A stretch of DNA of 64,000 nucleotides, taken from positions 248,001-312,000 of the forward strand of contig NZ_JANFNH010000001.1 of assembly GCF_024436055.1 (NCBI RefSeq), read 5' to 3'. The notes beneath the pieces were generated by a model. That model made no database searches and was not told the DNA's origin. It saw nothing but the letters and a program-made list of their open reading frames with translations. The DNA is from Streptantibioticus rubrisoli (GTDB lineage Bacteria > Actinomycetota > Actinomycetes > Streptomycetales > Streptomycetaceae). The translations under genes and the position numbers were made by a program. Of the stretch, positions 1 to 64,000 are shown in pieces; the first letter of the stretch is position 1; the number at the start of each line of letters is the position of its first letter.

Positions 1-1
1 G

Positions 2-1504
2 GGCCCGCTGACCAGATGGCTGGCCGCGACCGTGGCACTGGTGGCCCTGCTGGCCGCCGGGTGGGGCGTCTACCTCGTGCTGCGCCCCGACCTGTCCTGC
101 GGGCCCGGTGTGGTCAAGCGGGGACCGGCCCATGAGTGCACCGGCGTCAGCGACGGCCGGGTCAGCTTCGGGCGCTACCTGGACCAGGTCACCGACCGGA
201 TCAGGGCGGAGAACGACAGCCCCGCCGTGGCGCGCGGACCGCATGTCACGGTCGCCATGATGGTGCCGATGAGCTCCACCGGCCCGGCCGACCAGCAGCA
301 GGTGCTGCACGAGGTGCAGGGGGCGTACCTGGCGCAGTACCGGGCCAACCACGACGACAACGGGCGGGCTCCGGCGATCCGGCTGGTCCTGGCCAACCCC
401 GGGCGCGACAGCGGCAGTTGGCCCCCGGTCGCCGCCGAGCTGGCCCGGATGGCCGCCTCCACCCAGGACAACCTGCGGGCCGTCGTCGGGTTCGACATCA
501 GTGTGCCCAACACCCAGGCCACCATCGACGAGTTGACGAACACCTATGGCGTTCCGGTGGTGGAGGGCCCGATGACCGCCGACGACATCGCCAACAGCCC
601 CAGCACGCCCGCCAAGTACAAGGGACTGGCCCGGATCGCGGCCACCAACAGCGACCAGGCCGCGGCGCTCGCCTCGTACGATCGCAGTGTGCGGCCCCAG
701 CAGACCCTGGTGGTCGAGGACGTGCGCGGTGGCGACAACTACGTCAGGACGCTCAGGCAGGCCTTCGAGTCACGGACGAAGGGCGCACCGCTCGCCCCGG
801 AGCAGTTCCGCTCCCCGCCGGACACCAACTCCGAGGGCAGCACGGCAAACGACTTCCAGCAGATGGTCTCCACCATCTGCGAATCCCCCGCGAAGGTCAT
901 CTACTTCGCCGGACGACCGGTCCAACTACGCCAGTTCGTCAACGCGCTTGGCGCCCGCGGCTGCACCGACCACGACTACACCGTGATCAGCGGCTCCGGC
1001 GCCTCCACCATCGCCCTTGACCCGCTGTTCGACTGGGACGCGCTGCGCCGCGGCGTCACCCTGCTGTACGCCTCCGACGGGCACCCGGACGCCTGGACCA
1101 GCGCCGGTGCGCCCGCGACCGGCGGCTCCGCCGACGCGTACCGCACCCTCACCAAGGTGATCGGCGAGGCCGGTGCGGGCGCCGTCGACCTGACCGACTC
1201 CCGGGCGATCAGCGTCTACGACTCGGCCTGGACGGCGATCACCGCGATCCGTGACGCCACGCACGGCGGGAGCGGCCTGCCCACGACCACCGATGTCGCC
1301 GACGAATGGCTGAGACTGCACGGTGCCCAGAAGGTGCTCGGCGTCAGCGGCTGGATCTGCCTGGACAACTACGGCAACCCGTACGACAAGGCGGTCTCCG
1401 TGGTACGGCTCAGCCCCGCCACGGGCCGCGCCGACTTCGCCGGGCTGGCCTGGCCCACCGGCCATCCGCCCACCGCCGACTGCACCGCGCCGAACGGCGG
1501 CTAG
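2..1504 (+). CDS. Membrane-anchored periplasmic-binding-like protein, 5' truncated by the window
   Basis: The reading frame is open to the left edge, so the true start lies outside the window; about 500 residues are visible. A hydrophobic segment (about residues 7-28) comes first, then an extracytoplasmic domain that resembles the Leu/Ile/Val-type (Peripla_BP_6) fold of ABC-transporter solute-binding proteins: alternating Rossmann-like stretches such as VTVAMMVPM, and a conserved-looking NTQATIDELTNTYGVPVV region. In streptomycetes such domains often follow a cytoplasmic segment and one membrane helix, which fits the missing N-terminus. No permease or ATPase gene is next to it, so a sensor role is as likely as transport. 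A GTG at 32 could serve as an internal start but has no ribosome binding site. The gene converges on the IHF gene and their stop codons overlap. Confidence 0.7.
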   Translation, partial: GPLTRWLAATVALVALLAAGWGVYLVLRPDLSCGPGVVKRGPAHECTGVSDGRVSFGRYLDQVTDRIRAENDSPAVARGPHVTVAMMVPMSSTGPADQQQVLHEVQGAYLAQYRANHDDNGRAPAIRLVLANPGRDSGSWPPVAAELARMAASTQDNLRAVVGFDISVPNTQATIDELTNTYGVPVVEGPMTADDIANSPSTPAKYKGLARIAATNSDQAAALASYDRSVRPQQTLVVEDVRGGDNYVRTLRQAFESRTKGAPLAPEQFRSPPDTNSEGSTANDFQQMVSTICESPAKVIYFAGRPVQLRQFVNALGARGCTDHDYTVISGSGASTIALDPLFDWDALRRGVTLLYASDGHPDAWTSAGAPATGGSADAYRTLTKVIGEAGAGAVDLTDSRAISVYDSAWTAITAIRDATHGGSGLPTTTDVADEWLRLHGAQKVLGVSGWICLDNYGNPYDKAVSVVRLSPATGRADFAGLAWPTGHPPTADCTAPNGG

Positions 1505-1812
1505 CCGACCCTGTTCACCAGCTCCTGGCGCTGCCGGTCGCCCAGGCCACCGGCCCGGCGGTTGTCGTCGATGCCGATCTCCTCCATCAGCGCGGCCACC
1601 TTCGCCGGACCCATGCCGGGAACGGCTCGCAGCAGCTGGGAGACCTTGGTCTTGGCGGCGACCGGGTTGTCCTTGGCTTCCGCCAGCACCTCACTGAGGC
1701 GCTTTCGGCCCGAGCGGACCGCGTCCAGCAGCTGGGTCCTGGCCTTCCTGGCCTCGGCGGCCTTCTGCAGCGCGGCCTTGCGCTGCTCCGGAGTCATCTG
1801 GGGCAGGGGCAT
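1501..1812 (-). CDS. Actinobacterial integration host factor (mIHF/sIHF family)
   Basis: A 103-residue basic protein that begins MPLPQMTPEQRKAALQKA and carries the family's helix-two-turn-helix DNA-binding segment (VSQLLRAVPGMGPAKVAALM, roughly residues 56-75) followed by GIDDNRRAGGLG. Family members are nucleoid-associated proteins that bind and bend DNA without strict sequence preference. The start at 1812 is chosen because GAAGGAG lies 6 bases upstream; an in-frame ATG at 1839 has no comparable site. The C-terminal part differs from the housekeeping sIHF as I remember it, so this may be a second paralogue. It lies tail to tail with the upstream gene and is divergent from ku, 172 bp away. 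Confidence 0.85.
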   Translation of the reverse strand: MPLPQMTPEQRKAALQKAAEARKARTQLLDAVRSGRKRLSEVLAEAKDNPVAAKTKVSQLLRAVPGMGPAKVAALMEEIGIDDNRRAGGLGDRQRQELVNRVG

Positions 1813-1984
1813 GCGGGCTCCTTCGCTCGGGGCGGACATCGTCTCGGGGCGGACACCGTGAATACGTGCCCTCTCGCCGGTGCCGGTTTGACCTCGATCA
1901 CCCGAAGGGGTCCCTGGACCGACAGGCGGTCGCGACCGGTCGGAGATACCGTGTGATCACTGGGAGGGAGGAGGTGGAGACACC

Positions 1985-3106
1985 ATGGCGCATGCGGTCT
2001 GGAGCGGCGCCCTGTCGTTTGGCCTGGTCACCGTGCCCGTGCAGATGTTCGGCGCGACGGAGAGCCACACCATCCGCTTCCACCAGCTCCAGCGCGGCAC
2101 CGCCGACCGGGTGCGCAACAAGCGGGTCAACGAGCGCACCGGTGAGGACGTCCCGCTGTCGGACATCGTCAAGGGCTATGACATCGGTGACGAGTACGTG
2201 GTCGTCGAACCCGAGGAACTGGACGAGATCGCTCCCGGCCGGTCGAAGAAGCTGGAGATCAGCGGCTTCATCGAGGTGGAGGAGATCGACCCGGTCTACT
2301 ACGACAGGACGTACTACCTGGCACCGCGCGGCGACGAGTACGCGAAGGTGTACGCCCTGCTCGCCGAGGCGATGAAGAAGGCGGGCAAGGCCGCGGTCGC
2401 CACCTTCGTGATGCGCAACCGCGAGTACCTGGTGGTCGTCAAGCCGGGCGACGACGTCCTGGTCGTACACACCCTGCACTGGGCGGACGAGGTGCGCGAC
2501 CCGTACCGCGAGATCGGCGGGCTGCCGGAGGACGCGCGGGTGGAGAAGCGCGAGCTGGACACCGCGGTGCAACTGGTCGACGCGCTCAGCGTCGACTGGG
2601 ACCCGCAGGAGTACCGCGACACCTACCAGGAGCGGGTGCGGGAACTGCTGGAGGCCAAACGCACCGGCGGCACCGTGGAGAAGGCGGAGCCCCCACCGCG
2701 CTCCACCAACGTCATCGACCTCAACGAGGCGCTGCGGGCCAGCGTCGAGCGGGCCAGGGGCAAGCGCGGCGCGGGCGGCAAGAAGCGCGCGGGCGCCCGC
2801 GCCGAGAAGGCCGAGAAGCCCGAGAAGGCCGTGAAGGCCGAGAAGGCCGTGAAGGCCGAGAAGGCCGTGAAGGCCGAGAAGGCCGTGAAGGCCGAGAAGG
2901 CCGTGAAGAAGGCGGAGAAGGCCACCGCGAGGAAGCGTGAGAAGAAGGCGCCCGAGGCGGCCGACCTCGCCGGGCTGAGCAAGACCGCGCTGTACGAACT
3001 GGCCAGTGAGGCCGACATCCCCGGCAGGTCCACGATGAGCCGTGAGGAACTGGTCGAGGCGCTCTCCGCCAAGGGCGGTCGGCGCCGGGCCAGGGCTTCG
3101 GCCTGA
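1985..3106 (+). CDS. ku: Non-homologous end-joining protein Ku with repetitive lysine/alanine tail
   Basis: 373 residues. The N-terminal Ku core (about 1-255) begins MAHAVWSGALSFGLVTVPVQ and has the bacterial Ku bridge and beta-barrel elements. Ku binds double-strand DNA ends as a homodimer and recruits LigD. The core is followed by a Lys/Ala/Glu-rich tail (about 255-325) that contains the hexapeptide EKAVKA nearly five times, then a SAP-like helix-extended-helix segment (about 330-365, LAGLSKTALYELASEADIPG) that probably binds DNA. Such extensions are known in actinobacterial Ku. The start is set by GGAGGAGG 7-14 bases upstream. The stop is followed six bases later by the LigD polymerase gene, so the two are co-transcribed. 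Confidence 0.95.
   Translation: MAHAVWSGALSFGLVTVPVQMFGATESHTIRFHQLQRGTADRVRNKRVNERTGEDVPLSDIVKGYDIGDEYVVVEPEELDEIAPGRSKKLEISGFIEVEEIDPVYYDRTYYLAPRGDEYAKVYALLAEAMKKAGKAAVATFVMRNREYLVVVKPGDDVLVVHTLHWADEVRDPYREIGGLPEDARVEKRELDTAVQLVDALSVDWDPQEYRDTYQERVRELLEAKRTGGTVEKAEPPPRSTNVIDLNEALRASVERARGKRGAGGKKRAGARAEKAEKPEKAVKAEKAVKAEKAVKAEKAVKAEKAVKKAEKATARKREKKAPEAADLAGLSKTALYELASEADIPGRSTMSREELVEALSAKGGRRRARASA
2822..2908 (+). repeat. 18-bp tandem repeat inside ku (about 4.8 units)
   Basis: The unit GAGAAGGCCGTGAAGGCC is repeated head to tail from 2822, four complete copies and one partial, with no mismatches. Each unit encodes EKAVKA, so unit gain or loss keeps the frame. It should be length-variable between strains. 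Confidence 0.95.
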
Positions 3107-3112
3107 CCCGCG

Positions 3113-4042
3113 ATGCCCGTAGCGCCGGACCGCCAGGCCCTGGACGTCGACGGCCACCGGCTGATCCTCACCCATCTGAACAAGGTCCTCTTCCCGAGGA
3201 CGGGCACCACCAAGGCCGCGGTGCTGCACTACTTCGTACAGGTGGCCCCCGAGATGCTGGACCACTGCGCCGGGCGGCCCGCCTCCTTCGTGCGCGCGCC
3301 GGACGGCCCCGACGGCCAGACCTGGTACGCCAAGAACCCGCCGCCGGGCCTGCCCGACTGGGTCACCGTCACCCAGGTCGCGAGCCGGGAGGGCTCCGCG
3401 CCCTATGTGGTGATCGACTCCACCGCGTCCCTGCTCGCCATGGTCAACCTCGGCGCCTACGAGATCCACGTACCGCAGTGGACCGCCGCGGGCGGTCCGA
3501 ACGCCCATGACCGGTTGGTGTTCGACCTGGATCCGGGGGAGGGCGTGGACCTGGTGCTCTGCTGCCGGATCGCAGGGGACCTGCGGCAACTCCTGGCGGA
3601 GGACGGCCTGCGGGCCCATCCGGTGGTCTCGGGCTCCAAGGGGCTGCACCTGTACGTACCGCTGCGCCCGGCGGCGGAGCGGCGGGCGTCGGACTACGCC
3701 AAGGCGCTCGCGGTACGGATGCAGCGGGAGCGGCCCGATCTGGTGACGGCGGTGATGGCGCGGGCGGCGCGGCCCGGCAAGGTGTTCATCGACTGGTCGC
3801 AGAACGCCTCGGCGAAGACCACCGCCGCCCCCTACACCCTCCGCGTCAGACCGCGCCCGGCCGTCACCGCCCCCGTCACCTGGGACGAGGTCACCGCCTG
3901 CGAGCACCCCGACGACCTGCGCTTCACCCCGGAGCAGGTCGCCGAACGCGTCACCGAGCAGGGCGACGTACTGGCCGACCTGGCGGATCCGGCGGCCGCC
4001 GCCGACCTCCCGGACCCGGTCAGGGACCGGCGGCGCGGGTGA
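3113..4042 (+). CDS. ligD: Stand-alone NHEJ polymerase/primase (LigD polymerase domain)
   Basis: 309 residues matching the polymerase domain of LigD (archaeo-eukaryotic primase fold), which fills gaps with ribonucleotides or deoxynucleotides during end joining. Visible motifs are the catalytic DLDPGEG (D-x-D), VSGSKGLHLYVPL in the nucleotide-binding region, and IDWSQN near residue 225. Neither an ATP-dependent ligase domain nor a 3'-phosphoesterase domain is attached, so sealing must rely on a ligase elsewhere in the genome. It starts 6 bases after the ku stop, has no ribosome binding site of its own, and is probably translationally coupled. The 3' end overlaps the convergent WYL gene by 23 bp. 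Confidence 0.92.
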   Translation: MPVAPDRQALDVDGHRLILTHLNKVLFPRTGTTKAAVLHYFVQVAPEMLDHCAGRPASFVRAPDGPDGQTWYAKNPPPGLPDWVTVTQVASREGSAPYVVIDSTASLLAMVNLGAYEIHVPQWTAAGGPNAHDRLVFDLDPGEGVDLVLCCRIAGDLRQLLAEDGLRAHPVVSGSKGLHLYVPLRPAAERRASDYAKALAVRMQRERPDLVTAVMARAARPGKVFIDWSQNASAKTTAAPYTLRVRPRPAVTAPVTWDEVTACEHPDDLRFTPEQVAERVTEQGDVLADLADPAAAADLPDPVRDRRRG

Positions 4043-5000
4043 CCCTGGCGCCCAACTGCCTGAGGTACTCGGCCAGTTGCGGCGGCTCGTGCACCTCGAA
4101 CTCGCAGCCCAGGGTGGCCAGTCGGAACGCCAGCCACTCCAACGCGTCAGCTCGGCTGCGCAGTCGGCAACTGCGTTCGTCGACCCGCTCCAACTGGCCT
4201 ACCGCGCCGCCGAGTCGGCGCGCCACCTCCTCCATCGGGGCGTGGAGGGTCGCCACCGCCCGGTAGCTCGGCGTCAGCCCGGACAGCTTGCGGGCGACGT
4301 AGGCGGCGGCGTCGCTCTCCGGCAGGCGGCGCGGTGCGGTGCGCACCCCCGTCGGCCTCGGCTCGCTCACCCGGTCGACGCGGAAGATCCGCCAGTCGTC
4401 GCGGTCGTTGTCGAACGCGACCAGATACCAGCGGCGTCCCGCCGATACCAGCCGGTGCGGTTCCACCAGCCGCTTGCTCTCGGTGCCGTCGCCCGCCCGG
4501 TAGCCGAAGCGCAGCCGTTCCCGGGCGGCGACCGCGGCGGCCAGTACGGTCAGGTCGGCGGGGTTGATGGTCGGCCCGTCGCCGCCGAGCAGCGGGACGG
4601 TGGCGGTGTTCAACGCGGTCACCCGGTGCCGCAGCCGGGACGGCAGCACCTGTTCGAGCTTGGCCAGTGCCCGCAGCGACGCCTCCTCGATGCCCTCCAC
4701 GGCATGTCGGGCCGCGGTGCGCAGGCCCACGGCGATCGCCACGGCCTCCTCGTCGTCCAGCAGCAGCGGCGGCATGGCGCTGCCCGCGACCAGCCGGTAG
4801 CCGCCCACCGCGCCCTTCGTCGCCTCGACCGGATAGCCCAGCTCGCGCAGCCGCTCGATGTCCCGGCGGATGGTCCGCGCGCTGACGCCCAGCCGTTCGG
4901 CCAGCTCACTGCCCGGCCACTCGCGCGGGGTCTGGAGCAGGGACAGCAGACTGAGCAACCGGGCCGGGCCGGAACTTCCCGAGGAAGGCACTGTCGTCAT
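4020..5000 (-). CDS. WYL-domain transcriptional regulator with DeoR-like HTH
   Basis: 326 residues. Residues 10-65 form a helix-turn-helix of the HTH_11 type (GSELAERLGVSARTIRRDIE); about 135-215 is a WYL ligand-sensing domain (RRWYLVAFDNDRDDWRIFRVDRV, and FGYRAGDG as the first strands); a WCX-like C-terminal segment follows. WYL proteins regulate transcription in response to nucleic acid or small ligands, often linked to DNA damage. Lying beside the Ku/LigD genes is suggestive but does not prove a link. No clear ribosome binding site precedes the ATG at 5000, so a leaderless transcript is possible. Confidence 0.9.
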   Translation of the reverse strand: MTTVPSSGSSGPARLLSLLSLLQTPREWPGSELAERLGVSARTIRRDIERLRELGYPVEATKGAVGGYRLVAGSAMPPLLLDDEEAVAIAVGLRTAARHAVEGIEEASLRALAKLEQVLPSRLRHRVTALNTATVPLLGGDGPTINPADLTVLAAAVAARERLRFGYRAGDGTESKRLVEPHRLVSAGRRWYLVAFDNDRDDWRIFRVDRVSEPRPTGVRTAPRRLPESDAAAYVARKLSGLTPSYRAVATLHAPMEEVARRLGGAVGQLERVDERSCRLRSRADALEWLAFRLATLGCEFEVHEPPQLAEYLRQLGARVTRAAGP

Positions 5001-5087
5001 GGACCCAGGGTGCCGTGCGTCTAGGACAGGATTCGACCTGTACGGGGCCGCCCCTGGCGTCTGGTTACCGCGCTGGCCCGTCGGCGG

Positions 5088-5672
5088 TCAGGAGCCGCCG
5101 CTGAGTTGCTTCTGGGAGGGCACCTTGTCGGTGACGTCGGCGCCGTTCTGACTTCCGGCGCCCTTCACACCGTTGACGGTGTTCTGGATCTGGTTGAAGT
5201 CGGAATCGGTGGCGTTTCCGCTCCTGATCTTCGACCCCAGTTCCTTGAGCTTGTCGACGCCTCCGGTGAGCGGCGCGACCGCTTTGGACAGCAGCGGATC
5301 GCCCTTCGCGTCGCGGATCGCCGCCTTGTAGCGGTTATAGGCGAAGGTGGCGGCCAGACCGCCCTTTACCAGGGCGGAGGTGCGTCGGTTGGCGCCTTTC
5401 TTGAAGGTGCCCGCCTTGTACGGCTTGTAAATCCACTGGTACACGGCACCGGACGCCAGACTGGCGTTGGTCACGAACTTCGTCTTGGCGAACCGGACTT
5501 TCTCCGCCGAACTGGAGGCGGAGGGCGCGGCGGAGGTTTGCTTGCTCTTGCTGGAACAGGCGGGCGCCACCAACAGCAGCACGGCCATCACCGCCGCGAG
5601 AACACCGCGCCGTGGTCGGGAGGGTGATGACAGCACCGGATCACTTCCCTTGAGTTTCGCGGCCCGTCCCAC
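5088..5672 (-). CDS. Putative lipoprotein of unknown function
   Basis: 194 residues. A lipoprotein signal peptide is clear: basic RPRR, hydrophobic core GVLAAVMAVLLLV, and lipobox VAPAC with the lipidated cysteine at about residue 39, then a Ser/Ala-rich linker. The mature part is basic and contains VYQWIYKPYKAGTF, suggesting peripheral association with membrane or wall. I do not recognise a characterised domain. The upstream region, shared divergently with the gene at 5923, holds two palindromes. Confidence 0.75.
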   Translation of the reverse strand: MGRAAKLKGSDPVLSSPSRPRRGVLAAVMAVLLLVAPACSSKSKQTSAAPSASSSAEKVRFAKTKFVTNASLASGAVYQWIYKPYKAGTFKKGANRRTSALVKGGLAATFAYNRYKAAIRDAKGDPLLSKAVAPLTGGVDKLKELGSKIRSGNATDSDFNQIQNTVNGVKGAGSQNGADVTDKVPSQKQLSGGS

Positions 5673-5796
5673 GTCTACGGAGGCCTGGGCGGTTTCCTGG
5701 GCGTCCCGGCGGGGCCGAGGCCCTTGACCGGACTCTTTACCGGCCGTCGGCTGAACGCCACTCCAACGGCGCCAACCGGGTGAAGTTGGGGGAGAA

Positions 5797-5814
5797 TTGC
5801 TGACAAGTCAGCAA
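5797..5814. promoter_or_regulatory. 18-bp perfect palindrome, candidate operator
   Basis: TTGCTGAC, AA, GTCAGCAA: 8-base arms around a 2-base centre in the divergent region between 5672 and 5923. Size and symmetry fit a MarR- or TetR-type dimer site. The regulator is not identified. Confidence 0.55.
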
Positions 5815-5866
5815 ATGTGGCGGGTTCGAGGGTAGCCCGATAGTGTGACATGGCGGACTCATTCGC

Positions 5867-5901
5867 AGTAAGTGCACTTACTTCTCGCGGTAGGTGCACT
5901 T
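5867..5901. promoter_or_regulatory. 16-bp palindrome plus degenerate second copy, candidate operator
   Basis: AGTAAGTGCACTTACT at 5867-5882 is perfectly symmetric; GGTAGGTGCACTT follows 23 bases later (5889-5901). Two helically phased copies just upstream of the ribosome binding site of the 5923 gene suggest cooperative repression. Confidence 0.55.
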
Positions 5902-5922
5902 CGTGACGAAGGGAGAAACCCA

Positions 5923-6342
5923 GTGATATCCACGAAGTCCCGCTCCGCCCGCCTCGGCGTTGCCGCGGCGCTGTCCGCCGCCCTGCTGACCGGCGGCACC
6001 GCGACCGCCTTCGCCGCACCGAACACCGTCCACCCGGCGCCTCGTCCGGTACCCCACCGCGCGCCAGCCAAGTCGTCCATCACCTTCCGCGTCAGGCCCT
6101 CCTCCCTGCGGTCCGGGCAGCGGATCACCGCCGCCGGCCAGGGCACGGGCCTGGCGATCGGCAGCAGGGTCCAACTGCAGCGCCGCATCGGCAGCAGGTG
6201 GAGCTCGCTGCCCGCCAGCACCGCCCTGCGGAGGGGCGGCGTCTACAGTCTGACCACCCCGCTCAGCATCAGAGGCAGGCAGATACTGCGCGTCCTCGAC
6301 GGCACGACCGCGTCGTCGCCGGTCACCGTCACCGTGCGCTGA
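5923..6342 (+). CDS. Small secreted protein of unknown function
   Basis: 139 residues starting at GTG 5923, which has AAGGGAG 7 bases upstream; an in-frame ATG at 5872 lies inside the operator region and is unlikely. A Sec signal peptide (SRSARLGVAAALSAALLTGG, cleavage near AFA|AP) precedes a mature part of about 108 residues rich in Arg, Ser and Val. The pattern of short strands (ITFRVRPSSLRSGQRITAAG ... GRQILRVLDG) suggests a single Ig-like beta-sandwich, as in many secreted Streptomyces proteins. It is divergent from the lipoprotein gene and probably co-regulated through the palindromes between them. Confidence 0.7.
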   Translation: MISTKSRSARLGVAAALSAALLTGGTATAFAAPNTVHPAPRPVPHRAPAKSSITFRVRPSSLRSGQRITAAGQGTGLAIGSRVQLQRRIGSRWSSLPASTALRRGGVYSLTTPLSIRGRQILRVLDGTTASSPVTVTVR

Positions 6343-6360
6343 CGCGCCAGGAGCGCCCAC

Positions 6361-6402
6361 CGTTCAGGGCTGGTCCCGCACATGCGGGGTCAGCCCTGAA
6401 CG
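6361..6402 (+). terminator. Long inverted repeat, probable terminator
   Basis: Arms CGTTCAGGGCTG (6361-6372) and CAGCCCTGAACG (6391-6402) pair perfectly, with an inner CCCGC/GCGGG stem. It starts 18 bases after the preceding stop. No T-tract follows, as is usual in streptomycetes. Confidence 0.8.
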
Positions 6403-6450
6403 ACGTCCGCTCGTCACATTCCCATCACACAAGGCCCTTACGATCGCCAC

Positions 6451-6717
6451 ATGACCAACGCGATCGAACTCCCCGACGACCTGATCGCCCTGCAGCGCGC
6501 CGCGGACGCGGCCCTGGCGGCGCTGGGTGGTCCCGATGTGGGGTCACCGTCGAACTGGTCACCGCGGCAGCGCCAGGCATGGGACGAACGCTGGGAGGCC
6601 TACCGGCAGGCCGCGCACGCCCTCAACCAGCACCCCCTGATGCGCCAGGCCACCGCGGAACGCCGCCACTGGGAGATGCGCGGCGCGCTGCGCGCCGCCG
6701 CCCGGCACCGCGACTGA
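6451..6717 (+). CDS. Conserved small hypothetical protein
   Basis: 88 residues, highly charged and alpha-helical (RQRQAWDERWEAYRQAAHAL), with no signal peptide or membrane segment. I recognise no domain. GC bias at third positions is normal for the region, which supports it as coding. The ATG at 6451 has only a weak AAGG 17 bases upstream. It stands alone between a terminator and the rpf gene. Confidence 0.6.
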   Translation: MTNAIELPDDLIALQRAADAALAALGGPDVGSPSNWSPRQRQAWDERWEAYRQAAHALNQHPLMRQATAERRHWEMRGALRAAARHRD

Positions 6718-7068
6718 CGCCAGGCGGGCGAATTCGCCGCCACCCGCCGAAGTCGCCGAAAAGGGAACGCCAGTTCGGCGGTGGACGCCCGAACGGGGTG
6801 CCGCCCATTCGGCAGGTCTTCCGGCCGGAAATACGTCGCCACGCCCGGGAAACGGTACCGGAGAACACGCCCGGCGCTTTCCGCCAAGCGGCTGTGCGAT
6901 GTCGGTGGAGAACAACCGGAACGGCCGCGACGCGCATGGAATCTGACGCCTTGCCAATTGCCGGGCAATCGCTTACCGGTGTTGTCATGGCAGTAAACGG
7001 CCAAGGCCACCACTGCCAGTGGGCCCGCCGGGGAGAATTCCCTGGTCCGTTTCAGGAGGCAGCACGGC
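6718..7068 (+). other. Gene-free leader region upstream of rpf-like gene
   Basis: 351 bp with no supportable gene. It is long for a 5' region, and rpf genes of actinobacteria often carry a c-di-AMP (ydaO) riboswitch there, but I could not find the conserved ydaO core segments. Several short GC hairpins are present. I see no convincing promoter. Confidence 0.4.
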
Positions 7069-7569
7069 ATGCAGGCAAGGTTTCTCGCGTACGGGCTCGC
7101 CGCCGCGGTGGCGGCGGGCGCGGTGGGCACTCCCGCAGCAGCGGCTTCCCGTATGGACGCCGCGAGTTCATGGGACCATCTCGCGCAATGTGAAGCCAGC
7201 GGCAACTGGCACATAAACTCCGGGAACGGCTACTACGGCGGTCTGCAGTTCAGCGGGCACACCTGGCGCGCCTACGGCGGCGGCGCCTACGCTCCGCGCG
7301 CCGACCAGGCCAGCCGCTCACAGCAGATCGAGGTCGCCAGCAGGGTCCTGTCCCACCAAGGGCTGAGCGCCTGGCCGGGCTGCTCGGGACATGCCGCGGT
7401 ACCCGACTACGGCAGCCGCGTCAGCCGTAGCTACTGGCGCCGCACCTACCACTACGGCTTCCTGCGGCACCGGCACCGGTTCCACGGGCATCACCGCCAC
7501 TGGTTCCGCTGGCGCTACCACTACCGGTACTGGCGCCACCGCCACCACCATCGGTACCGGTTCCGCTGA
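7069..7569 (+). CDS. Rpf-like transglycosylase with His/Arg/Tyr-rich C-terminal tail
   Basis: 166 residues. The signal peptide ends near residue 27; the resuscitation-promoting-factor domain spans about 34-106 ([31 protein letters not shown]). Glu42 in CEASGNW is the expected catalytic acid for cleaving peptidoglycan glycan, and Cys41 and Cys105 fit the family disulphide. Residues 120-166 are unusual: 47 residues almost only of Arg, His, Tyr, Trp, Phe and Gly, with 12 histidines. LysM or G5 domains, common in other Rpf proteins, are absent. The ribosome binding site is AGGAGGC at 7054-7060. A strong terminator follows at 7577. The tail may bind anionic wall polymers or metal; that is inference. 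Confidence 0.88.
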
Positions 7570-7576
7570 CCGGCGC

Positions 7577-7602
7577 GGCGGCCCGGTCCCGGCCGGGCCG
7601 CC
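7577..7602 (+). terminator. Strong GC hairpin terminator after rpf-like gene
   Basis: GGCGGCCCGG (7577-7586) pairs with CCGGGCCGCC (7593-7602) around a 6-base loop, starting 8 bases after the stop codon. Confidence 0.85.
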
Positions 7603-7768
7603 GGTGCGGTGAACCGGGGGAGAGATGCGTCCTCCGTTGGAGGGAGCCGGGGCGTGTAACCCCGGGGGCGCGCGGCGCGCCGGGCTCCAATGGCCCAATG
7701 GATGCGTTCGTACTACTGACCCGCGGTACCCGAGTCGGCACGGCACGCGCGGCGATCGGAGCGCGGTG

Positions 7769-8815
7769 GTGAGCGCCCGGGCCGTACGGTCCCGGCGCGC
7801 CGTGCTGGGCATGATGGCGGTGGCCCTGACCACCGGCGCCGCGCCCGCGTCGGCGCTCGCCGCCCGGCCCGGCACCCGGCCGGGCACCCGGACCAGGGCG
7901 TCGGCCAGGACCCGCAGCCTGCTGCTCGCCGCGGACCAGGCCAGCGAGCGGGTGCTGGTCCTCGACCCCGACGACGAGTCCTGGGCGGCGCACGGCACCC
8001 GCGCCGCCCAGCGCGCCGCCGCCAGGGCGGCGCTGTGGTCCTGGTCCCCGGCCGACGACGGGAGCCTCAACGCCCTGAATCCGCAACGCAGTTGGCGCAA
8101 CGTGAGCGAGGCCAAGCACCGGGTGGTGGACGGCAGGCAGTGGCTGCTGACCTGTGCGTCGGCCGGGTTGGTCGCGGTGGTGTCGTACCCGCACGGCAAG
8201 GTCGCCTGGGCCACCGTGTGCGGCGGCAACGCGCACAGCCTGGAACTGCTGCCGGGCGGCAACGTGGCGGTCGCGGCGAGCACCGGAGGGTTCGTGCGGA
8301 TCTATGCCGCTTCCCAGGGTTCCGCGCGGTACGCGCAGTACAACCTGCCCGGGGCGCACGGCGTGCAGTGGGACGACGCCAACGACACGCTGTGGGCCCT
8401 GGGGGAGGCCCAGTTGGTCGGCCTGAAGCTGGACGGCGGTGACGGCGAACCCGAGGTGTCGACCGGGGTGACCGTCAACCTGCCCGACACCGGCGGCCAT
8501 GACCTGGCCGCGGTGGCGAGGGACCGCAACCGGCTGTGGGTCTCCACCACCCACCATGTGCGCCAGTACTCCATCTCCGAGGACGCCTTCGTCGGATACC
8601 CGGGTCAGGCCGGGATCGACCGCGCGGGGGTCAAGAGCGTCGGCGACGACCCGGCGACCGGCCGGGTGCTCACCGTGACCCCGCAGTCGGGCAACCCCTG
8701 TCAGTGGTGCACGTCCACCATCGACTTCCACTCGCCCGACGGCCACCAGGACACCGCCGGGGCGAGCCTGTACAAGGCCCGCTGGCTCCAGCCGTACGAC
8801 AGCGACGAGGAGTGA
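7769..8815 (+). CDS. Exported beta-propeller-like protein (DUF6528-like)
   Basis: 348 residues from GTG 7769, preceded by GGAG at 7758-7761. The N-terminus has an Arg-rich n-region (RSRRAVLGMM) and hydrophobic core ending near ASALA, consistent with Tat export although the full consensus is not present. The mature protein has repeating strand-turn units (VLVLDPDDESW, GGNAHSLELLPGGNVAVAAS, HGVQWDDANDTLWALG), typical of a beta-propeller of about six blades; it resembles the DUF6528 family as I recall it. Function is unknown. It is monocistronic, between the rpf terminator and a long leader to the permease. Confidence 0.72.
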   Translation: MSARAVRSRRAVLGMMAVALTTGAAPASALAARPGTRPGTRTRASARTRSLLLAADQASERVLVLDPDDESWAAHGTRAAQRAAARAALWSWSPADDGSLNALNPQRSWRNVSEAKHRVVDGRQWLLTCASAGLVAVVSYPHGKVAWATVCGGNAHSLELLPGGNVAVAASTGGFVRIYAASQGSARYAQYNLPGAHGVQWDDANDTLWALGEAQLVGLKLDGGDGEPEVSTGVTVNLPDTGGHDLAAVARDRNRLWVSTTHHVRQYSISEDAFVGYPGQAGIDRAGVKSVGDDPATGRVLTVTPQSGNPCQWCTSTIDFHSPDGHQDTAGASLYKARWLQPYDSDEE

Positions 8816-9134
8816 CCGCAACGCGTGCCCGCCGGGAAACGGCGCGGGAAAGGCCGCGCCAGAAGGCTCAAATTACGCTCAAGTCATTCCGCCGGTGACT
8901 GGCGGGTAATAGCGGCTGCGGGCCTTCCCCCGGCGCGACCAGGACCTTGACCATTTCTTTGCCAGGGGCCTGAGGGGCAGCTGAGAGCAGTCTGCCTGAG
9001 GAAACGTACCGAGCGGATGGAAATTATCTCTGGAAGATAACTATTCATCGTCGGCTCTTTGCGGATGTATGAACGCTCCCTACTCTGAGGCAACTCTTCT
9101 CAGCAAGCTCTGCCATTAAATGGAGAGGCCCCTC
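8816..9134 (+). other. Long intergenic leader upstream of APC permease
   Basis: 319 bp without a gene and less GC-rich than its surroundings. It holds an inverted repeat at 9024-9040 (separate entry) and a small hairpin CTGAG/CTCAG near 9085-9103. No known riboswitch core is recognised. Confidence 0.4.
9024..9040. promoter_or_regulatory. Inverted repeat TTATCT-N5-AGATAA, candidate operator
   Basis: Perfect 6-base AT-rich arms around CTGGA, about 95 bases upstream of the permease start, in otherwise GC-rich DNA. A dimeric repressor such as a GntR- or TetR-type protein could bind; none is adjacent. Confidence 0.45.
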
Positions 9135-10775
9135 ATGGTCAGTGTGGACAAGTTCGCCCCGCAGACGGCTCGAGACCCCAGCAAGCTCCGTCGCGACGTA
9201 GGCCTGATCGGACTGCTCTGGGCGTCTGTCGGTTCCATCATCGGTTCCGGATGGTTGTACGGCGCCCAGAAGGCCGTAGTCGTGGCCGGCCCGGCCGCCG
9301 TCATCTCGTGGACCATCGGCGCGATAGCGATCGTGCTGCTTGCCCTGGTCCATGCGGAGCTCGGCGGTCTCTTCCCGGTGGCGGGCGGTACCGCTCGCTA
9401 CCCGCACTACGCCTTCGGCGGACTGGCCGGTATGTCCTTCGGCTGGTTCTCGTGGCTGCAGGCCGCCACCGTCGCCCCGATCGAGGTCGAGGCGATGATC
9501 GGCTACGCGGGCCACTGGTCCTGGGCGCAGGGCTTCCTGAACAAGGACCAGACCCTGACGGTGAGCGGCTTCATCGTCGCGGTGGTCCTGATGGCCGTCT
9601 TCGTCGCGGTCAACTTCCTCGGTGTCCGCCTGCTGGCGCACACCAACAGCGCCGCCACCTGGTGGAAGGTGGCTGTTCCGCTGCTCACGATCTTCGTGCT
9701 GGCGGCCACCCACTTCCACGGCGGCAACTTCACCTCGCACGGTTTCGCACCGTTCGGCGCCAAGGGCGTCCTCGGCGCGATCAGCACCAGCGGCATCATC
9801 TTCGCGCTGCTCGGCTTCGAGCAGGCGATCCAGATCTCCGGTGAGAGCAAGAACCCCAAGCGGGACATCCCGCGCGCCACGATCGGCTCGGTCTTCATCG
9901 GTGCGGGCATCTACCTGGCGCTGCAGATCGTCTACATCGGCGCGCTGCCCGGCAGCTCGTTCGCCCACGGCTGGGCCAAGCTCGACTACGCGGGGATCAG
10001 CGGCCCGTTCGCCGGTCTGGCGACCGTCATCGGACTCGGCTGGCTGGCCTGGGTGCTCTACCTGGACGCGGTCATCTCCCCTGGCGGTACCGGCCTCATC
10101 TACGCCACCTCCACGTCGCGCATCTCCTACGGCCTGAGCAAGAACGGCTACGCTCCCCAGCTGTTCGAGCGCACCAACGCCCGTAGCGTTCCGTGGTTCG
10201 GCCTGATCATGGCCTTCGTGACCGGCGTGATCTGCTTCCTGCCGTTCCCGAGCTGGCAGCAGCTGGTCAGCTTCATCAGCTCGGCCAGTGTCCTGATGTA
10301 CGCGGGTGCCCCGCTCGCCTTCGGCGCGCTGCGGCTTCGGCTGCCGGACCGCGAGCGGCCGTACCGGCTGCCCGTCGGTGGCATCATCTCGCCGGTGTCC
10401 TTCGTGATCGCCACCCTGATCATCTACTGGTCCGGCTGGGACACGCTGTGGCGGCTGGGTGTGGCCATCATCCTCGGTTACGTCCTGCTCGGTTCGTACG
10501 CGCTGTACGCCAACCGCAAGGGTCTGCCGAACGCCCCGATCCTGAACTGGAAGTCGGCGCAGTGGCTGCCGGTCTACCTGATCGGCGTCGGTGTGATCTC
10601 CTGGCAGGGCGGCTTCGGCAACGGAACCGGTGCCATCCCGCTGTGGTGGGACATCGCGCTCATCAGCGTGTTCTCGCTGGGCATCTACTACTGGGCGCGT
10701 GCCACCGCACTGCCCACCGACGAGATCCAGGAGAACATCGAATCGGTGACCGTGGTGGACGAGGGCGGCCACTGA
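9135..10775 (+). CDS. APC-superfamily amino acid permease
   Basis: 546 residues with about 12 predicted membrane helices, beginning LRRDVGLIGLLWASVGSIIGSGWLYG, the unwound GSG segment of APC helix 1 where the substrate amino group binds. A second signature is GFEQAIQISGESKNPKRDIPRA in helix 6-7. The ATG at 9135 is preferred over the one at 9120 because GGAGAG lies 7 bases before it. The protein is closely related to the permease encoded at 11982, so the two are paralogues around a carbamoyltransferase. The substrate cannot be assigned from sequence; cationic or ureide-type amino acids are possible given the neighbours. Confidence 0.9.
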   Translation: MVSVDKFAPQTARDPSKLRRDVGLIGLLWASVGSIIGSGWLYGAQKAVVVAGPAAVISWTIGAIAIVLLALVHAELGGLFPVAGGTARYPHYAFGGLAGMSFGWFSWLQAATVAPIEVEAMIGYAGHWSWAQGFLNKDQTLTVSGFIVAVVLMAVFVAVNFLGVRLLAHTNSAATWWKVAVPLLTIFVLAATHFHGGNFTSHGFAPFGAKGVLGAISTSGIIFALLGFEQAIQISGESKNPKRDIPRATIGSVFIGAGIYLALQIVYIGALPGSSFAHGWAKLDYAGISGPFAGLATVIGLGWLAWVLYLDAVISPGGTGLIYATSTSRISYGLSKNGYAPQLFERTNARSVPWFGLIMAFVTGVICFLPFPSWQQLVSFISSASVLMYAGAPLAFGALRLRLPDRERPYRLPVGGIISPVSFVIATLIIYWSGWDTLWRLGVAIILGYVLLGSYALYANRKGLPNAPILNWKSAQWLPVYLIGVGVISWQGGFGNGTGAIPLWWDIALISVFSLGIYYWARATALPTDEIQENIESVTVVDEGGH

Positions 10776-10793
10776 GCCTTCCCGTCTCCGACA

Positions 10794-10830
10794 CGTGGAG
10801 CCCGGCCGGTCCTTCCGGCCGGGCTCCACG
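10794..10830. terminator. Bidirectional 16-bp-stem terminator
   Basis: CGTGGAGCCCGGCCGG (10794-10809) pairs perfectly with CCGGCCGGGCTCCACG (10815-10830), loop TCCTT, between the convergent permease and carbamoyltransferase genes. Confidence 0.92.
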
Positions 10831-10871
10831 CATGTGCGGGGCAGCCCGCGGTACAACGGGGCCGTCACGCC

Positions 10872-11783
10872 TCACCGGCCCGTGGTCACCCACTCCAGGA
10901 CGGCCATCGCGCTAGGCAGCTTCATCGCCGCCTGCGTCCAGGCCAGCGACCGCGGGCCGTCCAGCACGGCCGCGGAGACCTCGTCGCCGCGTCGGGCGGG
11001 CAGGTCGTGCATGAACCACGCGTCCGGCCAGCGGTTGACGAACGCCTGATTCACCTGGAACGCGCGCTCGGGCGTACCGGCCCCGCACCAGCGTGTCGTG
11101 TAGACGACGTCCACCTCGCGCGGCAGGCGGCCCGGGTCGGCCACCTGGTCCAGGCGCGCACCCGTGGCGGCCGCCCGGCGGGCGGCGCGCGCCAGCTCCC
11201 CGTCGGGCAGGCGGCGTTCCCGCGGGCAGACGAAGCTGACCCGGGCGCCCGGTACCGCGCTCAGCCCATGGGCCAGGGCGACGGCGGTGCTGTTGCCCTC
11301 GCCCACGTAGAGCAGCTGCAGCCCGGACAGGTCACCGAAGCGCAGCAGCAGGGTGGCCAGGTCGCAGATGCCCTGGGTGGGGTGCTCCTCGGCGGCCATG
11401 GCGTTGACGGTGGGCAGCTGCCCGTACCGGGACAGCACCCGCAGCTCGGTCAGCGGCCCGGTTGTGTGGGCCACCAGGGCGTCCAGCATGCAGCCGAGCG
11501 CCCGCCCGGTGTCCGGCAGCGGTTCCCCGTCGGACGGCTCGTACGACACCGGTGTGCCGCCCAGCCGCAGCGTGCCGACCGTGAAGGCGGTACGGGTGCG
11601 GGTGGAGCCACCGGTGAACAGCGTGCCGACGACCTGGTCGCACAGCGGCCGGTCGTGCGCCTCCCGGTCGTCGAACAGCTCCGTTGACCTGCGGGCCAGC
11701 CGAAGCACGGCGCCCGGCTCCAGGTCGGCCAGTGAGAACAGCCCCCGCTCCGGTCCCGGCGGTCTCGACGCGGTCTCCACCAT
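10872..11783 (-). CDS. Aspartate/ornithine carbamoyltransferase-family protein with non-canonical substrate loops
   Basis: 303 residues covering both domains of the family, which moves a carbamoyl group from carbamoyl phosphate to an amine. The carbamoyl-phosphate motifs are intact: STRTRT at 60-65 and HPTQ at 134-137. The amine-side motifs are not: the ornithine loop SMG reads GAG (residues 234-236, in YTTRWCGAGTPE), and HCLP reads HDLP (259-262). The protein is therefore unlikely to be a normal ornithine carbamoyltransferase. ATG 11783 has GAGGGGC close upstream. The frame remains open far upstream but without family similarity. It is divergent from one APC permease and convergent with another, suggesting it acts on an imported amino compound, or in reverse on a carbamoyl compound. 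Confidence 0.85.
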   Translation of the reverse strand: MVETASRPPGPERGLFSLADLEPGAVLRLARRSTELFDDREAHDRPLCDQVVGTLFTGGSTRTRTAFTVGTLRLGGTPVSYEPSDGEPLPDTGRALGCMLDALVAHTTGPLTELRVLSRYGQLPTVNAMAAEEHPTQGICDLATLLLRFGDLSGLQLLYVGEGNSTAVALAHGLSAVPGARVSFVCPRERRLPDGELARAARRAAATGARLDQVADPGRLPREVDVVYTTRWCGAGTPERAFQVNQAFVNRWPDAWFMHDLPARRGDEVSAAVLDGPRSLAWTQAAMKLPSAMAVLEWVTTGR

Positions 11784-11981
11784 GCCCCTCCGTCGTCCGG
11801 TAGGAAGCGGCCCCAGCGGGGGGAAGGTAGCAACCGGAGCCCCCCGGCACCATGCGGCGGGGAAGCGAATCGGCCGTGCGTCACCCCCTCGGCGGGCCGG
11901 GCGAGCCCGATCGCTGCTGCGGGCCGGTGAAGCACGGTCACGGTGCGTGGTTCTCCCCGCGCGCGGTGGTACCCATCGCTG

Positions 11982-13625
11982 GTGTCGCAACCGCCGCTGG
12001 AGCACACGCCGCCACCTCGCGCGGTGAACGCCGCGCGCACCCTGGTCCCTGGTGCCGCGCAGGACGTCAGGGTCGAGGAGCGCAAGCTCCGCCGCCGTCT
12101 GGGCTGCTGGGGGCTGGGCGCGATCGGCTTCAGCGACATCGTCGGCTCGGGTTGGCTGTTCGGCGCGATGTACGCCGCGCGGATCGCCGGTCCGCTGTCC
12201 CTGCTGTGCTGGGTGGCGGCCGGTGTGCTGGCCGGGCTGGTCGCGCTGGTGATGGTCGAGCTGGCGGCCAGCCGTCCGGAGGCCGGGGGTACGGTGCGCT
12301 GGCCGCTGTACGCCAACGGGCCACTGGTGGCGGGCGTGATCAGCTGGGCGGTGCTGCTGTCGGTGGGAGCGCACGCCGCCGAGGTGACGGCGATCCTGCG
12401 GTACGTCTCGCACTGGCTGCCCTGGCTCTACCACGGCGCCCGGCTCAGCTGGGCCGGGATGGCGCTGGCGGCGGCCGTCATCGTCTCGCTCGGTGCGCTC
12501 AACTGGTTCGGTGTGCGGCTGTTCGCCCGGGTCAATCTGCTGGTCTCGGTGCTCAAGCTGGCCGTGCCCGCGCTCACCGTCGTCCTGCTGCTGGCCTCCG
12601 GTTTCCATCCGCACCGGCTCACCGAGCACGGCGGCTTCGCCCCCTACGGCTGGTCGGCCGGGCTGACCGCGCTGTCGATGGGCGGCGTCGTCTACTCGGT
12701 GAACGGCTTCCAGGCGCCCGTGGAGTTCTCCGGCGAGGCCCGCGACCCCCGGCGGGACGTACCGCGCGCGGTGCTGACCGCGATCGGGCTCGCGGTACTG
12801 CTCTACGTCGGACTGCAGTTGGCCTATTTGTGCGCGATGCCGGAACGGGCGCTGGCCCACGGCTGGCGCGGGGTCAGCTTCGACTCGCCTTTCGGCCAGC
12901 TGGCGCTGCTGCTCAACCTGCACTGGCTCGCCTTCCTGCTCTACACCGACGCCGTGGTCTCACCCGCTGGCGGGGCGTTCGTCGGTGTGGCCGCGCACGC
13001 CCGGCGGACCTACGCGCTGGCGAAGAACCGGATGCTGCCGCACTGGTTCCTGCGGGTGCACGCCGGTTCCGGCATCCCACGCCGGGGGCTGGCGCTGAAC
13101 CTGGCGGTGACATTGCTGTTCCTGCTGCCGTTCGGCGGCTGGCAGGACGTGGTCAGTACCGTCGGCAACCTGTTCCTGCTGGGGTACGCCACCTCCGCGG
13201 TGGCCGCGTACACCCTGCGGGTGGCGGGCCGCGGGCGGGTGCCGGGGGTGCGGTGGATCGCGCCGGTCAGCTTCGTGGTGGCCACGCTGTTCGTGTACTG
13301 GTCCAGCTGGTACCGGCTGCGGGTCACGCTGCCGCTGGCGCTGCTGGGGGTACCGCTGTTCTGGTGGGTACGGCGGCGGGAGCCGACCGCGGTACTGCTG
13401 AGGGAACTGCGCAAGGGCGGTTGGCTGCCCGCCTGGCTGCTGGGCCTGCTGGCCTGCTCCGCGCTCGGCGGCTTCGGCGGCACCGGCGCGCTGCCCGAGC
13501 CCTACGACTCCGTGACGGTCGCCGCCTTCAGCCTCGGCGTGTTCCGCTGGGCGGTGCGCTCGGGCCGGAGGCACCTCGCCGAGGGCGCGAGCGCACCGGA
13601 CGGTATGGCGGAAATCCCGCGCTGA
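11982..13625 (+). CDS. APC-superfamily amino acid permease (paralogue of 9135)
   Basis: About 547 residues and 12 helices. It shares the helix 1 segment GFSDIVGSGWLFGAMYAARIAGP and the later GFQAPVEFSGEARDPRRDVPRA with the permease at 9135. The start is uncertain: GTG 11982 is used, GTG 11943 is in frame, and neither has a convincing ribosome binding site. It is divergent from the carbamoyltransferase gene (198 bp apart) and followed by the deacetylase-fold gene 52 bp downstream, which suggests the four genes 9135-14601 share a nitrogen-compound task. The substrate is not predictable. Confidence 0.88.
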   Translation: MSQPPLEHTPPPRAVNAARTLVPGAAQDVRVEERKLRRRLGCWGLGAIGFSDIVGSGWLFGAMYAARIAGPLSLLCWVAAGVLAGLVALVMVELAASRPEAGGTVRWPLYANGPLVAGVISWAVLLSVGAHAAEVTAILRYVSHWLPWLYHGARLSWAGMALAAAVIVSLGALNWFGVRLFARVNLLVSVLKLAVPALTVVLLLASGFHPHRLTEHGGFAPYGWSAGLTALSMGGVVYSVNGFQAPVEFSGEARDPRRDVPRAVLTAIGLAVLLYVGLQLAYLCAMPERALAHGWRGVSFDSPFGQLALLLNLHWLAFLLYTDAVVSPAGGAFVGVAAHARRTYALAKNRMLPHWFLRVHAGSGIPRRGLALNLAVTLLFLLPFGGWQDVVSTVGNLFLLGYATSAVAAYTLRVAGRGRVPGVRWIAPVSFVVATLFVYWSSWYRLRVTLPLALLGVPLFWWVRRREPTAVLLRELRKGGWLPAWLLGLLACSALGGFGGTGALPEPYDSVTVAAFSLGVFRWAVRSGRRHLAEGASAPDGMAEIPR

Positions 13626-13677
13626 CAGCCGGTGACCGCTGATTAGCGTAGGAACTTCCATCAGGAGGGGAGTTCCC

Positions 13678-14601
13678 ATGACGCAGCCCGAGCCACGGAG
13701 CGCGGACGGACCGGATGAACCCTGGCAGTGGAGCGAGACCGTCTGGCGGGCGCACGTCGAGCGGGTACGGGCCGGGCGGAGCCTGGCACCGCAGCGCTGG
13801 CCCGGCGGCGCGCGGGCGGCGGTGGCGCTGTCCTTCGACGCCGACCACGAGTCGATCCCGCTGCGCGACCGGCAGACCGGCCCCGGCAGGCTCTCCCAGG
13901 GCGAGTACGGGGCCAGGGTCGCGGTCCCGAAGATCATGAAGCTGCTGGAGCGGCGGTCCATCCCGGCCACGTTCTTCGTGCCCGCGGTCATGGCCCTGCT
14001 CCGCCCCGACGAGGCGCGCGGCTACGTCGAGGCGGGCCACGAGGTCGGCATCCACGGCTGGATCCACGAACGCAACACCGCGCTGCGCCCCGACACCGAA
14101 CGGGAACTGGCGGGCCGCAGCGCCGACACCCTGGAGCGCGTCTGCGGCAAGCGGCCGGTGGGCATCCGCACCCCCTCCTGGGAGTTCGGTGAGCACACCC
14201 TGGCGATCAGCCGGGAGCTGGGGCTGCGCTACGACTCCTCACTGATGGCGGACGACGAGCCGTACGAGATCGTCGCGGACGGCCAGCCCACCGGCATGGT
14301 GGAGATCCCGGTGGAGTGGATACGCGACGACGCCCCGTACTTCCCCCGGCACCCCGGGCCCGCAGCGCACCCGGGTGCGGTGCCCCGGGATGTCGGACGG
14401 CTGTGGCGGGACGAGTTCGACGGGGCGTACGCGCAGGGCGGGCTGTTCCAACTCACCCTGCATCCGCATGTGATCGGGCACCGCTCCCGGCTCGTCGTCC
14501 TTGAGGAACTGCTGGACTACATCCACGACCGGGGGGACGTGTGGTACGCCACCCACGCGGACATCGCCGACTACGTGGCGCGCGACGCGGGCCTGACCTG
14601 A
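13678..14601 (+). CDS. Polysaccharide deacetylase/cyclic imidase-fold hydrolase (PuuE/HpPgdA-like clade)
   Basis: 307 residues with a NodB-type (beta/alpha)7 fold. The metal site can be read in ALSFDADHES (Asp-Asp near residue 45) and HEVGIHGWIHE (H-x-x-x-H near residues 121-128). The protein is cytoplasmic, with no signal peptide. Its length and the motif arrangement match the PuuE/HpPgdA clade, where characterised members act on allantoin or cyclic imides rather than wall polymers. AGGAGGGG lies 7 bases before the ATG. The position downstream of an amino-acid permease and near a carbamoyltransferase favours an imide, hydantoin or ureide substrate; this is inference. Confidence 0.8.
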   Translation: MTQPEPRSADGPDEPWQWSETVWRAHVERVRAGRSLAPQRWPGGARAAVALSFDADHESIPLRDRQTGPGRLSQGEYGARVAVPKIMKLLERRSIPATFFVPAVMALLRPDEARGYVEAGHEVGIHGWIHERNTALRPDTERELAGRSADTLERVCGKRPVGIRTPSWEFGEHTLAISRELGLRYDSSLMADDEPYEIVADGQPTGMVEIPVEWIRDDAPYFPRHPGPAAHPGAVPRDVGRLWRDEFDGAYAQGGLFQLTLHPHVIGHRSRLVVLEELLDYIHDRGDVWYATHADIADYVARDAGLT

Positions 14602-14616
14602 CGCCACCGCCCCCCC

Positions 14617-15087
14617 CTAGAAGTTGACGCGGGCCGCCTCGTCGGCCCGGCCGACGGACTCCATGCCGTAGGCGCGCTTGTAGGCGTCGCGGATCCGCTC
14701 TATGTCCGCGTCCCGGGCGCGCGCCTGGGACGCCGGATAGAGCAGGATCAACTCGTAGGAGCGCTCGCGGTTGACGCTGCCGGACCGGTCCCGCCACTGG
14801 CCCCGGCCCTTCTCGATGGTCAGGCCCGACCTGAAGCGCGGGGTGACCTGCTGCGCGACGAAGGCGAGGAACTGCTGGTCGGTGACGGGCGGTTGACCGT
14901 TGTGCCGCCCGGTGCCGAAGAACAGCCGGGTGTCGATGTACGCGTCGCCGCGCTGCGTACCGGCCACCGGCGCGCACTGTGCCGACAGGTCGGCATGGAC
15001 CACGGGCACCGCGACGACCACCACCAGTAGCGCGGTCACCATCGCGGTGAGCGCGGTGAGGAGCAGATACGGCTTGGAGACGTACAA
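14617..15087 (-). CDS. DUF3574-domain secreted or membrane-anchored protein
   Basis: 156 residues: an N-terminal hydrophobic segment (ALTAMVTALLVVVVAVPVV, about 13-31) works as signal or anchor, followed by a domain with YIDTRLFFGTGRHNGQPPVTDQQFLAFVAQQVTPRF typical of DUF3574. The function of the family is not established. It is the last gene of an apparent four-gene operon (17755 to 14617) with gaps of 3, 21 and 13 bp. Confidence 0.85.
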   Translation of the reverse strand: MYVSKPYLLLTALTAMVTALLVVVVAVPVVHADLSAQCAPVAGTQRGDAYIDTRLFFGTGRHNGQPPVTDQQFLAFVAQQVTPRFRSGLTIEKGRGQWRDRSGSVNRERSYELILLYPASQARARDADIERIRDAYKRAYGMESVGRADEAARVNF

Positions 15088-15100
15088 CGCGGCGGTCCCT

Positions 15101-15997
15101 TCAGCTCGGTTCCGGGGGATTGGGCGGCAGCAGTACGGCGAGCTGGTGTGCGGCGTCCCGCAGCGCGACGGGAGTGCCGGTGCGGGAGACGACCGCGCGG
15201 ATCGTGCGCCGCAGTGAGCTGACCGCCCGGCCGGAACCGATCCCGTTCGCGTACGGCATCAGCCGTTCCGCCACTTGTCCGGCCTGCCGCCAGGCACCGG
15301 CACCCACCAGCGCCGAGAGCAACTCGGTGCTGAACAGCACCCGGTACGCCGGGGAGTTGGCACCGCCGTCCTGGCTGACGGCCTCCAGCAGCTCGATCGC
15401 CTTGTCCCACTCACCGAGCGCGGCGAGGGTGATGCCGCGGTGGCCGTCGAGCTCCTCCTGGTCCACCCACCAGGCCCAGCGCGGGTCCCGGTCGGACAGG
15501 CCGTCCAGAAACAGGCTGTTCGCCAGGTCGAACGCCCTCAGCGCGGCGGCCCGCTGGCCGGTCATGGCCAGCGCGCGCGCCTGCCGTACGGCGAAGACCG
15601 TGCCGACCCGGGCGGTGGGCCCGCCTGCCAAGCCGAGGGCGGCCGTGTCGTATGAGGCGCGCGGGTGGCCGATGTGCGCCTGCTGCATGCTCAGATTGGC
15701 CAGCACCAGCCGCTCCGTGGCGCGGTCCGCGCAGCAGCGGGCCAGCGCCAGCGCCCGCTGGTTGAGCCGGTGGGCGAGGGCCTGCCGCTCGGCGTCGAAC
15801 AGGATCCAGCCCGCCACCTCCAGCAACTCGGCCACAGCCGCGCACAGTTCGCGGTCGGTGAGCGGCTGGTACGGCCGCCTTGCGGCGAGCGCGGCGGCCC
15901 GTGCGGCGGCCCGGGCGCCCACCTGCCGGTCGAGGGTGAGCAACCGCTGGGTCGTCGCGATGACGCACGCACGGCAGCCGGGACCCCGGCCTTCCAT
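15101..15997 (-). CDS. TPR-like regulatory protein of the ImmA/MAB_1171c operon
   Basis: 298 residues, alpha-helical throughout, with repeated helix pairs rich in Ala, Leu and Arg (RLVLANLSMQQAHIGHPRASYDTA; RALAMTGQRAAALRAF; GITLAALGEWDKAIELLE), the pattern of tetratricopeptide repeats. It resembles the C-terminal half of Streptomyces XRE-family regulators but lacks their DNA-binding domain. CRAC near residue 8-11 (GPGCRAC) is a possible metal or redox pair. The ATG at 15997 is preceded by GGAGGAGG; an upstream in-frame TTG at 16012 overlaps that site and is rejected. Probably a protein-protein adaptor for the operon. Confidence 0.75.
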   Translation of the reverse strand: MEGRGPGCRACVIATTQRLLTLDRQVGARAAARAAALAARRPYQPLTDRELCAAVAELLEVAGWILFDAERQALAHRLNQRALALARCCADRATERLVLANLSMQQAHIGHPRASYDTAALGLAGGPTARVGTVFAVRQARALAMTGQRAAALRAFDLANSLFLDGLSDRDPRWAWWVDQEELDGHRGITLAALGEWDKAIELLEAVSQDGGANSPAYRVLFSTELLSALVGAGAWRQAGQVAERLMPYANGIGSGRAVSSLRRTIRAVVSRTGTPVALRDAAHQLAVLLPPNPPEPS

Positions 15998-16018
15998 GTA
16001 CTCCTCCTCCAACCGGGT

Positions 16019-17170
16019 TCAGCGGTACGGGGCCTTGCGGAAGCTGTCGGCGACCCGGGTCAGATAGGCGATCTCCTTGCCGAAATCCTCGTCGCGGGCG
16101 CCGGGGAACGCCACCGCTGGCGCGCCGGGCGCCTGCGCGTTCTGCGACCTGGCCCGTAGCGCCGCCTTGAGGCGTAGCGCCTCGTCGGCGGCGCTGGACG
16201 GCTCGTCCGCGGCGGCGCCGGACGGGGCCAGGTAGGGGCGCAGCGCAAGCTGGGCGTCCCTGATCTCGATGACCCGGCGGTAGAGCCGGTACTCCAGGTC
16301 GCGCGGCGGCAGCCGGTCCAGCAGCCGGGACGGCGGAGGGTCCAGCGCGATGGTGGGCACCGAGCGGTACAGCGCCCACCACAGCGGCCGCAGCCGCCGG
16401 TAGGCGCGGTAGCTGCGCAGCCAGCGGGCGGCGGCCGACAGGCGGGGACCCCAGGACGGCACCGTCCACCCGAAAAGTTGCAGCAGCGAGCCGATGTCCC
16501 CGGTGAACCAGTACAGCGAGTCCCACGACCCGGTGTCGAAGCCCAGCCGGGTGGCCGCGATCTCGGCGTACCGTACGGCGCAGTACAGCAGGACCAGCGT
16601 CGCCCCGGCGGTGACCGACCACATGCCCAGCCGCAGCCACTGCCGGTTGGCGATCCTGGCGTACCGCAGCGACAGCCGGCACGCGGAGAGCTGGCCGACC
16701 GTGCACACGCCGAGGTAGCAGCACAGATAGGCGGCGTAGTACGGATTGCTCATGTTGAGCAGGACCGAGGTCCGCGCGCTGGCCGGATGCCGACTGGGGT
16801 CCACCAGGTAGAACATGATCAGCAGCACGGTCAGCGCGATGCCGAAACCCAGCAGTCTGCGCCGGGTCCCGCGGCGCGCCTCGTCCGGCGGGTGCGACCA
16901 GTGGATGAGCACCACCTGCTGGGCCGCGGTCAGCACCACCACGGCGGCCTGCACCATGATCGTGGTGATGTTGGGATAGGAGAGGAACCGGCAGATGTGC
17001 TCGCGGATCGCGTCCAGGTCCACCAGGAAGCTGAGCCCGGAGCACAGGAAGTACCCGCACAGCGCGATCATCGCCGGGTTCCGGCGGCTGCGCGACAGGG
17101 CGGGCAGCTTGTAGCAGAACGCCGCCAGCCCCGCGATGGCGCAGGCCCAGGAGAGAATCTGGTACGCCAT
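16019..17170 (-). CDS. MAB_1171c-family multi-pass membrane protein
   Basis: 383 residues. The first 225 form about seven membrane helices beginning MAYQILSWACAIAGLAAFCYKL, with the family-like ...YPNITTIMVQ... segment between helices; the last 150 residues are cytoplasmic and basic/helical (LEYRLYRRVIEIRDAQLALRPYL). Family members are annotated as putative transporters without experimental proof as far as I know. The seven-helix-plus-tail layout would also suit a sensor. It lies 3 bp after the ImmA-like gene; this order is widespread in streptomycetes. Confidence 0.85.
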   Translation of the reverse strand: MAYQILSWACAIAGLAAFCYKLPALSRSRRNPAMIALCGYFLCSGLSFLVDLDAIREHICRFLSYPNITTIMVQAAVVVLTAAQQVVLIHWSHPPDEARRGTRRRLLGFGIALTVLLIMFYLVDPSRHPASARTSVLLNMSNPYYAAYLCCYLGVCTVGQLSACRLSLRYARIANRQWLRLGMWSVTAGATLVLLYCAVRYAEIAATRLGFDTGSWDSLYWFTGDIGSLLQLFGWTVPSWGPRLSAAARWLRSYRAYRRLRPLWWALYRSVPTIALDPPPSRLLDRLPPRDLEYRLYRRVIEIRDAQLALRPYLAPSGAAADEPSSAADEALRLKAALRARSQNAQAPGAPAVAFPGARDEDFGKEIAYLTRVADSFRKAPYR

Positions 17171-17173
17171 GCG

Positions 17174-17755
17174 TCAGGCCCGGCCGTCGCGGCCGATCCC
17201 GGGGCGGCCCACGACCCTCTCGATGCGGGCGATGGCCTCGGCCTGTTCCAGCGGCGTGCTGGGAGCGGGCTCCGCTGTGTGCCGCCGGTAGCGGGTGAGG
17301 ATCAGCGAAGCCATCGTCTCGGCTTCCTGCTCGTCGTGGTCGGAGTAGCCGGAGCGGCGCAGCATGCCGCGCACCACCTCCGGGTCGATGTCCGGGAAGA
17401 GGTGTCCGGCCATCCCGTCGTCCATCGTTCCGCCGCTGTGGTGCCCGCAGATCATGTGGGACAGCTCGTGGGCGATGATGTGCTCCCGGTGCGGTCTGCT
17501 GGTGTGCGCCTCGTAGACGACCAGGTCCATCACGTCGGTGGCCAGCCACAGCCCATACAGACCGGGGCTACGCAGCTCGATCGGCAGCAGCTGGATCGGG
17601 CGGCCGCGGCGTGCGCCGAGGTGCTCACACAGCTGCCGGATGTCGCAGCCGTCGGGCACTGACAGGCTGTCCAGGAGAGCCTCGCACGCGGCGCGCATCC
17701 GCCGCAGCTGCCGCCCGGTGGCCGGCCCTGCCGCTCGGTCCCGGCTGCCGGACAT
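17174..17755 (-). CDS. ImmA/IrrE-type metallopeptidase-like protein
   Basis: 193 residues with the zinc peptidase motif HELSH (in EHIIAHELSHMICGHH, around residues 95-108) and a downstream EQEAETMASLIL helix that supplies the third ligand in this family. ImmA/IrrE proteins cleave or inactivate XRE-type repressors, coupling a signal to gene expression. No XRE repressor is encoded nearby, so the target is unknown; the TPR protein two genes on is the best local candidate partner. ATG 17755 with GGGAGG 5 bases upstream is chosen over a GTG at 17761 that overlaps that site. First gene of the operon running to 14617. Confidence 0.87.
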   Translation of the reverse strand: MSGSRDRAAGPATGRQLRRMRAACEALLDSLSVPDGCDIRQLCEHLGARRGRPIQLLPIELRSPGLYGLWLATDVMDLVVYEAHTSRPHREHIIAHELSHMICGHHSGGTMDDGMAGHLFPDIDPEVVRGMLRRSGYSDHDEQEAETMASLILTRYRRHTAEPAPSTPLEQAEAIARIERVVGRPGIGRDGRA

Positions 17756-17867
17756 CCGCACCTCCCTTTGGGCAGCAGATTGGACGACGCACTGAGTCTA
17801 ACTCCCGTTGCGCCAGGGCCGGTTGGCTGTTCGGCGACCCGCTGTGTGGACGTGGCCTGATACCGTG

Positions 17868-17877
17868 TCACATGTGA
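17868..17877. promoter_or_regulatory. 10-bp palindrome over the start of an ArsR-type gene
   Basis: TCACATGTGA is perfectly symmetric and ends on the first base of the ATG at 17877. A TACCGT hexamer at 17861-17866 could be a -10 element, which would give a leaderless message starting inside the palindrome. Confidence 0.4.
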
Positions 17878-18176
17878 TGCGGACTGCGGATGACTTCGCG
17901 GAAGTGGCGATGCTGCGGGCGCTCGGGCACCCCGTACGGCTGGGCATCATGCGCGCGCTGGCGGCCGAACCGGAGATCCGCGCCCGCGAGTCCACCGAAC
18001 TGTTCGACGTGACCCAATCCACCATCAGCCAGCACCTGAAGGTGCTGCGGGAGGCCGGACTGGTCGCCTCCCGCCGCCAGGGCGCGCGGATCTGCTACTC
18101 GGTACGGCCCGAGGGGCTGACCAGGCTGCAGCGCCTGCTGGCCCGGATGCAGCCCGCGCTGGCCGTCACCGCTTGA
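17877..18176 (+). CDS. ArsR-family winged-helix regulator
   Basis: 99 residues forming a compact winged helix: MLRALGHPVRLGIMRAL, then the recognition helix STELFDVTQSTISQHLKVLREAGLV, then the wing ASRRQGARICYSV. The metal-binding cysteines of ArsR/SmtB sensors are missing apart from one Cys in the wing, so the signal is probably not a thiophilic metal. No ribosome binding site precedes the ATG (GTG 17874 is the alternative), which suggests leaderless expression. It overlaps the convergent methyltransferase gene by 11 bp. Possible autoregulation through the palindrome at its start. Confidence 0.85.
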   Translation: MRTADDFAEVAMLRALGHPVRLGIMRALAAEPEIRARESTELFDVTQSTISQHLKVLREAGLVASRRQGARICYSVRPEGLTRLQRLLARMQPALAVTA

Positions 18177-18987
18177 CCGCGAGCCCCGCCACGATCAGCT
18201 GTTCCCACACGGTCAGTTCACGGTTCGCGTCCCCGACGAGCGTCACCCCGTCGGGCGGATCCGGCCGCCAGTGCGCCGCCGGGACGATGCCGGGCGGCAG
18301 GATCTCCATGCCGCAGAACAGTTCGTGGATCTCCTTGTCGCTGCGCCACCGGCCGCGCCCGAACGTCGCCTGCAGCACCTGCTCCGCCTCGCTGGTCTGC
18401 GGGTTGTGGCCGGTACGGAAGTGGCTGATGAAGAAGCAGCTGCCGGATGGCACCTGCTCTTGCCAGTAGCGCACCACCGCGCGCGGGTCCTCGTCGTCGT
18501 TGATGTGGTGCAGGATGGCGCTGAGCACCACCGCCACCGGCCGGTCGAAGTCGATCAGCGCCGCGGTGTCCGGGTGCTCGCGGATGGACCGGGGGTCACG
18601 CACGTCGGCCCGGATCACCCGGGTGCTGGGGCTCTCCTCCAGCAGTGCCCGGCCGTGCGCGAGCACGATGGGGTCGTTGTCCACGTAGACCACCCGGGCG
18701 TCCTGGGCGTGGCGGCCGACCACCTGGTGGACGTTGTCCGCGGTCGGCAGCCCGCTGCCCATGTCGATGAACTGCCGTACCCCCAGGTGCAGCGTGATGT
18801 CCCGGACCGCCCGCACCAGGACCTGGCGGTTGCTGTGCGCGATGGCGACCGAACCGGGCAGGTCGTTGATGAACCTGTCGCCGATCTCCCGGTCCACCGC
18901 GTAGTTGTCCTTGCCACCGAGCAGGTAGTCATAGACCCGGGCGATGCTCGGCTTCGACTGGTCCACCTCGGTAACGTCCTCGACCAT
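18166..18987 (-). CDS. SAM-dependent methyltransferase, DUF574 family
   Basis: 273 residues. The family opening PSIARVYDYLLGGKDNYAVD is near the N-terminus, followed by FIDMGSGLPTADNVHQV (SAM-binding glycine motif) and VVYVDNDPIVLAH (acidic residue for the ribose hydroxyls). These proteins are extremely numerous in streptomycetes and their substrates are mostly unknown. ATG 18987 fits the usual family length; an in-frame ATG at 19029 has no ribosome binding site either. Monocistronic. Confidence 0.88.
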   Translation of the reverse strand: MVEDVTEVDQSKPSIARVYDYLLGGKDNYAVDREIGDRFINDLPGSVAIAHSNRQVLVRAVRDITLHLGVRQFIDMGSGLPTADNVHQVVGRHAQDARVVYVDNDPIVLAHGRALLEESPSTRVIRADVRDPRSIREHPDTAALIDFDRPVAVVLSAILHHINDDEDPRAVVRYWQEQVPSGSCFFISHFRTGHNPQTSEAEQVLQATFGRGRWRSDKEIHELFCGMEILPPGIVPAAHWRPDPPDGVTLVGDANRELTVWEQLIVAGLAVKR

Positions 18988-19105
18988 GGCAACTGCCTTA
19001 TCTGCGTGGGGTGTTGTAACCAGCCCCATCGTAGGAGAACCGCGCCGTGCGCACCGGCGCGGACACCGAACGCCATGGCCGGGGACGTTCATTCGAGACC
19101 GTCGC

Positions 19106-20785
19106 TCAGCGCAGCGGCACGGTCAGCTGGGACGGGTCGTTCGCCGGGGAGGAGAAGGACAACCGGCTGCCCAGCGGGGTGTCGCTGCCGTACATCGGGT
19201 CCTCGGTGTCCAGCACCAGCGCCAGCCGGTGCCCCGCGGGCAGGTCGTAGGCGGTGGCGAACAGCGAGAGGTCCAGCGGTACGGCCTGTCCCGCGGGAGC
19301 CGACCAGCTCTGCGGGGCGTGGGTGATCAACCTGCCGGCGCCCAGGGCGTTCACGTCGTAGAGGTAGGCGAACACGGTGCCCTTCGGCGCCGACGAGGTC
19401 ACCGTGGTGTGGAACCCGACCACCCCGCGGATGCGCTGGACGCCGGAGTACGGCGCGGACTGCCAGACCGCGGCGAGGCCGCGGGGCAGCAGCGGCACCT
19501 CCACGGTCGGCGGGATGCCGAGGAACTGGTCGAGCCCGCCGGACAGTTCGGTGATCCCGGAGTCGGCGCCGGAGTCCACGCCGCCCGTGATGGCCGTGCG
19601 CCATCCGGTGTCGGCCGTGCCGCCCAGCGTGCCGGTGCCGAGCAGGTCGGCCCGGCCCAGTCGCAGCCGCTCGCTGCGGGTGCTGATCGACCGCCAGTCG
19701 GGGTAGGCCTCCTGCCCGGCGTCCTCCCTGACCTGGAGCTGGACCTGGTGGTCGCCGCCGTGGCCGCCGAGGTTCTTCAGGTGCTGGTCGAACCATGCCC
19801 GTCCGTCGTCCCAGGCGGGGTTGTCCAGGCCCAGCATGCCGCCCACCTCCTGGGTGGCGTGGTCGCCGGGACGCAGCTCCAGCCGCTTGGGGCCGGTCAG
19901 CCGCTGGTAGAAGTCGGCGATCTGGCTGGGGTTGAAGATGCTGTCGGTCCAGGCGTTGGCGATGAACACCGCGGTGTGGTGGGCGTTGATGCGGTCCACA
20001 TAGCTGCCCGGAGACCTGGTTCTGGCCCACTTGACCAGTTCCGGGATGTGCTGGTCGCCGAACATGTCGCTGATCGCCTGGTGGGTCTCGGGACTCTGGC
20101 GGCCGGTGGGGATCTGTACGGCGGTCAGGATGCCGACCGCTCCGACGTGCCGGGTCTGTCCGCTGTAGAGCGCGTTGACCAGGTCGCCCCAGGCGCTCAT
20201 CGCGGCCACCGCCTTGACCCGCGGGTCGAAGGCGGCGCCCATCAGCGACATCCCGGCGCCCAGCGACAGGCCCGTCATACCGACGCGGTCCGGGTCGGCG
20301 GGGGTGTGGGTGAGCGTCCAGTCGATGACCGAGGAGATGTCGGAGACGTCCTTGGGGCCCGCGACGTCCACCTGGCCGCCGGAGAGCCAGAAGCCGCGCA
20401 CGGTGTAGGTGACCACCACATAGCCGTCGGCGGCCAGCTTGCGGCTCTGCAGCAGGAACTCCAGGTCGTTCTGCCCCCAGGAGGCAGGCTCCACGACCAC
20501 CGGGTAGCGTCCCCGCGCGTCGGCGCCGGGCGTACCGGGGGCGGGGGTGAGCACGTCGGCCTTGAGGACGACGCCGTCCTTCATGGGGATGTCGACCAGT
20601 CGGAAGGAGCCGGTGGAACTCGCCGGGGCGGTCCGCTGCCCGGCCGGTGGGGCGGCGGACGCGGGGGTGGCGGCGAAGGTTCCGGTGAGGGCAAGTGCGG
20701 CGGCGGCCAGGGTACTTGTCATCCAGCGCCGGGCGCGGCGCTGGTCGCGGTTGCGGCGTTCACGGGTGGGGCCGGATCGCGTCAT
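19106..20785 (-). CDS. Secreted X-Pro dipeptidyl-peptidase (S15)-family hydrolase
   Basis: 559 residues. A long signal peptide (basic RRNRDQRRARRW then TSTLAAAALALTGTFAATPASA) points to secretion. The alpha/beta-hydrolase core has the nucleophile elbow GLSLGAGMSLMG, an acid in IANAWTDSIFNPSQ and a histidine in PGDHATQ. The C-terminal third is the jelly-roll domain of S15 and cocaine-esterase-like enzymes (VPLDLSLFATAYDLPAGHRLALVLDT). Such enzymes cleave dipeptides or esters outside the cell. ATG 20785 is chosen as the first start immediately before the basic n-region. The gene is monocistronic and divergent from the SpoIIE-type gene. Confidence 0.88.
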   Translation of the reverse strand: MTRSGPTRERRNRDQRRARRWMTSTLAAAALALTGTFAATPASAAPPAGQRTAPASSTGSFRLVDIPMKDGVVLKADVLTPAPGTPGADARGRYPVVVEPASWGQNDLEFLLQSRKLAADGYVVVTYTVRGFWLSGGQVDVAGPKDVSDISSVIDWTLTHTPADPDRVGMTGLSLGAGMSLMGAAFDPRVKAVAAMSAWGDLVNALYSGQTRHVGAVGILTAVQIPTGRQSPETHQAISDMFGDQHIPELVKWARTRSPGSYVDRINAHHTAVFIANAWTDSIFNPSQIADFYQRLTGPKRLELRPGDHATQEVGGMLGLDNPAWDDGRAWFDQHLKNLGGHGGDHQVQLQVREDAGQEAYPDWRSISTRSERLRLGRADLLGTGTLGGTADTGWRTAITGGVDSGADSGITELSGGLDQFLGIPPTVEVPLLPRGLAAVWQSAPYSGVQRIRGVVGFHTTVTSSAPKGTVFAYLYDVNALGAGRLITHAPQSWSAPAGQAVPLDLSLFATAYDLPAGHRLALVLDTEDPMYGSDTPLGSRLSFSSPANDPSQLTVPLR

Positions 20786-21077
20786 GGGTGTCCCATCAGG
20801 CTCAGACCGTGGTGCCCCTGCGGCACGCGTACGGTTCGGGTGCAGGGAGCCTAGGGGGACGCCAGTGGTGGCGGGGAGTGCGTGATCAGCCAAATCTACT
20901 GGCCGGTAACAGCGCTGGGCCTCTCGGTCGTCGGCCGCCACCCCCTAGTGGCGCTCAGCGCTCGCCTCCACGGAGTGGGCAGTGTAGACAGGGGCTATGG
21001 CCCGAGGTGTGGGCCGACCCCGGGCCGTGTCGGCCCGTCCGTTCCGCGGTCGGCGCCCCTGGAGTCGGCGTGAGCGC

Positions 21078-23768
21078 GTGAATACGGACGTTGACCGGCA
21101 AGGCCGGACCGGACAACAGGCACCGCGGTCGACGCGGCGCCATGTCATGTTGCGTCCGATGCGCCGGGTCTCCGGCCAGGTGTTCGTGCTCCAGGTGCTC
21201 ATCGTCATCCTTCTGGTACTGGCCGCCGGAGCGGAGCTGATCCTCCAGGCGCAGCGCGACAGCCAGCGCGAGGCCAGCAACCGCTCGGTGGCTGTCGCCC
21301 AGACCTTCGCGCACTCGCCGGGCATCATCCCGGCCCTGCAGTCACCGAACCCGACGGCGGTCCTGCAACCGCTCACCGAGGCCGCCCGCGTCTCGTCCGG
21401 GGTCGACTTCATCGTGGTGATGAACACCGACGGCGTCCGCTACACCCACCCCATCCCCAACCGGATCGGCAAGAAGTTCGTCGGCACCATCGGCCCGGCG
21501 CTGCACGGGCAGGTCGTCACCGAGACCATCAAGGGCACCATCGGACCCCTGGAGCAGGCCGTCGTACCGGTCACCGACCGCAGCGGCAAGGTGGTGGGCC
21601 TGGTGTCGGCGGGCATCACCATCAGCAAGGTGAGCCGGGCGGTCAACCGCCAGCTGCCCATCCTGTTCGGCGCCGCCGCGGTGGCGCTGGCGCTGGCCAT
21701 GGGCGGCACGGCGGCGGTCAGCAGACGGCTGCGCCGCCAGACGCACGGCCTGGAACCGATCGAGATGACGCGGATGTACGAGCACCACGACGCCGTGCTG
21801 CACGCGGTGCGCGAAGGAGTGCTCATCGTGGACGGCGACGGTCGGCTGCTGCTGGCCAACGACGAGGCGGCCCGGCTGCTGGAGCTGCCCCCGAACGCCG
21901 AGGGCCGGCACGTGGGCGAGCTGGGCATCGCCCCCCACATGGCGGAACTGCTGGCCTCCGGCCGGGTCGCCACCGACGAGATGCTGCAGTCGGGGGACCG
22001 CCTGCTGGCGGTCAACAACCGGCCCACCGACCGCAACGGCGGCCCGCCGGGCAGCGTCGCCACCCTGCGCGACTCCACCGAGCTGCGGCTGCTGTCCGGC
22101 CGCGCCGAAGCGGCCCGAAAGCGCCTCAAGCTCCTCTACGACGCCGGTGTGGGCATCGGCACCACCCTCGACATCCAGCGCACCGCCCAGGAACTGGCGC
22201 AGGTGGCGGTGCCCCGGTTCGCCGACTTCGTCACCGTGGACCTGGCCGAGCCGGTGCTGCGCGGTGAGGAGCCGCCGATCGAGGAGGGCACCCAGATGGT
22301 GCGGGTGGCGCTCGGCGGGGTGCGCAAGAACCATCCCTTCTACTCGCTGGGCAAGACGATCGAGTTCGTCCGCTCCACCCCGCAGGCCCGCGGCTTCGAC
22401 CGGGGGTCCTCGGTGATCGAACCGGATCTGCGGCTCGCCTCCGGGTGGAAGACACAGGACCCGGCGCGCGCCAAGCGGGTGCTGGACTACGGGATCCACT
22501 CGCTGATCACGGTGCCGCTGAACGCCCGCGGTGTGGTGCTGGGGGTGGCCAGTTTCTGGCGCTCCCGGGACCCGAACCCGTTCGACGAGGACGATGTGTC
22601 GCTCGCCGAGGAACTGGTCATCCGGGCGGCGGTGTCCATCGACAACGCCCGCCGCTACACCCGCGAGCACAAGATGGCGGTGACGCTGCAGCACAGTCTG
22701 CTGCCGCGCGGCGTGCCCGAGCAGAGCGCCGTCGACGTGGCGTACCGCTACCTGCCCGCGCAGGAGGGGGTGGGCGGTGACTGGTTCGACGTCATCCCGC
22801 TGCCGGGCAGCCGGGTGGCGCTGGTGGTCGGAGACGTGGTCGGCCACGGCCTGCACGCCTCGGCGACGATGGGACGGCTGCGCACGGCGGTGCACAACTT
22901 CACTTCGCTGGACCTGTCGCCCGACGAACTCCTCGGCCACCTGGACGAGTTGGTCACCCGCATAGACCGGGAGGAGACCAGCCGGGGCGGCGAGGGCGCC
23001 ATCACCGGGGCCACCTGTCTGTACGCGATCTACGACCCGGTCTCCGGGGACTGCACGATGTCCCGCGCGGGCCACGTGCTGCCCGCGCTGGTACGCCCCG
23101 ACGGCACCGTGAGCTTCGCCGACCTGCCCGCCGGTCCGCCACTGGGCCTGGGCGGGCTGCCGTTCCAGAACGCGCGACTGCGGCTGGAGCCGGGCAGCCA
23201 GTTGGTGATGTACACCGACGGCCTGGTGGATGAGCGCGACCGGGACATCGACGTCGGTCTCGATATGCTGACCACCGCCCTGTCCCATGTCGACCGGCCC
23301 GCCGAGGAGACCTGCGACGCGGTGCTCAACGCCCTGCTGCCCGCCCGGCAGAGCGACGACATCGTGCTCCTGGTGGCCCGCCCGCAGTTCCTGGGCGCCG
23401 ACCAGATCGCCGAGTGGGACGTGCCGTTCGACCCGGCGGCGGTGGCCGGGGTACGCGCCCAGGTCACCGAGCAGCTGACCAGCTGGGGACTGGTGGAGGC
23501 GGTGTTCACCACGGAGTTGGTGCTCAGCGAGCTGATCACCAACGCCATCCGCTACGCCTCCAGCCCGATCCGGGTGCGGCTGATCCGCGACCGCACACTG
23601 GTCTGCGAGGTCTCCGACGGCAGCAGCACCTCGCCGCACCTGCGTTACGCGGCCACCATGGACGAGGGCGGTCGCGGGCTGTTCCTCGTCGCCCAGCTCG
23701 CCGACCGCTGGGGCACCCGCTACACCAGTGGGGGCAAGGTCATCTGGGCCGAACTGCCGCTGGCCTAG
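21078..23768 (+). CDS. Membrane sensor SpoIIE-family phosphatase: Cache-PAS-GAF-PP2C-HATPase
   Basis: About 896 residues. Order: membrane helix (about 36-57), single Cache-like sensor loop (60-190, containing VDFIVVMNTDGVRYTHPIPNRIGK), second helix (195-215), PAS (240-330), GAF (350-530), SpoIIE/PP2C phosphatase (550-765; GGDWFDVIPL and GDVVGHGLHASATMG hold the metal aspartates) and an anti-sigma-like HATPase (780-890; ELVLSELITNAIRYA is the N-box). Having both phosphatase and kinase-type domains suggests one protein sets the phosphorylation state of an anti-anti-sigma factor in response to an external ligand, as in related Streptomyces proteins. The GTG start at 21078 is tentative (no clear ribosome binding site); ATG 21147 is possible. 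Confidence 0.88.
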   Translation: MNTDVDRQGRTGQQAPRSTRRHVMLRPMRRVSGQVFVLQVLIVILLVLAAGAELILQAQRDSQREASNRSVAVAQTFAHSPGIIPALQSPNPTAVLQPLTEAARVSSGVDFIVVMNTDGVRYTHPIPNRIGKKFVGTIGPALHGQVVTETIKGTIGPLEQAVVPVTDRSGKVVGLVSAGITISKVSRAVNRQLPILFGAAAVALALAMGGTAAVSRRLRRQTHGLEPIEMTRMYEHHDAVLHAVREGVLIVDGDGRLLLANDEAARLLELPPNAEGRHVGELGIAPHMAELLASGRVATDEMLQSGDRLLAVNNRPTDRNGGPPGSVATLRDSTELRLLSGRAEAARKRLKLLYDAGVGIGTTLDIQRTAQELAQVAVPRFADFVTVDLAEPVLRGEEPPIEEGTQMVRVALGGVRKNHPFYSLGKTIEFVRSTPQARGFDRGSSVIEPDLRLASGWKTQDPARAKRVLDYGIHSLITVPLNARGVVLGVASFWRSRDPNPFDEDDVSLAEELVIRAAVSIDNARRYTREHKMAVTLQHSLLPRGVPEQSAVDVAYRYLPAQEGVGGDWFDVIPLPGSRVALVVGDVVGHGLHASATMGRLRTAVHNFTSLDLSPDELLGHLDELVTRIDREETSRGGEGAITGATCLYAIYDPVSGDCTMSRAGHVLPALVRPDGTVSFADLPAGPPLGLGGLPFQNARLRLEPGSQLVMYTDGLVDERDRDIDVGLDMLTTALSHVDRPAEETCDAVLNALLPARQSDDIVLLVARPQFLGADQIAEWDVPFDPAAVAGVRAQVTEQLTSWGLVEAVFTTELVLSELITNAIRYASSPIRVRLIRDRTLVCEVSDGSSTSPHLRYAATMDEGGRGLFLVAQLADRWGTRYTSGGKVIWAELPLA

Positions 23769-23774
23769 GGCCGT

Positions 23775-23788
23775 GCGGGCTCGCCCGC
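23775..23788 (+). terminator. Short GC hairpin after SpoIIE-type gene
   Basis: GCGGG and CCCGC pair around CTCG 6 bases after the stop codon. It is short, so assignment is tentative. Confidence 0.45.
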
Positions 23789-23957
23789 GGCGCTGCCGGG
23801 TCAAGCAGACGGAAAGAAATCCGGTCGTCCGCTCGGTAATTGAACCGGAACCGCCCGCCCTACGTGTTGTTACCGTCAACCGCAGCCTCGGCAAGATCGG
23901 TAATCCGACGGGGAGTTCGTCCGGGGCGGCGAAAGCAGCGTGGAGGAGAGTAACCCC

Positions 23958-24626
23958 GTGCGCATTTCACACCTGGCGGTCCTGACAACGGCCTCGGCGG
24001 CCCTGGCGGTCGGTGCCGCTCCCGCCTTCGCGGGTGTTGGAACAGGACAGATCACCGCCACGCCGACAACCGTCAGCGTCGGCCAGACGGTGCATGTCAT
24101 CGGTACCTGCCCGAATAACGGCAGTGGATTGAAGTGGGTGGGTTCATCCGCGTTCTCCCCGAAGATGAGCGACCCCTACACCGCCATGACCGGATCCGGC
24201 GGTTCCGCGACCATGACGTCCACCAATCCCATGAACTGGTCGGGCTGGGCGAAGATATCCCAGCACGCCAAACCCGGAACCACCGCCATCGTCGCGCTGT
24301 GCGGAAACGTCCGGATCACGACACGGATCGTGGTCGTGGTGCGCACCGGCGGCATGAAGCCGATGCCCAAGCCGACGATGACCATGCCGCACCCCACCAT
24401 GTCGGCCTCGCAACCCGCCTCCGGGACCATGCCGATGCCCACCTCCTCGTCCTCGATGTCCAGCACATCCGGACAGGTCGCCACCATGCCCAGCGGCGCA
24501 CCCAACACCGGTGCGGCCTCCTCCGGTCTGCCGGGCTATGCCACCGCGGGTGTGGTCGGCGGTCTGCTGTTCGGCGCGGGCGGCGCCGGCCTGCTGCTTC
24601 GCCGCCGGGCCAGGGCTGGCCGTTGA
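23958..24626 (+). CDS. Cell-surface protein with C-terminal sorting-like signal
   Basis: 222 residues from GTG 23958 (GGAGGAG 9 bases upstream). A signal peptide ends near AFA|GVG; the domain to about residue 130 has a Cys pair (GTCPNN ... ALCGNV) and a beta-rich pattern like QITATPTTVSVGQTVHVIG. A Met/Pro/Ser/Thr-rich stalk follows. The end reads PSGAPNTG, a hydrophobic stretch (GYATAGVVGGLLFGAGGAGLLL) and RRRARAGR, the layout of a sortase substrate, with a non-canonical motif instead of LPxTG or LAxTG. The sortase gene follows immediately, overlapping the stop by 4 bases. Confidence 0.82.
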   Translation: MRISHLAVLTTASAALAVGAAPAFAGVGTGQITATPTTVSVGQTVHVIGTCPNNGSGLKWVGSSAFSPKMSDPYTAMTGSGGSATMTSTNPMNWSGWAKISQHAKPGTTAIVALCGNVRITTRIVVVVRTGGMKPMPKPTMTMPHPTMSASQPASGTMPMPTSSSSMSSTSGQVATMPSGAPNTGAASSGLPGYATAGVVGGLLFGAGGAGLLLRRRARAGR

Positions 24627-25342
24627 CCCGGCACTCCGCGAGGGCCAGCGCGTCGCAGGGCCGCCGTGGGGGCCGGTTGGCCACCACGGTGGCCGCGGTG
24701 CTGGCGCTGGCCGGTGCGGTCGGTCTCGGGTTCGGCTACGAGGAATGGCGCGCGTCATCGCGGCCGCCCGCGGAGCTGGCCGCCCCGGGCAGCACCGCCC
24801 CCGGCGGCACCGCTCCGACCAGCTCCGCTCCCGGCTCCTCGGCCAAGCCGTCCGGCGGGCTGACCCTGGCCAGATCGGTCCCGGTGCGTTTGGACATTCC
24901 CGCGATCGGTGTGCACACATCACTGATGCAATTGGGACTCAATTCGGACCGAACCGTTCAAGTTCCGCCCATCGAGAGTAACTCGCCGGCCGGTTGGTAT
25001 CAGTTCTCGCCCACCCCCGGACAACTCGGCCCTTCCGTCATACTCGGCCACGTGACCCTTGGTAATTTCGGCCCCGGCGTCTTCTTCCGGCTCGCCGCAC
25101 TGCACACCGGTGACAAGGTGTCAGTGTCCCGTGCGGACGGCAGTGTCGCCGTTTTCTCGGTGGACCAGACCGCCGAATACCCCAAGGAGAAGTTCCCCAG
25201 CCAAGCGGTGTACGGAAACATCGACCACGCCGGACTCCGGCTCATTACCTGCGGCGGTCCGAAGAACCCCACGACGCATGCCTATCCGGACAATGTCGTG
25301 GTCTTCGCGTCACTGGTATCGGCCACTTCGGCAAAGGCCTGA
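24623..25342 (+). CDS. Class F sortase
   Basis: 239 residues. N-terminal membrane anchor (LATTVAAVLALAGAVGLGFGY), Pro/Ser/Thr linker, then the sortase barrel (SVPVRLDIPAIGVHTSLMQLGL to the end). The catalytic His lies in VILGHVT and the Cys in LITCGG. After the Cys the sequence is GPKNPTTHAYPDNVVVFASLV with no arginine up to the stop, so the usual catalytic Arg is not evident. A TTG at 24623 overlapping the upstream TGA is the best start, allowing translational coupling to its likely substrate. Later in-frame TTG or GTG codons would cut into the anchor. Confidence 0.85.
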   Translation: MTRHSARASASQGRRGGRLATTVAAVLALAGAVGLGFGYEEWRASSRPPAELAAPGSTAPGGTAPTSSAPGSSAKPSGGLTLARSVPVRLDIPAIGVHTSLMQLGLNSDRTVQVPPIESNSPAGWYQFSPTPGQLGPSVILGHVTLGNFGPGVFFRLAALHTGDKVSVSRADGSVAVFSVDQTAEYPKEKFPSQAVYGNIDHAGLRLITCGGPKNPTTHAYPDNVVVFASLVSATSAKA

Positions 25343-25477
25343 CCGGAATTCCGTGGCAGGCGGGGAGATAGGAGTGAACAAGTGTCCATGCGTGCAGCGG
25401 ATGGCTACGCCCGCATAACCGAACCGGTAACCAGCGGCGGCGGCGGTGCCCCGGCCGCCGTGCCCCCAGCGACCGAG

Positions 25478-25496
25478 CCCCGCGGATGACGCGGGG
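25478..25496 (+). promoter_or_regulatory. Hairpin covering the ribosome binding site of the ECF sigma gene
   Basis: CCCCGCG (25478-25484) pairs with CGCGGGG (25490-25496), loop GATGA. The right arm is part of the G-rich ribosome binding site just before ATG 25503, so folding would hide it. Confidence 0.4.
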
Positions 25497-25502
25497 GGAC
25501 GG

Positions 25503-26036
25503 ATGGGTTCTCGGACCGCGGACGACGAGACCTTGCGAACGCTGTACGACACGTACGCCGGTTCGCTGCTCAGGTACGTACTCCGGCTGACCAGTGGCGA
25601 CCGCCAGCGCGCGGAGGACGTGGTGCAGGAGACCATGCTCCGGGCCTGGCGCAGCGCCGGTGCGCTGGACCCGGAGCGCGGGTCGACCCGGGGCTGGCTG
25701 TTCACCGTGGCGCGCAACCTGGTCATCGACCAGGAACGGATGCGCCGGGCCCGCCCCACCGAGGTGGGCGACGAGTCGCTGGTGCTGCAACCCTCGTCAA
25801 CTCCTGGCCCGGACGAGGCGTTCGCCCGCACTCTGCTGTCCTGGCAGCTCGCCGACGCGCTGTCCGGACTCAGCCCGGACCACCGTGCCGTGCTGCTGGA
25901 GCTGTACTACCGGGAGCGCTCGGTCGCGGAGGCGGCCGAGGCGCTCGGCATCGCACCGGGCACGGTCAAGTCACGGGCCTACTACGCGGTGCGCGCGTTG
26001 CGCGTCGAATGTGAGGAGCGAGGGTTGAGCCGATGA
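25503..26036 (+). CDS. ECF RNA polymerase sigma factor (SigL/SigK-like)
   Basis: 177 residues with sigma region 2 (LRTLYDTYAGSLLRYVLRLT through AEDVVQETMLRAWR, about 10-75) and region 4 (LADALSGLSPDHRAVLLELYYRERSVAEAAEALGIAPGTVKSRAYYAVRAL, about 115-170); region 3 is absent, as expected for ECF factors. ATG 25503 follows a G-rich ribosome binding site; an upstream ATG at 25446 would add a Pro-rich extension and is less likely. Its stop overlaps the anti-sigma start by 4 bases, a standard ECF regulatory pair. Probable targets include the surface protein and sortase just upstream (inference). Confidence 0.92.
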   Translation: MGSRTADDETLRTLYDTYAGSLLRYVLRLTSGDRQRAEDVVQETMLRAWRSAGALDPERGSTRGWLFTVARNLVIDQERMRRARPTEVGDESLVLQPSSTPGPDEAFARTLLSWQLADALSGLSPDHRAVLLELYYRERSVAEAAEALGIAPGTVKSRAYYAVRALRVECEERGLSR

Positions 26037-26707
26037 CGTTCTCCGGAACACATGAGGAGTGCGAGCCGGTTCGGCTCTCGCTCGGCGCCTATGTGCTGGG
26101 CGCGCTGACCACGGGCGAGTCGTTCGATGTGCGCCAGCACCTGGCGGCCTGCCCCGACTGCCGCCAGGAGCACGACGAGTTGGCCGGGGTGCCCGCGTTG
26201 CTGTCGCTGGTGTCCCAGGCCGAGGCCGAGGCGGTGTGTGCCGCCTCGGCCCCGGCCGCCACCGGTTGCATCCCGGTCGGGCGGCTGCGGCGGCACGGGC
26301 GGCGCCGCCGCAGCCGCCGTGGCAGGATGGCCGTCGCCATGGCGGGGGCGGCGGTGCTGGCCGGAATCGGCACCACCTGGGCGATGAGCACGGGCGGTCA
26401 CAGCGCACCGCCCGTCCATGTCGCGTCGGCCACCGACAGCACCACCGGGGTGGGCGCATCGGTGTCGGTCCAACCGGTTGCCTGGGGCAGCCGGTTGACC
26501 CTCGCCCTGCACAACGCGCCACCGGGCTCAAGCTGTTCACTGGTCGCTGTCGGGCGGCACGGCGAACGCCAGGTCACGGCGAGCTGGACCGCGAAGTACC
26601 GCGGCAACCTCACCATCCCCGGCGCCACCGCGATGCAGCCGGGCGACATCAGCCGCTTCGACGTGGAGACCGTCGACGGCCACCGGCTCGTCTCCGTACC
26701 CGAGTAA
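26033..26707 (+). CDS. Membrane anti-sigma factor with zinc-binding HxxxCxxC domain
   Basis: 224 residues. The N-terminal anti-sigma domain carries HLAACPDCRQE (H-x3-C-x2-C, about 36-46) and begins LSLGAYVLGALTTGES, as in RslA/RskA-type factors. A basic patch RRHGRRRRSRRGR precedes one membrane helix (AVAMAGAAVLAGIGTTWAM, about 103-121), then an extracytoplasmic beta-rich domain of about 100 residues. It would hold the sigma factor at 25503 inactive until a membrane or redox signal is sensed. It ends 6 bases from the stop of a convergent second ECF gene. Confidence 0.9.
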   Translation: MTFSGTHEECEPVRLSLGAYVLGALTTGESFDVRQHLAACPDCRQEHDELAGVPALLSLVSQAEAEAVCAASAPAATGCIPVGRLRRHGRRRRSRRGRMAVAMAGAAVLAGIGTTWAMSTGGHSAPPVHVASATDSTTGVGASVSVQPVAWGSRLTLALHNAPPGSSCSLVAVGRHGERQVTASWTAKYRGNLTIPGATAMQPGDISRFDVETVDGHRLVSVPE

Positions 26708-26712
26708 CCCCG

Positions 26713-27267
26713 TCATCCGGGCACGCCCACGCCCTGTTCCTCCAGGGTCCGTCTGAGCGCGCGCAGCCCGTAGTAGATCCGGGACTTCACGGTGCCGTTG
26801 GGGATGCCCAGCACCGCCGCGGCCTGCTGGACGGTGCGCCCCGCGAGGTAGGACTCCACTATGGCCTCGCGGTGCGCCGGGGTCAGGGTGGCCAGCGCCT
26901 TCGTGAGGGTCATGGCGGACAGCGCGCGGTCGAACTCGTCTGGTCCGGCGAGCAGTTCGAGCGCGGTGTCGCCCATCTCCTGCGGCCGCGCTTTGCGGCT
27001 GCGGTAGTCGTCGATGACGATGCGCCGGGCGACCGTCGCCAGCCACGGGCGCGCGCTGCGGGTGGGGTCGGCGAGTTGGGCGGCGTGCCGCCAGGCGCGC
27101 AGCAGGGTTTCCTGGACGACGTCCTCGGCCCAGTACCGGTCACCGCCGGTCAGCGTCATCACGTAGCTGAGCAGCGCGGCGGCGTGCTGGCGGTAGAGCC
27201 TTCTGACCAACTCCGAATCCGCTTCGGCCGTTTGCGAACGTTTAGACCGTCTGCGTTGGATTAGCAT
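26713..27267 (-). CDS. Second ECF sigma factor, convergent with the anti-sigma gene
   Basis: 184 residues with regions 2 (VRRLYRQHAAALLSYVMTLTGGDRYWAEDVVQETLLRAWR) and 4 (LATLTPAHREAIVESYLAGRTVQQAAAVLGIPNGTVKSR). It resembles the 25503 factor closely enough to belong to the same ECF group. It has no anti-sigma gene of its own, so it may be unregulated at protein level, use the convergent anti-sigma, or be controlled elsewhere. GAGG lies 7 bases upstream of ATG 27267. A CAACCCGGGTTG palindrome lies 42 bases upstream. Confidence 0.9.
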   Translation of the reverse strand: MLIQRRRSKRSQTAEADSELVRRLYRQHAAALLSYVMTLTGGDRYWAEDVVQETLLRAWRHAAQLADPTRSARPWLATVARRIVIDDYRSRKARPQEMGDTALELLAGPDEFDRALSAMTLTKALATLTPAHREAIVESYLAGRTVQQAAAVLGIPNGTVKSRIYYGLRALRRTLEEQGVGVPG

Positions 27268-27276
27268 CGGTCAGCC

Positions 27277-27504
27277 TCACCCGCCCATCTCGGCGCATCG
27301 CCGCCGGTCAACCCGGGTTGCCGTATTTATCAGGACGTTATGTGGGTGCGGTTGATTTCGGGTGCGTGGCGGCGCGCTGGTCCCGGTGAATTCGGGGACG
27401 CCTTCGTTGAAGTGGAAACGGAGTAAGGCGGCGGAGTCGGCGGCCGCCGGATGCGATCCGTACGCCGAAGCCGCGGCGGTACCGCGACGCTGGTGGGGGG
27501 ACAT
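27277..27504 (-). CDS. Possible small ORF upstream of the second ECF gene
   Basis: A 75-codon frame starting at ATG 27504 with GAGGAG 9 bases upstream and ending 9 bases before the ECF gene. The product has no signal peptide or known domain. Codon bias is good in the first half and poor in the second; it contains one TTA leucine codon, rare in streptomycetes and dependent on bldA. It could be a leader peptide or a chance frame. Confidence 0.25.
   Translation of the reverse strand: MSPHQRRGTAAASAYGSHPAAADSAALLRFHFNEGVPEFTGTSAPPRTRNQPHPHNVLINTATRVDRRRCAEMGG
27309..27320. promoter_or_regulatory. 12-bp palindrome upstream of the second ECF gene
   Basis: CAACCCGGGTTG is perfectly symmetric and lies 42-53 bases upstream of the ECF start. 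Regulator unknown. Confidence 0.35.
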
Positions 27505-28051
27505 GGCAACACGCTCCTCGACGTGACGGTCAGGGTCAGTGCGGCTGCCGCGACGTGCCGTGGGGGGCGGCCCGGCGCCTGCGTGGCGTGCGCAATGCGT
27601 GCATGGAAGACGGCCTGGTGGGGCATCCTCAGCTTGGCGATCACAGGGGTGCTGGGATCGGAATTGGAAAACCTTGACGGGTACCGTGAAGGTCAACTGT
27701 CCGCCGCTTCGGGGGAGTTACCCCGGAGTACCGCGAAGGTTAACCACAAGCCCCAGTACATATCAATGGGGTGACGGTCGGTCTGGCCTGCCGATTCGCT
27801 GTCAGGGGTTACCCGGCGTCCTGGAGAAATTCGGGATGATGCCGCACGATTCTCCCCGCCGTTCGTGGCAAAGTCCGTGCCAAACGGCAAAGAGACGGTC
27901 AACGGAATGTGTCCGTTGAACCTCCACCGACTCCCGGCCGTACTGAACGGTCACACAGCACCGCCCCGTGGCACCGCCTCCCCCGGGCCGGGGCCGGTGC
28001 TGTGTGTACCGGGGAGCCGAACGGGACCGGATCCAACGGAAGGGTCGAGTG
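27505..28051. other. Gene-free region with direct repeats
   Basis: About 550 bp with no supportable gene and lower GC than the surroundings. It holds two direct repeats (27681 and 27728) and a third half-site GGTCAAC near 27896. It probably carries the control region of the symporter operon starting at 28052. Confidence 0.4.
27681..27744 (+). repeat. Pair of 17-bp direct repeats, candidate regulator sites
   Basis: GTACCGTGAAGGTCAAC (27681-27697) and GTACCGCGAAGGTTAAC (27728-27744) differ at two positions and are 47 bases apart, upstream of the DUF485/symporter genes. Direct repeats in this phase suit a response regulator or ECF-type recognition; no candidate regulator is adjacent. Confidence 0.45.
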
Positions 28052-28426
28052 ATGACCAGTTTGGACGTACTGCTGTCACTGCGCCCGCATGGCCGGGGAC
28101 GGCACCGCGCGGTCGAGCGCGGAGCCCTGGCTGAGTATCTCAACCGCCTGCGGGCGCGGCGCAGTTGGCCGCGCCGGATCTACTACGAGCTGCGCCGGGC
28201 ACCCAGCATGGCGACGCTGGTCGGCTTTCTGCTGTACGTCCTGCTCTCCTCGTTCCTCGGAGGCGTGATGAGCCTGCCGGTGCCCGGACTGGGCAACGTC
28301 GGTGTGCTGCTGGGCCTTTCGCAGTTCATCGTGTTCTTCGCCTTCGCCGCCCACGGTCTGCGCACCGACTGCCGTGGTGATCCCTGGTCCGGTGAACTCG
28401 GCGAGCCCGTGGAGCCGTACCGGTGA
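28052..28426 (+). CDS. DUF485-like small membrane protein
   Basis: 124 residues with two membrane helices (MATLVGFLLYVLLSSFLGGVM and VGVLLGLSQFIVFFAFAAHGL) after a basic cytoplasmic N-terminus (RRSWPRRIYYELRRAPS). The helix pair resembles DUF485 proteins such as YjcH, which are encoded just before acetate/pyruvate-type SSS symporters and are thought to be accessory subunits. ATG 28052 has GGAAGGG 7 bases upstream. It overlaps the symporter start by 4 bases. Confidence 0.75.
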   Translation: MTSLDVLLSLRPHGRGRHRAVERGALAEYLNRLRARRSWPRRIYYELRRAPSMATLVGFLLYVLLSSFLGGVMSLPVPGLGNVGVLLGLSQFIVFFAFAAHGLRTDCRGDPWSGELGEPVEPYR

Positions 28427-30012
28427 CCGCCTCGAACTCGGCGCAGACCGCGGCCCTGATCATGTTCTCCGTGCTGGCCACGCTCGCCATGCTGCTGTGC
28501 ATCCTGACCGGCTCCGAGCCCGACGACCTGGCCGACTTCTACACCGGCTACCGCACCCTGACCCCGCTGCGCAACGGCCTGGCGGTCGCGGGCGACTACG
28601 TTTCCGCGGCCACCGTGCTGAGCACCTCGGGAGTCATCGCGCTCAGCGGCTACGACGGGGTGGTCCTGGTGCTGAGCACCGTGCTGTCCCTGCTGTTGCT
28701 GATGCGGCTGCTCGCCGAACCGCTGCGCACCGCGGGCCGGTTCACCATGGGCGACGTACTGGCCCGGCGGATGCCCGGGCGCGCGGTGCGCGGTGCCGCC
28801 TGCGCGGTCACCCTGGCCGCCTCGCTGCCGTTCCTGCTGGTGCAACTTTCGGTCGCGGGCTCGCTGTTGACGTTCATCCTGGGCATCTCGGTGGACGGCG
28901 CGAAAGCGGCCTGCATATGCGTCGTGGGCGCGCTGATGATCGGCTACGCGGCGATGGGCGGGATGAAGGGCACCGCCCTGGTGCAGATCATCAAGATGGT
29001 GATGCTGTTCGGCGCCAGCCTGGCCGTCACCTTGCTGGTGCTCAGCCGCTTCCACTGGAACCCCGCCGAGCTGCTGTCCGCCGCCCGGCAGGGCAGCGGT
29101 GCGGGGGAGGCGTATCTGCGCCAGGGGTTGGAGTTCGGCAGCGGTGCCCGGGGCAGGCTCGACTTCTTCAGCGTCCAGATCAGCGTGGTGCTCGGCGCGG
29201 CCTGCCTGCCGCACGTGACGATGCGGATGAACGGCGGCACGAGTTCCTCCGCGCTGCGCCGGTCGATGTCCTGGGCGGTCGGGTCGACCGTGGTCATCGC
29301 GATGTTCGTCACCGTGATGGGCACCGCGGCGGCCGCGTTGGTCGGCCACCAGATGATCACCGCCAACGATCCGCAGGGCGGCACCTCGCTGCTGCTGCTG
29401 TCCAGTGCGCTGGGCATGGACTACCCCTCGATCGGTGAGGCGGTGCTGTTCGCCGCCATCGGTGGCGCGATCTTCATGACGCTGCTGGCCTCGGTGGCCG
29501 GACTGACCCTGGCCGCCGCCACCTCGGTGGCCCATGACCTGTACGCCGGTGTGCTTCGCCGTGAACGGGCCACCGAACGCGACGAGTTGACGGTGGCCCG
29601 CTGGACGATCCTGGGCATCGGCCTGGTGGCGATCGTGCTCGCCGCGCTGGTACGCGACTGGAACCTGCAGGTGCTCATCGCCACCGCGTTCTGCGTCGGC
29701 GCCTCGGCGGTGGCTCCGGCGCTGGTCTACAGCCTGTTCTGGAGCGGTTACACCCGTACCGGACTGCTGTGCACACTGGTCGGGGGCACGGTGTGTGTGC
29801 TGGCGTTGATGACGTTCTCGCGCGCCGTGTCCGGTGGGCCCGACGCGCTCTTTCCGCACCAGGACTTCCACTGGTTCCCGCTGCGGACCACCGGGATCGT
29901 CTCGGTGCCGGTCGGGTTCCTCAGCGGCTGGCTCGGCAGCCGCTTCGGCAGCCGCGTCGGATGGCGTTCCGTGGTGGGCGCGTTGCGGGCGGCGGTGGCC
30001 TCTAGTGGATGA
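28423..30012 (+). CDS. Sodium:solute symporter (SSS family), monocarboxylate-like
   Basis: 529 residues, about 13 membrane helices. Helix 1-2 region DFYTGYRTLTPLRNGLAVAGDYVSAATVLSTSG matches the family's substrate/Na+ segment, as in ActP and MctC-type acetate or pyruvate carriers (D-x-x-SAAS-like DYVSAATVL). Translation from GTG 28423 overlaps the DUF485-like gene's stop, so the two form one complex-encoding operon. The likely substrate is a short monocarboxylate, by family and neighbour. The 3' end overlaps the convergent FAAL gene by 11 bp. Confidence 0.87.
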   Translation: MTASNSAQTAALIMFSVLATLAMLLCILTGSEPDDLADFYTGYRTLTPLRNGLAVAGDYVSAATVLSTSGVIALSGYDGVVLVLSTVLSLLLLMRLLAEPLRTAGRFTMGDVLARRMPGRAVRGAACAVTLAASLPFLLVQLSVAGSLLTFILGISVDGAKAACICVVGALMIGYAAMGGMKGTALVQIIKMVMLFGASLAVTLLVLSRFHWNPAELLSAARQGSGAGEAYLRQGLEFGSGARGRLDFFSVQISVVLGAACLPHVTMRMNGGTSSSALRRSMSWAVGSTVVIAMFVTVMGTAAAALVGHQMITANDPQGGTSLLLLSSALGMDYPSIGEAVLFAAIGGAIFMTLLASVAGLTLAAATSVAHDLYAGVLRRERATERDELTVARWTILGIGLVAIVLAALVRDWNLQVLIATAFCVGASAVAPALVYSLFWSGYTRTGLLCTLVGGTVCVLALMTFSRAVSGGPDALFPHQDFHWFPLRTTGIVSVPVGFLSGWLGSRFGSRVGWRSVVGALRAAVASSG

Positions 30013-31663
30013 CGGTCACCGACTTCAGCCTGCCCTCCTGGAGGAGTTGCCACATGTGCCGCCGCCGCAGTTTGCCGCTGGTGGTCCGCTTGAGCAGACC
30101 GCGCCGCCCGGCGACCACGGTCAGCGAGGGCTCGGGCCCCAGCTCGCCGCGGAGCAGCTCGGTCACCGCCTCCGTCCACGGCCCGGGCGCCGACTCCACG
30201 AAGACGGCCAACCCGGTCCGGCCGCGGTCGTTGACCGCCACCACGGCGATCCGGTCCTTGTCCAGCCCGGCCGCCGCGGCCACCTTGGCGTCCAGGTCGT
30301 CCATGTACACACTGCGGCCGCGCAGCTTGAGGCTGTCTCCCATCCGGCCCAGCACGAACAGCTCCCCGCCGTAGCGGAACCCGGCGTCCCCGGTGAGCAG
30401 TTCACCGTCAACGAACCGGGTGGAGCCGCCCTCCCGGCCGCCGTGGTAGCCCTCGGTCACCGAGGTACCGGTGACGGCGACCTCGCCGAGGTGGCCGTCC
30501 GGCAGCGGCCGCCCCTCGTCGTCCAGGATCCGCACCTCCACCCCGTCCGCCTCGTGCGGGGCGCCGTGCCCGACCAGCCAGCCGGAGCCCGGCTCGATGG
30601 GCCGGTCGCCCAGCTTGCCCGCCTCCTCGATCCGTACCGGCTCGCCGAGCCGCATCGAGGACCAGTCGGGGCGCACCACCACGATCGGCCCCTCTGCACC
30701 GGTGACCGCCAGGGTGTTCTCGGCCAGCCCGTACGACGGCAGATAGGTGTCGCGGGAGAAGCCCACCGGTTCGGCGAACCGGGCGAACGCGTCCAGCGCC
30801 GCCGGATCGACCACCTCGGCGCCGACCACCACACTGCGCCAGCCGGACAGGTCCAACTCGGCCAGCCGCTGCGGCTTCACCCGCCGGGCGGCGTAGGCGA
30901 AGGCGAACGACGGCGCGGCCGAGTGCGCGGCCCGGCCCGGGACGAAGCAGGCTAGCCAGCGCGCCGGGTCGCGGATGAACTGCTCGGGCCGCATCAGCCA
31001 CAGCTCGCTCTGCGAGGCGAACGGGAACAGGCAGCAGCCGATCAGCCCCATGTCGTGGTGGAGCGGCAGCCAGGAGGCGAAGCCGTCCCCGTCCCGCCAG
31101 TCGATCATGCGGCTCTGCAACGCGTAGTTGGCGGCCAGGTTGTCCCACGACACCCGCACCCCGCGCGGCTGCCCGGTGGAGCCGGAGGTGAACTGCAGTA
31201 GTGCGATCCCGCTGCGGTGGTGGTCCTCGACGGGGATCTCGGTGGCGCCCTCCCGCGGGATCCACGGTTCGTCCGAGCGGCCCGCCCGGGCCATCGCCTC
31301 GGCCGCCAGCGGACGGTAGGCCTCGGCGGTGACCACCAGGGCGGGCTGGGCCTGCTCCAGGATCCCGGCGACGTACTCGGTGTACTCGCTGTCGGACTGG
31401 AACGACGGCGGCAGCAGCGGGGAGATGGTGGCGCCCGCCGCCCAGCTGCCGAACAGCGCGGCCAGGCAGTCCGGGCCACTGGGCATCAGCAGGCAGACCA
31501 CATCGCCCGGGCGCACCCCCGCCGCCACCATCTCGGTGGCCATCCGGCGGGCGGAGGCGGCGAGTTCCCGGTACGGTACGAACTCCCACTCGCCGCCGTC
31601 GCAGGCGAAGCGCACACCGCGCCGCGGGTGCGGGTCGGTGAGCCAGGAAATCAGACGTGACAC
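30002..31663 (-). CDS. Fatty acyl-AMP ligase-like (FAAL) adenylating enzyme
   Basis: 553 residues of the ANL superfamily. Core motifs: LLQFTSGSTGQPRGVRVSWD (P-loop), SWLPLHHDMGLIGCCLFPF (typical of FAAL and long-chain acyl ligases), SYGLAENTLAV, GDAGFRYGGELFVLGRMGDSLKLRGRSVYMDDLD (hinge). FAALs make acyl-adenylates and pass the acyl group to a carrier protein without CoA. It ends TTSGKLRRRHMWQLL, holding the C-terminal lysine. It is the last gene of the long minus-strand cluster, 13 bp after the methyltransferase gene. Best carrier candidate: the ACP domain at 34697. The acyl chain length cannot be read from sequence. Confidence 0.88.
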   Translation of the reverse strand: MSRLISWLTDPHPRRGVRFACDGGEWEFVPYRELAASARRMATEMVAAGVRPGDVVCLLMPSGPDCLAALFGSWAAGATISPLLPPSFQSDSEYTEYVAGILEQAQPALVVTAEAYRPLAAEAMARAGRSDEPWIPREGATEIPVEDHHRSGIALLQFTSGSTGQPRGVRVSWDNLAANYALQSRMIDWRDGDGFASWLPLHHDMGLIGCCLFPFASQSELWLMRPEQFIRDPARWLACFVPGRAAHSAAPSFAFAYAARRVKPQRLAELDLSGWRSVVVGAEVVDPAALDAFARFAEPVGFSRDTYLPSYGLAENTLAVTGAEGPIVVVRPDWSSMRLGEPVRIEEAGKLGDRPIEPGSGWLVGHGAPHEADGVEVRILDDEGRPLPDGHLGEVAVTGTSVTEGYHGGREGGSTRFVDGELLTGDAGFRYGGELFVLGRMGDSLKLRGRSVYMDDLDAKVAAAAGLDKDRIAVVAVNDRGRTGLAVFVESAPGPWTEAVTELLRGELGPEPSLTVVAGRRGLLKRTTSGKLRRRHMWQLLQEGRLKSVTVIH

Positions 31664-31676
31664 GTCGGCGACCGTC

Positions 31677-32297
31677 CTATCCCTCGGCGACCTGGGCGGC
31701 TTCCACCGGCCGCGCGGGCCCGGCGGTGTCCTCGATCCTGCCCAGGCGGGGCAGGAACCGGCCGGTCTGGTTGATGTACCGCCGGTACTCGGCGCCGAAC
31801 TCCGAGGCGCTCAGCCGCCGTTCCTCCCGCGCCGCCGTGGTGTTCAGCGACACCAGCCCGTACACCGCGAGCAGCACCGTGCCCCAGTGCGGGTAGACCA
31901 ACAGCCCGGCGAGGAAGGCGAGCAGGAACGAGGAGTAGAACGGGTGCCGGATCCGGCGGTAGGCGCCGTAGGTCACGATGTGCTGCGGCGCGTCGTTGTC
32001 CTGGTGCCACAGCGCCAGCGGAATGCGGTGGGTGCCCAGCGTCATGAAGATCAGCGCGATGGACGCCACGCTCAACACCACGGAGGCCAGGGTCAGTACG
32101 GTTCGCGGGGTGCCCGAGAAGAACGGCTGCCAGCCGATCGCGAGCCCCGCCGCGATGTACAGCGGGCACAGGAAGAACGGCAGCGCGGTCAGCCACCACT
32201 TGAGGTTGAAGCTGCCGTCCGAGCGGAAGAAGAGTCGCGGCAGGGCGCCGATGAACACGAAGTTCAGCAGGAGCAGCAGGAGTGCGGAGTCGTCCAC
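31677..32297 (-). CDS. Isoprenylcysteine/phospholipid-type membrane methyltransferase
   Basis: 206 residues, about five membrane helices, with the ICMT/PEMT signature near the end: YGAYRRIRHPFYSSFLLAFLAG, followed by EERRLSASEFGAEYRRYINQTGRFLP (SAM and substrate residues). Enzymes of this group methylate carboxyl, phosphate-linked amine or small lipid groups within the membrane. In this cluster it may methylate a late lipid-like intermediate (inference). Overlapping context: 52 bp after the exporter gene and 13 bp before the FAAL gene. Confidence 0.83.
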   Translation of the reverse strand: MDDSALLLLLLNFVFIGALPRLFFRSDGSFNLKWWLTALPFFLCPLYIAAGLAIGWQPFFSGTPRTVLTLASVVLSVASIALIFMTLGTHRIPLALWHQDNDAPQHIVTYGAYRRIRHPFYSSFLLAFLAGLLVYPHWGTVLLAVYGLVSLNTTAAREERRLSASEFGAEYRRYINQTGRFLPRLGRIEDTAGPARPVEAAQVAEG

Positions 32298-32349
32298 GTG
32301 AGGGTGGCATCCTTTCTGGCTTTTGCGACTGCGGTGGTTGTGGCGGGTG

Positions 32350-34644
32350 TTACGACCGGAGGACGGACTCCTCGGACTCCCGCGTCCCTTCGACGGGTGC
32401 GGGCCGCCGCGGGAGGCCGGGCAGCCACCAGTTCCAGCGGCCCATCAGCTGCATGGCGGCGGGCACCACGACCAGCCGGATGACGGTGGCGTCCAGTGCG
32501 ATGGCGACGGCCAGACCGAAGCCGAGCTGCTGGATCGGCATGATGCCGGTGAAGGCGAAGGCACCGAACACCGCGACCATCAGCAGCGCGGCACCGGAGA
32601 TCAGCGGCGCGGTGCGGGCCATGCCGGTGGCGACGCTGCTGGTGTTGTCCGCCCCGCCGTCGTACTCCTCACGGATGCGGTGCAGCAGGAACACCTCGTA
32701 GTCGGTGCTCAGGCTGAACAGGATCGCCAGCAGCAGGATGGGCACGAAGTTCTGCAGGTAGCCGAACTGCTGGAAGCCGAACAGCGCGGCGCCGGAGGAG
32801 TGCTGGAAGACCAGCACCAAGGCGCCGTACGTCGCCCCGAGGGAGAGCAGGTTGATCAGGATCGCCTTGATCGGCAGCAGTACGGACCTGAAGGTGATCA
32901 GCAGCAGGACGTAGATGACCACCAGCATGACCGCCACCACCGACGGCAGTCCGTCCGAGATCGCGGAGTTGGCGTCGATGCCCTCCGCGGTCTCACCGCC
33001 CACCACCGCGTGCAGGCCGGGCGCGCCGAGCCGGTCCACGGTGGACCGCATGGCCGCGACCAGGTCACGGGAGGGGCCGCTGGAGGCGTAGTCGTCCGCG
33101 ATGACCTCCAGCACGATGGTGCGCCGGTCGCGGGAGACGAAGTGGTCGACGGTGGCGCGGGCATCGCTCGGCAGCCGGTCGAACACCGCGGGGTCGAGCG
33201 CCGCGAACGGCCGTGCCGGGCTGACCGCGCGGAGCGCGTCCACCGGTGAGTTGACGCCGGTGACGTGCGGGAGCCTGCCCAACTCGTCCCGCAGCGCCAG
33301 GATCCGGCCGCCGTCCCGTGCGGTGTTCAGCGGGGTGTCCGAGGTGATGACCACCTCGTTGGGCGAGGCGCTGCCCGGCCCGAACTGCTCGCGCATCGCG
33401 TCGTACCCCTGCCGCACCGGCGAGGACTGCGGCACGATGCGCGCGTCCGGGGTGAAGGTGCGCAACCCCAGCGACGGCGAGGCCAGCGCCAGCATGCCGA
33501 CGACCGCCACCACCAGGAAGAGCACCGGCCGCCGCATGATCTGCCGCGCCACGTTCCGCCAGCGCCGCCCCTGCTCCTCGGGGCCGCGCCGCTGCATGGG
33601 CAGTCGGCCCCACAGGATCCGGTCGCCCAACAGCAGCAGCACCAGTGGCAGTACGAGCACCGCGGCCAGCACCGCGAAGGCCACCACGACCAGGATGCCC
33701 AGCGCGATCGACTGGATGACGTTGAGGTCCACCAGGAACAGGCTGGACATCGCCAGGATGACGATCAGCCCGGAGAACGTGACGGTCCGGCCGCTGGTGC
33801 GCAGCGTGGCGGCGAGCGCGGCGGTGCGGTCCCGGCCGCGGGAGAGTTCGTCGGTGTAGCGGGAGATGACGAACAGCGAGTAGTCGACGCTCACCCCCAG
33901 GCCGATCATGGTGGCGGCGTTCTCCACGAAGATCGACAGCTCGAAGTGCTGGGCGAGCACCGACATCAGCCCGAGGGTGAAGACGATCGCCGTCGCGGAC
34001 ACCACGAAGGAGACCATCGCCGAGGCGATGCCCCGGTACAGCAACAGCAGGATCACCAACAGCAGCGGGAACGTGATGAGTTCCGCGGTCTGCAGGCCCT
34101 TCTGGCTGAGCGTGTTGATCTCGCCCCACAGCGTTCCCGCGCTGACCAGTGAGACCCGCAGTCCCTGTGGGGCGAAGCGGTGGTCGATGTCGGTCTGGAT
34201 GCCGGGCAGCACCCGGCGGGCCGTGCCGTCGTCCAGCTTCAGCCCGACCAGGGTGATGGCGGTGTGCCGGTCCTTGCCGACGAACTTGCCCCGGGCCGCG
34301 GGGGACAGGTCGAGCCAGCCGTAACTGCCCACCGCCGCCAGCCGCTTGTCCCCGATCACCTCCCGCATGGCCTGGCCCACCCGCTGGTCGAACGCCGGGG
34401 TGCCCGCGGTGTCGCGCTCGTCGCGCACCACCAGGGTCAGGTCGCTGGCGCCGCGGTCGGTGAAGCCGGACCGCGTGGCCGTGATCGCCCTCTGCGAGCC
34501 GGACCCGGGCACGTACCAGCCGCCACCGCTGAGCCGGTCGGCGACGGGCAGCGCGGCCACCCCGGCCGCGACCAGCGCCACCAGCCATACGGCCAGCAGC
34601 GGCCAGCGGAATCGTGCCATCGCGCGGATCAGACGTTCCGACAT
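32350..34644 (-). CDS. MMPL/RND-family transporter
   Basis: 764 residues with two homologous halves, each a large extracytoplasmic loop followed by membrane helices: helix 1 at about 13-33, loop, helices 170-330, second loop, helices 515-740. GLGVSVDYSLFVISRYTDELSRG and LFSLSTDYEVFLLHRIREEYDGG are the paired family motifs that bear the proton-relay aspartates. MMPL proteins export lipids and lipid-linked metabolites, fitting the acyl-handling genes here. ATG 34644 has GGAG 6 bases upstream. Starts 52 bp after the PPTase-ACP gene. Confidence 0.92.
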   Translation of the reverse strand: MSERLIRAMARFRWPLLAVWLVALVAAGVAALPVADRLSGGGWYVPGSGSQRAITATRSGFTDRGASDLTLVVRDERDTAGTPAFDQRVGQAMREVIGDKRLAAVGSYGWLDLSPAARGKFVGKDRHTAITLVGLKLDDGTARRVLPGIQTDIDHRFAPQGLRVSLVSAGTLWGEINTLSQKGLQTAELITFPLLLVILLLLYRGIASAMVSFVVSATAIVFTLGLMSVLAQHFELSIFVENAATMIGLGVSVDYSLFVISRYTDELSRGRDRTAALAATLRTSGRTVTFSGLIVILAMSSLFLVDLNVIQSIALGILVVVAFAVLAAVLVLPLVLLLLGDRILWGRLPMQRRGPEEQGRRWRNVARQIMRRPVLFLVVAVVGMLALASPSLGLRTFTPDARIVPQSSPVRQGYDAMREQFGPGSASPNEVVITSDTPLNTARDGGRILALRDELGRLPHVTGVNSPVDALRAVSPARPFAALDPAVFDRLPSDARATVDHFVSRDRRTIVLEVIADDYASSGPSRDLVAAMRSTVDRLGAPGLHAVVGGETAEGIDANSAISDGLPSVVAVMLVVIYVLLLITFRSVLLPIKAILINLLSLGATYGALVLVFQHSSGAALFGFQQFGYLQNFVPILLLAILFSLSTDYEVFLLHRIREEYDGGADNTSSVATGMARTAPLISGAALLMVAVFGAFAFTGIMPIQQLGFGLAVAIALDATVIRLVVVPAAMQLMGRWNWWLPGLPRRPAPVEGTRESEESVLRS

Positions 34645-34696
34645 ACCTAGCTCCGGTGAGAGGGGGGCCGAGGGGTGGGGGAGTACGCGGTGCGGA

Positions 34697-35572
34697 TCAG
34701 ACCTTGGCACCCACCAGCCCGGCGAGTTCGCCGAGGGTGGTGATCTCCCGCAGCTCGTCCTGGGTGAAGATGGTGTCGAACTCCTCCTGGAGGTCAACGG
34801 CCATCTCGACCAGCAGGAAACTGTCGGCGGCGAGCTCGCGCAGGGTGGTCTGCGGGGTCAGCTTCTCCACCGGTATGGACAGCGTGGTGCTGATGCGGTC
34901 GGCGACCTCATCGAAGGTGACGGCGGTCGGCACTGGCGTCTGCCTTTCTGGTGCGATGGGTTGTGCGGTACGGGTCTCGCCGTGGAACGCCGCGGCGATG
35001 GACAGATGGGCTCCGCGCAGCCGGGCGCTGGCGTAGCCGAAGAGCGGCTCGCCGTGCTGGCGGGCCCGGGCGCGACCCCGGCGCGCGGAGGCGTCCAGGG
35101 TGCTGTAGTCGAGCAGTACGGTGTGCCGGTTGTCCGGATCGGCCTTGAACAGCGCCTCCTTGACCGTCCACAGCCGCAACTGCTCGGTGGGTCTGGCGCG
35201 TTCGGGCAGCGAGGCCAGCCAGGACCGCTCGTGCTCGTCGAGGAAGAACCGCGCGGTGTCCACCTGGACCGGCCGGTCGGCCTCCAGGTCGACCCCGATA
35301 CCGGCCAGCCGTGGCACGGGACGCACCGCGCCCGCCGCCACCGCCGCCCCCTCGATGTGTGTCAGCGACAACCGGCGGTGTGGAAAGGCGTATCCGGTGG
35401 TGTCCCGGGGCAGTCCCAGCACACCGAGCAGCACCCGCAGGGCGTGCCGGGAGACCAGCCACTCCCGCCGGGCGCGCTGCGGCAGTTCGGCGAGGCGGTC
35501 CCGCTCCCGCCCGGTGAGGCTGTGCGTGGCCAGCGGCTGCCGCGTCCACACGGCGAGCACGGTCGCGGTCAT
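34697..35572 (-). CDS. Fusion of Sfp-type phosphopantetheinyl transferase and acyl carrier protein
   Basis: 291 residues in one uninterrupted frame. Residues 1 to about 205 are a Sfp/EntD-type 4'-phosphopantetheinyl transferase: RRLSLTHIEG (67-75), GIGVDLE (Asp95, Glu97 for Mg2+), WTVKEALFKA (135-144, Glu139). Residues 214-291 are an acyl carrier protein with the attachment serine in DSFLLVEM (Ser251). PPTases activate carrier proteins, so this protein carries both enzyme and substrate. GTG at codon 214 (34933) is preceded by AGAAAGG at 10-16 bases, so a free 78-residue ACP may also be made by internal initiation. The ATG overlaps the upstream stop by 4 bases. No fusion of this kind is familiar to me. 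Confidence 0.88.
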   Translation of the reverse strand: MTATVLAVWTRQPLATHSLTGRERDRLAELPQRARREWLVSRHALRVLLGVLGLPRDTTGYAFPHRRLSLTHIEGAAVAAGAVRPVPRLAGIGVDLEADRPVQVDTARFFLDEHERSWLASLPERARPTEQLRLWTVKEALFKADPDNRHTVLLDYSTLDASARRGRARARQHGEPLFGYASARLRGAHLSIAAAFHGETRTAQPIAPERQTPVPTAVTFDEVADRISTTLSIPVEKLTPQTTLRELAADSFLLVEMAVDLQEEFDTIFTQDELREITTLGELAGLVGAKV

Positions 35573-36156
35573 GCCGGGCCGGGAACGCTCAGGTCGACGG
35601 CGCCGTCACCGAGGAAGGCGATGCGCTCGCCGTACTCCGCGAGGGTCTTGGCATAGACCTCCTCGTCGGCCGCGGTGAAGCGGGCGAGGGTGTCGTCGAC
35701 GAGCTGCTGACCGTACTTCTTGGCCATCTCCTGGAGCGCGTCGCGTACGTACTTCACGTGCCAGCGCTCGTCCTCCATGATCGTCTCAATGGTCTGCCGG
35801 ACCCGCGGATGGGTCTCGGGCGCCCGCAGGTGCCGGTGGTACTGGCCGATCACCCGCTTCTCAAAGACCTGCGTGATCGCCATGACCTCCATGAGGTTGG
35901 CGGGCAGGCCCACCGCCTCCAGGTACTGGTCCTGGTACGCGCCGGAGAGCTTCTCGGCGTTGTAGCCGAGGTCCTCGATGCAACGCGTCCAGTACTTGGC
36001 GTGGTTGGCCTCGTCGGCGAAGTGGTGGGTGACGTCGGCCTGCAGCGGTCCACCGCGCAGGGTGCGGGCCACCCGGCCGAAGAACAGCGCGCCGTTGATC
36101 TCGGAGGAGCGGTAGAAGCTGAGCAGCCACAGGTCGTTCTCGGAAAGCGTGGTCAC
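35569..36156 (-). CDS. Ferritin-like diiron protein of unknown reaction
   Basis: 195 residues, all helical. Helix A has SEINGALFF, helix B DEANHAKYW (E-x-x-H), helix C FEKRVIGQYH and helix D EDERWHVKY (E-x-x-H): the set expected for a four-helix diiron site. It resembles small ferritin-like oxidases rather than iron storage proteins. GTG 36156 (AGGAG 5 bases upstream, overlapping the upstream TGA) is the start; an ATG further upstream would add 9 residues. Four-base overlaps on both sides tie it to the SDR and PPTase-ACP genes. Probably oxidises a carrier-bound or released intermediate (inference). Confidence 0.8.
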   Translation of the reverse strand: MTTLSENDLWLLSFYRSSEINGALFFGRVARTLRGGPLQADVTHHFADEANHAKYWTRCIEDLGYNAEKLSGAYQDQYLEAVGLPANLMEVMAITQVFEKRVIGQYHRHLRAPETHPRVRQTIETIMEDERWHVKYVRDALQEMAKKYGQQLVDDTLARFTAADEEVYAKTLAEYGERIAFLGDGAVDLSVPGPA

Positions 36157-37256
36157 GGTGTCTCCTGGGTCCGGCGGCCCCACTTGGTTTCGATGAGCCG
36201 TATGCAGGTGGTCTCCGCCAGCGCGATCGGGTCGGGGGCCGCGTAGCCGGGCCAGGCGGCCCGCAGTGCGTCGTTGCGGAAGGTCTTCGGCAGGTACAAC
36301 TGGTGCGCGAACGGCGAGACGGACGACAGCGACTGGTTGATCGGTCCGCCGCGCAGCAGGTCGGCCGCGGACAGCAGGTCCTCGAAGCTGTCCTGGTCGC
36401 AGGGGAGCGGTCGCATCAAACCCCGCCGCTGGAAGCCCGGATCGCGCTCGAAGACCGTGAAGGAGATGTCGATGAGCTCCTCCAGGGTCGCGGTGTCGGC
36501 CGGGTCCGGGCAGATGTGGTAGATGCCCGAGGCGATCGCGGGATCGAGCAGCCTGGTGACCGCCGAGGTGGTGAACGCCGCCGTGGCCAGGCTCAGCGGT
36601 GTCGTACCGTCACCGGGCAGCAGCGACAGCAGACCGTAGTAGAACAGCTTCAAGGTGTTGTGGAAGGCGTTGTACTGGGTGACCTGGCCGCTGTCGTCAT
36701 CGGCGATGAGCGTCGGCAGCCGCAGCACGGAGACCGGCAGGTCCCCGGCGGCGTCCAGCACCTCCTCCTCGGCGGCCCACTTGGACCACTCGTAGTGGTT
36801 GACGAACCCCACGTCGTCGAACCGCTCCTCCAGGACGTCGCCGTGCCGACGGCCCGCCGCGTACAGCGTGGACAGCATCGCCAGCCGCTGGAGGTTCTCG
36901 CAGCGCGTCGCGAACGCCCGCAGCCGTGCGGTGCCGTTCACGTTGACCCGCCGCGCCAGGTCCCGCTCGACGTTGAAGCGGGTGACGGCGGCGGCGTGCA
37001 CGATCCGGGTCACCGCCCGCGGGTCGACGTCGGCCAGCGCGTCGTCCCGGGACAGGTCGGCGGCGACGACGCGGGTCCTGTCCCGCGCCTGCGGGCCGAG
37101 CAACTGGTCCAACCGCTGCTGTTTGGCGGCGAGTTCGGCGCCGTCGGCGGCGCGTACCGCGAGGACGAGGTCGTCGTCGCCGTCGGTCAGTAGCGCGGCG
37201 GCGAGCCTGCGGCCCAGATAGCCGTCCGCGCCGGTGATGACGGTGGTTCCCCTCAT
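36153..37256 (-). CDS. Thioester-reductase-type SDR (NAD(P)-dependent)
   Basis: 367 residues, extended short-chain dehydrogenase fold. TGADGYLGRRLA (9-20) is the cofactor glycine motif; NVNGTARLRAFATRCENLQRLAMLST and YEWSKWAAEEEV (Y-x3-K) are active-site segments. The overall pattern is that of terminal reductase domains which release carrier-bound acyl chains as aldehydes or alcohols. It lies between the amino acid:carrier ligase and a diiron protein with 4-base overlaps, so its substrate is probably a thioester on one of the local carrier proteins. A simple epimerase cannot be ruled out. Confidence 0.78.
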   Translation of the reverse strand: MRGTTVITGADGYLGRRLAAALLTDGDDDLVLAVRAADGAELAAKQQRLDQLLGPQARDRTRVVAADLSRDDALADVDPRAVTRIVHAAAVTRFNVERDLARRVNVNGTARLRAFATRCENLQRLAMLSTLYAAGRRHGDVLEERFDDVGFVNHYEWSKWAAEEEVLDAAGDLPVSVLRLPTLIADDDSGQVTQYNAFHNTLKLFYYGLLSLLPGDGTTPLSLATAAFTTSAVTRLLDPAIASGIYHICPDPADTATLEELIDISFTVFERDPGFQRRGLMRPLPCDQDSFEDLLSAADLLRGGPINQSLSSVSPFAHQLYLPKTFRNDALRAAWPGYAAPDPIALAETTCIRLIETKWGRRTQETP

Positions 37257-38188
37257 ACCCTGCCTCCCCCCAGGCCGGAGCGCACCTTCGCCGCGGCGTC
37301 CGCCAACCCCGGCCAGCCGGCCGGGTTGGTGCCGTGGCGGTCGGTGATGGCGAACAGCCAGCGTTCGATGCCGAAGGCGACACAGCCGCTGTGCGCCGGT
37401 TCATCGCCCCGGGTCAGATCGAAGTTGACACCGAAGTGGTCGTGGTGGCGGTTGATCGAGGCGATGGCCAGGTCACCGCCGTAGGTGGCCTCGTGCTTGA
37501 CCGGTTGGACGCGCTGCATCAGGTACTTGGGATTGGCCTGCGGCCGGAAGAACGGGTCGGTCGCGGTCAGCCACTCCAGCGGCAGGTCGACGAGGTCGAA
37601 GAACTCGTCCAGCGCCGCACGGGCGTGCCCGAGGAAGTCGGCCACCTCGCCACCGCTGCCCAGGCAGACCACCTCGCGCATAGTGAAGCTGCTCAACCGG
37701 CGCAGCGGCACGTAGTACCGCTCGTGCCGGAAGCAGGTGTTGCGGGTGGTCAGGTACCGGGGCGCGTCGAACGTCTCGCCCAGGTGGTCGTTGAACAGGT
37801 GATAGCAGGCCGCCGGGGTCAACACCTGGGCGATGGGCGCCAGTTCGGTCACCGCGACATCACCGCCTTGGTGCAGCACCGGGCCGTCCAGGAACGCGTC
37901 GAGGTTGGATTCCTCGGGAGCCAGCCGGGCGGCGAAGGTCGCCTGGTGCGGGAACGAGCGCAGATAGCCGACCCGTTGCAGCCGCCGCGCGGGCAGCGAG
38001 GCGGGGTGCCGTTCCTCCTCCGCCTGCCAGATCCCGGCCAGCGTGGTGAAGGCCCGGTCGCACTCCTCGGCGAGCCGCAACAGCGGGCCGCGCAGCGCCG
38101 CCTGGCCGGACGGCTGCCAGGACAGGCCGATCCGGGCGAGTTCCGCCGCCCGTACCGGATCGACGGCGGGCGCCTCGACGGCCGTCAT
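37253..38188 (-). CDS. Amino acid:[carrier protein] ligase (SerRS-like class II aaRS homologue)
   Basis: 311 residues forming only a class II synthetase catalytic core; no tRNA-binding N-terminal coiled coil is present. Motif 2-like TTRNTCFRHERYYVPLRRL and MREVVCLGSG, and motif 3 HSGCVAFGIERWLFAITDRHG can be read. Known relatives, atypical SerRS homologues in rhizobia and other bacteria, activate glycine or alanine and load a small carrier protein rather than tRNA. The adjacent 86-residue carrier protein (38185) overlaps its start by 4 bases, as in those systems. Amino acid choice, probably small, is inference. Confidence 0.86.
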   Translation of the reverse strand: MTAVEAPAVDPVRAAELARIGLSWQPSGQAALRGPLLRLAEECDRAFTTLAGIWQAEEERHPASLPARRLQRVGYLRSFPHQATFAARLAPEESNLDAFLDGPVLHQGGDVAVTELAPIAQVLTPAACYHLFNDHLGETFDAPRYLTTRNTCFRHERYYVPLRRLSSFTMREVVCLGSGGEVADFLGHARAALDEFFDLVDLPLEWLTATDPFFRPQANPKYLMQRVQPVKHEATYGGDLAIASINRHHDHFGVNFDLTRGDEPAHSGCVAFGIERWLFAITDRHGTNPAGWPGLADAAAKVRSGLGGGRV

Positions 38189-38445
38189 GGCGTCGCTCCC
38201 GCCTTGCAGAACCGCAGCACCATCGAGTCGATGTCGCGGAAGTCCGCCGGGTTGAGGTCCTCGACGTCGATCGGTGTACCGCTCAGCCTCTCCAGCAGCA
38301 GCAGTAGTTCGGGCAGGTGGACCGACCGCAGGTACCGCTCCTCGAACAGCGGGGTCTGGTCGGTGATCGCCGCGCCCTCCCTATCGGCGGCCTTGGCCAG
38401 TACGAAGGACCGCAGGTCCTCACGGATCTTCTGCTCAGAACGCAT
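38185..38445 (-). CDS. Small carrier protein for the amino acid ligase
   Basis: 86 residues, acyl-carrier-like helix bundle. The candidate phosphopantetheine serine is Ser41 in FEERYLRSVHLPELL; the usual DSL is replaced by RSV, as in divergent aminoacyl carrier proteins. A DSM triplet later (73-75) is at the wrong position. ATG 38445 has AAGGAG 8 bases upstream. It overlaps the AurF-like gene before it (11 bp) and the ligase gene after it (4 bp). The PPTase domain at 34697 may activate it. Confidence 0.82.
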   Translation of the reverse strand: MRSEQKIREDLRSFVLAKAADREGAAITDQTPLFEERYLRSVHLPELLLLLERLSGTPIDVEDLNPADFRDIDSMVLRFCKAGATP

Positions 38446-39355
38446 CGGCGGGCTCCTTGTCGAGAATGCCTGTCGAGGTGAGGAAACCGACGACCTTCTT
38501 CGACACCTCGCGGCGGTGCTCCCGCTGCGCCGGTGCGGACCATGCTCGTTCGGCGGTCTCCCACGGATCTTCGAGTCCGGCGTCCGCGTAGACGTCCGGG
38601 TTGTAGTACTCGCGCCACGCCATGGTGAGGTAACCGCGCAGGTAGTCGCGCAGCTCCTGGACGGTCTGCTCGCCCCAGGAGGGGGCGCACGCCTCCCACA
38701 GCGCGGTCACCAGACGGCGGCCGAAGATCAGATGGCGGGATTCCTCGAAGTGGTGGTTGTGGTTGATGAAACGGGCCACCGGATGCAGCCGGGAGTCCCT
38801 GGACTGCACCCAGTTGTAGTTGTCCACGATCTCTTCGAAGACCATGGTCTTGGCGAAGAAGAGGAAGTCCTCGATGTCGCGCGACCGGGAGTCGTGCGAC
38901 TCCTCGAAGGAGAACTGGCGGCTGCGGTACACCCGCGAGTAGCGGGTGCAGAAGGCGCCGAAGTAGATGCTGTGCTTGTTCTCCTCGTCCAGGAAGTGGT
39001 GCAGGTACTCCGAGACGTCCAACAGGTCCTTGCGGTACAGCCGTTCGGCCAGGCCCTGCATCAGTGACTTCTCGCCGTGGATGTTGAGGCTGTAGAAGTT
39101 GGCGGCCTCGTGGAAGGCCAGTCGGCAACGGGACGCCTCGTCCAGCCTCTCCCAGTCCTGCGTGCCGTACAGGCTCAGGTACTCGGGGCTGCTGAACCAC
39201 TCCTCCTCCGGGCGCACCTGCTGCGGCCACGCCGCCAACTCGGTGTACGGGTTCTGGTACGAGCGCTGCGACAGGTGGCTGAGCCTGCTGACGGTGGGGC
39301 CGAGCGAGGAGAGTGCCTCGGCCAGCCGGGCTTTGGGCACGGGCGATGTACTCAA
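38435..39355 (-). CDS. AurF-type diiron N-oxygenase-like protein
   Basis: 306 residues, mostly helical. The ligand pattern matches AurF/CmlI: FHEAANFYSL (Glu83), FLDEENKHSIYF (Glu125 and His128), VFEEIVDNYN (Glu174/175), NHNHHFEESRHLIFGRR (His201/202, Glu205, His208). Characterised members oxidise amines to hydroxylamine or nitro groups, in some pathways on carrier-bound substrates. The start is a TTG at 39355 with GAGGA 4 bases upstream. The gene overlaps the carrier protein gene, so an aminoacyl thioester is the obvious candidate substrate (inference). Confidence 0.84.
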   Translation of the reverse strand: MSTSPVPKARLAEALSSLGPTVSRLSHLSQRSYQNPYTELAAWPQQVRPEEEWFSSPEYLSLYGTQDWERLDEASRCRLAFHEAANFYSLNIHGEKSLMQGLAERLYRKDLLDVSEYLHHFLDEENKHSIYFGAFCTRYSRVYRSRQFSFEESHDSRSRDIEDFLFFAKTMVFEEIVDNYNWVQSRDSRLHPVARFINHNHHFEESRHLIFGRRLVTALWEACAPSWGEQTVQELRDYLRGYLTMAWREYYNPDVYADAGLEDPWETAERAWSAPAQREHRREVSKKVVGFLTSTGILDKEPADAF

Positions 39356-39406
39356 GCGGTCCTCATCCGATGGTGGATTGCGTGGCGTGTGTCCTGCGGG
39401 CCGGGG

Positions 39407-40387
39407 TCAGTCCCGGGCGGCGGCCACCGCTTCGGTGGCTTCGAGGATCAGGCACTGCCAGTTCAGCCCGAAGCCCGCCATGATCAGGGCGATGCGCTGA
39501 CCCGGGCGCACCCGCCCGGTGGCGAGCAGCTCCGCGAGGTTGACCACGTTGTCCGCGGAGATGACATGACCGACGTCCGGCATCGAGGAGAAGAACACCT
39601 TCTCGAAGCCGACTCCCAGCAGCCGGGCCAGGATCTGCCACGCCTTGTCGTTGGTGTTCTGGGTGACCACCCAGTCGAGGTCGGCGGCGGCCAGTCCGGC
39701 GCGCTCCAGGGTCTCCCGCACCAGCCGGTGGGTGTACGCGAAGTAGCTGCCCACCGTCTCGTCGTCGCCCGCCTGCCCCAGGCCGCCGTTGGTGATCTGA
39801 TGGGCGGTCACCAGCCGGAAGGCGGCTTGCTGACGGCTCACCACACAGGCGGCGGCGCCGTCCGAGATCAGGTTGTACGCCTGCTCGTACTTGGCCCCCT
39901 CGGGGAACCGGTCGGCCGTCACGCACAGCACCCGGTTCCAGTCCGCCTCCACCTGCAGCAGCGCGTGCGCCAGCCGCACGGAGCCCAACATGGCCGTGCA
40001 GGCCTGCTGGTTGAGGCCGATCACAACCGCCTTGTGCAGTCCGAAGTCGGCCTGCAGCCGACTCGCGGGGAAGTCCATCAGGTACTTGACGTCCTTGGTG
40101 CGCTCCCACTGCGCCGGATCCCCGGCGTTGCCGTTCAGCGGCAGGCAGGTGGCGTACACGATCGCGTCGACGTCACCGAGCCGGCCGGATTCCGCGAGCT
40201 GCCCGGTGACCTCCTTCGCCAGGTCGTAGGCGCTGGTGGTGGGTTCGCACACGTGGTGCCAGCGAAAGCCCGCGGACTCCAGGTCCCGCGCGGACGAGAT
40301 GAGCCTGCCCGCGGCCGCCGTCTCATTGACATGGATCTTGCGTTCGCCGAGCGAGTAGACGAACGAGTCGACGAAAACATCCGTCAC
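39407..40387 (-). CDS. KAS III-like enzyme with altered catalytic triad (A)
   Basis: 326 residues, thiolase fold. Nucleophile Cys130 in NQQACTAML. The HQAN segment reads TQNTN (the His position is Gln) and the usual GN motif reads GHVISADN (His in place of Asn). Canonical FabH chemistry uses Cys-His-Asn, so this copy may act as an acyltransferase or use an unusual second substrate. GTG 40387 has GGAG 6 bases upstream and gives normal family length; an upstream ATG at 40417 has no such site. 51 bp upstream of the AurF-type gene. Confidence 0.85.
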   Translation of the reverse strand: MTDVFVDSFVYSLGERKIHVNETAAAGRLISSARDLESAGFRWHHVCEPTTSAYDLAKEVTGQLAESGRLGDVDAIVYATCLPLNGNAGDPAQWERTKDVKYLMDFPASRLQADFGLHKAVVIGLNQQACTAMLGSVRLAHALLQVEADWNRVLCVTADRFPEGAKYEQAYNLISDGAAACVVSRQQAAFRLVTAHQITNGGLGQAGDDETVGSYFAYTHRLVRETLERAGLAAADLDWVVTQNTNDKAWQILARLLGVGFEKVFFSSMPDVGHVISADNVVNLAELLATGRVRPGQRIALIMAGFGLNWQCLILEATEAVAAARD

Positions 40388-40653
40388 TGACAACTCCCAG
40401 CCCCCGTAACGAACCATGTGCGCGCCGAGGTCGTAACCTCCCGCTCCGTCGCGGGCGGACCGTCGGCCTGGTGAGGGGCGAGGCGCTGGCCGGGAAGCCG
40501 TCGCTTCCCTGAAGGGTGTCGAATCCCTTGCGCCTTCGCGTCCCCTGCTCCATGCTTCCGTCCGGCTACCGTCCGCGTCGATGGCCGCCTGCTGCGGATT
40601 ACCGTGGCCGCACTGTGCACCGAGCACAACAGCCCCGTGGGTTTACATGGCGA

Positions 40654-41970
40654 TTACACGTTCTCTGTGGCGGTCTGCGGCGGCGAGGTGAGCGGCAGGG
40701 TGTGGACCGCCACCAGCGCCATCTGGCAGGCCAGTTGGTGGCGGTCGTCGTCCAGTGAGTTGCCGGTGAGCGACTCCACCCGGCGCAGCCGGTTGAGCAC
40801 CGTGTTGCGATGGCAGTGCAGCCGCTGCGCGGCCCTGGCGGCCGAGCAACCGCAGCGGAACCACGCCTCCAGCGTCGCCAGCAGTACGTCCCGCTCCTCG
40901 GGCTCGCAGTCCAGCAGTCGGCCGAGGGCCCGCTGGGCCAGCCGTTGGGCGACGTTCGGGCTGGTCACCACGAAGGCTTCGAGCAGCCGGTCGTCGAAGG
41001 CCGCCACGCCCGTGGTCCCGTAGCGCAGTGTCTGCAGCGCGGTCTCCGCGAAGTGGTAGGCGGTGGCTATGTCGGCGAGGCTGTCCACCTCTCCGGAGAC
41101 CCCCATCCGCTGGCCGGGAACGGTGGAGAGCCATTCGACCAGCCGCGGCAGCGGGGTGCGGCCCAGTTCCACCACACCGATCTCCCGGTCCGAGCGCAGC
41201 CGCCACACCGTCTGCACCGAGCGCGCGGGCAGCGCGGCGCACAGCGTCCGCGACGAGCCACCCGCGTCCGCGTCCACCGCGACCACCGCGAACCGCCCGC
41301 GGGTCGGCAGCCCCAGCGTGACCCGCGCCTCGGCGGCCACGGCGGGCTCCACGCCGCGCCCCTCGACCAGCGCGTCGAACAGCGCGTCCCTGCGCGCCGC
41401 GTCCTCGCGGCGCGCGGTCAACTCGGCCGAGCGGTATCCCTCGGCCAGCGCCAGCGAGTAGCTGTCCAGCACGTCCCACACCGGCGCGCTCTCGTCGAGC
41501 AGTCGTTGCAGCACCTCCGGCGACCTGGCGCGGGCCTCGTCGAACAGCTTCTCCCACAGCAGTTGGGTGGCCAGCCGGTGCACCCGCAGCATCGACTCCA
41601 GGGCCACGCCCTCCTGGGCGCGGTGGTGGCCCCAGGCCATGGGCACCGCGAGCGGGTCGTCACCGGGGAAGGGCTTCTGGGCGAGGAACCGCAGGAAGCC
41701 CAGTACGTGCTCGCGCAGTGAGCGGCGTATGTCGCAGGCTGGCAGTTGCTGGATGTGCTCGATGTTCCGGCCGGAGGCCAACTCGATGAGTTCTTCGACG
41801 AGTTGGGGTGTCTTTCGGACCAGTGACTCGGCGAGCGCGGGCACCACCGAGTCATGACCGCTTAAGGGGCGCGGATTGGGCAGGTGGATGACGTCGGACG
41901 GGCCCTCGGTGCCCTTGGCGGTGCCTGAGGTTATCGCCCGTACCGAGGCGATGTGCGCGGGTACCGACAT
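40654..41970 (-). CDS. PucR-type helix-turn-helix regulator
   Basis: 438 residues. The C-terminus carries the PucR/CdaR HTH (CSAARAAQRLHCHRNTVLNRLRRVESLTG, about 375-405); the N-terminal two thirds are helical (EHVLGFLRFLAQKPF ...) followed by a GGDEF-like/GAF-like ligand domain (GRFAVVAVDADAGG). Regulators of this type control catabolic or specialised metabolic genes and sense small molecules. AGGGAG lies 7 bases before ATG 41970. It is embedded in the cluster, and a 17-bp palindrome lies 46 bases upstream, which suits autoregulation. Confidence 0.86.
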   Translation of the reverse strand: MSVPAHIASVRAITSGTAKGTEGPSDVIHLPNPRPLSGHDSVVPALAESLVRKTPQLVEELIELASGRNIEHIQQLPACDIRRSLREHVLGFLRFLAQKPFPGDDPLAVPMAWGHHRAQEGVALESMLRVHRLATQLLWEKLFDEARARSPEVLQRLLDESAPVWDVLDSYSLALAEGYRSAELTARREDAARRDALFDALVEGRGVEPAVAAEARVTLGLPTRGRFAVVAVDADAGGSSRTLCAALPARSVQTVWRLRSDREIGVVELGRTPLPRLVEWLSTVPGQRMGVSGEVDSLADIATAYHFAETALQTLRYGTTGVAAFDDRLLEAFVVTSPNVAQRLAQRALGRLLDCEPEERDVLLATLEAWFRCGCSAARAAQRLHCHRNTVLNRLRRVESLTGNSLDDDRHQLACQMALVAVHTLPLTSPPQTATENV

Positions 41971-42015
41971 CTTGCAGCTCCCTTTGACGGTGGCCGCCGG
42001 GTGTTCGACGGCTGT

Positions 42016-42032
42016 CCTCGTAGACTACGAGG
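42016..42032. promoter_or_regulatory. 17-bp palindrome upstream of PucR gene
   Basis: CCTCGTAG, A, CTACGAGG: perfect arms, 46-62 bases before the start of the regulator gene. Candidate operator. Confidence 0.55.
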
Positions 42033-42147
42033 CGTGACGGGAGGGTTGCCCTTAGCACTTGCCAATGTGTCCAGCGCCACGTTGCCGCTGGGCGCTCGGC
42101 CGCGGTGAACTCGGTTGGTTCCGCTGCCGGTTGGGCTGCGGTCGGTA

Positions 42148-42263
42148 GCGCCCTGAAGGGTCCCGGGGCTGTGTTCATGTGCGGCTCCGCCGCGTGGGCG
42201 CGACCAGCCACGATGGTGCGGCAGTCGACCGACGGGCAGATCGCGGCACTTCCAGCGAAGCGT
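42148..42263 (-). repeat. Dispersed 3'-end repeat, copy 1
   Basis: About 115 bp matching the copies at 48663 and 49563 at most positions. It includes CGCCCTGAAGGG and the hairpin GCGGCTCCGCCGC (42181-42193). It starts directly at the stop codon of the KAS III-like gene at 42264 and probably ends its transcript. Confidence 0.9.
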
Positions 42264-43274
42264 TCAGTGGTGCCATTCCACCGCCGCCGCGCCCGCGAAG
42301 TCGCCCGCGTGGGCGAAACCGCCCAGCACGAGCAGGCCGCCGTCCACCAGGCCTTGTGTGCGGATGGCGCGGTCCAGCGTGACGGGGATCGCGGCGCCGA
42401 AGAGGTTGCCGCAGTGGTCGAAGGTGTCCGGATGGCGCTCCGGGGCAATCCCCAGCGCCTCCCGCCAGTTGCGCAGGAACGTGCGGTTGGGCTGGTTGGT
42501 GATCAGTGTGTCGATGTCCGCTGGCTTCCTGCCGAGCGCCTCGCACAACTCGGTGACCAGCGCGGGAACCAACCGGTTCCCGCGCTCCAGCACCTTGGCG
42601 ACCCCGGTCTCGGTGAAGCCGATCCGCAACTGCGCCTCGCCCGGCTCCCAGTACCTACGGCCGTCGTCGCGCACCATCGTCATGTCACCGGCGTACTCGG
42701 CGATGTGCCGCACCCGCACGTCCAGTACCGGATTGGGGCCCGACCTGGTGACGTACCCCACTCCGCACCCGTCGCCGGGGATCGCGGCCTGGGCGAGCCC
42801 GCGCACCTCGGACTGGGTGAACAACTGGCCCGCCGCGGTCTGCGCGTTGCAGATCAGTGCGGACCTCGCCGATGTGGTGGTGAGCAACTGCCGGGCGATG
42901 CCCAGCATATGGACGAACGAGGCGCAGCCCGCGTTGGCCACGTCCAGCAGCCATTCGGGGGCCATCCCGAGGCGGCGCGCCACCTCGGTGCCCGCGCCGA
43001 CGAACGGCACGTCCGGCAACTGGCTGTGCACCAGCAGGACGTCCACCCCGCGGATCGCCGCCCTGCCGTGCCGTTCGACCAGCGGCCGCACGGCCCGCTC
43101 GATCAGGTCGACGTTGGTCTCATCCTCTGCCACGTGGTGCCGGAACGGCGGCACCCGGAACATCGGGCTGTCCCGCAGCCGGTCCTCCGCCCCGGGGTAG
43201 CCGGTGTAGAACTCCGCGGGCACCGGCTCGCCCGGCAGATACGCCGCCACGTCGGTGAGGCTGACCGGGGTCAC
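42264..43274 (-). CDS. KAS III-like enzyme with altered catalytic triad (B)
   Basis: 336 residues, thiolase fold. Nucleophile Cys117 in VANAGCASFVHML. The HQAN segment reads TNQPNR (His replaced by Asn), while GNLFGAAIP keeps the Asn. So the active-site His is missing here too, by a different change from copy A; the two enzymes differ enough to have separate roles. GTG 43274 overlaps the upstream TGA by 4 bases. The 3' end abuts the dispersed repeat. Confidence 0.85.
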   Translation of the reverse strand: MTPVSLTDVAAYLPGEPVPAEFYTGYPGAEDRLRDSPMFRVPPFRHHVAEDETNVDLIERAVRPLVERHGRAAIRGVDVLLVHSQLPDVPFVGAGTEVARRLGMAPEWLLDVANAGCASFVHMLGIARQLLTTTSARSALICNAQTAAGQLFTQSEVRGLAQAAIPGDGCGVGYVTRSGPNPVLDVRVRHIAEYAGDMTMVRDDGRRYWEPGEAQLRIGFTETGVAKVLERGNRLVPALVTELCEALGRKPADIDTLITNQPNRTFLRNWREALGIAPERHPDTFDHCGNLFGAAIPVTLDRAIRTQGLVDGGLLVLGGFAHAGDFAGAAAVEWHH

Positions 43275-43924
43275 CGGGCCACCGCCCGCGCGGGCGGCAC
43301 GCTGACCGGGAGCCCGGCCTTGTGGCGGTGCTCCAGGATCGCCTTGAGGTTGCGCATCTCCACGGTGTGTCCGGCGTAGAACAGGTCCCAGTACTCGCCC
43401 ACCCAGCGCCGGTCGGGGCGCGGTGCCCGCTGCGGGTACGGGTTGGCGTCGTAGTACGGATGGCGGCAGTTGGTCCAGGTGATCACCGAGCCCGGCTCGC
43501 CCAGCACCAGCGACGCCGGGACCACCCGCATCAGATAGATCATCCACAGCGTCTCGCCCTGGTCCCAGGCGCAGTGGTAGTCCACCGTCATCGCCTCTGA
43601 GTTGGCCACCACCTTGCAGTAGATGCTGGTGCCGGGCTCCAGCAGGTCACGGCCGCGCCACAGGCCCGGGGTGTCGGTGGGGCCGAAGTCCCGCAGGCTG
43701 CAGGTCCACTCCTCCAGATGGTGGCCCTGGCGCAGATAGTCGTAGACCTGCTCGGGCGGGCAGTCGACGTACTCCTCGATGGTGCAGTACCGCCCGTAGA
43801 CCTGCTGGTGCGGATAGCTCTCCCGGGTCATCCGGGCGCAGTGCGCGGCGAGTTGCTCGGGGGAGGTGTTCTCCACCCTTATCAGTCCGGGGACTTCAGC
43901 CAACGTGGAGGGGTCCGCGGTCAT
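43271..43924 (-). CDS. SRPBCC (START-like) domain protein
   Basis: 217 residues. A helix-grip pattern can be read: YCTIEEYVDCPPEQVYDYLRQGHHLEEWTCSLRDF (strand 1 and first helices) and WTNCRHPYYDAN... then a long C-terminal helix (FYAGHTVEMRNLKAILEHRHKAG). Proteins of this fold bind hydrophobic ligands; some are polyketide cyclases, others carriers. AGGAG lies 7 bases before ATG 43924, and the gene overlaps the TPP enzyme by 29 bp and the KAS III-like gene by 4, so it probably handles the intermediate between those two enzymes. Confidence 0.75.
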   Translation of the reverse strand: MTADPSTLAEVPGLIRVENTSPEQLAAHCARMTRESYPHQQVYGRYCTIEEYVDCPPEQVYDYLRQGHHLEEWTCSLRDFGPTDTPGLWRGRDLLEPGTSIYCKVVANSEAMTVDYHCAWDQGETLWMIYLMRVVPASLVLGEPGSVITWTNCRHPYYDANPYPQRAPRPDRRWVGEYWDLFYAGHTVEMRNLKAILEHRHKAGLPVSVPPARAVAR

Positions 43925-45590
43925 CGGTGTTCTCCTTCGTGCGGTCGGCTCCCTGGCCGGGGGTGGCCAGGAAGGGCAGGAACGGGGGGATCTCCCGGTG
44001 GTCGAAGTCCATGGCGACCAGCGCCGGACCGGCCGCGTCGTTGCCGCGCAGCAGGGCCTGGCGCAGCTCACCGGCGCAGTGAGCCCGGGCCACGTACAGG
44101 TCCGGGAACAGGGCCGCGGCACCGGCCGCTATGTCGGAGGGGCGGAAGACGTTCTCGGTACGGGCCCCGCCCTGGAACAACTCCTCGCGGGTGGCGCACA
44201 TCGCGTGCGCGTTGTTGTTGAGGATGACGAAGGTGACCGGCGCCGCGTACTCGACCGCGGTGTGCACCTCCATCCCGTGCATGAAGAACGCACCGTCCCC
44301 GGCCACCACATAGGTGCGCCGCCCGGTGGCCAGCGCCGCGCCGATGCCCGCGCCGAAGGTGTAGCCCATGCCGCCCATGCCCACGGCGACCACGAACCGG
44401 CCGTCGCGCGGCGCGGGCAGCAGATGGATGGCGCTGGCCCCGATGTTCCCGGCGTCCACGAAGACATGAGCGCGATCCGGCAGCGCCGACGCGATCGCCG
44501 AGAGCGCCTGCGGGTAGGAGGTGGCGGCCGTGGTGAACGGCGGCACGGTCAACGGGCGTGGACCGCCGGGGAGTTCGGGGTGCGGGCGCGGCCGGGGCGT
44601 CAGGCGGGCGGTGAGGGTGCGCAGCGTCTCGCGCGGGTCGCCGCTCAGCGCGATCCCGGGGACGAACGGCGGTTCCGGGTCCACGCAGACCACCGGGGTG
44701 CCGTGCAGCGCGTCGTCCAGGCCAGCGCGGGTCATCAACGGCAGCCGGGTGCCGACCAGCAGGCAGGCATCGGCCCGCCGCAGGCAGTCCTGGACGCCGG
44801 GGTGCCCCATCACCCCGGCCACACCGACGAACCGGGGATCGCGGTTGGGGAACACGTCCTTGGCGTCCGGACTGACCGCCACCCAGGCCCCCAACGCCGT
44901 TGCCAGCCCGGCCAGTTCCGCCCGGGCACCGCAGGCGGCCACCCCCTCGCCCGCGATCACCAGGACCCGCTCGGCGCCGCCCAGCAGCCGCACGGCCCGG
45001 TCCACCGCCTCCGGATCCGGCCGCGGCACCGGCGGCGGTGGTAGCGGTGTGTCCCGCGGCACCGTGATGAGGGCCTGCTGTACGTCCTTGGGCAGCAGCA
45101 ACACGGCCGGACCCCGCGGGTGGGCCAGTGCCGTGTCGACGGCCTCGGCCAACAGCCGGGGGAACGACTCCGGTTCGCTGACCCGGGCGCAGAACCGGGA
45201 CACCGGCGCGAAGACCCGTGCCGCGTCGAAGGAGCCGCCCTTGCCGCTGGAGTCCTGGAACGCCCCGCGCCCGTCCAGGGCGGTCGGCGGCTGCCCCACC
45301 AGCGCCAGCAGCGGAACCCGTGAGGCATGAGCCTCGGCCAGGCCCGGCACCAGGTTCATCGCCCCGCCGCCCGAGGTGGCCGCGACCACACCGATCCGCC
45401 GGGTGGCCCGGGCGTAGCCGTCCGCCATGGTGGCCGCCGCGAACTCGTGCTTGGCCACCACACCGACCACCCCCGGCTGGCGGTGCAGGGCGTCGTAGAC
45501 GTCCTCGATGTTCGCGCCGCCCACGCCGAACACATACGGCACCCCGATACGGGCCAACTCGGCGGCCAGATGGTCGACAAGGCGCGTCAT
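43896..45590 (-). CDS. Thiamine-diphosphate enzyme, acetolactate synthase-like
   Basis: 564 residues with the three domains of the family. KHEFAAATMADGYARATRR holds the cofactor-activating Glu (near residue 49); the ThDP-binding motif is AGDGAFFMHGMEVHTAVEYAAPVTFVILNNNAH (GDG ... NN, about 435-470). FAD-binding features of true acetolactate synthase are not obvious. Such enzymes decarboxylate 2-oxo acids and may join the product to an aldehyde, giving acyloins, or to another acceptor. The aldehyde could come from the SDR at 36153 (speculative). Overlaps GlxA by 4 bp and the SRPBCC gene by 29 bp. Confidence 0.87.
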   Translation of the reverse strand: MTRLVDHLAAELARIGVPYVFGVGGANIEDVYDALHRQPGVVGVVAKHEFAAATMADGYARATRRIGVVAATSGGGAMNLVPGLAEAHASRVPLLALVGQPPTALDGRGAFQDSSGKGGSFDAARVFAPVSRFCARVSEPESFPRLLAEAVDTALAHPRGPAVLLLPKDVQQALITVPRDTPLPPPPVPRPDPEAVDRAVRLLGGAERVLVIAGEGVAACGARAELAGLATALGAWVAVSPDAKDVFPNRDPRFVGVAGVMGHPGVQDCLRRADACLLVGTRLPLMTRAGLDDALHGTPVVCVDPEPPFVPGIALSGDPRETLRTLTARLTPRPRPHPELPGGPRPLTVPPFTTAATSYPQALSAIASALPDRAHVFVDAGNIGASAIHLLPAPRDGRFVVAVGMGGMGYTFGAGIGAALATGRRTYVVAGDGAFFMHGMEVHTAVEYAAPVTFVILNNNAHAMCATREELFQGGARTENVFRPSDIAAGAAALFPDLYVARAHCAGELRQALLRGNDAAGPALVAMDFDHREIPPFLPFLATPGQGADRTKENTDDRGPLHVG

Positions 45591-46615
45591 GAGCCCACCT
45601 CCGCGAAATCGTCCCGGCCCGGCGCCACGATCAGGCCAGCGGGGGAGAGCACCTGGAAGCGCTGCCGGTACTCGCCGGGGGCGAGCCCCATGGTCCGGCC
45701 GAAGGACCGCAGGAAGGTCTCCACCGCCGGGAAGCCGCAGCGCCTGGCCACATGGCTGATCGGCAGCTCGGTGGTCTCCAGCAGCTCACGCGCCCGCGCG
45801 ATGCGCATCCGCTCGACGTACTGGCCCGGTGTGGTCCCCACCTCGCGGCGGAACACCCGGGCGAAGTTGCGCGGGCTCATGTTCGCCCGTCGCGCCAACT
45901 CGGCCACCGGCAACGGCTTTTCGAGGTGGTCGAGGATCCACTCCTGGGCCGCCCGGATCGGCAGCCGGTCGGCCAGTTGCGCCTCCAGCACCGCGCTGAA
46001 CTGCGACTGCCCGCCGTGCCGTTTGAAGAACAGCACCAGATAGCGGGCCATCTCCAAGGCGACGCCCGCACCGTGGTCGGCCTCCACCAGCGCCAGCGCC
46101 ATGTCGATACCGGTGGACACCCCGGCGGACGTCACATACCGGCCGTCCCACACGAAGATCGGCCCCGAGTCCACCGTCACCCGCGGATAGCGGTGGGCGA
46201 ACTGCTCACAGTACGCCCAGTGCGTGGTGGCCCGCCGACCGTCCAGCAGACCCGCCTCGGCCAGCAGGAACGCCCCGCCGCACACCGAGGCCACCCGGCG
46301 CGACCGCGCGGCGGCCTCGCCGATCCAGGACACCAACCGCCGATCCCCCAGCGCCTCGCGCAGTCCCCAACCCCCCGGCACCACAAGGGTGTCGATGGGT
46401 CCCACCGCCTCCTCCAGCGGCGCGGCCTGGACCACCAGACCGACCGAGGTGCGCACCAGGGGCGCGTCGGCGGACACGTACTCGATGCGGTAGCCCACCC
46501 CCTGCCCGGCTAACCGGCGGTTCACCGTGTCGAACACCTCAACGGGCCCGGTGACGTCCAGCGCCTGGACGCCGGAGTAGACCACGACCACCACTCGTCG
46601 TTGGATCACGGTCAC
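45587..46615 (-). CDS. GlxA-family regulator: DJ-1/PfpI-like domain plus AraC-type HTH
   Basis: About 342 residues. N-terminal DJ-1/PfpI-like domain (VVVVVYSGVQALDVTGPVEVFDTV ... ASVCGGAFLLAEAGLLDGRRATTHW, about 5-180) and C-terminal AraC HTH pair (PLPVAELARRANMSPRNFARVFRREVGTTPGQYVERMRIARARELL, about 235-335). These proteins usually activate nearby catabolic or secondary metabolic genes. The start is uncertain; GTG 46615 is used, and further codons upstream to 46645 are in frame. It overlaps the TPP enzyme gene by 4 bp, making it the first gene of that block. Confidence 0.85.
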   Translation of the reverse strand: MTVIQRRVVVVVYSGVQALDVTGPVEVFDTVNRRLAGQGVGYRIEYVSADAPLVRTSVGLVVQAAPLEEAVGPIDTLVVPGGWGLREALGDRRLVSWIGEAAARSRRVASVCGGAFLLAEAGLLDGRRATTHWAYCEQFAHRYPRVTVDSGPIFVWDGRYVTSAGVSTGIDMALALVEADHGAGVALEMARYLVLFFKRHGGQSQFSAVLEAQLADRLPIRAAQEWILDHLEKPLPVAELARRANMSPRNFARVFRREVGTTPGQYVERMRIARARELLETTELPISHVARRCGFPAVETFLRSFGRTMGLAPGEYRQRFQVLSPAGLIVAPGRDDFAEVGS

Positions 46616-46727
46616 AGCCTGTCGGCGAACCGAACCTGTCCGCAATGACAGTCTGTTGACGATTACTGCCAGCCCGGCGGCGGTGCGCCGTTGAACAGCG
46701 CGCCGGGTCGCACGGGGGTGAGCCAGA

Positions 46728-48578
46728 TCACGCCCGCTGGCAGTGCCGGGCGGCCGGGCCCGGGTGGCTCTTGATCGAACGGTCCAGGTTGGTGGCCGCG
46801 CTGATCAGCGCCAGGTGGGTGAAGGCCTGCGGGAAGTTGCCCAGCGCCTCACCGGCCGGGCCGATCTCCTCGGAGTACAGGCCCACGTGGTTGGCCTGGG
46901 TCACCATCTTCTCGAAGACATAGCGGGCCTCGCCCACCCGTCCGGCGCGGGAGAGCGCCTCGACGTACCAGAAGGAGCACAGGTTGAAGGTGCCCTCGGA
47001 GTCGGTGAAGCCGTCGCTGCCGTCGATCCGGTAGCGGTGCACCAGGCTGTCGCTGACCAGCGTCTCCTCGATCCGGCGCACGGTCGACAGGAACCTGGGG
47101 TCGGTCGGGGACGCGAACTTCACCAGCGGCATCACCAGCAGCGCCGCGTCCAGCGTGTCGCTGCCGGGGTTGCGCATGTACGCGCCGTGCCCGGGCGCGT
47201 AGCACATCTCCTGCACGAAGCGGTACGCGGCGCCCGCGGTGTCCCGCCAGCGCTCGATGGGCGCGGGCATGCCGCGCTGCTGGGCGATGCGCTGGGCCCG
47301 CTCGAAGGCCACCCAGGTCATCAACGCCGAGTAGGTGTACCGCTGCCGGGCGCCGCGGCCCTCCCAGATGCCCTCGTCCGGGTCCTCCCAGTGCTTCTCC
47401 AGCCACTCCAGCTGACGGCTCAGCGCCTCCCACAGGTCGTAGGAGATGGGCTGGCCGTGCTTGTTGTACAGGTAGACCGAGTCCATCACCTCGCCGTAGA
47501 TGTCGAGTTGGAGCTGGCTGGCGGCGGCGTTGCCGATGCGCACCGGACGGGAACCGCAGTAGCCGTCGAGGTGGTCGAGCACCGTCTCCGGCAGTTCCGC
47601 GCGACCGTCGATGCCGTACAGCACCTGCAGCCCGCGCTCCGGCGCGGCCTCCAGGCAGCGGGTGCGCAGCCAGTCGACGAACGCCGCCGCCTCCTCGGTG
47701 AACCCCAGCCGCATCAGTCCGTACAGCGTGAAGGCGGCGTCCCGCACCCAGGTGTAGCGGTAGTCCCAGTTGCGCGCCCCGCCGACGGCCTCCGGTAGCG
47801 AGGTGGTCGGCGCCGCGACCAGCGCCCCGGTGGGCTGGTAGACCAGCAGCTTCAGCGCCAGCGCGGAGCGCTCCACCATCTCCCGGTAGCGGCCCTGGTA
47901 GCGGGACTGCCGCAGCCAGCCGTCCCAGTACGCCAGTGTCAGGTCCAGCAGCTTGGAGACCTCGGCGTCACCGAGCGGGCGCAACTCGCCCTCCCACTCG
48001 GCGGCCACCTCCAGGGTCTGCCCCGGCTCCAGCTCGACGGTCGCCACCGCGGCACCGCCGTCGACCCGCAGCGGCACAGATGAGCGCAACGTCAACGCAC
48101 CGGCCGCGCTGGTGAACACCGCGCCGACATCCGGCACGACGCTCACCTCGTGCGGCACCCGCGCGTAGTCGAACGCGGGCCGGCAGCACACCTGGACCTC
48201 GGCCCGGCCCCTGAGCACCCTTACCTGGCGGACGATCTGCCGGACGCTCGCCTTCGGGCACGACGGATGGTCCGGAACCATGAAGTCGTACAGCTCGGCG
48301 ACGGAGTCCTGGGCCAGGAACCGGGTCAGCAGCACATTGGAGTCCGGCATGTACATCTGCTTGGTGCGCTCGGCCTTCGCCACCGACACCGAGAAACAGC
48401 CGCCCTCCTCGGCGTCCAGCAGGGAGCCGAACACCGACGGCGCGTCGAAGCGCGGCAGACAGCACCAGTCGATCGTGCCGTTGTCTCCCACCAGGGCCAC
48501 GGTGTGCAGATCGCCGATGATCCCGTGGTCCTCTATCGGTGTGTAGTCGGATCGGCAACTGTCGGTGACGAGCTGCAT
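46728..48578 (-). CDS. Glycoside hydrolase family 15 enzyme (trehalase/glucoamylase-like)
   Basis: 616 residues. The N-terminal beta domain begins DYTPIEDHGIIGDLHTVALVGDNGTIDWCCLPRFDAPSVFG, typical of cytoplasmic GH15 proteins of actinobacteria. The (alpha/alpha)6 barrel carries RNWDYRYTWVRDAAFTLYGLMRLGF and the catalytic-acid region WEDPDEGIWEGRG. No signal peptide, so it acts inside the cell, probably on trehalose or alpha-glucans. It is unrelated to the biosynthetic genes just left of it, and marks the right edge of that cluster. Confidence 0.92.
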   Translation of the reverse strand: MQLVTDSCRSDYTPIEDHGIIGDLHTVALVGDNGTIDWCCLPRFDAPSVFGSLLDAEEGGCFSVSVAKAERTKQMYMPDSNVLLTRFLAQDSVAELYDFMVPDHPSCPKASVRQIVRQVRVLRGRAEVQVCCRPAFDYARVPHEVSVVPDVGAVFTSAAGALTLRSSVPLRVDGGAAVATVELEPGQTLEVAAEWEGELRPLGDAEVSKLLDLTLAYWDGWLRQSRYQGRYREMVERSALALKLLVYQPTGALVAAPTTSLPEAVGGARNWDYRYTWVRDAAFTLYGLMRLGFTEEAAAFVDWLRTRCLEAAPERGLQVLYGIDGRAELPETVLDHLDGYCGSRPVRIGNAAASQLQLDIYGEVMDSVYLYNKHGQPISYDLWEALSRQLEWLEKHWEDPDEGIWEGRGARQRYTYSALMTWVAFERAQRIAQQRGMPAPIERWRDTAGAAYRFVQEMCYAPGHGAYMRNPGSDTLDAALLVMPLVKFASPTDPRFLSTVRRIEETLVSDSLVHRYRIDGSDGFTDSEGTFNLCSFWYVEALSRAGRVGEARYVFEKMVTQANHVGLYSEEIGPAGEALGNFPQAFTHLALISAATNLDRSIKSHPGPAARHCQRA

Positions 48579-48662
48579 GGCCCCTCCTGGGACGCGCGGA
48601 CCCCGCCCTCTCCTGTATACCGCCGCGACGGCCGCAACGCGTCCCGCTCGGGGCTCTCGTCA

Positions 48663-48779
48663 GGCACCCTCAAGGGGCACGGGGCTGTGTCCATGTGCGG
48701 CTCCGCCGCGTGGGCGCGACCAGCCACAACCGTGCGGCGGACAACCGACGGCACATCGACCGCGCCCCCAGCGGAGCGC
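48663..48779 (-). repeat. Dispersed 3'-end repeat, copy 2
   Basis: Same element as at 42148, same orientation, with hairpin GCGGCTCCGCCGC at 48697-48709. It ends one base from the stop codon of the cyclophilin gene. Confidence 0.9.
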
Positions 48780-49460
48780 TTAGTGCGCTGCGATGCGTAC
48801 CCGGGCGATGTCGACCGGTAGCGTCGGGAAGCCGTCGCCGGGGCCGTTCTGGTCGTCCTCGCCGCCCGCGGCGATCTTGCGCAACACGTCCATGCCGCCG
48901 GTGACTTGGCCGAAGGGTGTGTAGGCGGGGGAGAGCTTGGTGTCCTTCCAGACGAAGAAGAACTGGCTGCCGTTGGTGTTCGGCCCCGCGTTGGCCATGG
49001 CCACCGTGCCCGCCGGGTAGGTGGCGCCGGACAGGTTCTCGTCGTTGAACGAGTAGCCGGGGCCGCCGCTGCCGGTGCCCGTGGGGTCGCCGCACTGCAG
49101 CACGTAGATCTTCTGGGTGGTCAGCCGGTGGCAGTGCGTCCGGTCGAAGTAGCCGCGCTGGGCGAGGAACCGGAAGGAGAACGTGGTGCACGGCGCCTTG
49201 TCGGTGAGCGCCTTGAAGGTGACGCGGCCCTGGCTGGTCCGCAGGGTCGCGGAGTACGGCCGGGCCGCGGCGGCGGGGTCGAAGACCGGTATGCCCTTGA
49301 ATCTGTCGGCGGGCACGGCCTTGGTGAAGCCGCATGGTGCCGGGGCGGCCGACGCGGCCGAACGGTGCTCATCCGTACGGGAGTTGGCGGAGGCGGCCGT
49401 CGTCAGGGTGAGGACGACGGACGCCGCGACGGCGAGGGGAACCCAGTGCTTGCGCTGCAT
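48780..49460 (-). CDS. Secreted cyclophilin-type peptidyl-prolyl isomerase
   Basis: 226 residues. Signal peptide WVPLAVAASVVLTLTTAASA; cyclophilin domain from about residue 60: FLAQRGYFDRTHCHRL, LQCGDPTGTGSGGPGYSF, TVAMANAGPNTNGSQFFFVWKDTKLSPAYTPFGQV. It helps fold secreted proteins by isomerising X-Pro bonds. The usual FHRVI is CHRLT, which leaves the catalytic Arg but changes its neighbours. The stop codon lies at the edge of repeat copy 2. Confidence 0.92.
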   Translation of the reverse strand: MQRKHWVPLAVAASVVLTLTTAASANSRTDEHRSAASAAPAPCGFTKAVPADRFKGIPVFDPAAAARPYSATLRTSQGRVTFKALTDKAPCTTFSFRFLAQRGYFDRTHCHRLTTQKIYVLQCGDPTGTGSGGPGYSFNDENLSGATYPAGTVAMANAGPNTNGSQFFFVWKDTKLSPAYTPFGQVTGGMDVLRKIAAGGEDDQNGPGDGFPTLPVDIARVRIAAH

Positions 49461-49562
49461 TTGACGGACCTCCGAGGTCTGTTGCGCTCACGGCACGATG
49501 AGTTGGCAGGGGTCACCCTAGGGCTGCGCGGCAGCCTGGGCGAAGTCCGCTGCCTTTCGGTG

Positions 49563-49677
49563 GCGCCCTGAAGGGGCGCGAGGCTGTGTCCATGTGCGGC
49601 TCCGCCGCGTGGGTGCGACCAGCCACGATGGCGCCGCGGACGATCGACGGCACATCGCCGCACTCCCAGCGGAGGGC
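49563..49677 (-). repeat. Dispersed 3'-end repeat, copy 3
   Basis: Same element and orientation as copies 1 and 2; left arm GGCGCCCTGAAGGGGCGC at 49563-49580, hairpin GCGGCTCCGCCGC at 49596-49608. It abuts the stop codon of the IclR-type gene. Confidence 0.92.
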
Positions 49678-50508
49678 TTACTGCACCGTCGACGGCCATG
49701 GCCCGCTGGCCAGTCGACTCAGCCCCGCACCGGCGGCCTTGGTGGCGTCGATGACGTTCTGCGGGGCGCGCGGCATCTCGCTCGCCGGTTTGAGCAGCAG
49801 CACCGCGCCCATGATGGAGTCGTCCCACATGATGGGCGCGGCGCAGGAGTTCCAGTCGGCCATGCACTCCTGCTGGCCGAGCGCGAAGCCCTGGTCCCGC
49901 ACCTCGGCCAGTGAGGCGAGCAGCTCGTCGTTGTCCCGGAACACCCCGGGCCCGGCCTCCTGCGGTACCGGCTCGGCGAGCACCCGGGCCTGGATCGCCT
50001 CGGGCAGGTAGGCCAGGATCGTTCGGCCGGAGGCACCGGTGCGCAGCGAGCGGGTCACCGACAGCACATCGCGCGGCGTCATTCCCAGCTCGACCAGGTC
50101 GGAGTCGCCCACCGCCATGTCGATGCACTGGCGTTGGGCGCCGCCGAACGGCGCGAGCATGTAGAGGAAGGCCAGGCCGCCGTCGGTGCGCTCGCGCAGT
50201 TGTTGGAGCACGGCGTGCCCGGCGTCGCCCTCGGGACCGTGGGCCAGTGCCTGCAGGCCCAACTTGGCCGCTGACAGGCCCAGTTGGTACCGGCCGCGTC
50301 CGACCCGGACGAAGTTCCCCTGGTAGACGCCGGATTGCAGGATGCGGTGCACCGCCGAGTCGTCAAGTCCGGTGACTTTGGCCAGTTCTCCCGGGCCGTG
50401 TGAGGTGCCGCCCAGTTCGGCGAAGGCCCGTTGGACCCGGAAGACCCGCTCGGCGTGGCTGGTGCCGCCCGACGCCGCCTGACCGCCTTGCGCACTGTGC
50501 CTGTTCAT
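49678..50508 (-). CDS. IclR-family transcriptional regulator
   Basis: 276 residues: N-terminal winged helix (ELAKVTGLDDSAVHRILQSGVYQGNFVRVGRGRYQLG, about 35-75) and an IclR effector domain (about 90-265; SLRTGASGRTILAYLPE, DQGFALGQQECMADWNSCAAPI with two Cys). The HTH lacks the strict IclR consensus but the effector domain fits. ATG 50508 is preferred over codons upstream because the family N-terminus starts there; the ribosome binding site is weak. A target is not apparent; the quinone oxidoreductase upstream is a possible one. Confidence 0.82.
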   Translation of the reverse strand: MNRHSAQGGQAASGGTSHAERVFRVQRAFAELGGTSHGPGELAKVTGLDDSAVHRILQSGVYQGNFVRVGRGRYQLGLSAAKLGLQALAHGPEGDAGHAVLQQLRERTDGGLAFLYMLAPFGGAQRQCIDMAVGDSDLVELGMTPRDVLSVTRSLRTGASGRTILAYLPEAIQARVLAEPVPQEAGPGVFRDNDELLASLAEVRDQGFALGQQECMADWNSCAAPIMWDDSIMGAVLLLKPASEMPRAPQNVIDATKAAGAGLSRLASGPWPSTVQ

Positions 50509-50539
50509 GCAGTGAGCCCGCCCTCTACTCGCTCTGGCC

Positions 50540-50567
50540 GTGTCCCCCGGTCCCCCCGCGGGGACAC
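50540..50567. terminator. Inverted repeat between oxidoreductase and IclR genes
   Basis: GTGTCCCC (50540-50547) and GGGGACAC (50560-50567). It could terminate the oxidoreductase transcript or be an operator for the IclR gene, whose start lies 32 bases away. Confidence 0.45.
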
Positions 50568-50652
50568 AGCCTTCCACGGGTTCCGCCAGGCCAGCCGTCG
50601 TGTTTCGGCCAAGGCGGGCGCGCGGCGAGGAGTGCCCACGGTGCGCACGATC

Positions 50653-51600
50653 TTACGGTGCGGTGGCCAGCACCAGCTTCCCGGTCTGGGTACGGGCGGC
50701 CAGGTCGCGGTGCGCCTGGGCGGCCTCGGCGAGCGGGTAGCTCGCGCCGACCAACGGGCGCAGGTCGCCGGAGCGCACGGCGGCGGTCAGCGCCCTCATG
50801 CTCATCGGCAGTGCGTTGCGGTCCGCGTACAGGTGCGGCAGCCAGAAACCGGAGACGGTGATGGACTTCTCCATCAGCACCCGCGTCGGCACATCGCAGG
50901 TCTCCCCGGAGGCGTAGCCGTACACCGCCAGTCGGCCGCGGGGCGCCACCGCGGCCAGGGTGGCCCGCAGGGTCTGGCCGCCGGTCATCTCCAAGGCGGC
51001 GTGCACGGGGCCGCCCGCCGCGTCCAGGATGCGCTCGGTGAGGCCGTCGGTGGTGGACGAGTCGAGTACGGCGTCCGCGCCGAGCTCCTTGGCGAGCTGC
51101 CGTTTGGCCTCGGTGCTGGCCAGCGCGACGACCTTGGCGCCGACCTGCTTGGCCAGCTGTACGGCGAGGGAGCCGACGCCGCCCGCCGCGGCGGGGATCA
51201 GCACGCTCTGTCCACCGGTCAGCTGGGCGACGGTGAACAGCAGGTGCCAGGCGGTGTTGCCCTGCAGGGCCAGCACCGCGGCCTGTTCGTCGGTGATGTC
51301 ATCGGGAACGTCCCAGGCCACTCTGCGGTGCACCACGGCCTTCTCGGCATAACCGCCGCCCCTGGTGAGCGCCACGACCCGGCGGCCGTCCTGCGTTGTT
51401 CCCACCACTTCATTGCCGGGAATATAGGGCAGATCAACCGGAGCCAGATAAGTGTTTTCGCGAACGTGCACGTCAGCGTAATTGACCCCGGCCCGGGTGA
51501 CATTCACCAGAAGGTGCCCCGCGCGGGGCTCCGGATCAGGAACCTCGGCGAGTTCCAGCACTTCTGGCCCGCCGAACTGACGCATGGTGATCGCGCGCAT
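50653..51600 (-). CDS. Zinc-independent quinone oxidoreductase/MDR-family reductase
   Basis: 315 residues of the medium-chain dehydrogenase superfamily: MRAITMRQFGGPEVLELAEVPDPEP opening, RAGVNYADVHVRENTYL, then the NADPH motif AAAGGVGSLAVQLAKQVGAKVVALAS. The zinc-ligand residues of alcohol dehydrogenases are missing, so it should reduce quinones or enones with NADPH. AAGGAGAG precedes ATG 51600. Its upstream region holds two near-identical 19-bp operators, suggesting tight inducible control, probably by electrophile or oxidative stress. Confidence 0.92.
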   Translation of the reverse strand: MRAITMRQFGGPEVLELAEVPDPEPRAGHLLVNVTRAGVNYADVHVRENTYLAPVDLPYIPGNEVVGTTQDGRRVVALTRGGGYAEKAVVHRRVAWDVPDDITDEQAAVLALQGNTAWHLLFTVAQLTGGQSVLIPAAAGGVGSLAVQLAKQVGAKVVALASTEAKRQLAKELGADAVLDSSTTDGLTERILDAAGGPVHAALEMTGGQTLRATLAAVAPRGRLAVYGYASGETCDVPTRVLMEKSITVSGFWLPHLYADRNALPMSMRALTAAVRSGDLRPLVGASYPLAEAAQAHRDLAARTQTGKLVLATAP

Positions 51601-51683
51601 ATCTCTCCTTGGCTGGACGTTGCGGAGCGCCCGCTCCGACAGGCTAGGCCATGGGCTGCGGCGAGCCACCGGTGGCCCCGGGG

Positions 51684-51712
51684 CACGCTTTCTCGCCCGG
51701 CGAGAAAGCGTG
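51684..51712. promoter_or_regulatory. 29-bp perfect inverted repeat containing operator copy 1
   Basis: 14-base arms (CACGCTTTCTCGCC and its complement) around one C. The core TTTCTCGCCCGGCGAGAAA at 51689-51707 recurs at 51753. It lies 84-112 bases upstream of the oxidoreductase start. Confidence 0.75.
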
Positions 51713-51752
51713 AAAGCATTATGTCCGAAAGGGCGGACTGCGGTGCCGCGGT

Positions 51753-51771
51753 TTTCTCGTCTGGTGAGAAA
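51753..51771. promoter_or_regulatory. Operator copy 2 upstream of oxidoreductase
   Basis: TTTCTCGTCTGGTGAGAAA matches copy 1 at 16 of 19 positions and is nearly symmetric. The centre-to-centre distance of 64 bp suits two dimers on one DNA face. Confidence 0.65.
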
Positions 51772-51803
51772 CGGAGCCGGTCCTTGCGGGTTGACGGGTT
51801 TTT

Positions 51804-51819
51804 TGACATAGTGATGTCA
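51804..51819. promoter_or_regulatory. Inverted repeat TGACAT-AGTG-ATGTCA
   Basis: Perfect 6-base arms around 4 bases, overlapping a TTGACA hexamer. A different motif from the operators at 51689 and 51753, so a second regulator or a sigma-dependent promoter is possible. Confidence 0.4.
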
Positions 51820-52187
51820 GTCGCGTTCGGGGCGGCAACACACCGAATCCACGGGGGAATTAGGTTCGGTAGAGTTGCTTCTGGGATTTTCCCAGGCTCC
51901 GAACGCGGCTAATTTTTTTGGCCTGGCTACCCCCTTCTGGCTGCGCGGTGGCGCCGGTACCGGGGTGTGACGGCGGATCAACCGGATAGCGGTCGATGCG
52001 GCGGCGAGGAGCGCTTCGCCGCGCGCCGCGTTTGTACGACCATCAGGTGGGGGCTGTTCGAGGGAATTTCGGCTTACCCGACCGGTGCAAACGGATGACC
52101 CCCCGTGTGCGGGCCGCTGCCGTCGCACGGCGCGTGGTGACATGTCGGCTCGGGAACCCGTCCCCACCGTCCCACCACGGAGGCCAC
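51820..52187. other. Gene-free stretch between oxidoreductase and chaplin
   Basis: No supportable gene. It is locally AT-rich, with hairpin CTGGGA-TTT-TCCCAG at 51881-51895 and a T7 tract near 51913, both uncommon in this genome. The chaplin ribosome binding site is at the right end. Confidence 0.4.
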
Positions 52188-52730
52188 ATGAAAGCCATCA
52201 AGAAGGCCGCGGTGCTGACCGCGACCGCCTGCGCGCTGGTCCTGGCCAGCGCGGCCGGTGCCAGTGCCGACGCGGGCGCCCAGGGTGTCGCCGCCGCCTC
52301 ACCCGGTGTCCTGTCCGGCAACGTCGTGCAGATTCCGATCGACCTTCCGATCAACCTGTGCGGCAACACGCTCGACATCGTCGGACTGCTCAACCCCACT
52401 GCCGGGAACGCCTGTTCCGGCAACGGTGGCGGACTGAGCGGGCAGGCCATGGGTGGCGGCGGCTCCAACGGCGCCATGGGGGACGTCAAGTCCGGCACCC
52501 GGCACGACGCCCCCGCGCACCTGGCGAGCCGCCCCGCGCCCCATGTGAACCGCCCCGCGGCGCACCGCCCCGCGGCGCACCTGCACCGCCCTGCCGCGCA
52601 CCGCCCGATGACCCACCGCCCGGCCCGCCATCACCTACGCCGTCCGGCCCACCCGCGCATGCACCGGGTCCACCGCCCGACCCACCGCCGCCCGGTCCAC
52701 CACCAGACCCACCGCAGGCACTACCGCTGA
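52188..52730 (+). CDS. Short chaplin with long His/Pro/Arg-rich C-terminal extension
   Basis: 180 residues. A signal peptide ends near residue 28; one chaplin domain spans about 32-78 (GVAAASPGVLSGNVVQIPID, then CGNTLDIVGLLNPTAGNAC), with Cys58 and Cys76 expected to form the domain disulphide. Chaplins coat aerial hyphae as amyloid-like fibres. A Gly/Ser/Asn linker (78-102) leads to residues 106-180, a tail of HRPAAHRP-like units with 18 His in 75 residues. Ordinary short chaplins end just after the domain, and long ones carry a sorting signal, which is missing here. GGAGG precedes ATG 52188. A terminator follows directly. Confidence 0.88.
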   Translation: MKAIKKAAVLTATACALVLASAAGASADAGAQGVAAASPGVLSGNVVQIPIDLPINLCGNTLDIVGLLNPTAGNACSGNGGGLSGQAMGGGGSNGAMGDVKSGTRHDAPAHLASRPAPHVNRPAAHRPAAHLHRPAAHRPMTHRPARHHLRRPAHPRMHRVHRPTHRRPVHHQTHRRHYR

Positions 52731-52732
52731 CC

Positions 52733-52750
52733 GCCCCCGGGTGCGGGGGC
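52733..52750 (+). terminator. GC hairpin after chaplin gene
   Basis: GCCCCC (52733-52738) and GGGGGC (52745-52750), loop GGGTGC, two bases after the stop codon. Confidence 0.7.
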
Positions 52751-52788
52751 TCGTCCCGAAGAGAACAGCCCCCAGCCGCCACGCTCCG

Positions 52789-53025
52789 TCACTCCAGCGG
52801 ACGCGCACTCGTCGGCCGGCGGAGGGCCTGGCGCCCTCCGCTGGCCAGCATTCTGACCTCTCCCTTGTCACTGATCTCCGCCCGGATGATGCCGCTGTCG
52901 TCCTCGTACACCGCGCTGCCGCCCGGCCCGGCGGCCTCCGTGCGGCGGACCACCACCGTGTCGGCCGCTGCCTCCTGCTCACCCTGCGGGAAGGTCAGCT
53001 CGTATGCGGTGGGTTGTTGGTCCAT
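52789..53025 (-). CDS. DUF6296-like small hypothetical protein
   Basis: 78 residues from ATG 53025, which has GGGAGG 4 bases upstream; codons further upstream lack such a site. The sequence YELTFPQGEQEAADTV-like start, VVRRTEAAGPGGSAVYEDDSG and IIRAEISDKGEVRML looks like a small beta-rich domain; it resembles DUF6296 as I recall it. Function unknown. No signal peptide or membrane segment. Monocistronic. Confidence 0.7.
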   Translation of the reverse strand: MDQQPTAYELTFPQGEQEAAADTVVVRRTEAAGPGGSAVYEDDSGIIRAEISDKGEVRMLASGGRQALRRPTSARPLE

Positions 53026-53205
53026 GGCACCTCCCATTGAGCACATGCAAGGACACAAGGTGTAACCGCGATGTCCTGAGTTTCGCACCTTTGTCGTGCG
53101 CTCGCGCATGGAAGCGATCTTGTTTCAGCCGTTGCCCATCGTTCAACGGCGGCACCTGCGCCCCAAACCGGCCACTCCTCGCCCGCCGGTCCGGGCGGTG
53201 GCTGT

Positions 53206-53235
53206 TAGGATGAATTGAAGAATTCTTCAATTCAT
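53206..53235 (+). promoter_or_regulatory. 26-bp perfect palindrome overlapping a -10 element, ArsR-type operator
   Basis: Positions 53210-53235 form a perfect palindrome, left arm ATGAATTGAAGAA, strongly AT-rich in a GC-rich genome. TAGGAT at 53206-53211 overlaps its left end and reads as a -10 hexamer. A dimeric ArsR protein bound here would block the promoter of the operon at 53259. Confidence 0.8.
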
Positions 53236-53258
53236 TGGCCCGGCAGCAGGAGGCCCCG

Positions 53259-53633
53259 GTGGCAGGAGGCGAGGTGTCCGGGGTGCGGGTTCCGCTGTAC
53301 CAGGCGAAGGCGGAGTTCTTCCGTATGCTGGGGCACCCGGTGCGCATCCGGGTGCTGGAGCTGCTCCAGGACGGCCCGATGCCGGTGCGCGACCTGCTGG
53401 CCGCGATCGAGGTCGAGCCGTCCAACCTGTCCCAGCAACTCGGGGTGCTGCGCCGGTCGGGAATCGTGACCGCCACCCGCCAGGGCTCCACCGTGGTCTA
53501 CGAGCTGGCGGGCGGCGATGTGGCCGAACTGATGCAGGCCGCGCGGCGGATCCTGACTGAGATGCTGGCCGGACAGCAGGGGCTGCTGGCCGAGCTACGC
53601 GCGCCCGACGCCCGCGGTGGAGGGCCCTCGTGA
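53259..53633 (+). CDS. ArsR-family regulator
   Basis: 124 residues: QAKAEFFRMLGHPVRIRVLELLQDGPMPVRDLL, recognition helix EPSNLSQQLGVLRRSGIV, wing TATRQGSTVVYEL, and a C-terminal helix (QAARRILTEMLAGQQGLLAEL) for dimerisation. No cysteines are present, so thiol or metal sensing through Cys is excluded. GTG 53259 has GGAGG 5 bases upstream; TTG 53235 lies in the operator and GTG 53274 is an alternative. Probably represses its own operon through the 26-bp palindrome. Overlaps the next gene by 4 bases. Confidence 0.85.
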   Translation: MAGGEVSGVRVPLYQAKAEFFRMLGHPVRIRVLELLQDGPMPVRDLLAAIEVEPSNLSQQLGVLRRSGIVTATRQGSTVVYELAGGDVAELMQAARRILTEMLAGQQGLLAELRAPDARGGGPS

Positions 53634-53797
53634 TCGACGACAGCGCGGACCGTCCGCTGCCCAGGGACCCGGGAGCCGGAAGCGAGCGGTTCAAGGAGCG
53701 CGGAGTGCTCCTGAGGGTCTTCATCTATGTCTTCGCCACCCACCTGTTCGCCGGATTCATCTGGCTGCTGTTCTACGTCGGCGGACACCGCATGTGA
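53630..53797 (+). CDS. DUF6126-like 55-residue membrane protein
   Basis: A short gene starting at GTG 53630 within the stop of the ArsR gene (GTGA overlap). The product has a charged start (GSERFKERG) and one membrane helix, VLLRVFIYVFATHLFAGFIW, then LLFYVGGHRM. It resembles DUF6126 proteins, found in streptomycetes beside DNA-binding regulators. The tight coupling to the ArsR gene suggests it is part of the response, perhaps a membrane sensor or the target of the control. Function unknown. Confidence 0.72.
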   Translation: MIDDSADRPLPRDPGAGSERFKERGVLLRVFIYVFATHLFAGFIWLLFYVGGHRM

Positions 53798-53937
53798 CAC
53801 GGCGGGACATGGCACCGGCCCGTGGCCGTGTTGCGAAGTTGTGACCCGTACGAGTGGCCCATCCCTCTGTACGGACGTAGCGTCGACATCGCAACGACAG
53901 CCGTTACGAGCTCCGCCGGAGCGGTTGAGGAGCGAAC

Positions 53938-54387
53938 ATGCAAAGTCGTGTGGCAAAGACAGCAATCCTGGTGTGTGCTGGTACGGCGCTAGCGGCGATC
54001 GCCGCCCCGTCGTCCGCTTCCGCGTCCGCCAACTCCCGACCGCAATCGCCCACCCGGGTCGTCGTCGACTGCTTCTACCGTCCGCAGGTCCGCCCAGCGA
54101 CGTTCCTCATCGCGTGCGCCGACGGCAACAACTACCTGGACAAACTGCACTGGTCGCGGTGGGGACCCAACTCCGCCACCGCCACGGGACAGGACGTGGT
54201 CAACGACTGCAAGCCCTACTGCGCCGCAGGCAGGTTCCACAGCTATCCGGCGCTGGTACGGCTGGACCGGGTACGGCAGTGGAACGGCAAGTCCCGCCAC
54301 TGGCAGTACAGCAGGTTGACCGTCACCTATCCGGGCGCCAGGCCCGCGGACACCCCGCAGAGCATGACGTACCCGCTGTGGAGCTGA
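53938..54387 (+). CDS. Secreted protein of unknown function with four cysteines
   Basis: 149 residues; signal peptide VAKTAILVCAGTALAAIAAP with cleavage near ASA|SA. The mature part has a conserved-looking core: VDCFYRPQVRPATFLIACADGNNYLDKLHWSRWG, DCKPYCAAGRFHSYPALVRL. The four Cys could make two disulphides. Similar proteins are common in streptomycetes but I know no function. GAGGAGCG lies 4 bases upstream of ATG 53938. No close operon partner. Confidence 0.75.
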   Translation: MQSRVAKTAILVCAGTALAAIAAPSSASASANSRPQSPTRVVVDCFYRPQVRPATFLIACADGNNYLDKLHWSRWGPNSATATGQDVVNDCKPYCAAGRFHSYPALVRLDRVRQWNGKSRHWQYSRLTVTYPGARPADTPQSMTYPLWS

Positions 54388-54414
54388 CGCCCCGACAGGT
54401 GGCGGCGCGGCGGT

Positions 54415-57400
54415 TCACGGCGAACCGTATCCGCCGCCGCCGGGTGTCTCCACCACCAGTACATCACCCGGTCGCACGTCCACCGAGTCGCAACCGGCCA
54501 TTCGGGTGACCGTGCCGTCCGAACGCTCCACGCGGTTGGCGCCCAGCGCCCCCGGAGCGCCCCCGGCCAGCCCGTACGGCGGCACCCTGCGGTGTCCGGA
54601 CAGCGTGCTCACCGTCATCGCCTCCCGGAACCGGATCCTGCGCACCGCTCCGTCACCACCGCGCCAGCGGCCCGCGCCGCCGCTGCCCGGCCGGACTGCG
54701 AACTCCTCCAGCAGCACCGGCAGGCGCCACTCCAGCACCTCGGGGTCGGTCAGCCGGGAGTTGGTCATGTGCGTCTGCACCACCGACGCCCCGTCGAACC
54801 CGTCACCGGCACCCGAACCGGAGGCGACGGTCTCGTAGTACTGATGGCGTTCGTTGCCGAAGGAGACGTTGTTCATCGTCCCCGATCCCTCGGCCTGCAC
54901 ACCAAGGGCCGCGTACAGCGCGCCGGTGATCGCCTGTGAGGTCTCCACGTTACCGGCGACGATCGCGGCGGGATACGTCGGAGCGAGCAGCGAGCCGTCC
55001 GGGATGACGATGCGCAGTGGGCGCAGACAGCCGTCGTTGAGCGGGATGTCATCGGCGACCAGCGTGCGGAAGACGTACAGCACCGCGGCCGTCACCACCG
55101 AGGACGGCGCGTTGAAGTTGCTGTCGAGCTGTGCCGAGGTGCCGGTGAAGTCAACGGTCGCGCGGCGCCGCTGGCGGTCGACCCGGACCCGTACCGAGAT
55201 CACCGCGCCGGAGTCCATCTCATAGCGGTACTCACCGTCGTCCAGCGCGTCGATGACCCGGCGCACCGCCTCCTCCGCGTTGTCCTGCACGTGCCGCATG
55301 TAGGCCTGCACCACATCGAGGCCGAAGTGCCGGATCATCGCCCCGACCTCCTCAACGCCCTTGTGGTTGGCGGCGATCTGGGCGCGCAGGTCGGCGAGGT
55401 TGGTGTGCGGGTTGCGCGACGGGTACGGCGCCTCGGTGAGCAGTCGCAGGGTCTCCGCCTCGCGCAGCCGACCGTTCTCCACCAGCAGCCAGTTGTCGAA
55501 CAGCACCCCCTCCTCCTCGATCCGGTGGCTGCCCGCGGGCATGGAACCGGGAGTGATGCCGCCGATCTCCGCGTGGTGGCCACGGGACGCGACGAAGAAC
55601 AGGATCTGCCGCTGGCCGTCGGTGCCGGTGCCGAAGACCGGGGTCACCACGGTGATGTCGGGCAGATGCGTGCCGCCGTGGTAGGGGTCGTTGACGGCGT
55701 AGGCGTCGCCCGGCTTCATGGTTCCGGCGCGGCGCCGCAGCACCTCCTTGACGCTGGTGCCCATCGAGCCCAAGTGCACCGGAATGTGCGGTGCGTTGGC
55801 GATGAGGTTGCCCTCCGGGTCGAACAGCGCACAGGAGAAGTCCAGCCGCTCCTTGATGTTGACCGACTGCGCGGTCGACTCCAGCCGCGCGCCCATCTGT
55901 TGGGCGATGGACACGAACAGGTTGTTGAAGATCTCCAGCATCACCGGGTCGGCCTCGGTGCCGACCTCCGCCTCGGTGCGCGCACGTACCCGCTCCACCA
56001 GCAGATGCCCGAACCGGGTCACCGACGCCCGCCACCCCTCGTCCACCACCGTGGTGGCGTTCGCCTCGGTGATGATGGCCGGTCCGGTCACCTCCTCGCC
56101 GGGCCGCATCCGCTCCCGCCGCCGCAGCGGTACCTCCCGCCAGGCACCGCCGGTGTACATCCGGGCGGTGGCGGTCCGCGCGGTCTCCTCGGCGTCCTCC
56201 GCCTCCTCGGGCGTGCCGAGGCGGTCGAGGCCGGTGTGCTCGGTGAGCCCCGTCGCCTCCACGGAGAGGGCCTCCACGATGACCGGGCGGTCCATCAGGA
56301 ACGAGTAGGTGGAGCGGTGGCTGGCCTCGAACTCGGCCATCATCTCGGCCGGTTCGGCCAACTCCACCGGTACGGCGGTGTCGGTGCCGTCGTAGCGCAG
56401 ATAGGCGCGGCGGTTCACCCGGATCCGCTCGGCCGGTACGTCCTCGTCCAGCAGCTCGCCGCGGGCCGCCGACTCCAGAGCGTCGGCCACCGAACGCACC
56501 CGCTCCATCGCCCGCGGCTCCAGCCGTACCTCCACCGACTGCTGCCGCATCGCGGTGGTGTCGGCGAGCCCGATGCCCAGGGCGGAGAGCACACCCGCCA
56601 TCGGCGGCACCAACACGGTGCGGATGCCGAGCGAGTCGGCGACGGCGCACGCGTGCTGGCCTCCGGCGCCGCCGAAGGTGGTCAGCGCGTACTCGGTGAC
56701 GTCGTGGCCCTGTTGTACGGAGATGCGCTTGACCGCGTTGGCGATGTTGGCCACCGCGATGTGCAGATATCCCTCGGCGACCTCCTCGGGTGAGCGGTCG
56801 TCGCCGGTGGCTTCCCGGATCCGCCCGGCCACTTCGGTGAACCGCCGCCGCACCAGCTGCGCGTCCAGCGGTTGGTCGCCGTCCGGCCCGAACACCTTGG
56901 GGAACCGGTCGGGTTGGATGCGGCCCAGCATCACATTGGCGTCGGTGACGGCCAGCGGTCCGCCGCCGCGGTAGCAGCACGGTCCCGGGTCGGCGCCCGC
57001 CGAGTCCGGGCCGACCCGGTAGCGGCTGCCGTCGAAGTGCAGTACGGATCCGCCTCCGGCGGCCACGGTGTGGATGGCCAGCATCGGGGCGCGCAGCCGC
57101 ACCCCGGCGACCTGGGTGTTGAACACCCGCTCGTACTCGCCCGCGTAGTGCGACACATCGGTGGACGTGCCGCCCATGTCGAAGCCGATCACCTTGTCGA
57201 ATCCGGCCTGTTGCGACATCCGCACCATGCCGACGATGCCTCCGGCCGGTCCGGACAGGATCGCGTCCTTGCCCCGGAAGTGCCCGGCCTCCGCCAGTCC
57301 GCCGTTGGACTGCATGAACATCAGCCGCACACCGTGCATCTGGTCCGCGACCTGCCGTACGTACCGCTGGAGCACCGGCGAGAGATAGGCGTCCACCACC

Positions 57401-58029
57401 GCGGTGTCACCGCGCGGCACCAGCTTCATGAGCGGGCTGGCCTCGCTGGACAGCGACACCTGGGGGAAACCGATCTGTTCGGCCAGCTTGCCGATCGCCT
57501 GCTCGTGGGCGGGGTGCAGATGGCTGTGCAGACACACCACCGCCACCGCGCGGATGCCGTCGCGCTGGGCGTGCCGAAGCTCCTCGCCCAGCCGTTCCAG
57601 GTCCGGTGCGCGCAGCACCGTACCGTCCGCGGTGATCCGCTCGTCGGCCTCGATGACCCGGTCGTACAGCGCCTCGGGCAGCACGATCTCGCGGGCGAAG
57701 ATCTGCGGCCGGTTCTGGTAGGCGATGCGCAGCGCGTCCCGGAACCCCTTGGTGATCACCAGCGCGGTCCGCTCGCCCTTGCGCTCCAGCAGCGCGTTGG
57801 TCGCCACCGTCGTGCCCATCCGCACCGCGTCCACCCGGTCCGCCGGAACGGGATCGTCCGGGGAGACGCCGAGCAGCGCGCGGATGCCCGCGACGGCGGG
57901 ATCGCGGTAGCGCGTGGGGTTCTCCGACAGCAGCTTGTGCGTGGTCACCCGGCCATCCGGACCGCGGGCGACGATGTCGGTGAACGTGCCACCGCGGTCC
58001 ACCCAGAACTGCCAGCCCGCACCAGCCAC
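54415..58029 (-). CDS. 5-oxoprolinase (ATP-hydrolysing), fused HyuA/HyuB type
   Basis: 1204 residues. The N-terminal hydantoinase A half has [13 protein letters not shown] (nucleotide site, near the start) and [16 protein letters not shown]; the C-terminal hydantoinase B half begins near residue 680 ([23 protein letters not shown]) and has [16 protein letters not shown] and [17 protein letters not shown]. The enzyme opens 5-oxoproline to glutamate using ATP. Length fits the eukaryote-like fused form. GTG 58029 has AAGGG about 8 bases upstream; the frame extends further but lacks similarity. It is divergent from an APC permease that may import the substrate. Confidence 0.92.
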
Positions 58030-58281
58030 GCCGGTTTCCCTTCCCCACGGTGATCCACCACAAACGATCGTGCCCCCTGTCGCGGCAAGGCGGCCGGTCA
58101 TCAGGTACAACCGGCCGGTCGGTGGGTATTGAGGCCATGAGGCGCACGGCGCGCGCGGCTCGCGAGGGGCGTTCGCGCGGCAGTGGCACTCTTCCTTCCC
58201 TTCCCCTGCCCGTGGACCGTGCGACCGGCGAGGCGCCCGGTGCGTCACGCGTCCCCTGGACCCCGTGAATGAGGAGCAGCC

Positions 58282-59727
58282 GTGGACACCACAGCGTTGG
58301 GAACGGGCGGCGGGGCCGCCCCCTCGGTCCAGCCGGAACGCCTGCGCCGCGGCGCGCTCGGGCTGGCCGACATCACCGCGTCGACCATGGCCAACATCGG
58401 ACCGGCGATGAGCTTCTTCTTCGGCTTCGCGCTGATCGCGCAGACCGCCGGGGTGGCCGCGCCGCTGACCATCCTGGCGGCGGCGGTCGTGGTCGCCCTG
58501 CTCGGCAACACCCTCGCCGAGTTCTCCCGGTCCATTCCGTCCACCGGCTCGTTCATCACGTTCATCGGCAAGACGTTCGGCCCGGTCGCGGCCATCACCA
58601 CCACGATCGTGGTGTCGCTCGGCTACATCATCGCGGTCTCGGCGGTGGTGGCCATCTCCGGCGGCTGGACGGCGACGATCATCGCGCACTACACCGGGGT
58701 GCACATCGCCTGGCAGTGGTTCACCGCACTGTGGACGCTGGTCTCCTTCGCCCTGGTGGTCAGGGGCGTTTCGGTCTCCACCAAGTGGGCGGGCGCGCTG
58801 TTCGGCTTCGAGATGGGGCTGTTGGTGCTGGTGAGCGTCTGGGTGCTGGTCCGGCACGGCGGGCATCTGACCATGGCGCCCTTCGACCCCCGTCATCTGG
58901 CGGGCGGCTTCAAGGGACTTGGGCTCGGTTTCCCGCTCGCCGTCTTCCTCTTCGTCGGCTGGGAGAACTCCGCGGCGCTCGCCGAGGAGACCACCAACCC
59001 GCGGCACGCGGTGCCGCGGGCGATCTATCTGTCCATCGCCGCGATGACGGTCAGCTATCTGCTGTTCGCCTACGTCACGGTGGTCGGCTTCAACTACGAC
59101 ACCGCCGCCCTCGCCAAGTCCGACGTGCCGTTCGTCGACGTGGCGTTGGGCATCCTCGGCGGCGGCGCGTTCCTCGCCTATCTCGCGGGGTTCACCTCCA
59201 TCACCGGGTCGCTGATCTCGGCGGCCAACTCCCAGTCCCGGCTCATCTTCAACTCCGGCCGGGAGGGCCTGCTTCCGCCGGTCGTCGCCAAGGTCACCGC
59301 ACAGGGGCGCACGCCGTGGGTGAGCTTCGTGGTCTACCTCGCCGTCGCCCTCGGCCTGGCCTTCGGCTGGGGCTGGGGCTGGGACATCGATCCGGTCACC
59401 TACTTCGGCGAGTCCGCGACCTTGGGCACCATCCTCATCGTGGTCACCTGGCTGGTGGCCAACCTGGCCCTCCCGGTCTACTACCGCCGCAACCACCCGG
59501 AGCTGTTCTCACCGGTGCGGCACCTGATCCTCCCGATCGCCGGGGTGGCCGCGATCGGCTACCCCCTCTACCAACTCGTCAAGCCGGGCCAGCCCGCACC
59601 GTTCGATGTCTTCCCACTGATCAGCGGGGCGATCATCGTGGTGGCGGTGGGGTACGCGCTGGTGCTCAACGCACGGGACCGGACGCTGGGGGAGCGGGTG
59701 GGGTCGATCGTGGCCGACGTCGACTGA
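58282..59727 (+). CDS. APC-superfamily amino acid permease
   Basis: 481 residues, 12 predicted helices. Helix 1 has [61 protein letters not shown] is the helix 6-7 signature. It belongs to a different APC group from those at 9135 and 11982. GTG 58282, with GAGGAG 9 bases upstream, is used. Divergent from 5-oxoprolinase and 74 bp before glutaminase, so glutamate, glutamine or pyroglutamate is the likely substrate (inference). Confidence 0.9.
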
Positions 59728-59732
59728 CGGCC

Positions 59733-59793
59733 TGTCCCTCGCTCGCCGCCACGGCGCGGGCCGGGTGTGCCCGTGGCGCGTGCGGCAGGGACA
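59733..59793 (+). terminator. Imperfect inverted repeat between permease and glutaminase
   Basis: Outer arms TGTCCCT (59733-59739) and AGGGACA (59787-59793) flank imperfect GC arms. It may attenuate permease read-through; it overlaps the glutaminase promoter region. Confidence 0.4.
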
Positions 59794-59801
59794 ATGGGCT
59801 G

Positions 59802-60725
59802 GTGAAACACCCCATGGACTACCAGCGGATCCTGCACGACGCGATGGAGGCGGCCCGGCCCGTGCTCGGGCACGGACGGGTCGCGGACTACATTCCGGCG
59901 CTCGCCGCGGTGGACCCGCAGGCGTTCGGGATGGCACTGGCGACGATCGACGGCGAGTTCCATGGGGTGGGCGATCATGAGACGCCGTTCTCCATACAGA
60001 GCGTCTCCAAGCTGTTCACCCTGGCGCTGGCCCTCGCGGAGGGCGGCGACGGGTTGTGGAAGCGGGTGGGCCGGGAGCCGTCCGGCAACCCCTTCAACTC
60101 GCTGATCCAGCTGGAGACCGAGCACGGCATTCCGCGCAACCCGTTCATCAACGCCGGCGCCCTGGTCGTCACCGACGTGCTGCACACCCTGACCGGCGAC
60201 GCCAGCGGCGCGGTGCGCGAGTTCCTGCGCGCCGAGGCGGGCAACCCGTCGATCGCCACCGACCCGGAGGTGGCCGCCTCCGAGTCGGAGACCGGGCTGC
60301 GCAACGCCGCGCTGGCCAACTTCATCGCCAGCTTCGGCAACCTGGACAACCCGGTCGAGACCGTCCTGGAGCACTACTACGCGCACTGCGCGCTGCGCGC
60401 GAGCTGCCGTGACCTGGCGCTCGCCGGTGGCTTCCTGGCCCGGCACGGCCTGCGGTCGGACGGCTCACGGCTGCTGACCCGCAGCGACGCCAAGCGGGTC
60501 AACGCCGTGATGCTCACCTGCGGCACCTACGACGCGGCGGGCGACTTCGCCTACCGGGTGGGGCTGCCCGGCAAGAGCGGGGTGGGCGGCGCGATCCTCG
60601 CCATCATCCCGGCGGTGGGCGCGCTGTGCGCCTGGAGCCCCGGCCTGGACACCGCGGGCAACTCCGTGGGTGCCACGGTGGCGCTGGACTACTTCACCAC
60701 GGTCACCGGCTGCTCGGTGTTCTGA
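59802..60725 (+). CDS. glsA: Glutaminase A
   Basis: 307 residues of the serine-dependent beta-lactamase fold. FSIQSVSKLFTLALAL holds the S-x-x-K pair (Ser and Lys near residues 65-68), GNPFNSLIQLE and RNPFINAGALVV the substrate loop, and GKSGVGGAILAIIP the KTG-like motif near the end. It hydrolyses glutamine to glutamate and ammonia. GTG 59802 gives normal family length; no ribosome binding site precedes it and GACAAT at 59790-59795 is 6 bases away, so the message may be leaderless. With 5-oxoprolinase and the permease it forms a glutamate-yielding unit. Confidence 0.93.
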   Translation: MKHPMDYQRILHDAMEAARPVLGHGRVADYIPALAAVDPQAFGMALATIDGEFHGVGDHETPFSIQSVSKLFTLALALAEGGDGLWKRVGREPSGNPFNSLIQLETEHGIPRNPFINAGALVVTDVLHTLTGDASGAVREFLRAEAGNPSIATDPEVAASESETGLRNAALANFIASFGNLDNPVETVLEHYYAHCALRASCRDLALAGGFLARHGLRSDGSRLLTRSDAKRVNAVMLTCGTYDAAGDFAYRVGLPGKSGVGGAILAIIPAVGALCAWSPGLDTAGNSVGATVALDYFTTVTGCSVF

Positions 60726-60771
60726 GCACGGCGAAACGATTCAGGTCGGGCGAATCCACTGCGGCTCGGCA

Positions 60772-60790
60772 GCGCCCTGAAGGGGCGCGG
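60772..60790 (-). repeat. Partial copy of the dispersed 3'-end repeat
   Basis: GCGCCC and GGGCGC pair around TGAAG (60772-60788), matching the left end of the repeats at 42148, 48663 and 49563. It lies between the convergent glutaminase and DJ-1 genes, and the rest of the element is missing. Confidence 0.7.
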
Positions 60791-60795
60791 GCAGG

Positions 60796-61362
60796 TCAGC
60801 CGGTCGGTGCCTTGCTGCGCAGGACCTCGATGAACGCCCGCAGCCACGCCGGGTGGTCGGGCCAGGCGCGGGCGGAGACCAGCACCCCGTCCACCACGGC
60901 CTCGCCGTCCTCGTAGTCGGCCCCGGCCGCCGCGACATCCGGTTCCAGCGCGGGGTAGGCGGCGGTGCGTCGGCCGTCCAGCACGCCCGCGGCGGCGGAG
61001 ATCTGCGGACCGTGGCAGATCTGGGCCACCGGCTTGTCGGTATCGAAGAAGTGCCGCACGATCCGCTGGAGTTCGGGATCGTTGCGCAGGTACTCCGGCG
61101 CCCGTCCGCCGGGGATGACCAGCGCGGCGTAGTCGGCCGGGTCCACCTCCGCGAAGGCGAGGTCGGCGGGCCAGGTGTAGCCCGGTTTCTCGGTGTAGGT
61201 GTCGAAGCCGTCCTCGAAGTCATGGACGACGAACCGCAGCTTCTTACGCGTCGGCGCCGCGATCTTGACCTCGTAGCCTTCTTCCAGCAGGCGCTGGTAC
61301 GGGTAGAGCACCTCCAGGGACTCCGCCGCGTCACCGGTGACGAGCAGGATCTTCACCGTCAT
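60796..61362 (-). CDS. DJ-1/PfpI-family protein
   Basis: 188 residues from ATG 61362. Flavodoxin-like fold: KILLVTGDAAESLEVLYPYQRLLEEGYEVKIAAP, ALVIPGGRAPEYLRNDPEL, and the nucleophile elbow AQICHGPQISAAAGVL with the reactive Cys. Proteins of this group include glyoxalase III, peptidase and chaperone-like members; the reaction here cannot be fixed by sequence. The frame extends upstream without similarity, so the shorter start is used. Monocistronic. Confidence 0.88.
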   Translation of the reverse strand: MTVKILLVTGDAAESLEVLYPYQRLLEEGYEVKIAAPTRKKLRFVVHDFEDGFDTYTEKPGYTWPADLAFAEVDPADYAALVIPGGRAPEYLRNDPELQRIVRHFFDTDKPVAQICHGPQISAAAGVLDGRRTAAYPALEPDVAAAGADYEDGEAVVDGVLVSARAWPDHPAWLRAFIEVLRSKAPTG

Positions 61363-61498
61363 GGCCAAGCACCGCCTCGTGGTCGTCGTGGTCTGTGCGG
61401 GCGCCGCCTCGACGATCGCCGAGGCGGCGCCCGTAATCAACCTCCCCCATCTCGCGGCGCTCCGCAACCGCCTGTGGACAGATAGTGATCGGTACCTG

Positions 61499-64000
61499 TC
61501 AGTCGGCCTGTCGTACCGTCAACTCGGCGATGCCCGGGTGGCTGTCGGCGTCCGCCGCGCGCACCGTCACCCGCACATAGCGGGCCACCATGGCACCCCG
61601 TGGCTCCGTCCAGTGCCGCCCGTCGACCGAGACCCGCACGCCGTACGACGCGGGTCGGGTGGCCGTCCACCGCGGCGTGACCGCGGCGATGCGCACCGGG
61701 TGGCCGAGGTCGACCGTCAACGTGCCCTCGGTGCCCTGCGGTACCCACGCCGTGGTGGCGCTGCCGTCCACCGCCGCCTCGGCGTACATCCCCGGCTGCG
61801 CCGAACTGGCCGTCACCTTCGCGCACCTGGCCGCGTCGGTGGTGGCCGCGAGGTCCGGCCGCCGGGTCTTCAGCACCGCGGGCACTCCCCGGCTCACCAC
61901 CTGCCTGCCCTGCGCGGTCCGCACGTCGAACGGCCTGCCGCTGGTCAGCCGTACCGTGGTGGCGTGCGCCCCGATGGCGACGTCGAACGTACGGCCCTGC
62001 CAGTGCAGCCCCTTGAGCGTGACGCCGCCCGCCAACTGCGGCGGCAGCGTGGGGTCGAGCCGTACCCCGTCGGTGCTCCAGCGCAGCCCGCCAAGGCCGC
62101 CCGCGAAGGTCTGCAGGAAGCCGCCCGCCCCGGTCAGGAAGTCCTGTGCGGGCGCGCCCGCCAGCGGGTCCGAGTTTCCCGCCTTGCCGCCGCGCGCCTC
62201 GGAGAACTCGTCGAACGGACCGCGCACGAACGGCTCGGCGGAACGCATCAGATACGTGTACGCCGAGCAACCCGGCTCACCGATGGCGGCGGCGTCGATG
62301 GCGTGGATGGAGTCCGTCATGGCCGGGCCGTCCGGATCGGTGCGCGCCGCGTAGTAGTCCAAGGTGGCCTGCGCCGAGGTTCCCGGCATCGGCCAGCCCA
62401 GCGGATACATCAGCATCACCGTGTCCGCCTGCTTGATCAGCGACCCCTTGTACCCCGCGTACTGCTGGAAGACATGGGTGTCCGGGTCGTACGGGACGCG
62501 CAGATGGTCGGCGACGCGCGTCCAGTCGGCGGGTGCCGGGCGGCCGAGCAGCTTGGCCGCCGCGGTGGCGGCGCGCAGCGCGGTCGCGGCACCGGCGTTG
62601 GTGAACGCCCCGTCGGTGACGCCGTTGCTGTACTCGTCGGGCCCGGCGACGTTCTTGATGGAGTAGCTGCCGTCGGAGTTGGGCGTGACGCGTCCGGCCC
62701 AGAACTGGGCGATGCCGCTCAGTACCGGCCAACCACGCTCGCGCAGCCAGGCGGTGTCACCGGTGGCCTGGTAGTACTGCCAGACGGCGAGCGCGATGTC
62801 GCTTTGCAGATGGATCTGGGTGACGCAGTGCGGCGGGCTCCAACTCTGGCACTCCGCCCGCAGGTTGCCCTGGCTGCCGCTCTCCCATGGGTAGAACACC
62901 CCCTGGTAGCCGAGTTGCCGCGCGTTGGCGCGGGCGCCCGCCAGGGTCCGGTAGCGGTAGTCCACCACCGACCTGGCCAACTCCGGGTGGTAGGCGAGCA
63001 GACTGGGGAACATCCATGTCTCGGCGTCCCAGAACACCAGGCCCGCGTAGTTGTCGCTGCTCAACCCGGTCGGCGCGATGCTGTTGCCGGATCCGGCGCG
63101 GACGCTGGAGAGCAGTCCGTACTCCGAGGAGCGCACCCATGACTGCAACTCCGGCTGGCCCGCGACCTCGATGTCGCCGCGCCACAGGCCGCCCCAGGCC
63201 GCCGAGTGCGCGGCGAACAGCGCGTCCCAACCGCGCGCCGCCGCCTGCCGGGAGGCGGCCACGGCCGAGTCGTTTGGATCGTGCGAGGTGAGCGCGGTGT
63301 CGACGCCGACGTACTTGGTGAGCGTGTACGTCCGGCCACCCTGAACCGGGAACGCGGTTGCCTGACGTCCCGTCAACTCCTCTCCGTCCTGGCCGAGTCG
63401 GGACGGGTGGACGTTGGGGCTGGCGCTCAGTGTTGAGGCGACGGCGCCCGCCGTGCCGGTGCCGTCGGCGCGGAACCCGACCCGCTGGGTGCGCCCCTGC
63501 GAGCGGACACCGGTGGCGGAGAGCATCCGGGCGCCACGGCCGTCGATCAGGCCGGTGACGGTCGTCTGGCCACTCCAGTGCGGTGTCATCCGCAGCCGTA
63601 CGGCGCCCACGTGCTGGTCGGCGCGGTCGGCGAAGACGTCATAGACCAGATCGGTCGCCCTGCCATCGCTCGCGGTCCAGGTCAGCGAGGTGCGCACCAG
63701 GCCGCACCGCAGATAGAGGGCCTGCCGGTAGTGCGAGACGCGGCCGGTCGGGGTGTCTCCGTCGAACGTCTCACCGCCGGTGCCGACCGTCATCCCGGTC
63801 CAGGTCGGCAGCGCGGCGATCACCTGGCGGTCGCTGGTGGTCTGCTTGTTGTGCGCGTACAGGCCCGAGACGAACGAGCCGTCATAGCGGGGGCTGTACA
63901 GCGGCCAGCCGGTCTTGGCGGCGGAGGCGAAGTAGCCGCTGCCGGTTGCGGGCACCCGCTGGCCCAGATAGCCGTTGCCGACGAAGGCGTGGTAGCTGTC
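61499..64000 (-). CDS. Glycoside hydrolase family 65-like (acid trehalase type) with C-terminal F5/8C domain, 5' truncated by the window
   Basis: 833 residues are visible and the frame is open at the right edge, where the family's N-terminal SYHAFVGNGYLGQRV is read, so only a short N-terminus with signal peptide is missing. The (alpha/alpha)6 catalytic barrel has NYAGLVFWDAETWMFPSLLAYHPELA and NVAGPDEYSNGV, whose Glu is the expected general acid. The last 130 residues form a discoidin-like carbohydrate-binding domain (AAVDGSATTAWVPQG). Probably extracellular, acting on trehalose or related alpha-glucosides. Clear end 17 bp from repeat-free DNA; no operon partner visible. Confidence 0.9.
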   Translation of the reverse strand, partial: DSYHAFVGNGYLGQRVPATGSGYFASAAKTGWPLYSPRYDGSFVSGLYAHNKQTTSDRQVIAALPTWTGMTVGTGGETFDGDTPTGRVSHYRQALYLRCGLVRTSLTWTASDGRATDLVYDVFADRADQHVGAVRLRMTPHWSGQTTVTGLIDGRGARMLSATGVRSQGRTQRVGFRADGTGTAGAVASTLSASPNVHPSRLGQDGEELTGRQATAFPVQGGRTYTLTKYVGVDTALTSHDPNDSAVAASRQAAARGWDALFAAHSAAWGGLWRGDIEVAGQPELQSWVRSSEYGLLSSVRAGSGNSIAPTGLSSDNYAGLVFWDAETWMFPSLLAYHPELARSVVDYRYRTLAGARANARQLGYQGVFYPWESGSQGNLRAECQSWSPPHCVTQIHLQSDIALAVWQYYQATGDTAWLRERGWPVLSGIAQFWAGRVTPNSDGSYSIKNVAGPDEYSNGVTDGAFTNAGAATALRAATAAAKLLGRPAPADWTRVADHLRVPYDPDTHVFQQYAGYKGSLIKQADTVMLMYPLGWPMPGTSAQATLDYYAARTDPDGPAMTDSIHAIDAAAIGEPGCSAYTYLMRSAEPFVRGPFDEFSEARGGKAGNSDPLAGAPAQDFLTGAGGFLQTFAGGLGGLRWSTDGVRLDPTLPPQLAGGVTLKGLHWQGRTFDVAIGAHATTVRLTSGRPFDVRTAQGRQVVSRGVPAVLKTRRPDLAATTDAARCAKVTASSAQPGMYAEAAVDGSATTAWVPQGTEGTLTVDLGHPVRIAAVTPRWTATRPASYGVRVSVDGRHWTEPRGAMVARYVRVTVRAADADSHPGIAELTVRQAD

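Follow-up and report, generated by a model that had tools for sequence, protein, structure and literature searches.

A diverged member of the diaminopropionate transcarbamylase clade in Streptantibioticus rubrisoli, probably no longer active as such and under purifying selection

Transcarbamylases acting on L-2,3-diaminopropionate (DAP), the DPTCases of zwittermicin and viomycin biosynthesis, are distinguished by the signature TRWQTTG plus HDLP; they share with all transcarbamylase family members a conserved beta-4 Arg for carbamoyl phosphate, and a Gln of the 80's loop (Q76 in Table 1 of that study) comes from the adjacent subunit (PMC4581275). Another setting is described in the part of PMC12507026 available to us, where the E. 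coli uric acid pathway combines a cyclic-ureide hydrolase with the transcarbamylase YgeW, the M20 enzyme YgeY and the PALP enzyme YgeX.

We analysed a 64,000-nt stretch of the Streptantibioticus rubrisoli genome (the window), in which a carbamoyltransferase gene lies between two APC permease genes (Table 1). The encoded protein resembles the DPTCases in its motif-defined clade, ornithine carbamoyltransferase (OTC) fold, HDLP, TRW, family Lys, STRTR and HPxQ, a likeness that refers to the published motifs and Table 1 of PMC4581275 and not to the ZmaT or VioL sequences. It differs from them in having no beta-4 Arg, no 80's-loop Gln and no QTTG loop, and also in context, as the genome of the window has no SbnB, and no SbnA above cut-off.

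Table 1. Features of the carbamoyltransferase locus, in positions of the window
Feature	Position	Strand	Remarks
APC permease A	9120..10775	+	convergent with the carbamoyltransferase gene; 95% identical in two sister genomes
Carbamoyltransferase gene, 303 aa	10872..11783	-	ATG start; diverged member of the DPTCase clade
HDLP motif	10998..11009	-	usual for DPTCase/DBTCase
What remains of the 240's acceptor loop, shortened by 9 residues	11064..11087	-	QTTGTxKPDPxWRxxF to CGAGTPER
HPTQ carbamoyl-phosphate motif	11373..11384	-	intact
His codon replacing the carbamoyl-phosphate-binding beta-4 Arg	11466..11468	-	family LVARTAG to LVAHTTG
Site of the 80's-loop deletion, 5 residues, conserved Gln gone	11526..11531	-	family GPxDLQLxTGE to EPSD-GE
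STRTRT carbamoyl-phosphate motif	11589..11606	-	intact
APC permease B	11943..13625	+	divergent from the carbamoyltransferase gene; possibly starting at 12024; identity in the sister genomes 86-93%
PuuE-like NodB-fold amidohydrolase	13678..14601	+	diverged as well, with 8 family-conserved columns breached and the MDRYxxxRP loop missing

The gene product is a genuine carbamoyltransferase with the OTC fold, yet it does not belong to the ornithine enzymes. Both Pfam domains scored above cut-off (OTCace_N 84.1 bits, OTCace 83 bits), and the confidently predicted fold (pLDDT 92, pTM 0.92) matched M. tuberculosis ArgF with a TM-score of 0.90, at about 33% identity and with STRTR and HPxQ in common. 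The top sequence and fold matches among solved structures are OTCs, which would suit an ordinary ornithine enzyme bearing a few odd residues. However, the protein differs from ArgF in lacking DxxxSMG, of which both the Asp and SMG are without counterpart, as well as HCLP, and it reached only 158.7 bits with the OTC equivalog TIGR00658 of NCBIfam (cut-off 280.85). In the tree, the 56 rows of the DPT clade, that is, 55 sequences (L060 from S. ferralitis, L061 from RPT161 and L016 among them) plus the window, were split from 16 OTC rows with support of 99/96, so that phylogeny places the window outside the ornithine enzymes. Within this clade the window grouped with RPT161 (100/99), then with S. 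ferralitis (100/100), and a 13-row clade united it with copies from Streptomyces clusters (98/98). On the tree and the motifs we rejected an ordinary OTC identity, to which we assign next to no probability. Most of the window's clade shows the published DPTCase signature. Judging from annotated plasmid matches, members of this clade often bear the annotation ornithine carbamoyltransferase, a label that hides both a DAP-transcarbamylase family and copies probably lacking the activity.

As the preliminary description of this DNA had noted, STRTRT and HPTQ are present and unchanged, and SMG and HCLP are replaced by GAG (within CGAG, about 11087-11064) and HDLP. What this implied for the active site held in part. 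The transcarbamylase-wide motifs SxRT, HPxQ and HxLP are all there, and so is Lys288, the DPTCase-family Lys that replaces the Arg of OTCs, but the carbamoyl-phosphate site as a whole is not intact: residue 106 is His, where RPT161, S. ferralitis and at least 95% of 85 relatives have Arg, and the 80's-loop Gln, equated with Q76 by our own column matching, is deleted (at about 11529/11528). The acceptor loop is indeed rewritten, the region reading YTTRWCGAG with TRW retained, QTTG gone and hence no (T/S)RWQTTG signature, but HDLP is the normal motif of the DPTCase clade and no oddity. All three losses were read from a draft assembly alone, and the deletions are in-frame.

To compare this erosion with the family at large, we used 85 relatives: 78 of the best 80 loci, with the S. 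ferralitis and RPT161 copies set aside, five plasmid loci, L016 and L017. They came mainly from a search with the patterns GEGN[NS][TS]AxAL and [ML]HDLPA[HR]RG, which gave at least 595 stretches, at least 510 of them encoding a relative, with the best 80 kept; the set is thus biased toward conservation at these two patterns, a bias that does not extend to the columns in which the window deviates. Gene calls were made by codon usage, a method that often places starts late and that left the carbamoyltransferase uncalled in 10 of the 80 loci L060-L139, where the tblastn match was used. Among 74 columns conserved in at least 95% of the relatives, the window breaks 11, RPT161 seven and S. ferralitis one, compared with a mean of 0.84 and a maximum of 5 for the relatives themselves; besides the Arg and the 80's-loop Gln, four of the 74 columns fall inside the window's lost 240's loop. 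Loss of this loop is common to the window and RPT161, the S. ferralitis copy being intact, and the Arg and 80's-loop losses were added in the window lineage. The maximum of five belongs to Streptomyces morookaense (L077; Q87H, M134L, T239L, K244R, D274G), whose locus shares genes with L063 but has no SbnA, AurF or methyltransferase between them. With partner genes gone and more conserved columns broken, this copy may be a parallel case to the window.

The closest kin outside the genus, with carbamoyltransferases 63-65% identical to that of the window, occur in an NRPS-free Streptomyces cluster of SbnA, AurF, DPTCase, methyltransferase, exporter, c18 and EctD, with PuuE and M20 in addition (e.g., L068, L069 and L161-L163) and SbnB in part of the clusters. 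The same PuuE-like gene is linked in 8 of 11 such loci. In the flanks of the best 80 relatives we found SbnA or SbnB in 42, NRPS in 36 and one or both kinds in 60, all lower bounds, as 26 of the 80 loci have a flank shortened by a contig end and the caller was trained on high-GC genes. The window shares with the NRPS-free cluster the nearest carbamoyltransferases and the PuuE link; it differs in keeping only these two genes, with two APC permeases instead of the rest. The same reduction to transcarbamylase and PuuE is seen in all three genomes of the genus sample.

Genome searches, in which a limited number of first-look candidates was scored per genome, gave no SbnB profile match for the window genome and no SbnA match above cut-off (best 262 bits vs. 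349.95); no AurF orthologue was found there either, the best match having 36.8 bits and 27% identity. RPT161, which has lost the 240's loop, carries two SbnA/SbnB pairs above cut-off elsewhere in its genome, and no pair above cut-off was found in the genome of S. ferralitis, the owner of the intact copy. Loss of DAP genes and loss of the loop are thus not coupled species by species.

The window carbamoyltransferase is under purifying selection. Between the window and RPT161, dN/dS was 0.27 (bootstrap 0.19-0.40), within the span of 0.16-0.38 seen for seven neighbouring genes; the values are NG86 estimates, YN00 having given very high dS for some carbamoyltransferase pairs. Neutral decay with no function left, the frame being open by chance, would account for the lost active-site loops, the lost pathway partners and the mere remnant of PuuE in S. 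ferralitis. Yet the selection estimate compares two copies that both already lack the 240's loop, and few simulated neutral runs stayed free of stops (2.4% at 0.35 and 11% at 0.175 substitutions per site, 500 runs each). With dN/dS well below 1 we rejected a neutral pseudogene, which we regard as improbable. Both the selection and the open frame speak against simple decay, and at the same time they leave room for an active enzyme with another acceptor.

Such an enzyme would use the shortened acceptor loop for a new amine, perhaps one imported by the permeases, and would hold His in a re-formed carbamoyl-phosphate site. The intact STRTRT, HPTQ, HxLP and Lys288, the purifying selection since loop loss and the confident predicted fold are all in line with this. 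Against it, an Arg reported as universal in the family (PMC4581275) is lost, it is gone together with the 80's-loop Gln, and four more of the 74 conserved columns lie in the missing 240's loop. From the sequence, we consider continued transcarbamylase activity rather unlikely, and the window protein is probably no longer a DAP transcarbamylase.

The explanation we favour, with modest confidence, is that the protein is a stranded descendant of a DAP transcarbamylase which no longer works as one and is retained under purifying selection. The ancestor would have converted carbamoyl phosphate and DAP into beta-ureidoalanine; in Streptomyces relatives the gene is part of a small NRPS-free cluster that also encodes SbnA, SbnB in some loci, an N-oxygenase of the AurF type, a methyltransferase, an exporter and, in many cases, the same PuuE-like hydrolase. 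The genus locus would then have been reduced to transcarbamylase and PuuE, followed by loss of the acceptor loop in the window and RPT161 and, in the window lineage, of the carbamoyl-phosphate-holding Arg and the 80's loop as well. We infer that the pathway was lost before the active site, and the residues missing suggest that catalysis was lost. The present protein keeps its fold, and probably either took up another role or came under relaxed constraint only recently. The distribution of SbnA/SbnB pairs in RPT161 and S. ferralitis fits this history poorly, as do the motifs and family Lys that persist, and another source of DAP, or its import, could replace SbnA/SbnB. It is conceivable, though only as a tentative proposal, that the pseudo-transcarbamylase and the PuuE-like enzyme took on a shared new function, be it binding, sensing or some other chemistry, once they had left a ureido-amino-acid pathway. 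If the stranded descendant is indeed a retained pseudo-enzyme, the intact S. ferralitis copy, the RPT161 copy without the acceptor loop and the window copy also without carbamoyl-phosphate contacts would form a graded series for tracing, across three species, how an active site is lost.

As to the neighbours, the two flanking permeases are paralogous, as originally described, with 38% identity across 518 alignment columns, and a PuuE-fold gene does come next. Their assumed conservation held for PuuE only. PuuE lies within 10 kb in 5 of 6 genomes with a carbamoyltransferase at least 70% identical to the S. ferralitis copy (297 Streptomycetaceae genomes sampled), and its link to the carbamoyltransferase is real. 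Permease orthologues are widespread among 121 sampled Streptomycetaceae genomes (A in 46, E <= 1e-180; B in 23, E <= 1e-120), but among the positions listed none was near a carbamoyltransferase outside the genus. With many orthologues in genomes without the carbamoyltransferase and adjacency confined to the genus, the permeases were rejected as part of a conserved module. The carbamoyltransferase gene is on the strand opposite to both permeases and PuuE, so the four do not form one operon. The carbamoyltransferase and the first permease are separated in both sister genomes by genes for a SpoIIE-domain phosphatase (GAF/PAS) and an amidase, which the window lacks at this place. The PuuE-like protein scored 86.9 bits with the PuuE allantoinase model TIGR03212 of NCBIfam (cut-off 424.6), its conserved loop is changed in two species, the window's and RPT161, and the column comparison was made without its first 48 residues, the start having been called late.

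From this neighbourhood, uptake and breakdown of a ureide, cyclic imide or carbamoyl amino acid had been proposed, with carbamoyl phosphate produced or consumed in the last step. In such a route the APC permeases would import a ureide or cyclic imide, the PuuE-like enzyme would open the ring, and the carbamoyltransferase would phosphorolyse the ureido acid to carbamoyl phosphate. The conserved PuuE link is compatible with it, and the E. coli uric acid route in the accessible part of PMC12507026 offers a precedent, YgeW having a cyclic-ureide hydrolase and M20/PALP enzymes as neighbours too. At other Streptomyces loci, the PuuE-like gene often seems to form an operon with genes for an MFS metabolite/H+ symporter, an SDR dehydrogenase and an ApbA-M20 fusion protein; this operon looks catabolic and could be counted in favour as well. 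The window nevertheless differs from the YgeW system in its broken carbamoyl-phosphate site and in having no carbamate kinase above cut-off (TIGR00746, best 40 bits vs. 358.25 in the three genus genomes), and on both grounds we rejected a catabolic carbamoyl phosphate route. The permeases, as shown above, occur without the carbamoyltransferase. Moreover, many relatives outside the genus adjoin biosynthetic genes for DAP synthesis, N-oxygenase or NRPS, and none was seen in a ureide-degradation operon among the neighbourhoods examined. Ureide catabolism giving carbamoyl phosphate is thus unlikely, and the full route from uptake to phosphorolysis very unlikely.

In the open-access literature searched, we found no description of a small molecule made by DAP synthesis, carbamoylation and an AurF-type N-oxygenase without NRPS. 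The accessible part of PMC8552735, on rotihibin, makes no mention of a carbamoyltransferase, and that of PMC11479980 lists AurF, SbnB and carbamoyltransferase proteins of S. scabies separately and not as a single such cluster. The NRPS-free Streptomyces cluster, which combines these three functions, points to a small molecule, and is a better lead than the window gene.

Searches of 100 near genomes and 394 class-wide genomes recovered a separate group of carbamoyltransferases at 46-85% identity, besides sequences at up to ~40% identity, those inspected being ornithine carbamoyltransferases (OTCs). A pattern scan with one genome per species gave at least 510 relatives, of which the best 80 were fetched. 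In a maximum-likelihood tree of 74 rows, the 56 rows of the window copy's group (window included) were split from the 16 rows labelled OTC at 99/96. The window copy grouped with that of the sister genome RPT161 (100/99), both with the Streptantibioticus ferralitis copy (100/100), and the three genus copies with ten Streptomyces copies in a 13-row clade (98/98). Placement is less certain for the long branches L001, L002, L004 and L034, the last of which is without the usual OTC motifs. L004 is another transcarbamylase-like protein in the window's genome, with HPTQ present, HxLP absent and a very long branch.

Such enzymes are treated in two reviews: PMC4581275 gives (T/S)RWQTTG plus HDLP as the signature of the L-2,3-diaminopropionate (DAP) transcarbamylase (DPTCase) and TRWQSMG as that of the diaminobutyrate enzyme (DBTCase); PMC6022934 assigns the two loops (TRWQTTG, TRWQSMG) in reverse. 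Among the best 80 of at least 510 relatives, SbnA or SbnB lies beside the carbamoyltransferase in 42 loci, and nearly all these copies carry QTTG. Because of this frequent association we favoured the 2015 version (PMC4581275), with QTTG marking the DAP enzyme. Descent of the window copy from a DAP transcarbamylase has good support and is, in our judgement, highly probable.

The preliminary description had reported intact carbamoyl phosphate motifs and rewritten amine-binding loops in the window protein, and all its motifs were read correctly. We aligned 88 sequences and found 74 columns conserved in at least 95% of the 85 from outside the genus. Eleven of these are broken in the window copy, 7 in RPT161 and 1 in S. 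ferralitis (L060), vs. a mean of 0.84 and a maximum of 5 in the 85 relatives. The window breaches (L060 numbering) comprise the substitutions G82E, R111H, Y195R, G196R, T239G and K244E and the deleted residues L86, Q87, T90, W249 and F253. The Arg replaced in R111H is, according to PMC4581275, conserved in all transcarbamylase family members, and Q87 corresponds, by our alignment, to the adjacent-subunit Gln in Table 1 of that paper. In the AlphaFold model of the window protein (pLDDT 92) the fold is retained, with a TM of 0.90 to M. tuberculosis ArgF; its lowest non-terminal 10-residue blocks are the remnant 240's loop (pLDDT 66) and the 80's loop (78). The window copy fails two tested DPTCase sequence features, and it fails as well on the genes for DAP supply and on the reputedly universal Arg. 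We therefore classed it as a diverged descendant rather than a functioning DPTCase; the transcarbamylase reaction has likely been lost.

The dN/dS (NG86) between the window and RPT161 carbamoyltransferases was 0.27 (bootstrap 0.19-0.40). Seven genes nearby gave values of 0.16-0.38, which bracket this estimate. The 240's loop is already missing in both copies, so that constraint outlasted its loss, if this was one shared event. Of all the observations, this continued constraint weighs most against plain decay of the window copy. On its account we also retained the alternative that the copy is still an active enzyme, which we consider rather unlikely. A second, parallel stranding of the transcarbamylase without its partner genes is found in Streptomyces morookaense, where loop residues are altered and dN/dS vs. 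the Streptomyces locus L063 is 0.31 (0.20-0.42).

Coordinates of the features described
Feature	Location	Strand	Remarks
Carbamoyltransferase	window 10872-11783	-	303 aa, both transcarbamylase domains found
SpoIIE-domain phosphatase + amidase, S. ferralitis	L060 11037-14792		directly downstream of carbamoyltransferase
SpoIIE-domain phosphatase + amidase, RPT161	L061 10966-14644		directly downstream of carbamoyltransferase
PuuE remnant, S. ferralitis	L060 7713-7510	-	part of C-terminal region
S. morookaense transcarbamylase	L077 9923-10930		HGLP + QLAG loops; SbnA, AurF, methyltransferase missing there
Another transcarbamylase-like protein, window genome	L004, G000:C75:11811-12269
Plasmid NRPS cluster	L142, NZ_CP134610.1 35378-66289

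In the window the gene lies between two APC permeases (38% mutual identity), with a PuuE-like NodB-fold gene beyond the second. Since the carbamoyltransferase is a minus-strand gene and its two permease neighbours and PuuE are plus-strand genes, the four do not form one operon. Both sister genomes carry a SpoIIE-domain phosphatase (GAF/PAS) and an amidase between carbamoyltransferase and permease A. This pair is missing at that place in the window; the most similar amidase of the genome (43% identity) is located elsewhere. With S. ferralitis as outgroup, the absence is most simply explained by a deletion in the lineage of the window. Genome searches of the window genome gave no match for SbnB, no SbnA or carbamate kinase over the cut-off and no AurF orthologue. 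RPT161 has two SbnA/SbnB pairs over the cut-off away from the locus, one on the same contig as its second carbamoyltransferase (49% identical). In S. ferralitis neither SbnA nor SbnB was found over the cut-off, yet its carbamoyltransferase is intact; together these observations argue against a simple order of events.

For the closest clade outside the genus we mapped 11 loci (L062-L069, L161-L163; L163 and L068 apparently one genome). Genes were called for methyltransferase in 11/11, AurF-type N-oxygenase in 10, SbnA in 9, PuuE-like protein and c18 (no Pfam or NCBIfam match) in 8 each, MFS exporter and EctD-type hydroxylase in 7 each, M20 hydrolase and GNAT protein in 6 each, SbnB in 5 and NRPS in none. 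An uncalled gene may still exist in these loci, and contig ends truncate L062, L067 and L068. L063-L069 and L161-L163 form a compact NRPS-free cluster of SbnA (in part SbnB), AurF-type N-oxygenase, DAP transcarbamylase, methyltransferase, EctD-type hydroxylase and exporter, often with PuuE/M20; no description of it was found in the open-access literature searched. Over the best 80 of at least 510 relatives, 26 with a flank cut short, gene calls gave SbnA in 39, SbnB in 30, NRPS in 36 and AurF in 15, only one of the AurF loci having a called NRPS. Four annotated plasmid loci (a fifth is without annotation) each have NRPS near the carbamoyltransferase, and one has SbnA. The plasmid NRPS cluster L142 combines a DPT-clade transcarbamylase with genes that carry the annotations methylaspartate mutase and asparagine synthetase A.

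In a sample of 297 Streptomycetaceae genomes, PuuE orthologues (E <= 1e-70) occurred in 22, and 55 matched the carbamoyltransferase of S. ferralitis (E <= 1e-55). Six carried a copy at least 70% identical to the latter, with PuuE within 10 kb in five (1.9, 1.9, 4.3, 5.5 and 8.7 kb); the sixth, S. ferralitis itself, retains only a PuuE remnant beside its intact carbamoyltransferase. The three genomes of this sample with a copy at 60-62% gave no PuuE match. The 14 mapped PuuE loci without this carbamoyltransferase (L164-L177) have an MFS symporter gene after PuuE (13/14), an SDR gene (12/14), an ApbA-M20 fusion protein (11/14) and a double Lrp-type regulator (8/14). In L164-L171 and L173-L177, PuuE with its MFS metabolite/H+ symporter, usually an SDR dehydrogenase and ApbA-M20, and in several loci the double Lrp-type regulator, appears to belong to a catabolic route for a cyclic amide. 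The window and RPT161 PuuE proteins each breach 8 columns conserved in 23 other PuuE copies, the MDRYxxxRP loop included; leave-one-out breaches among those 23 averaged 1.9, with a maximum of 11 and a next value of 7, both from the two copies of L172.
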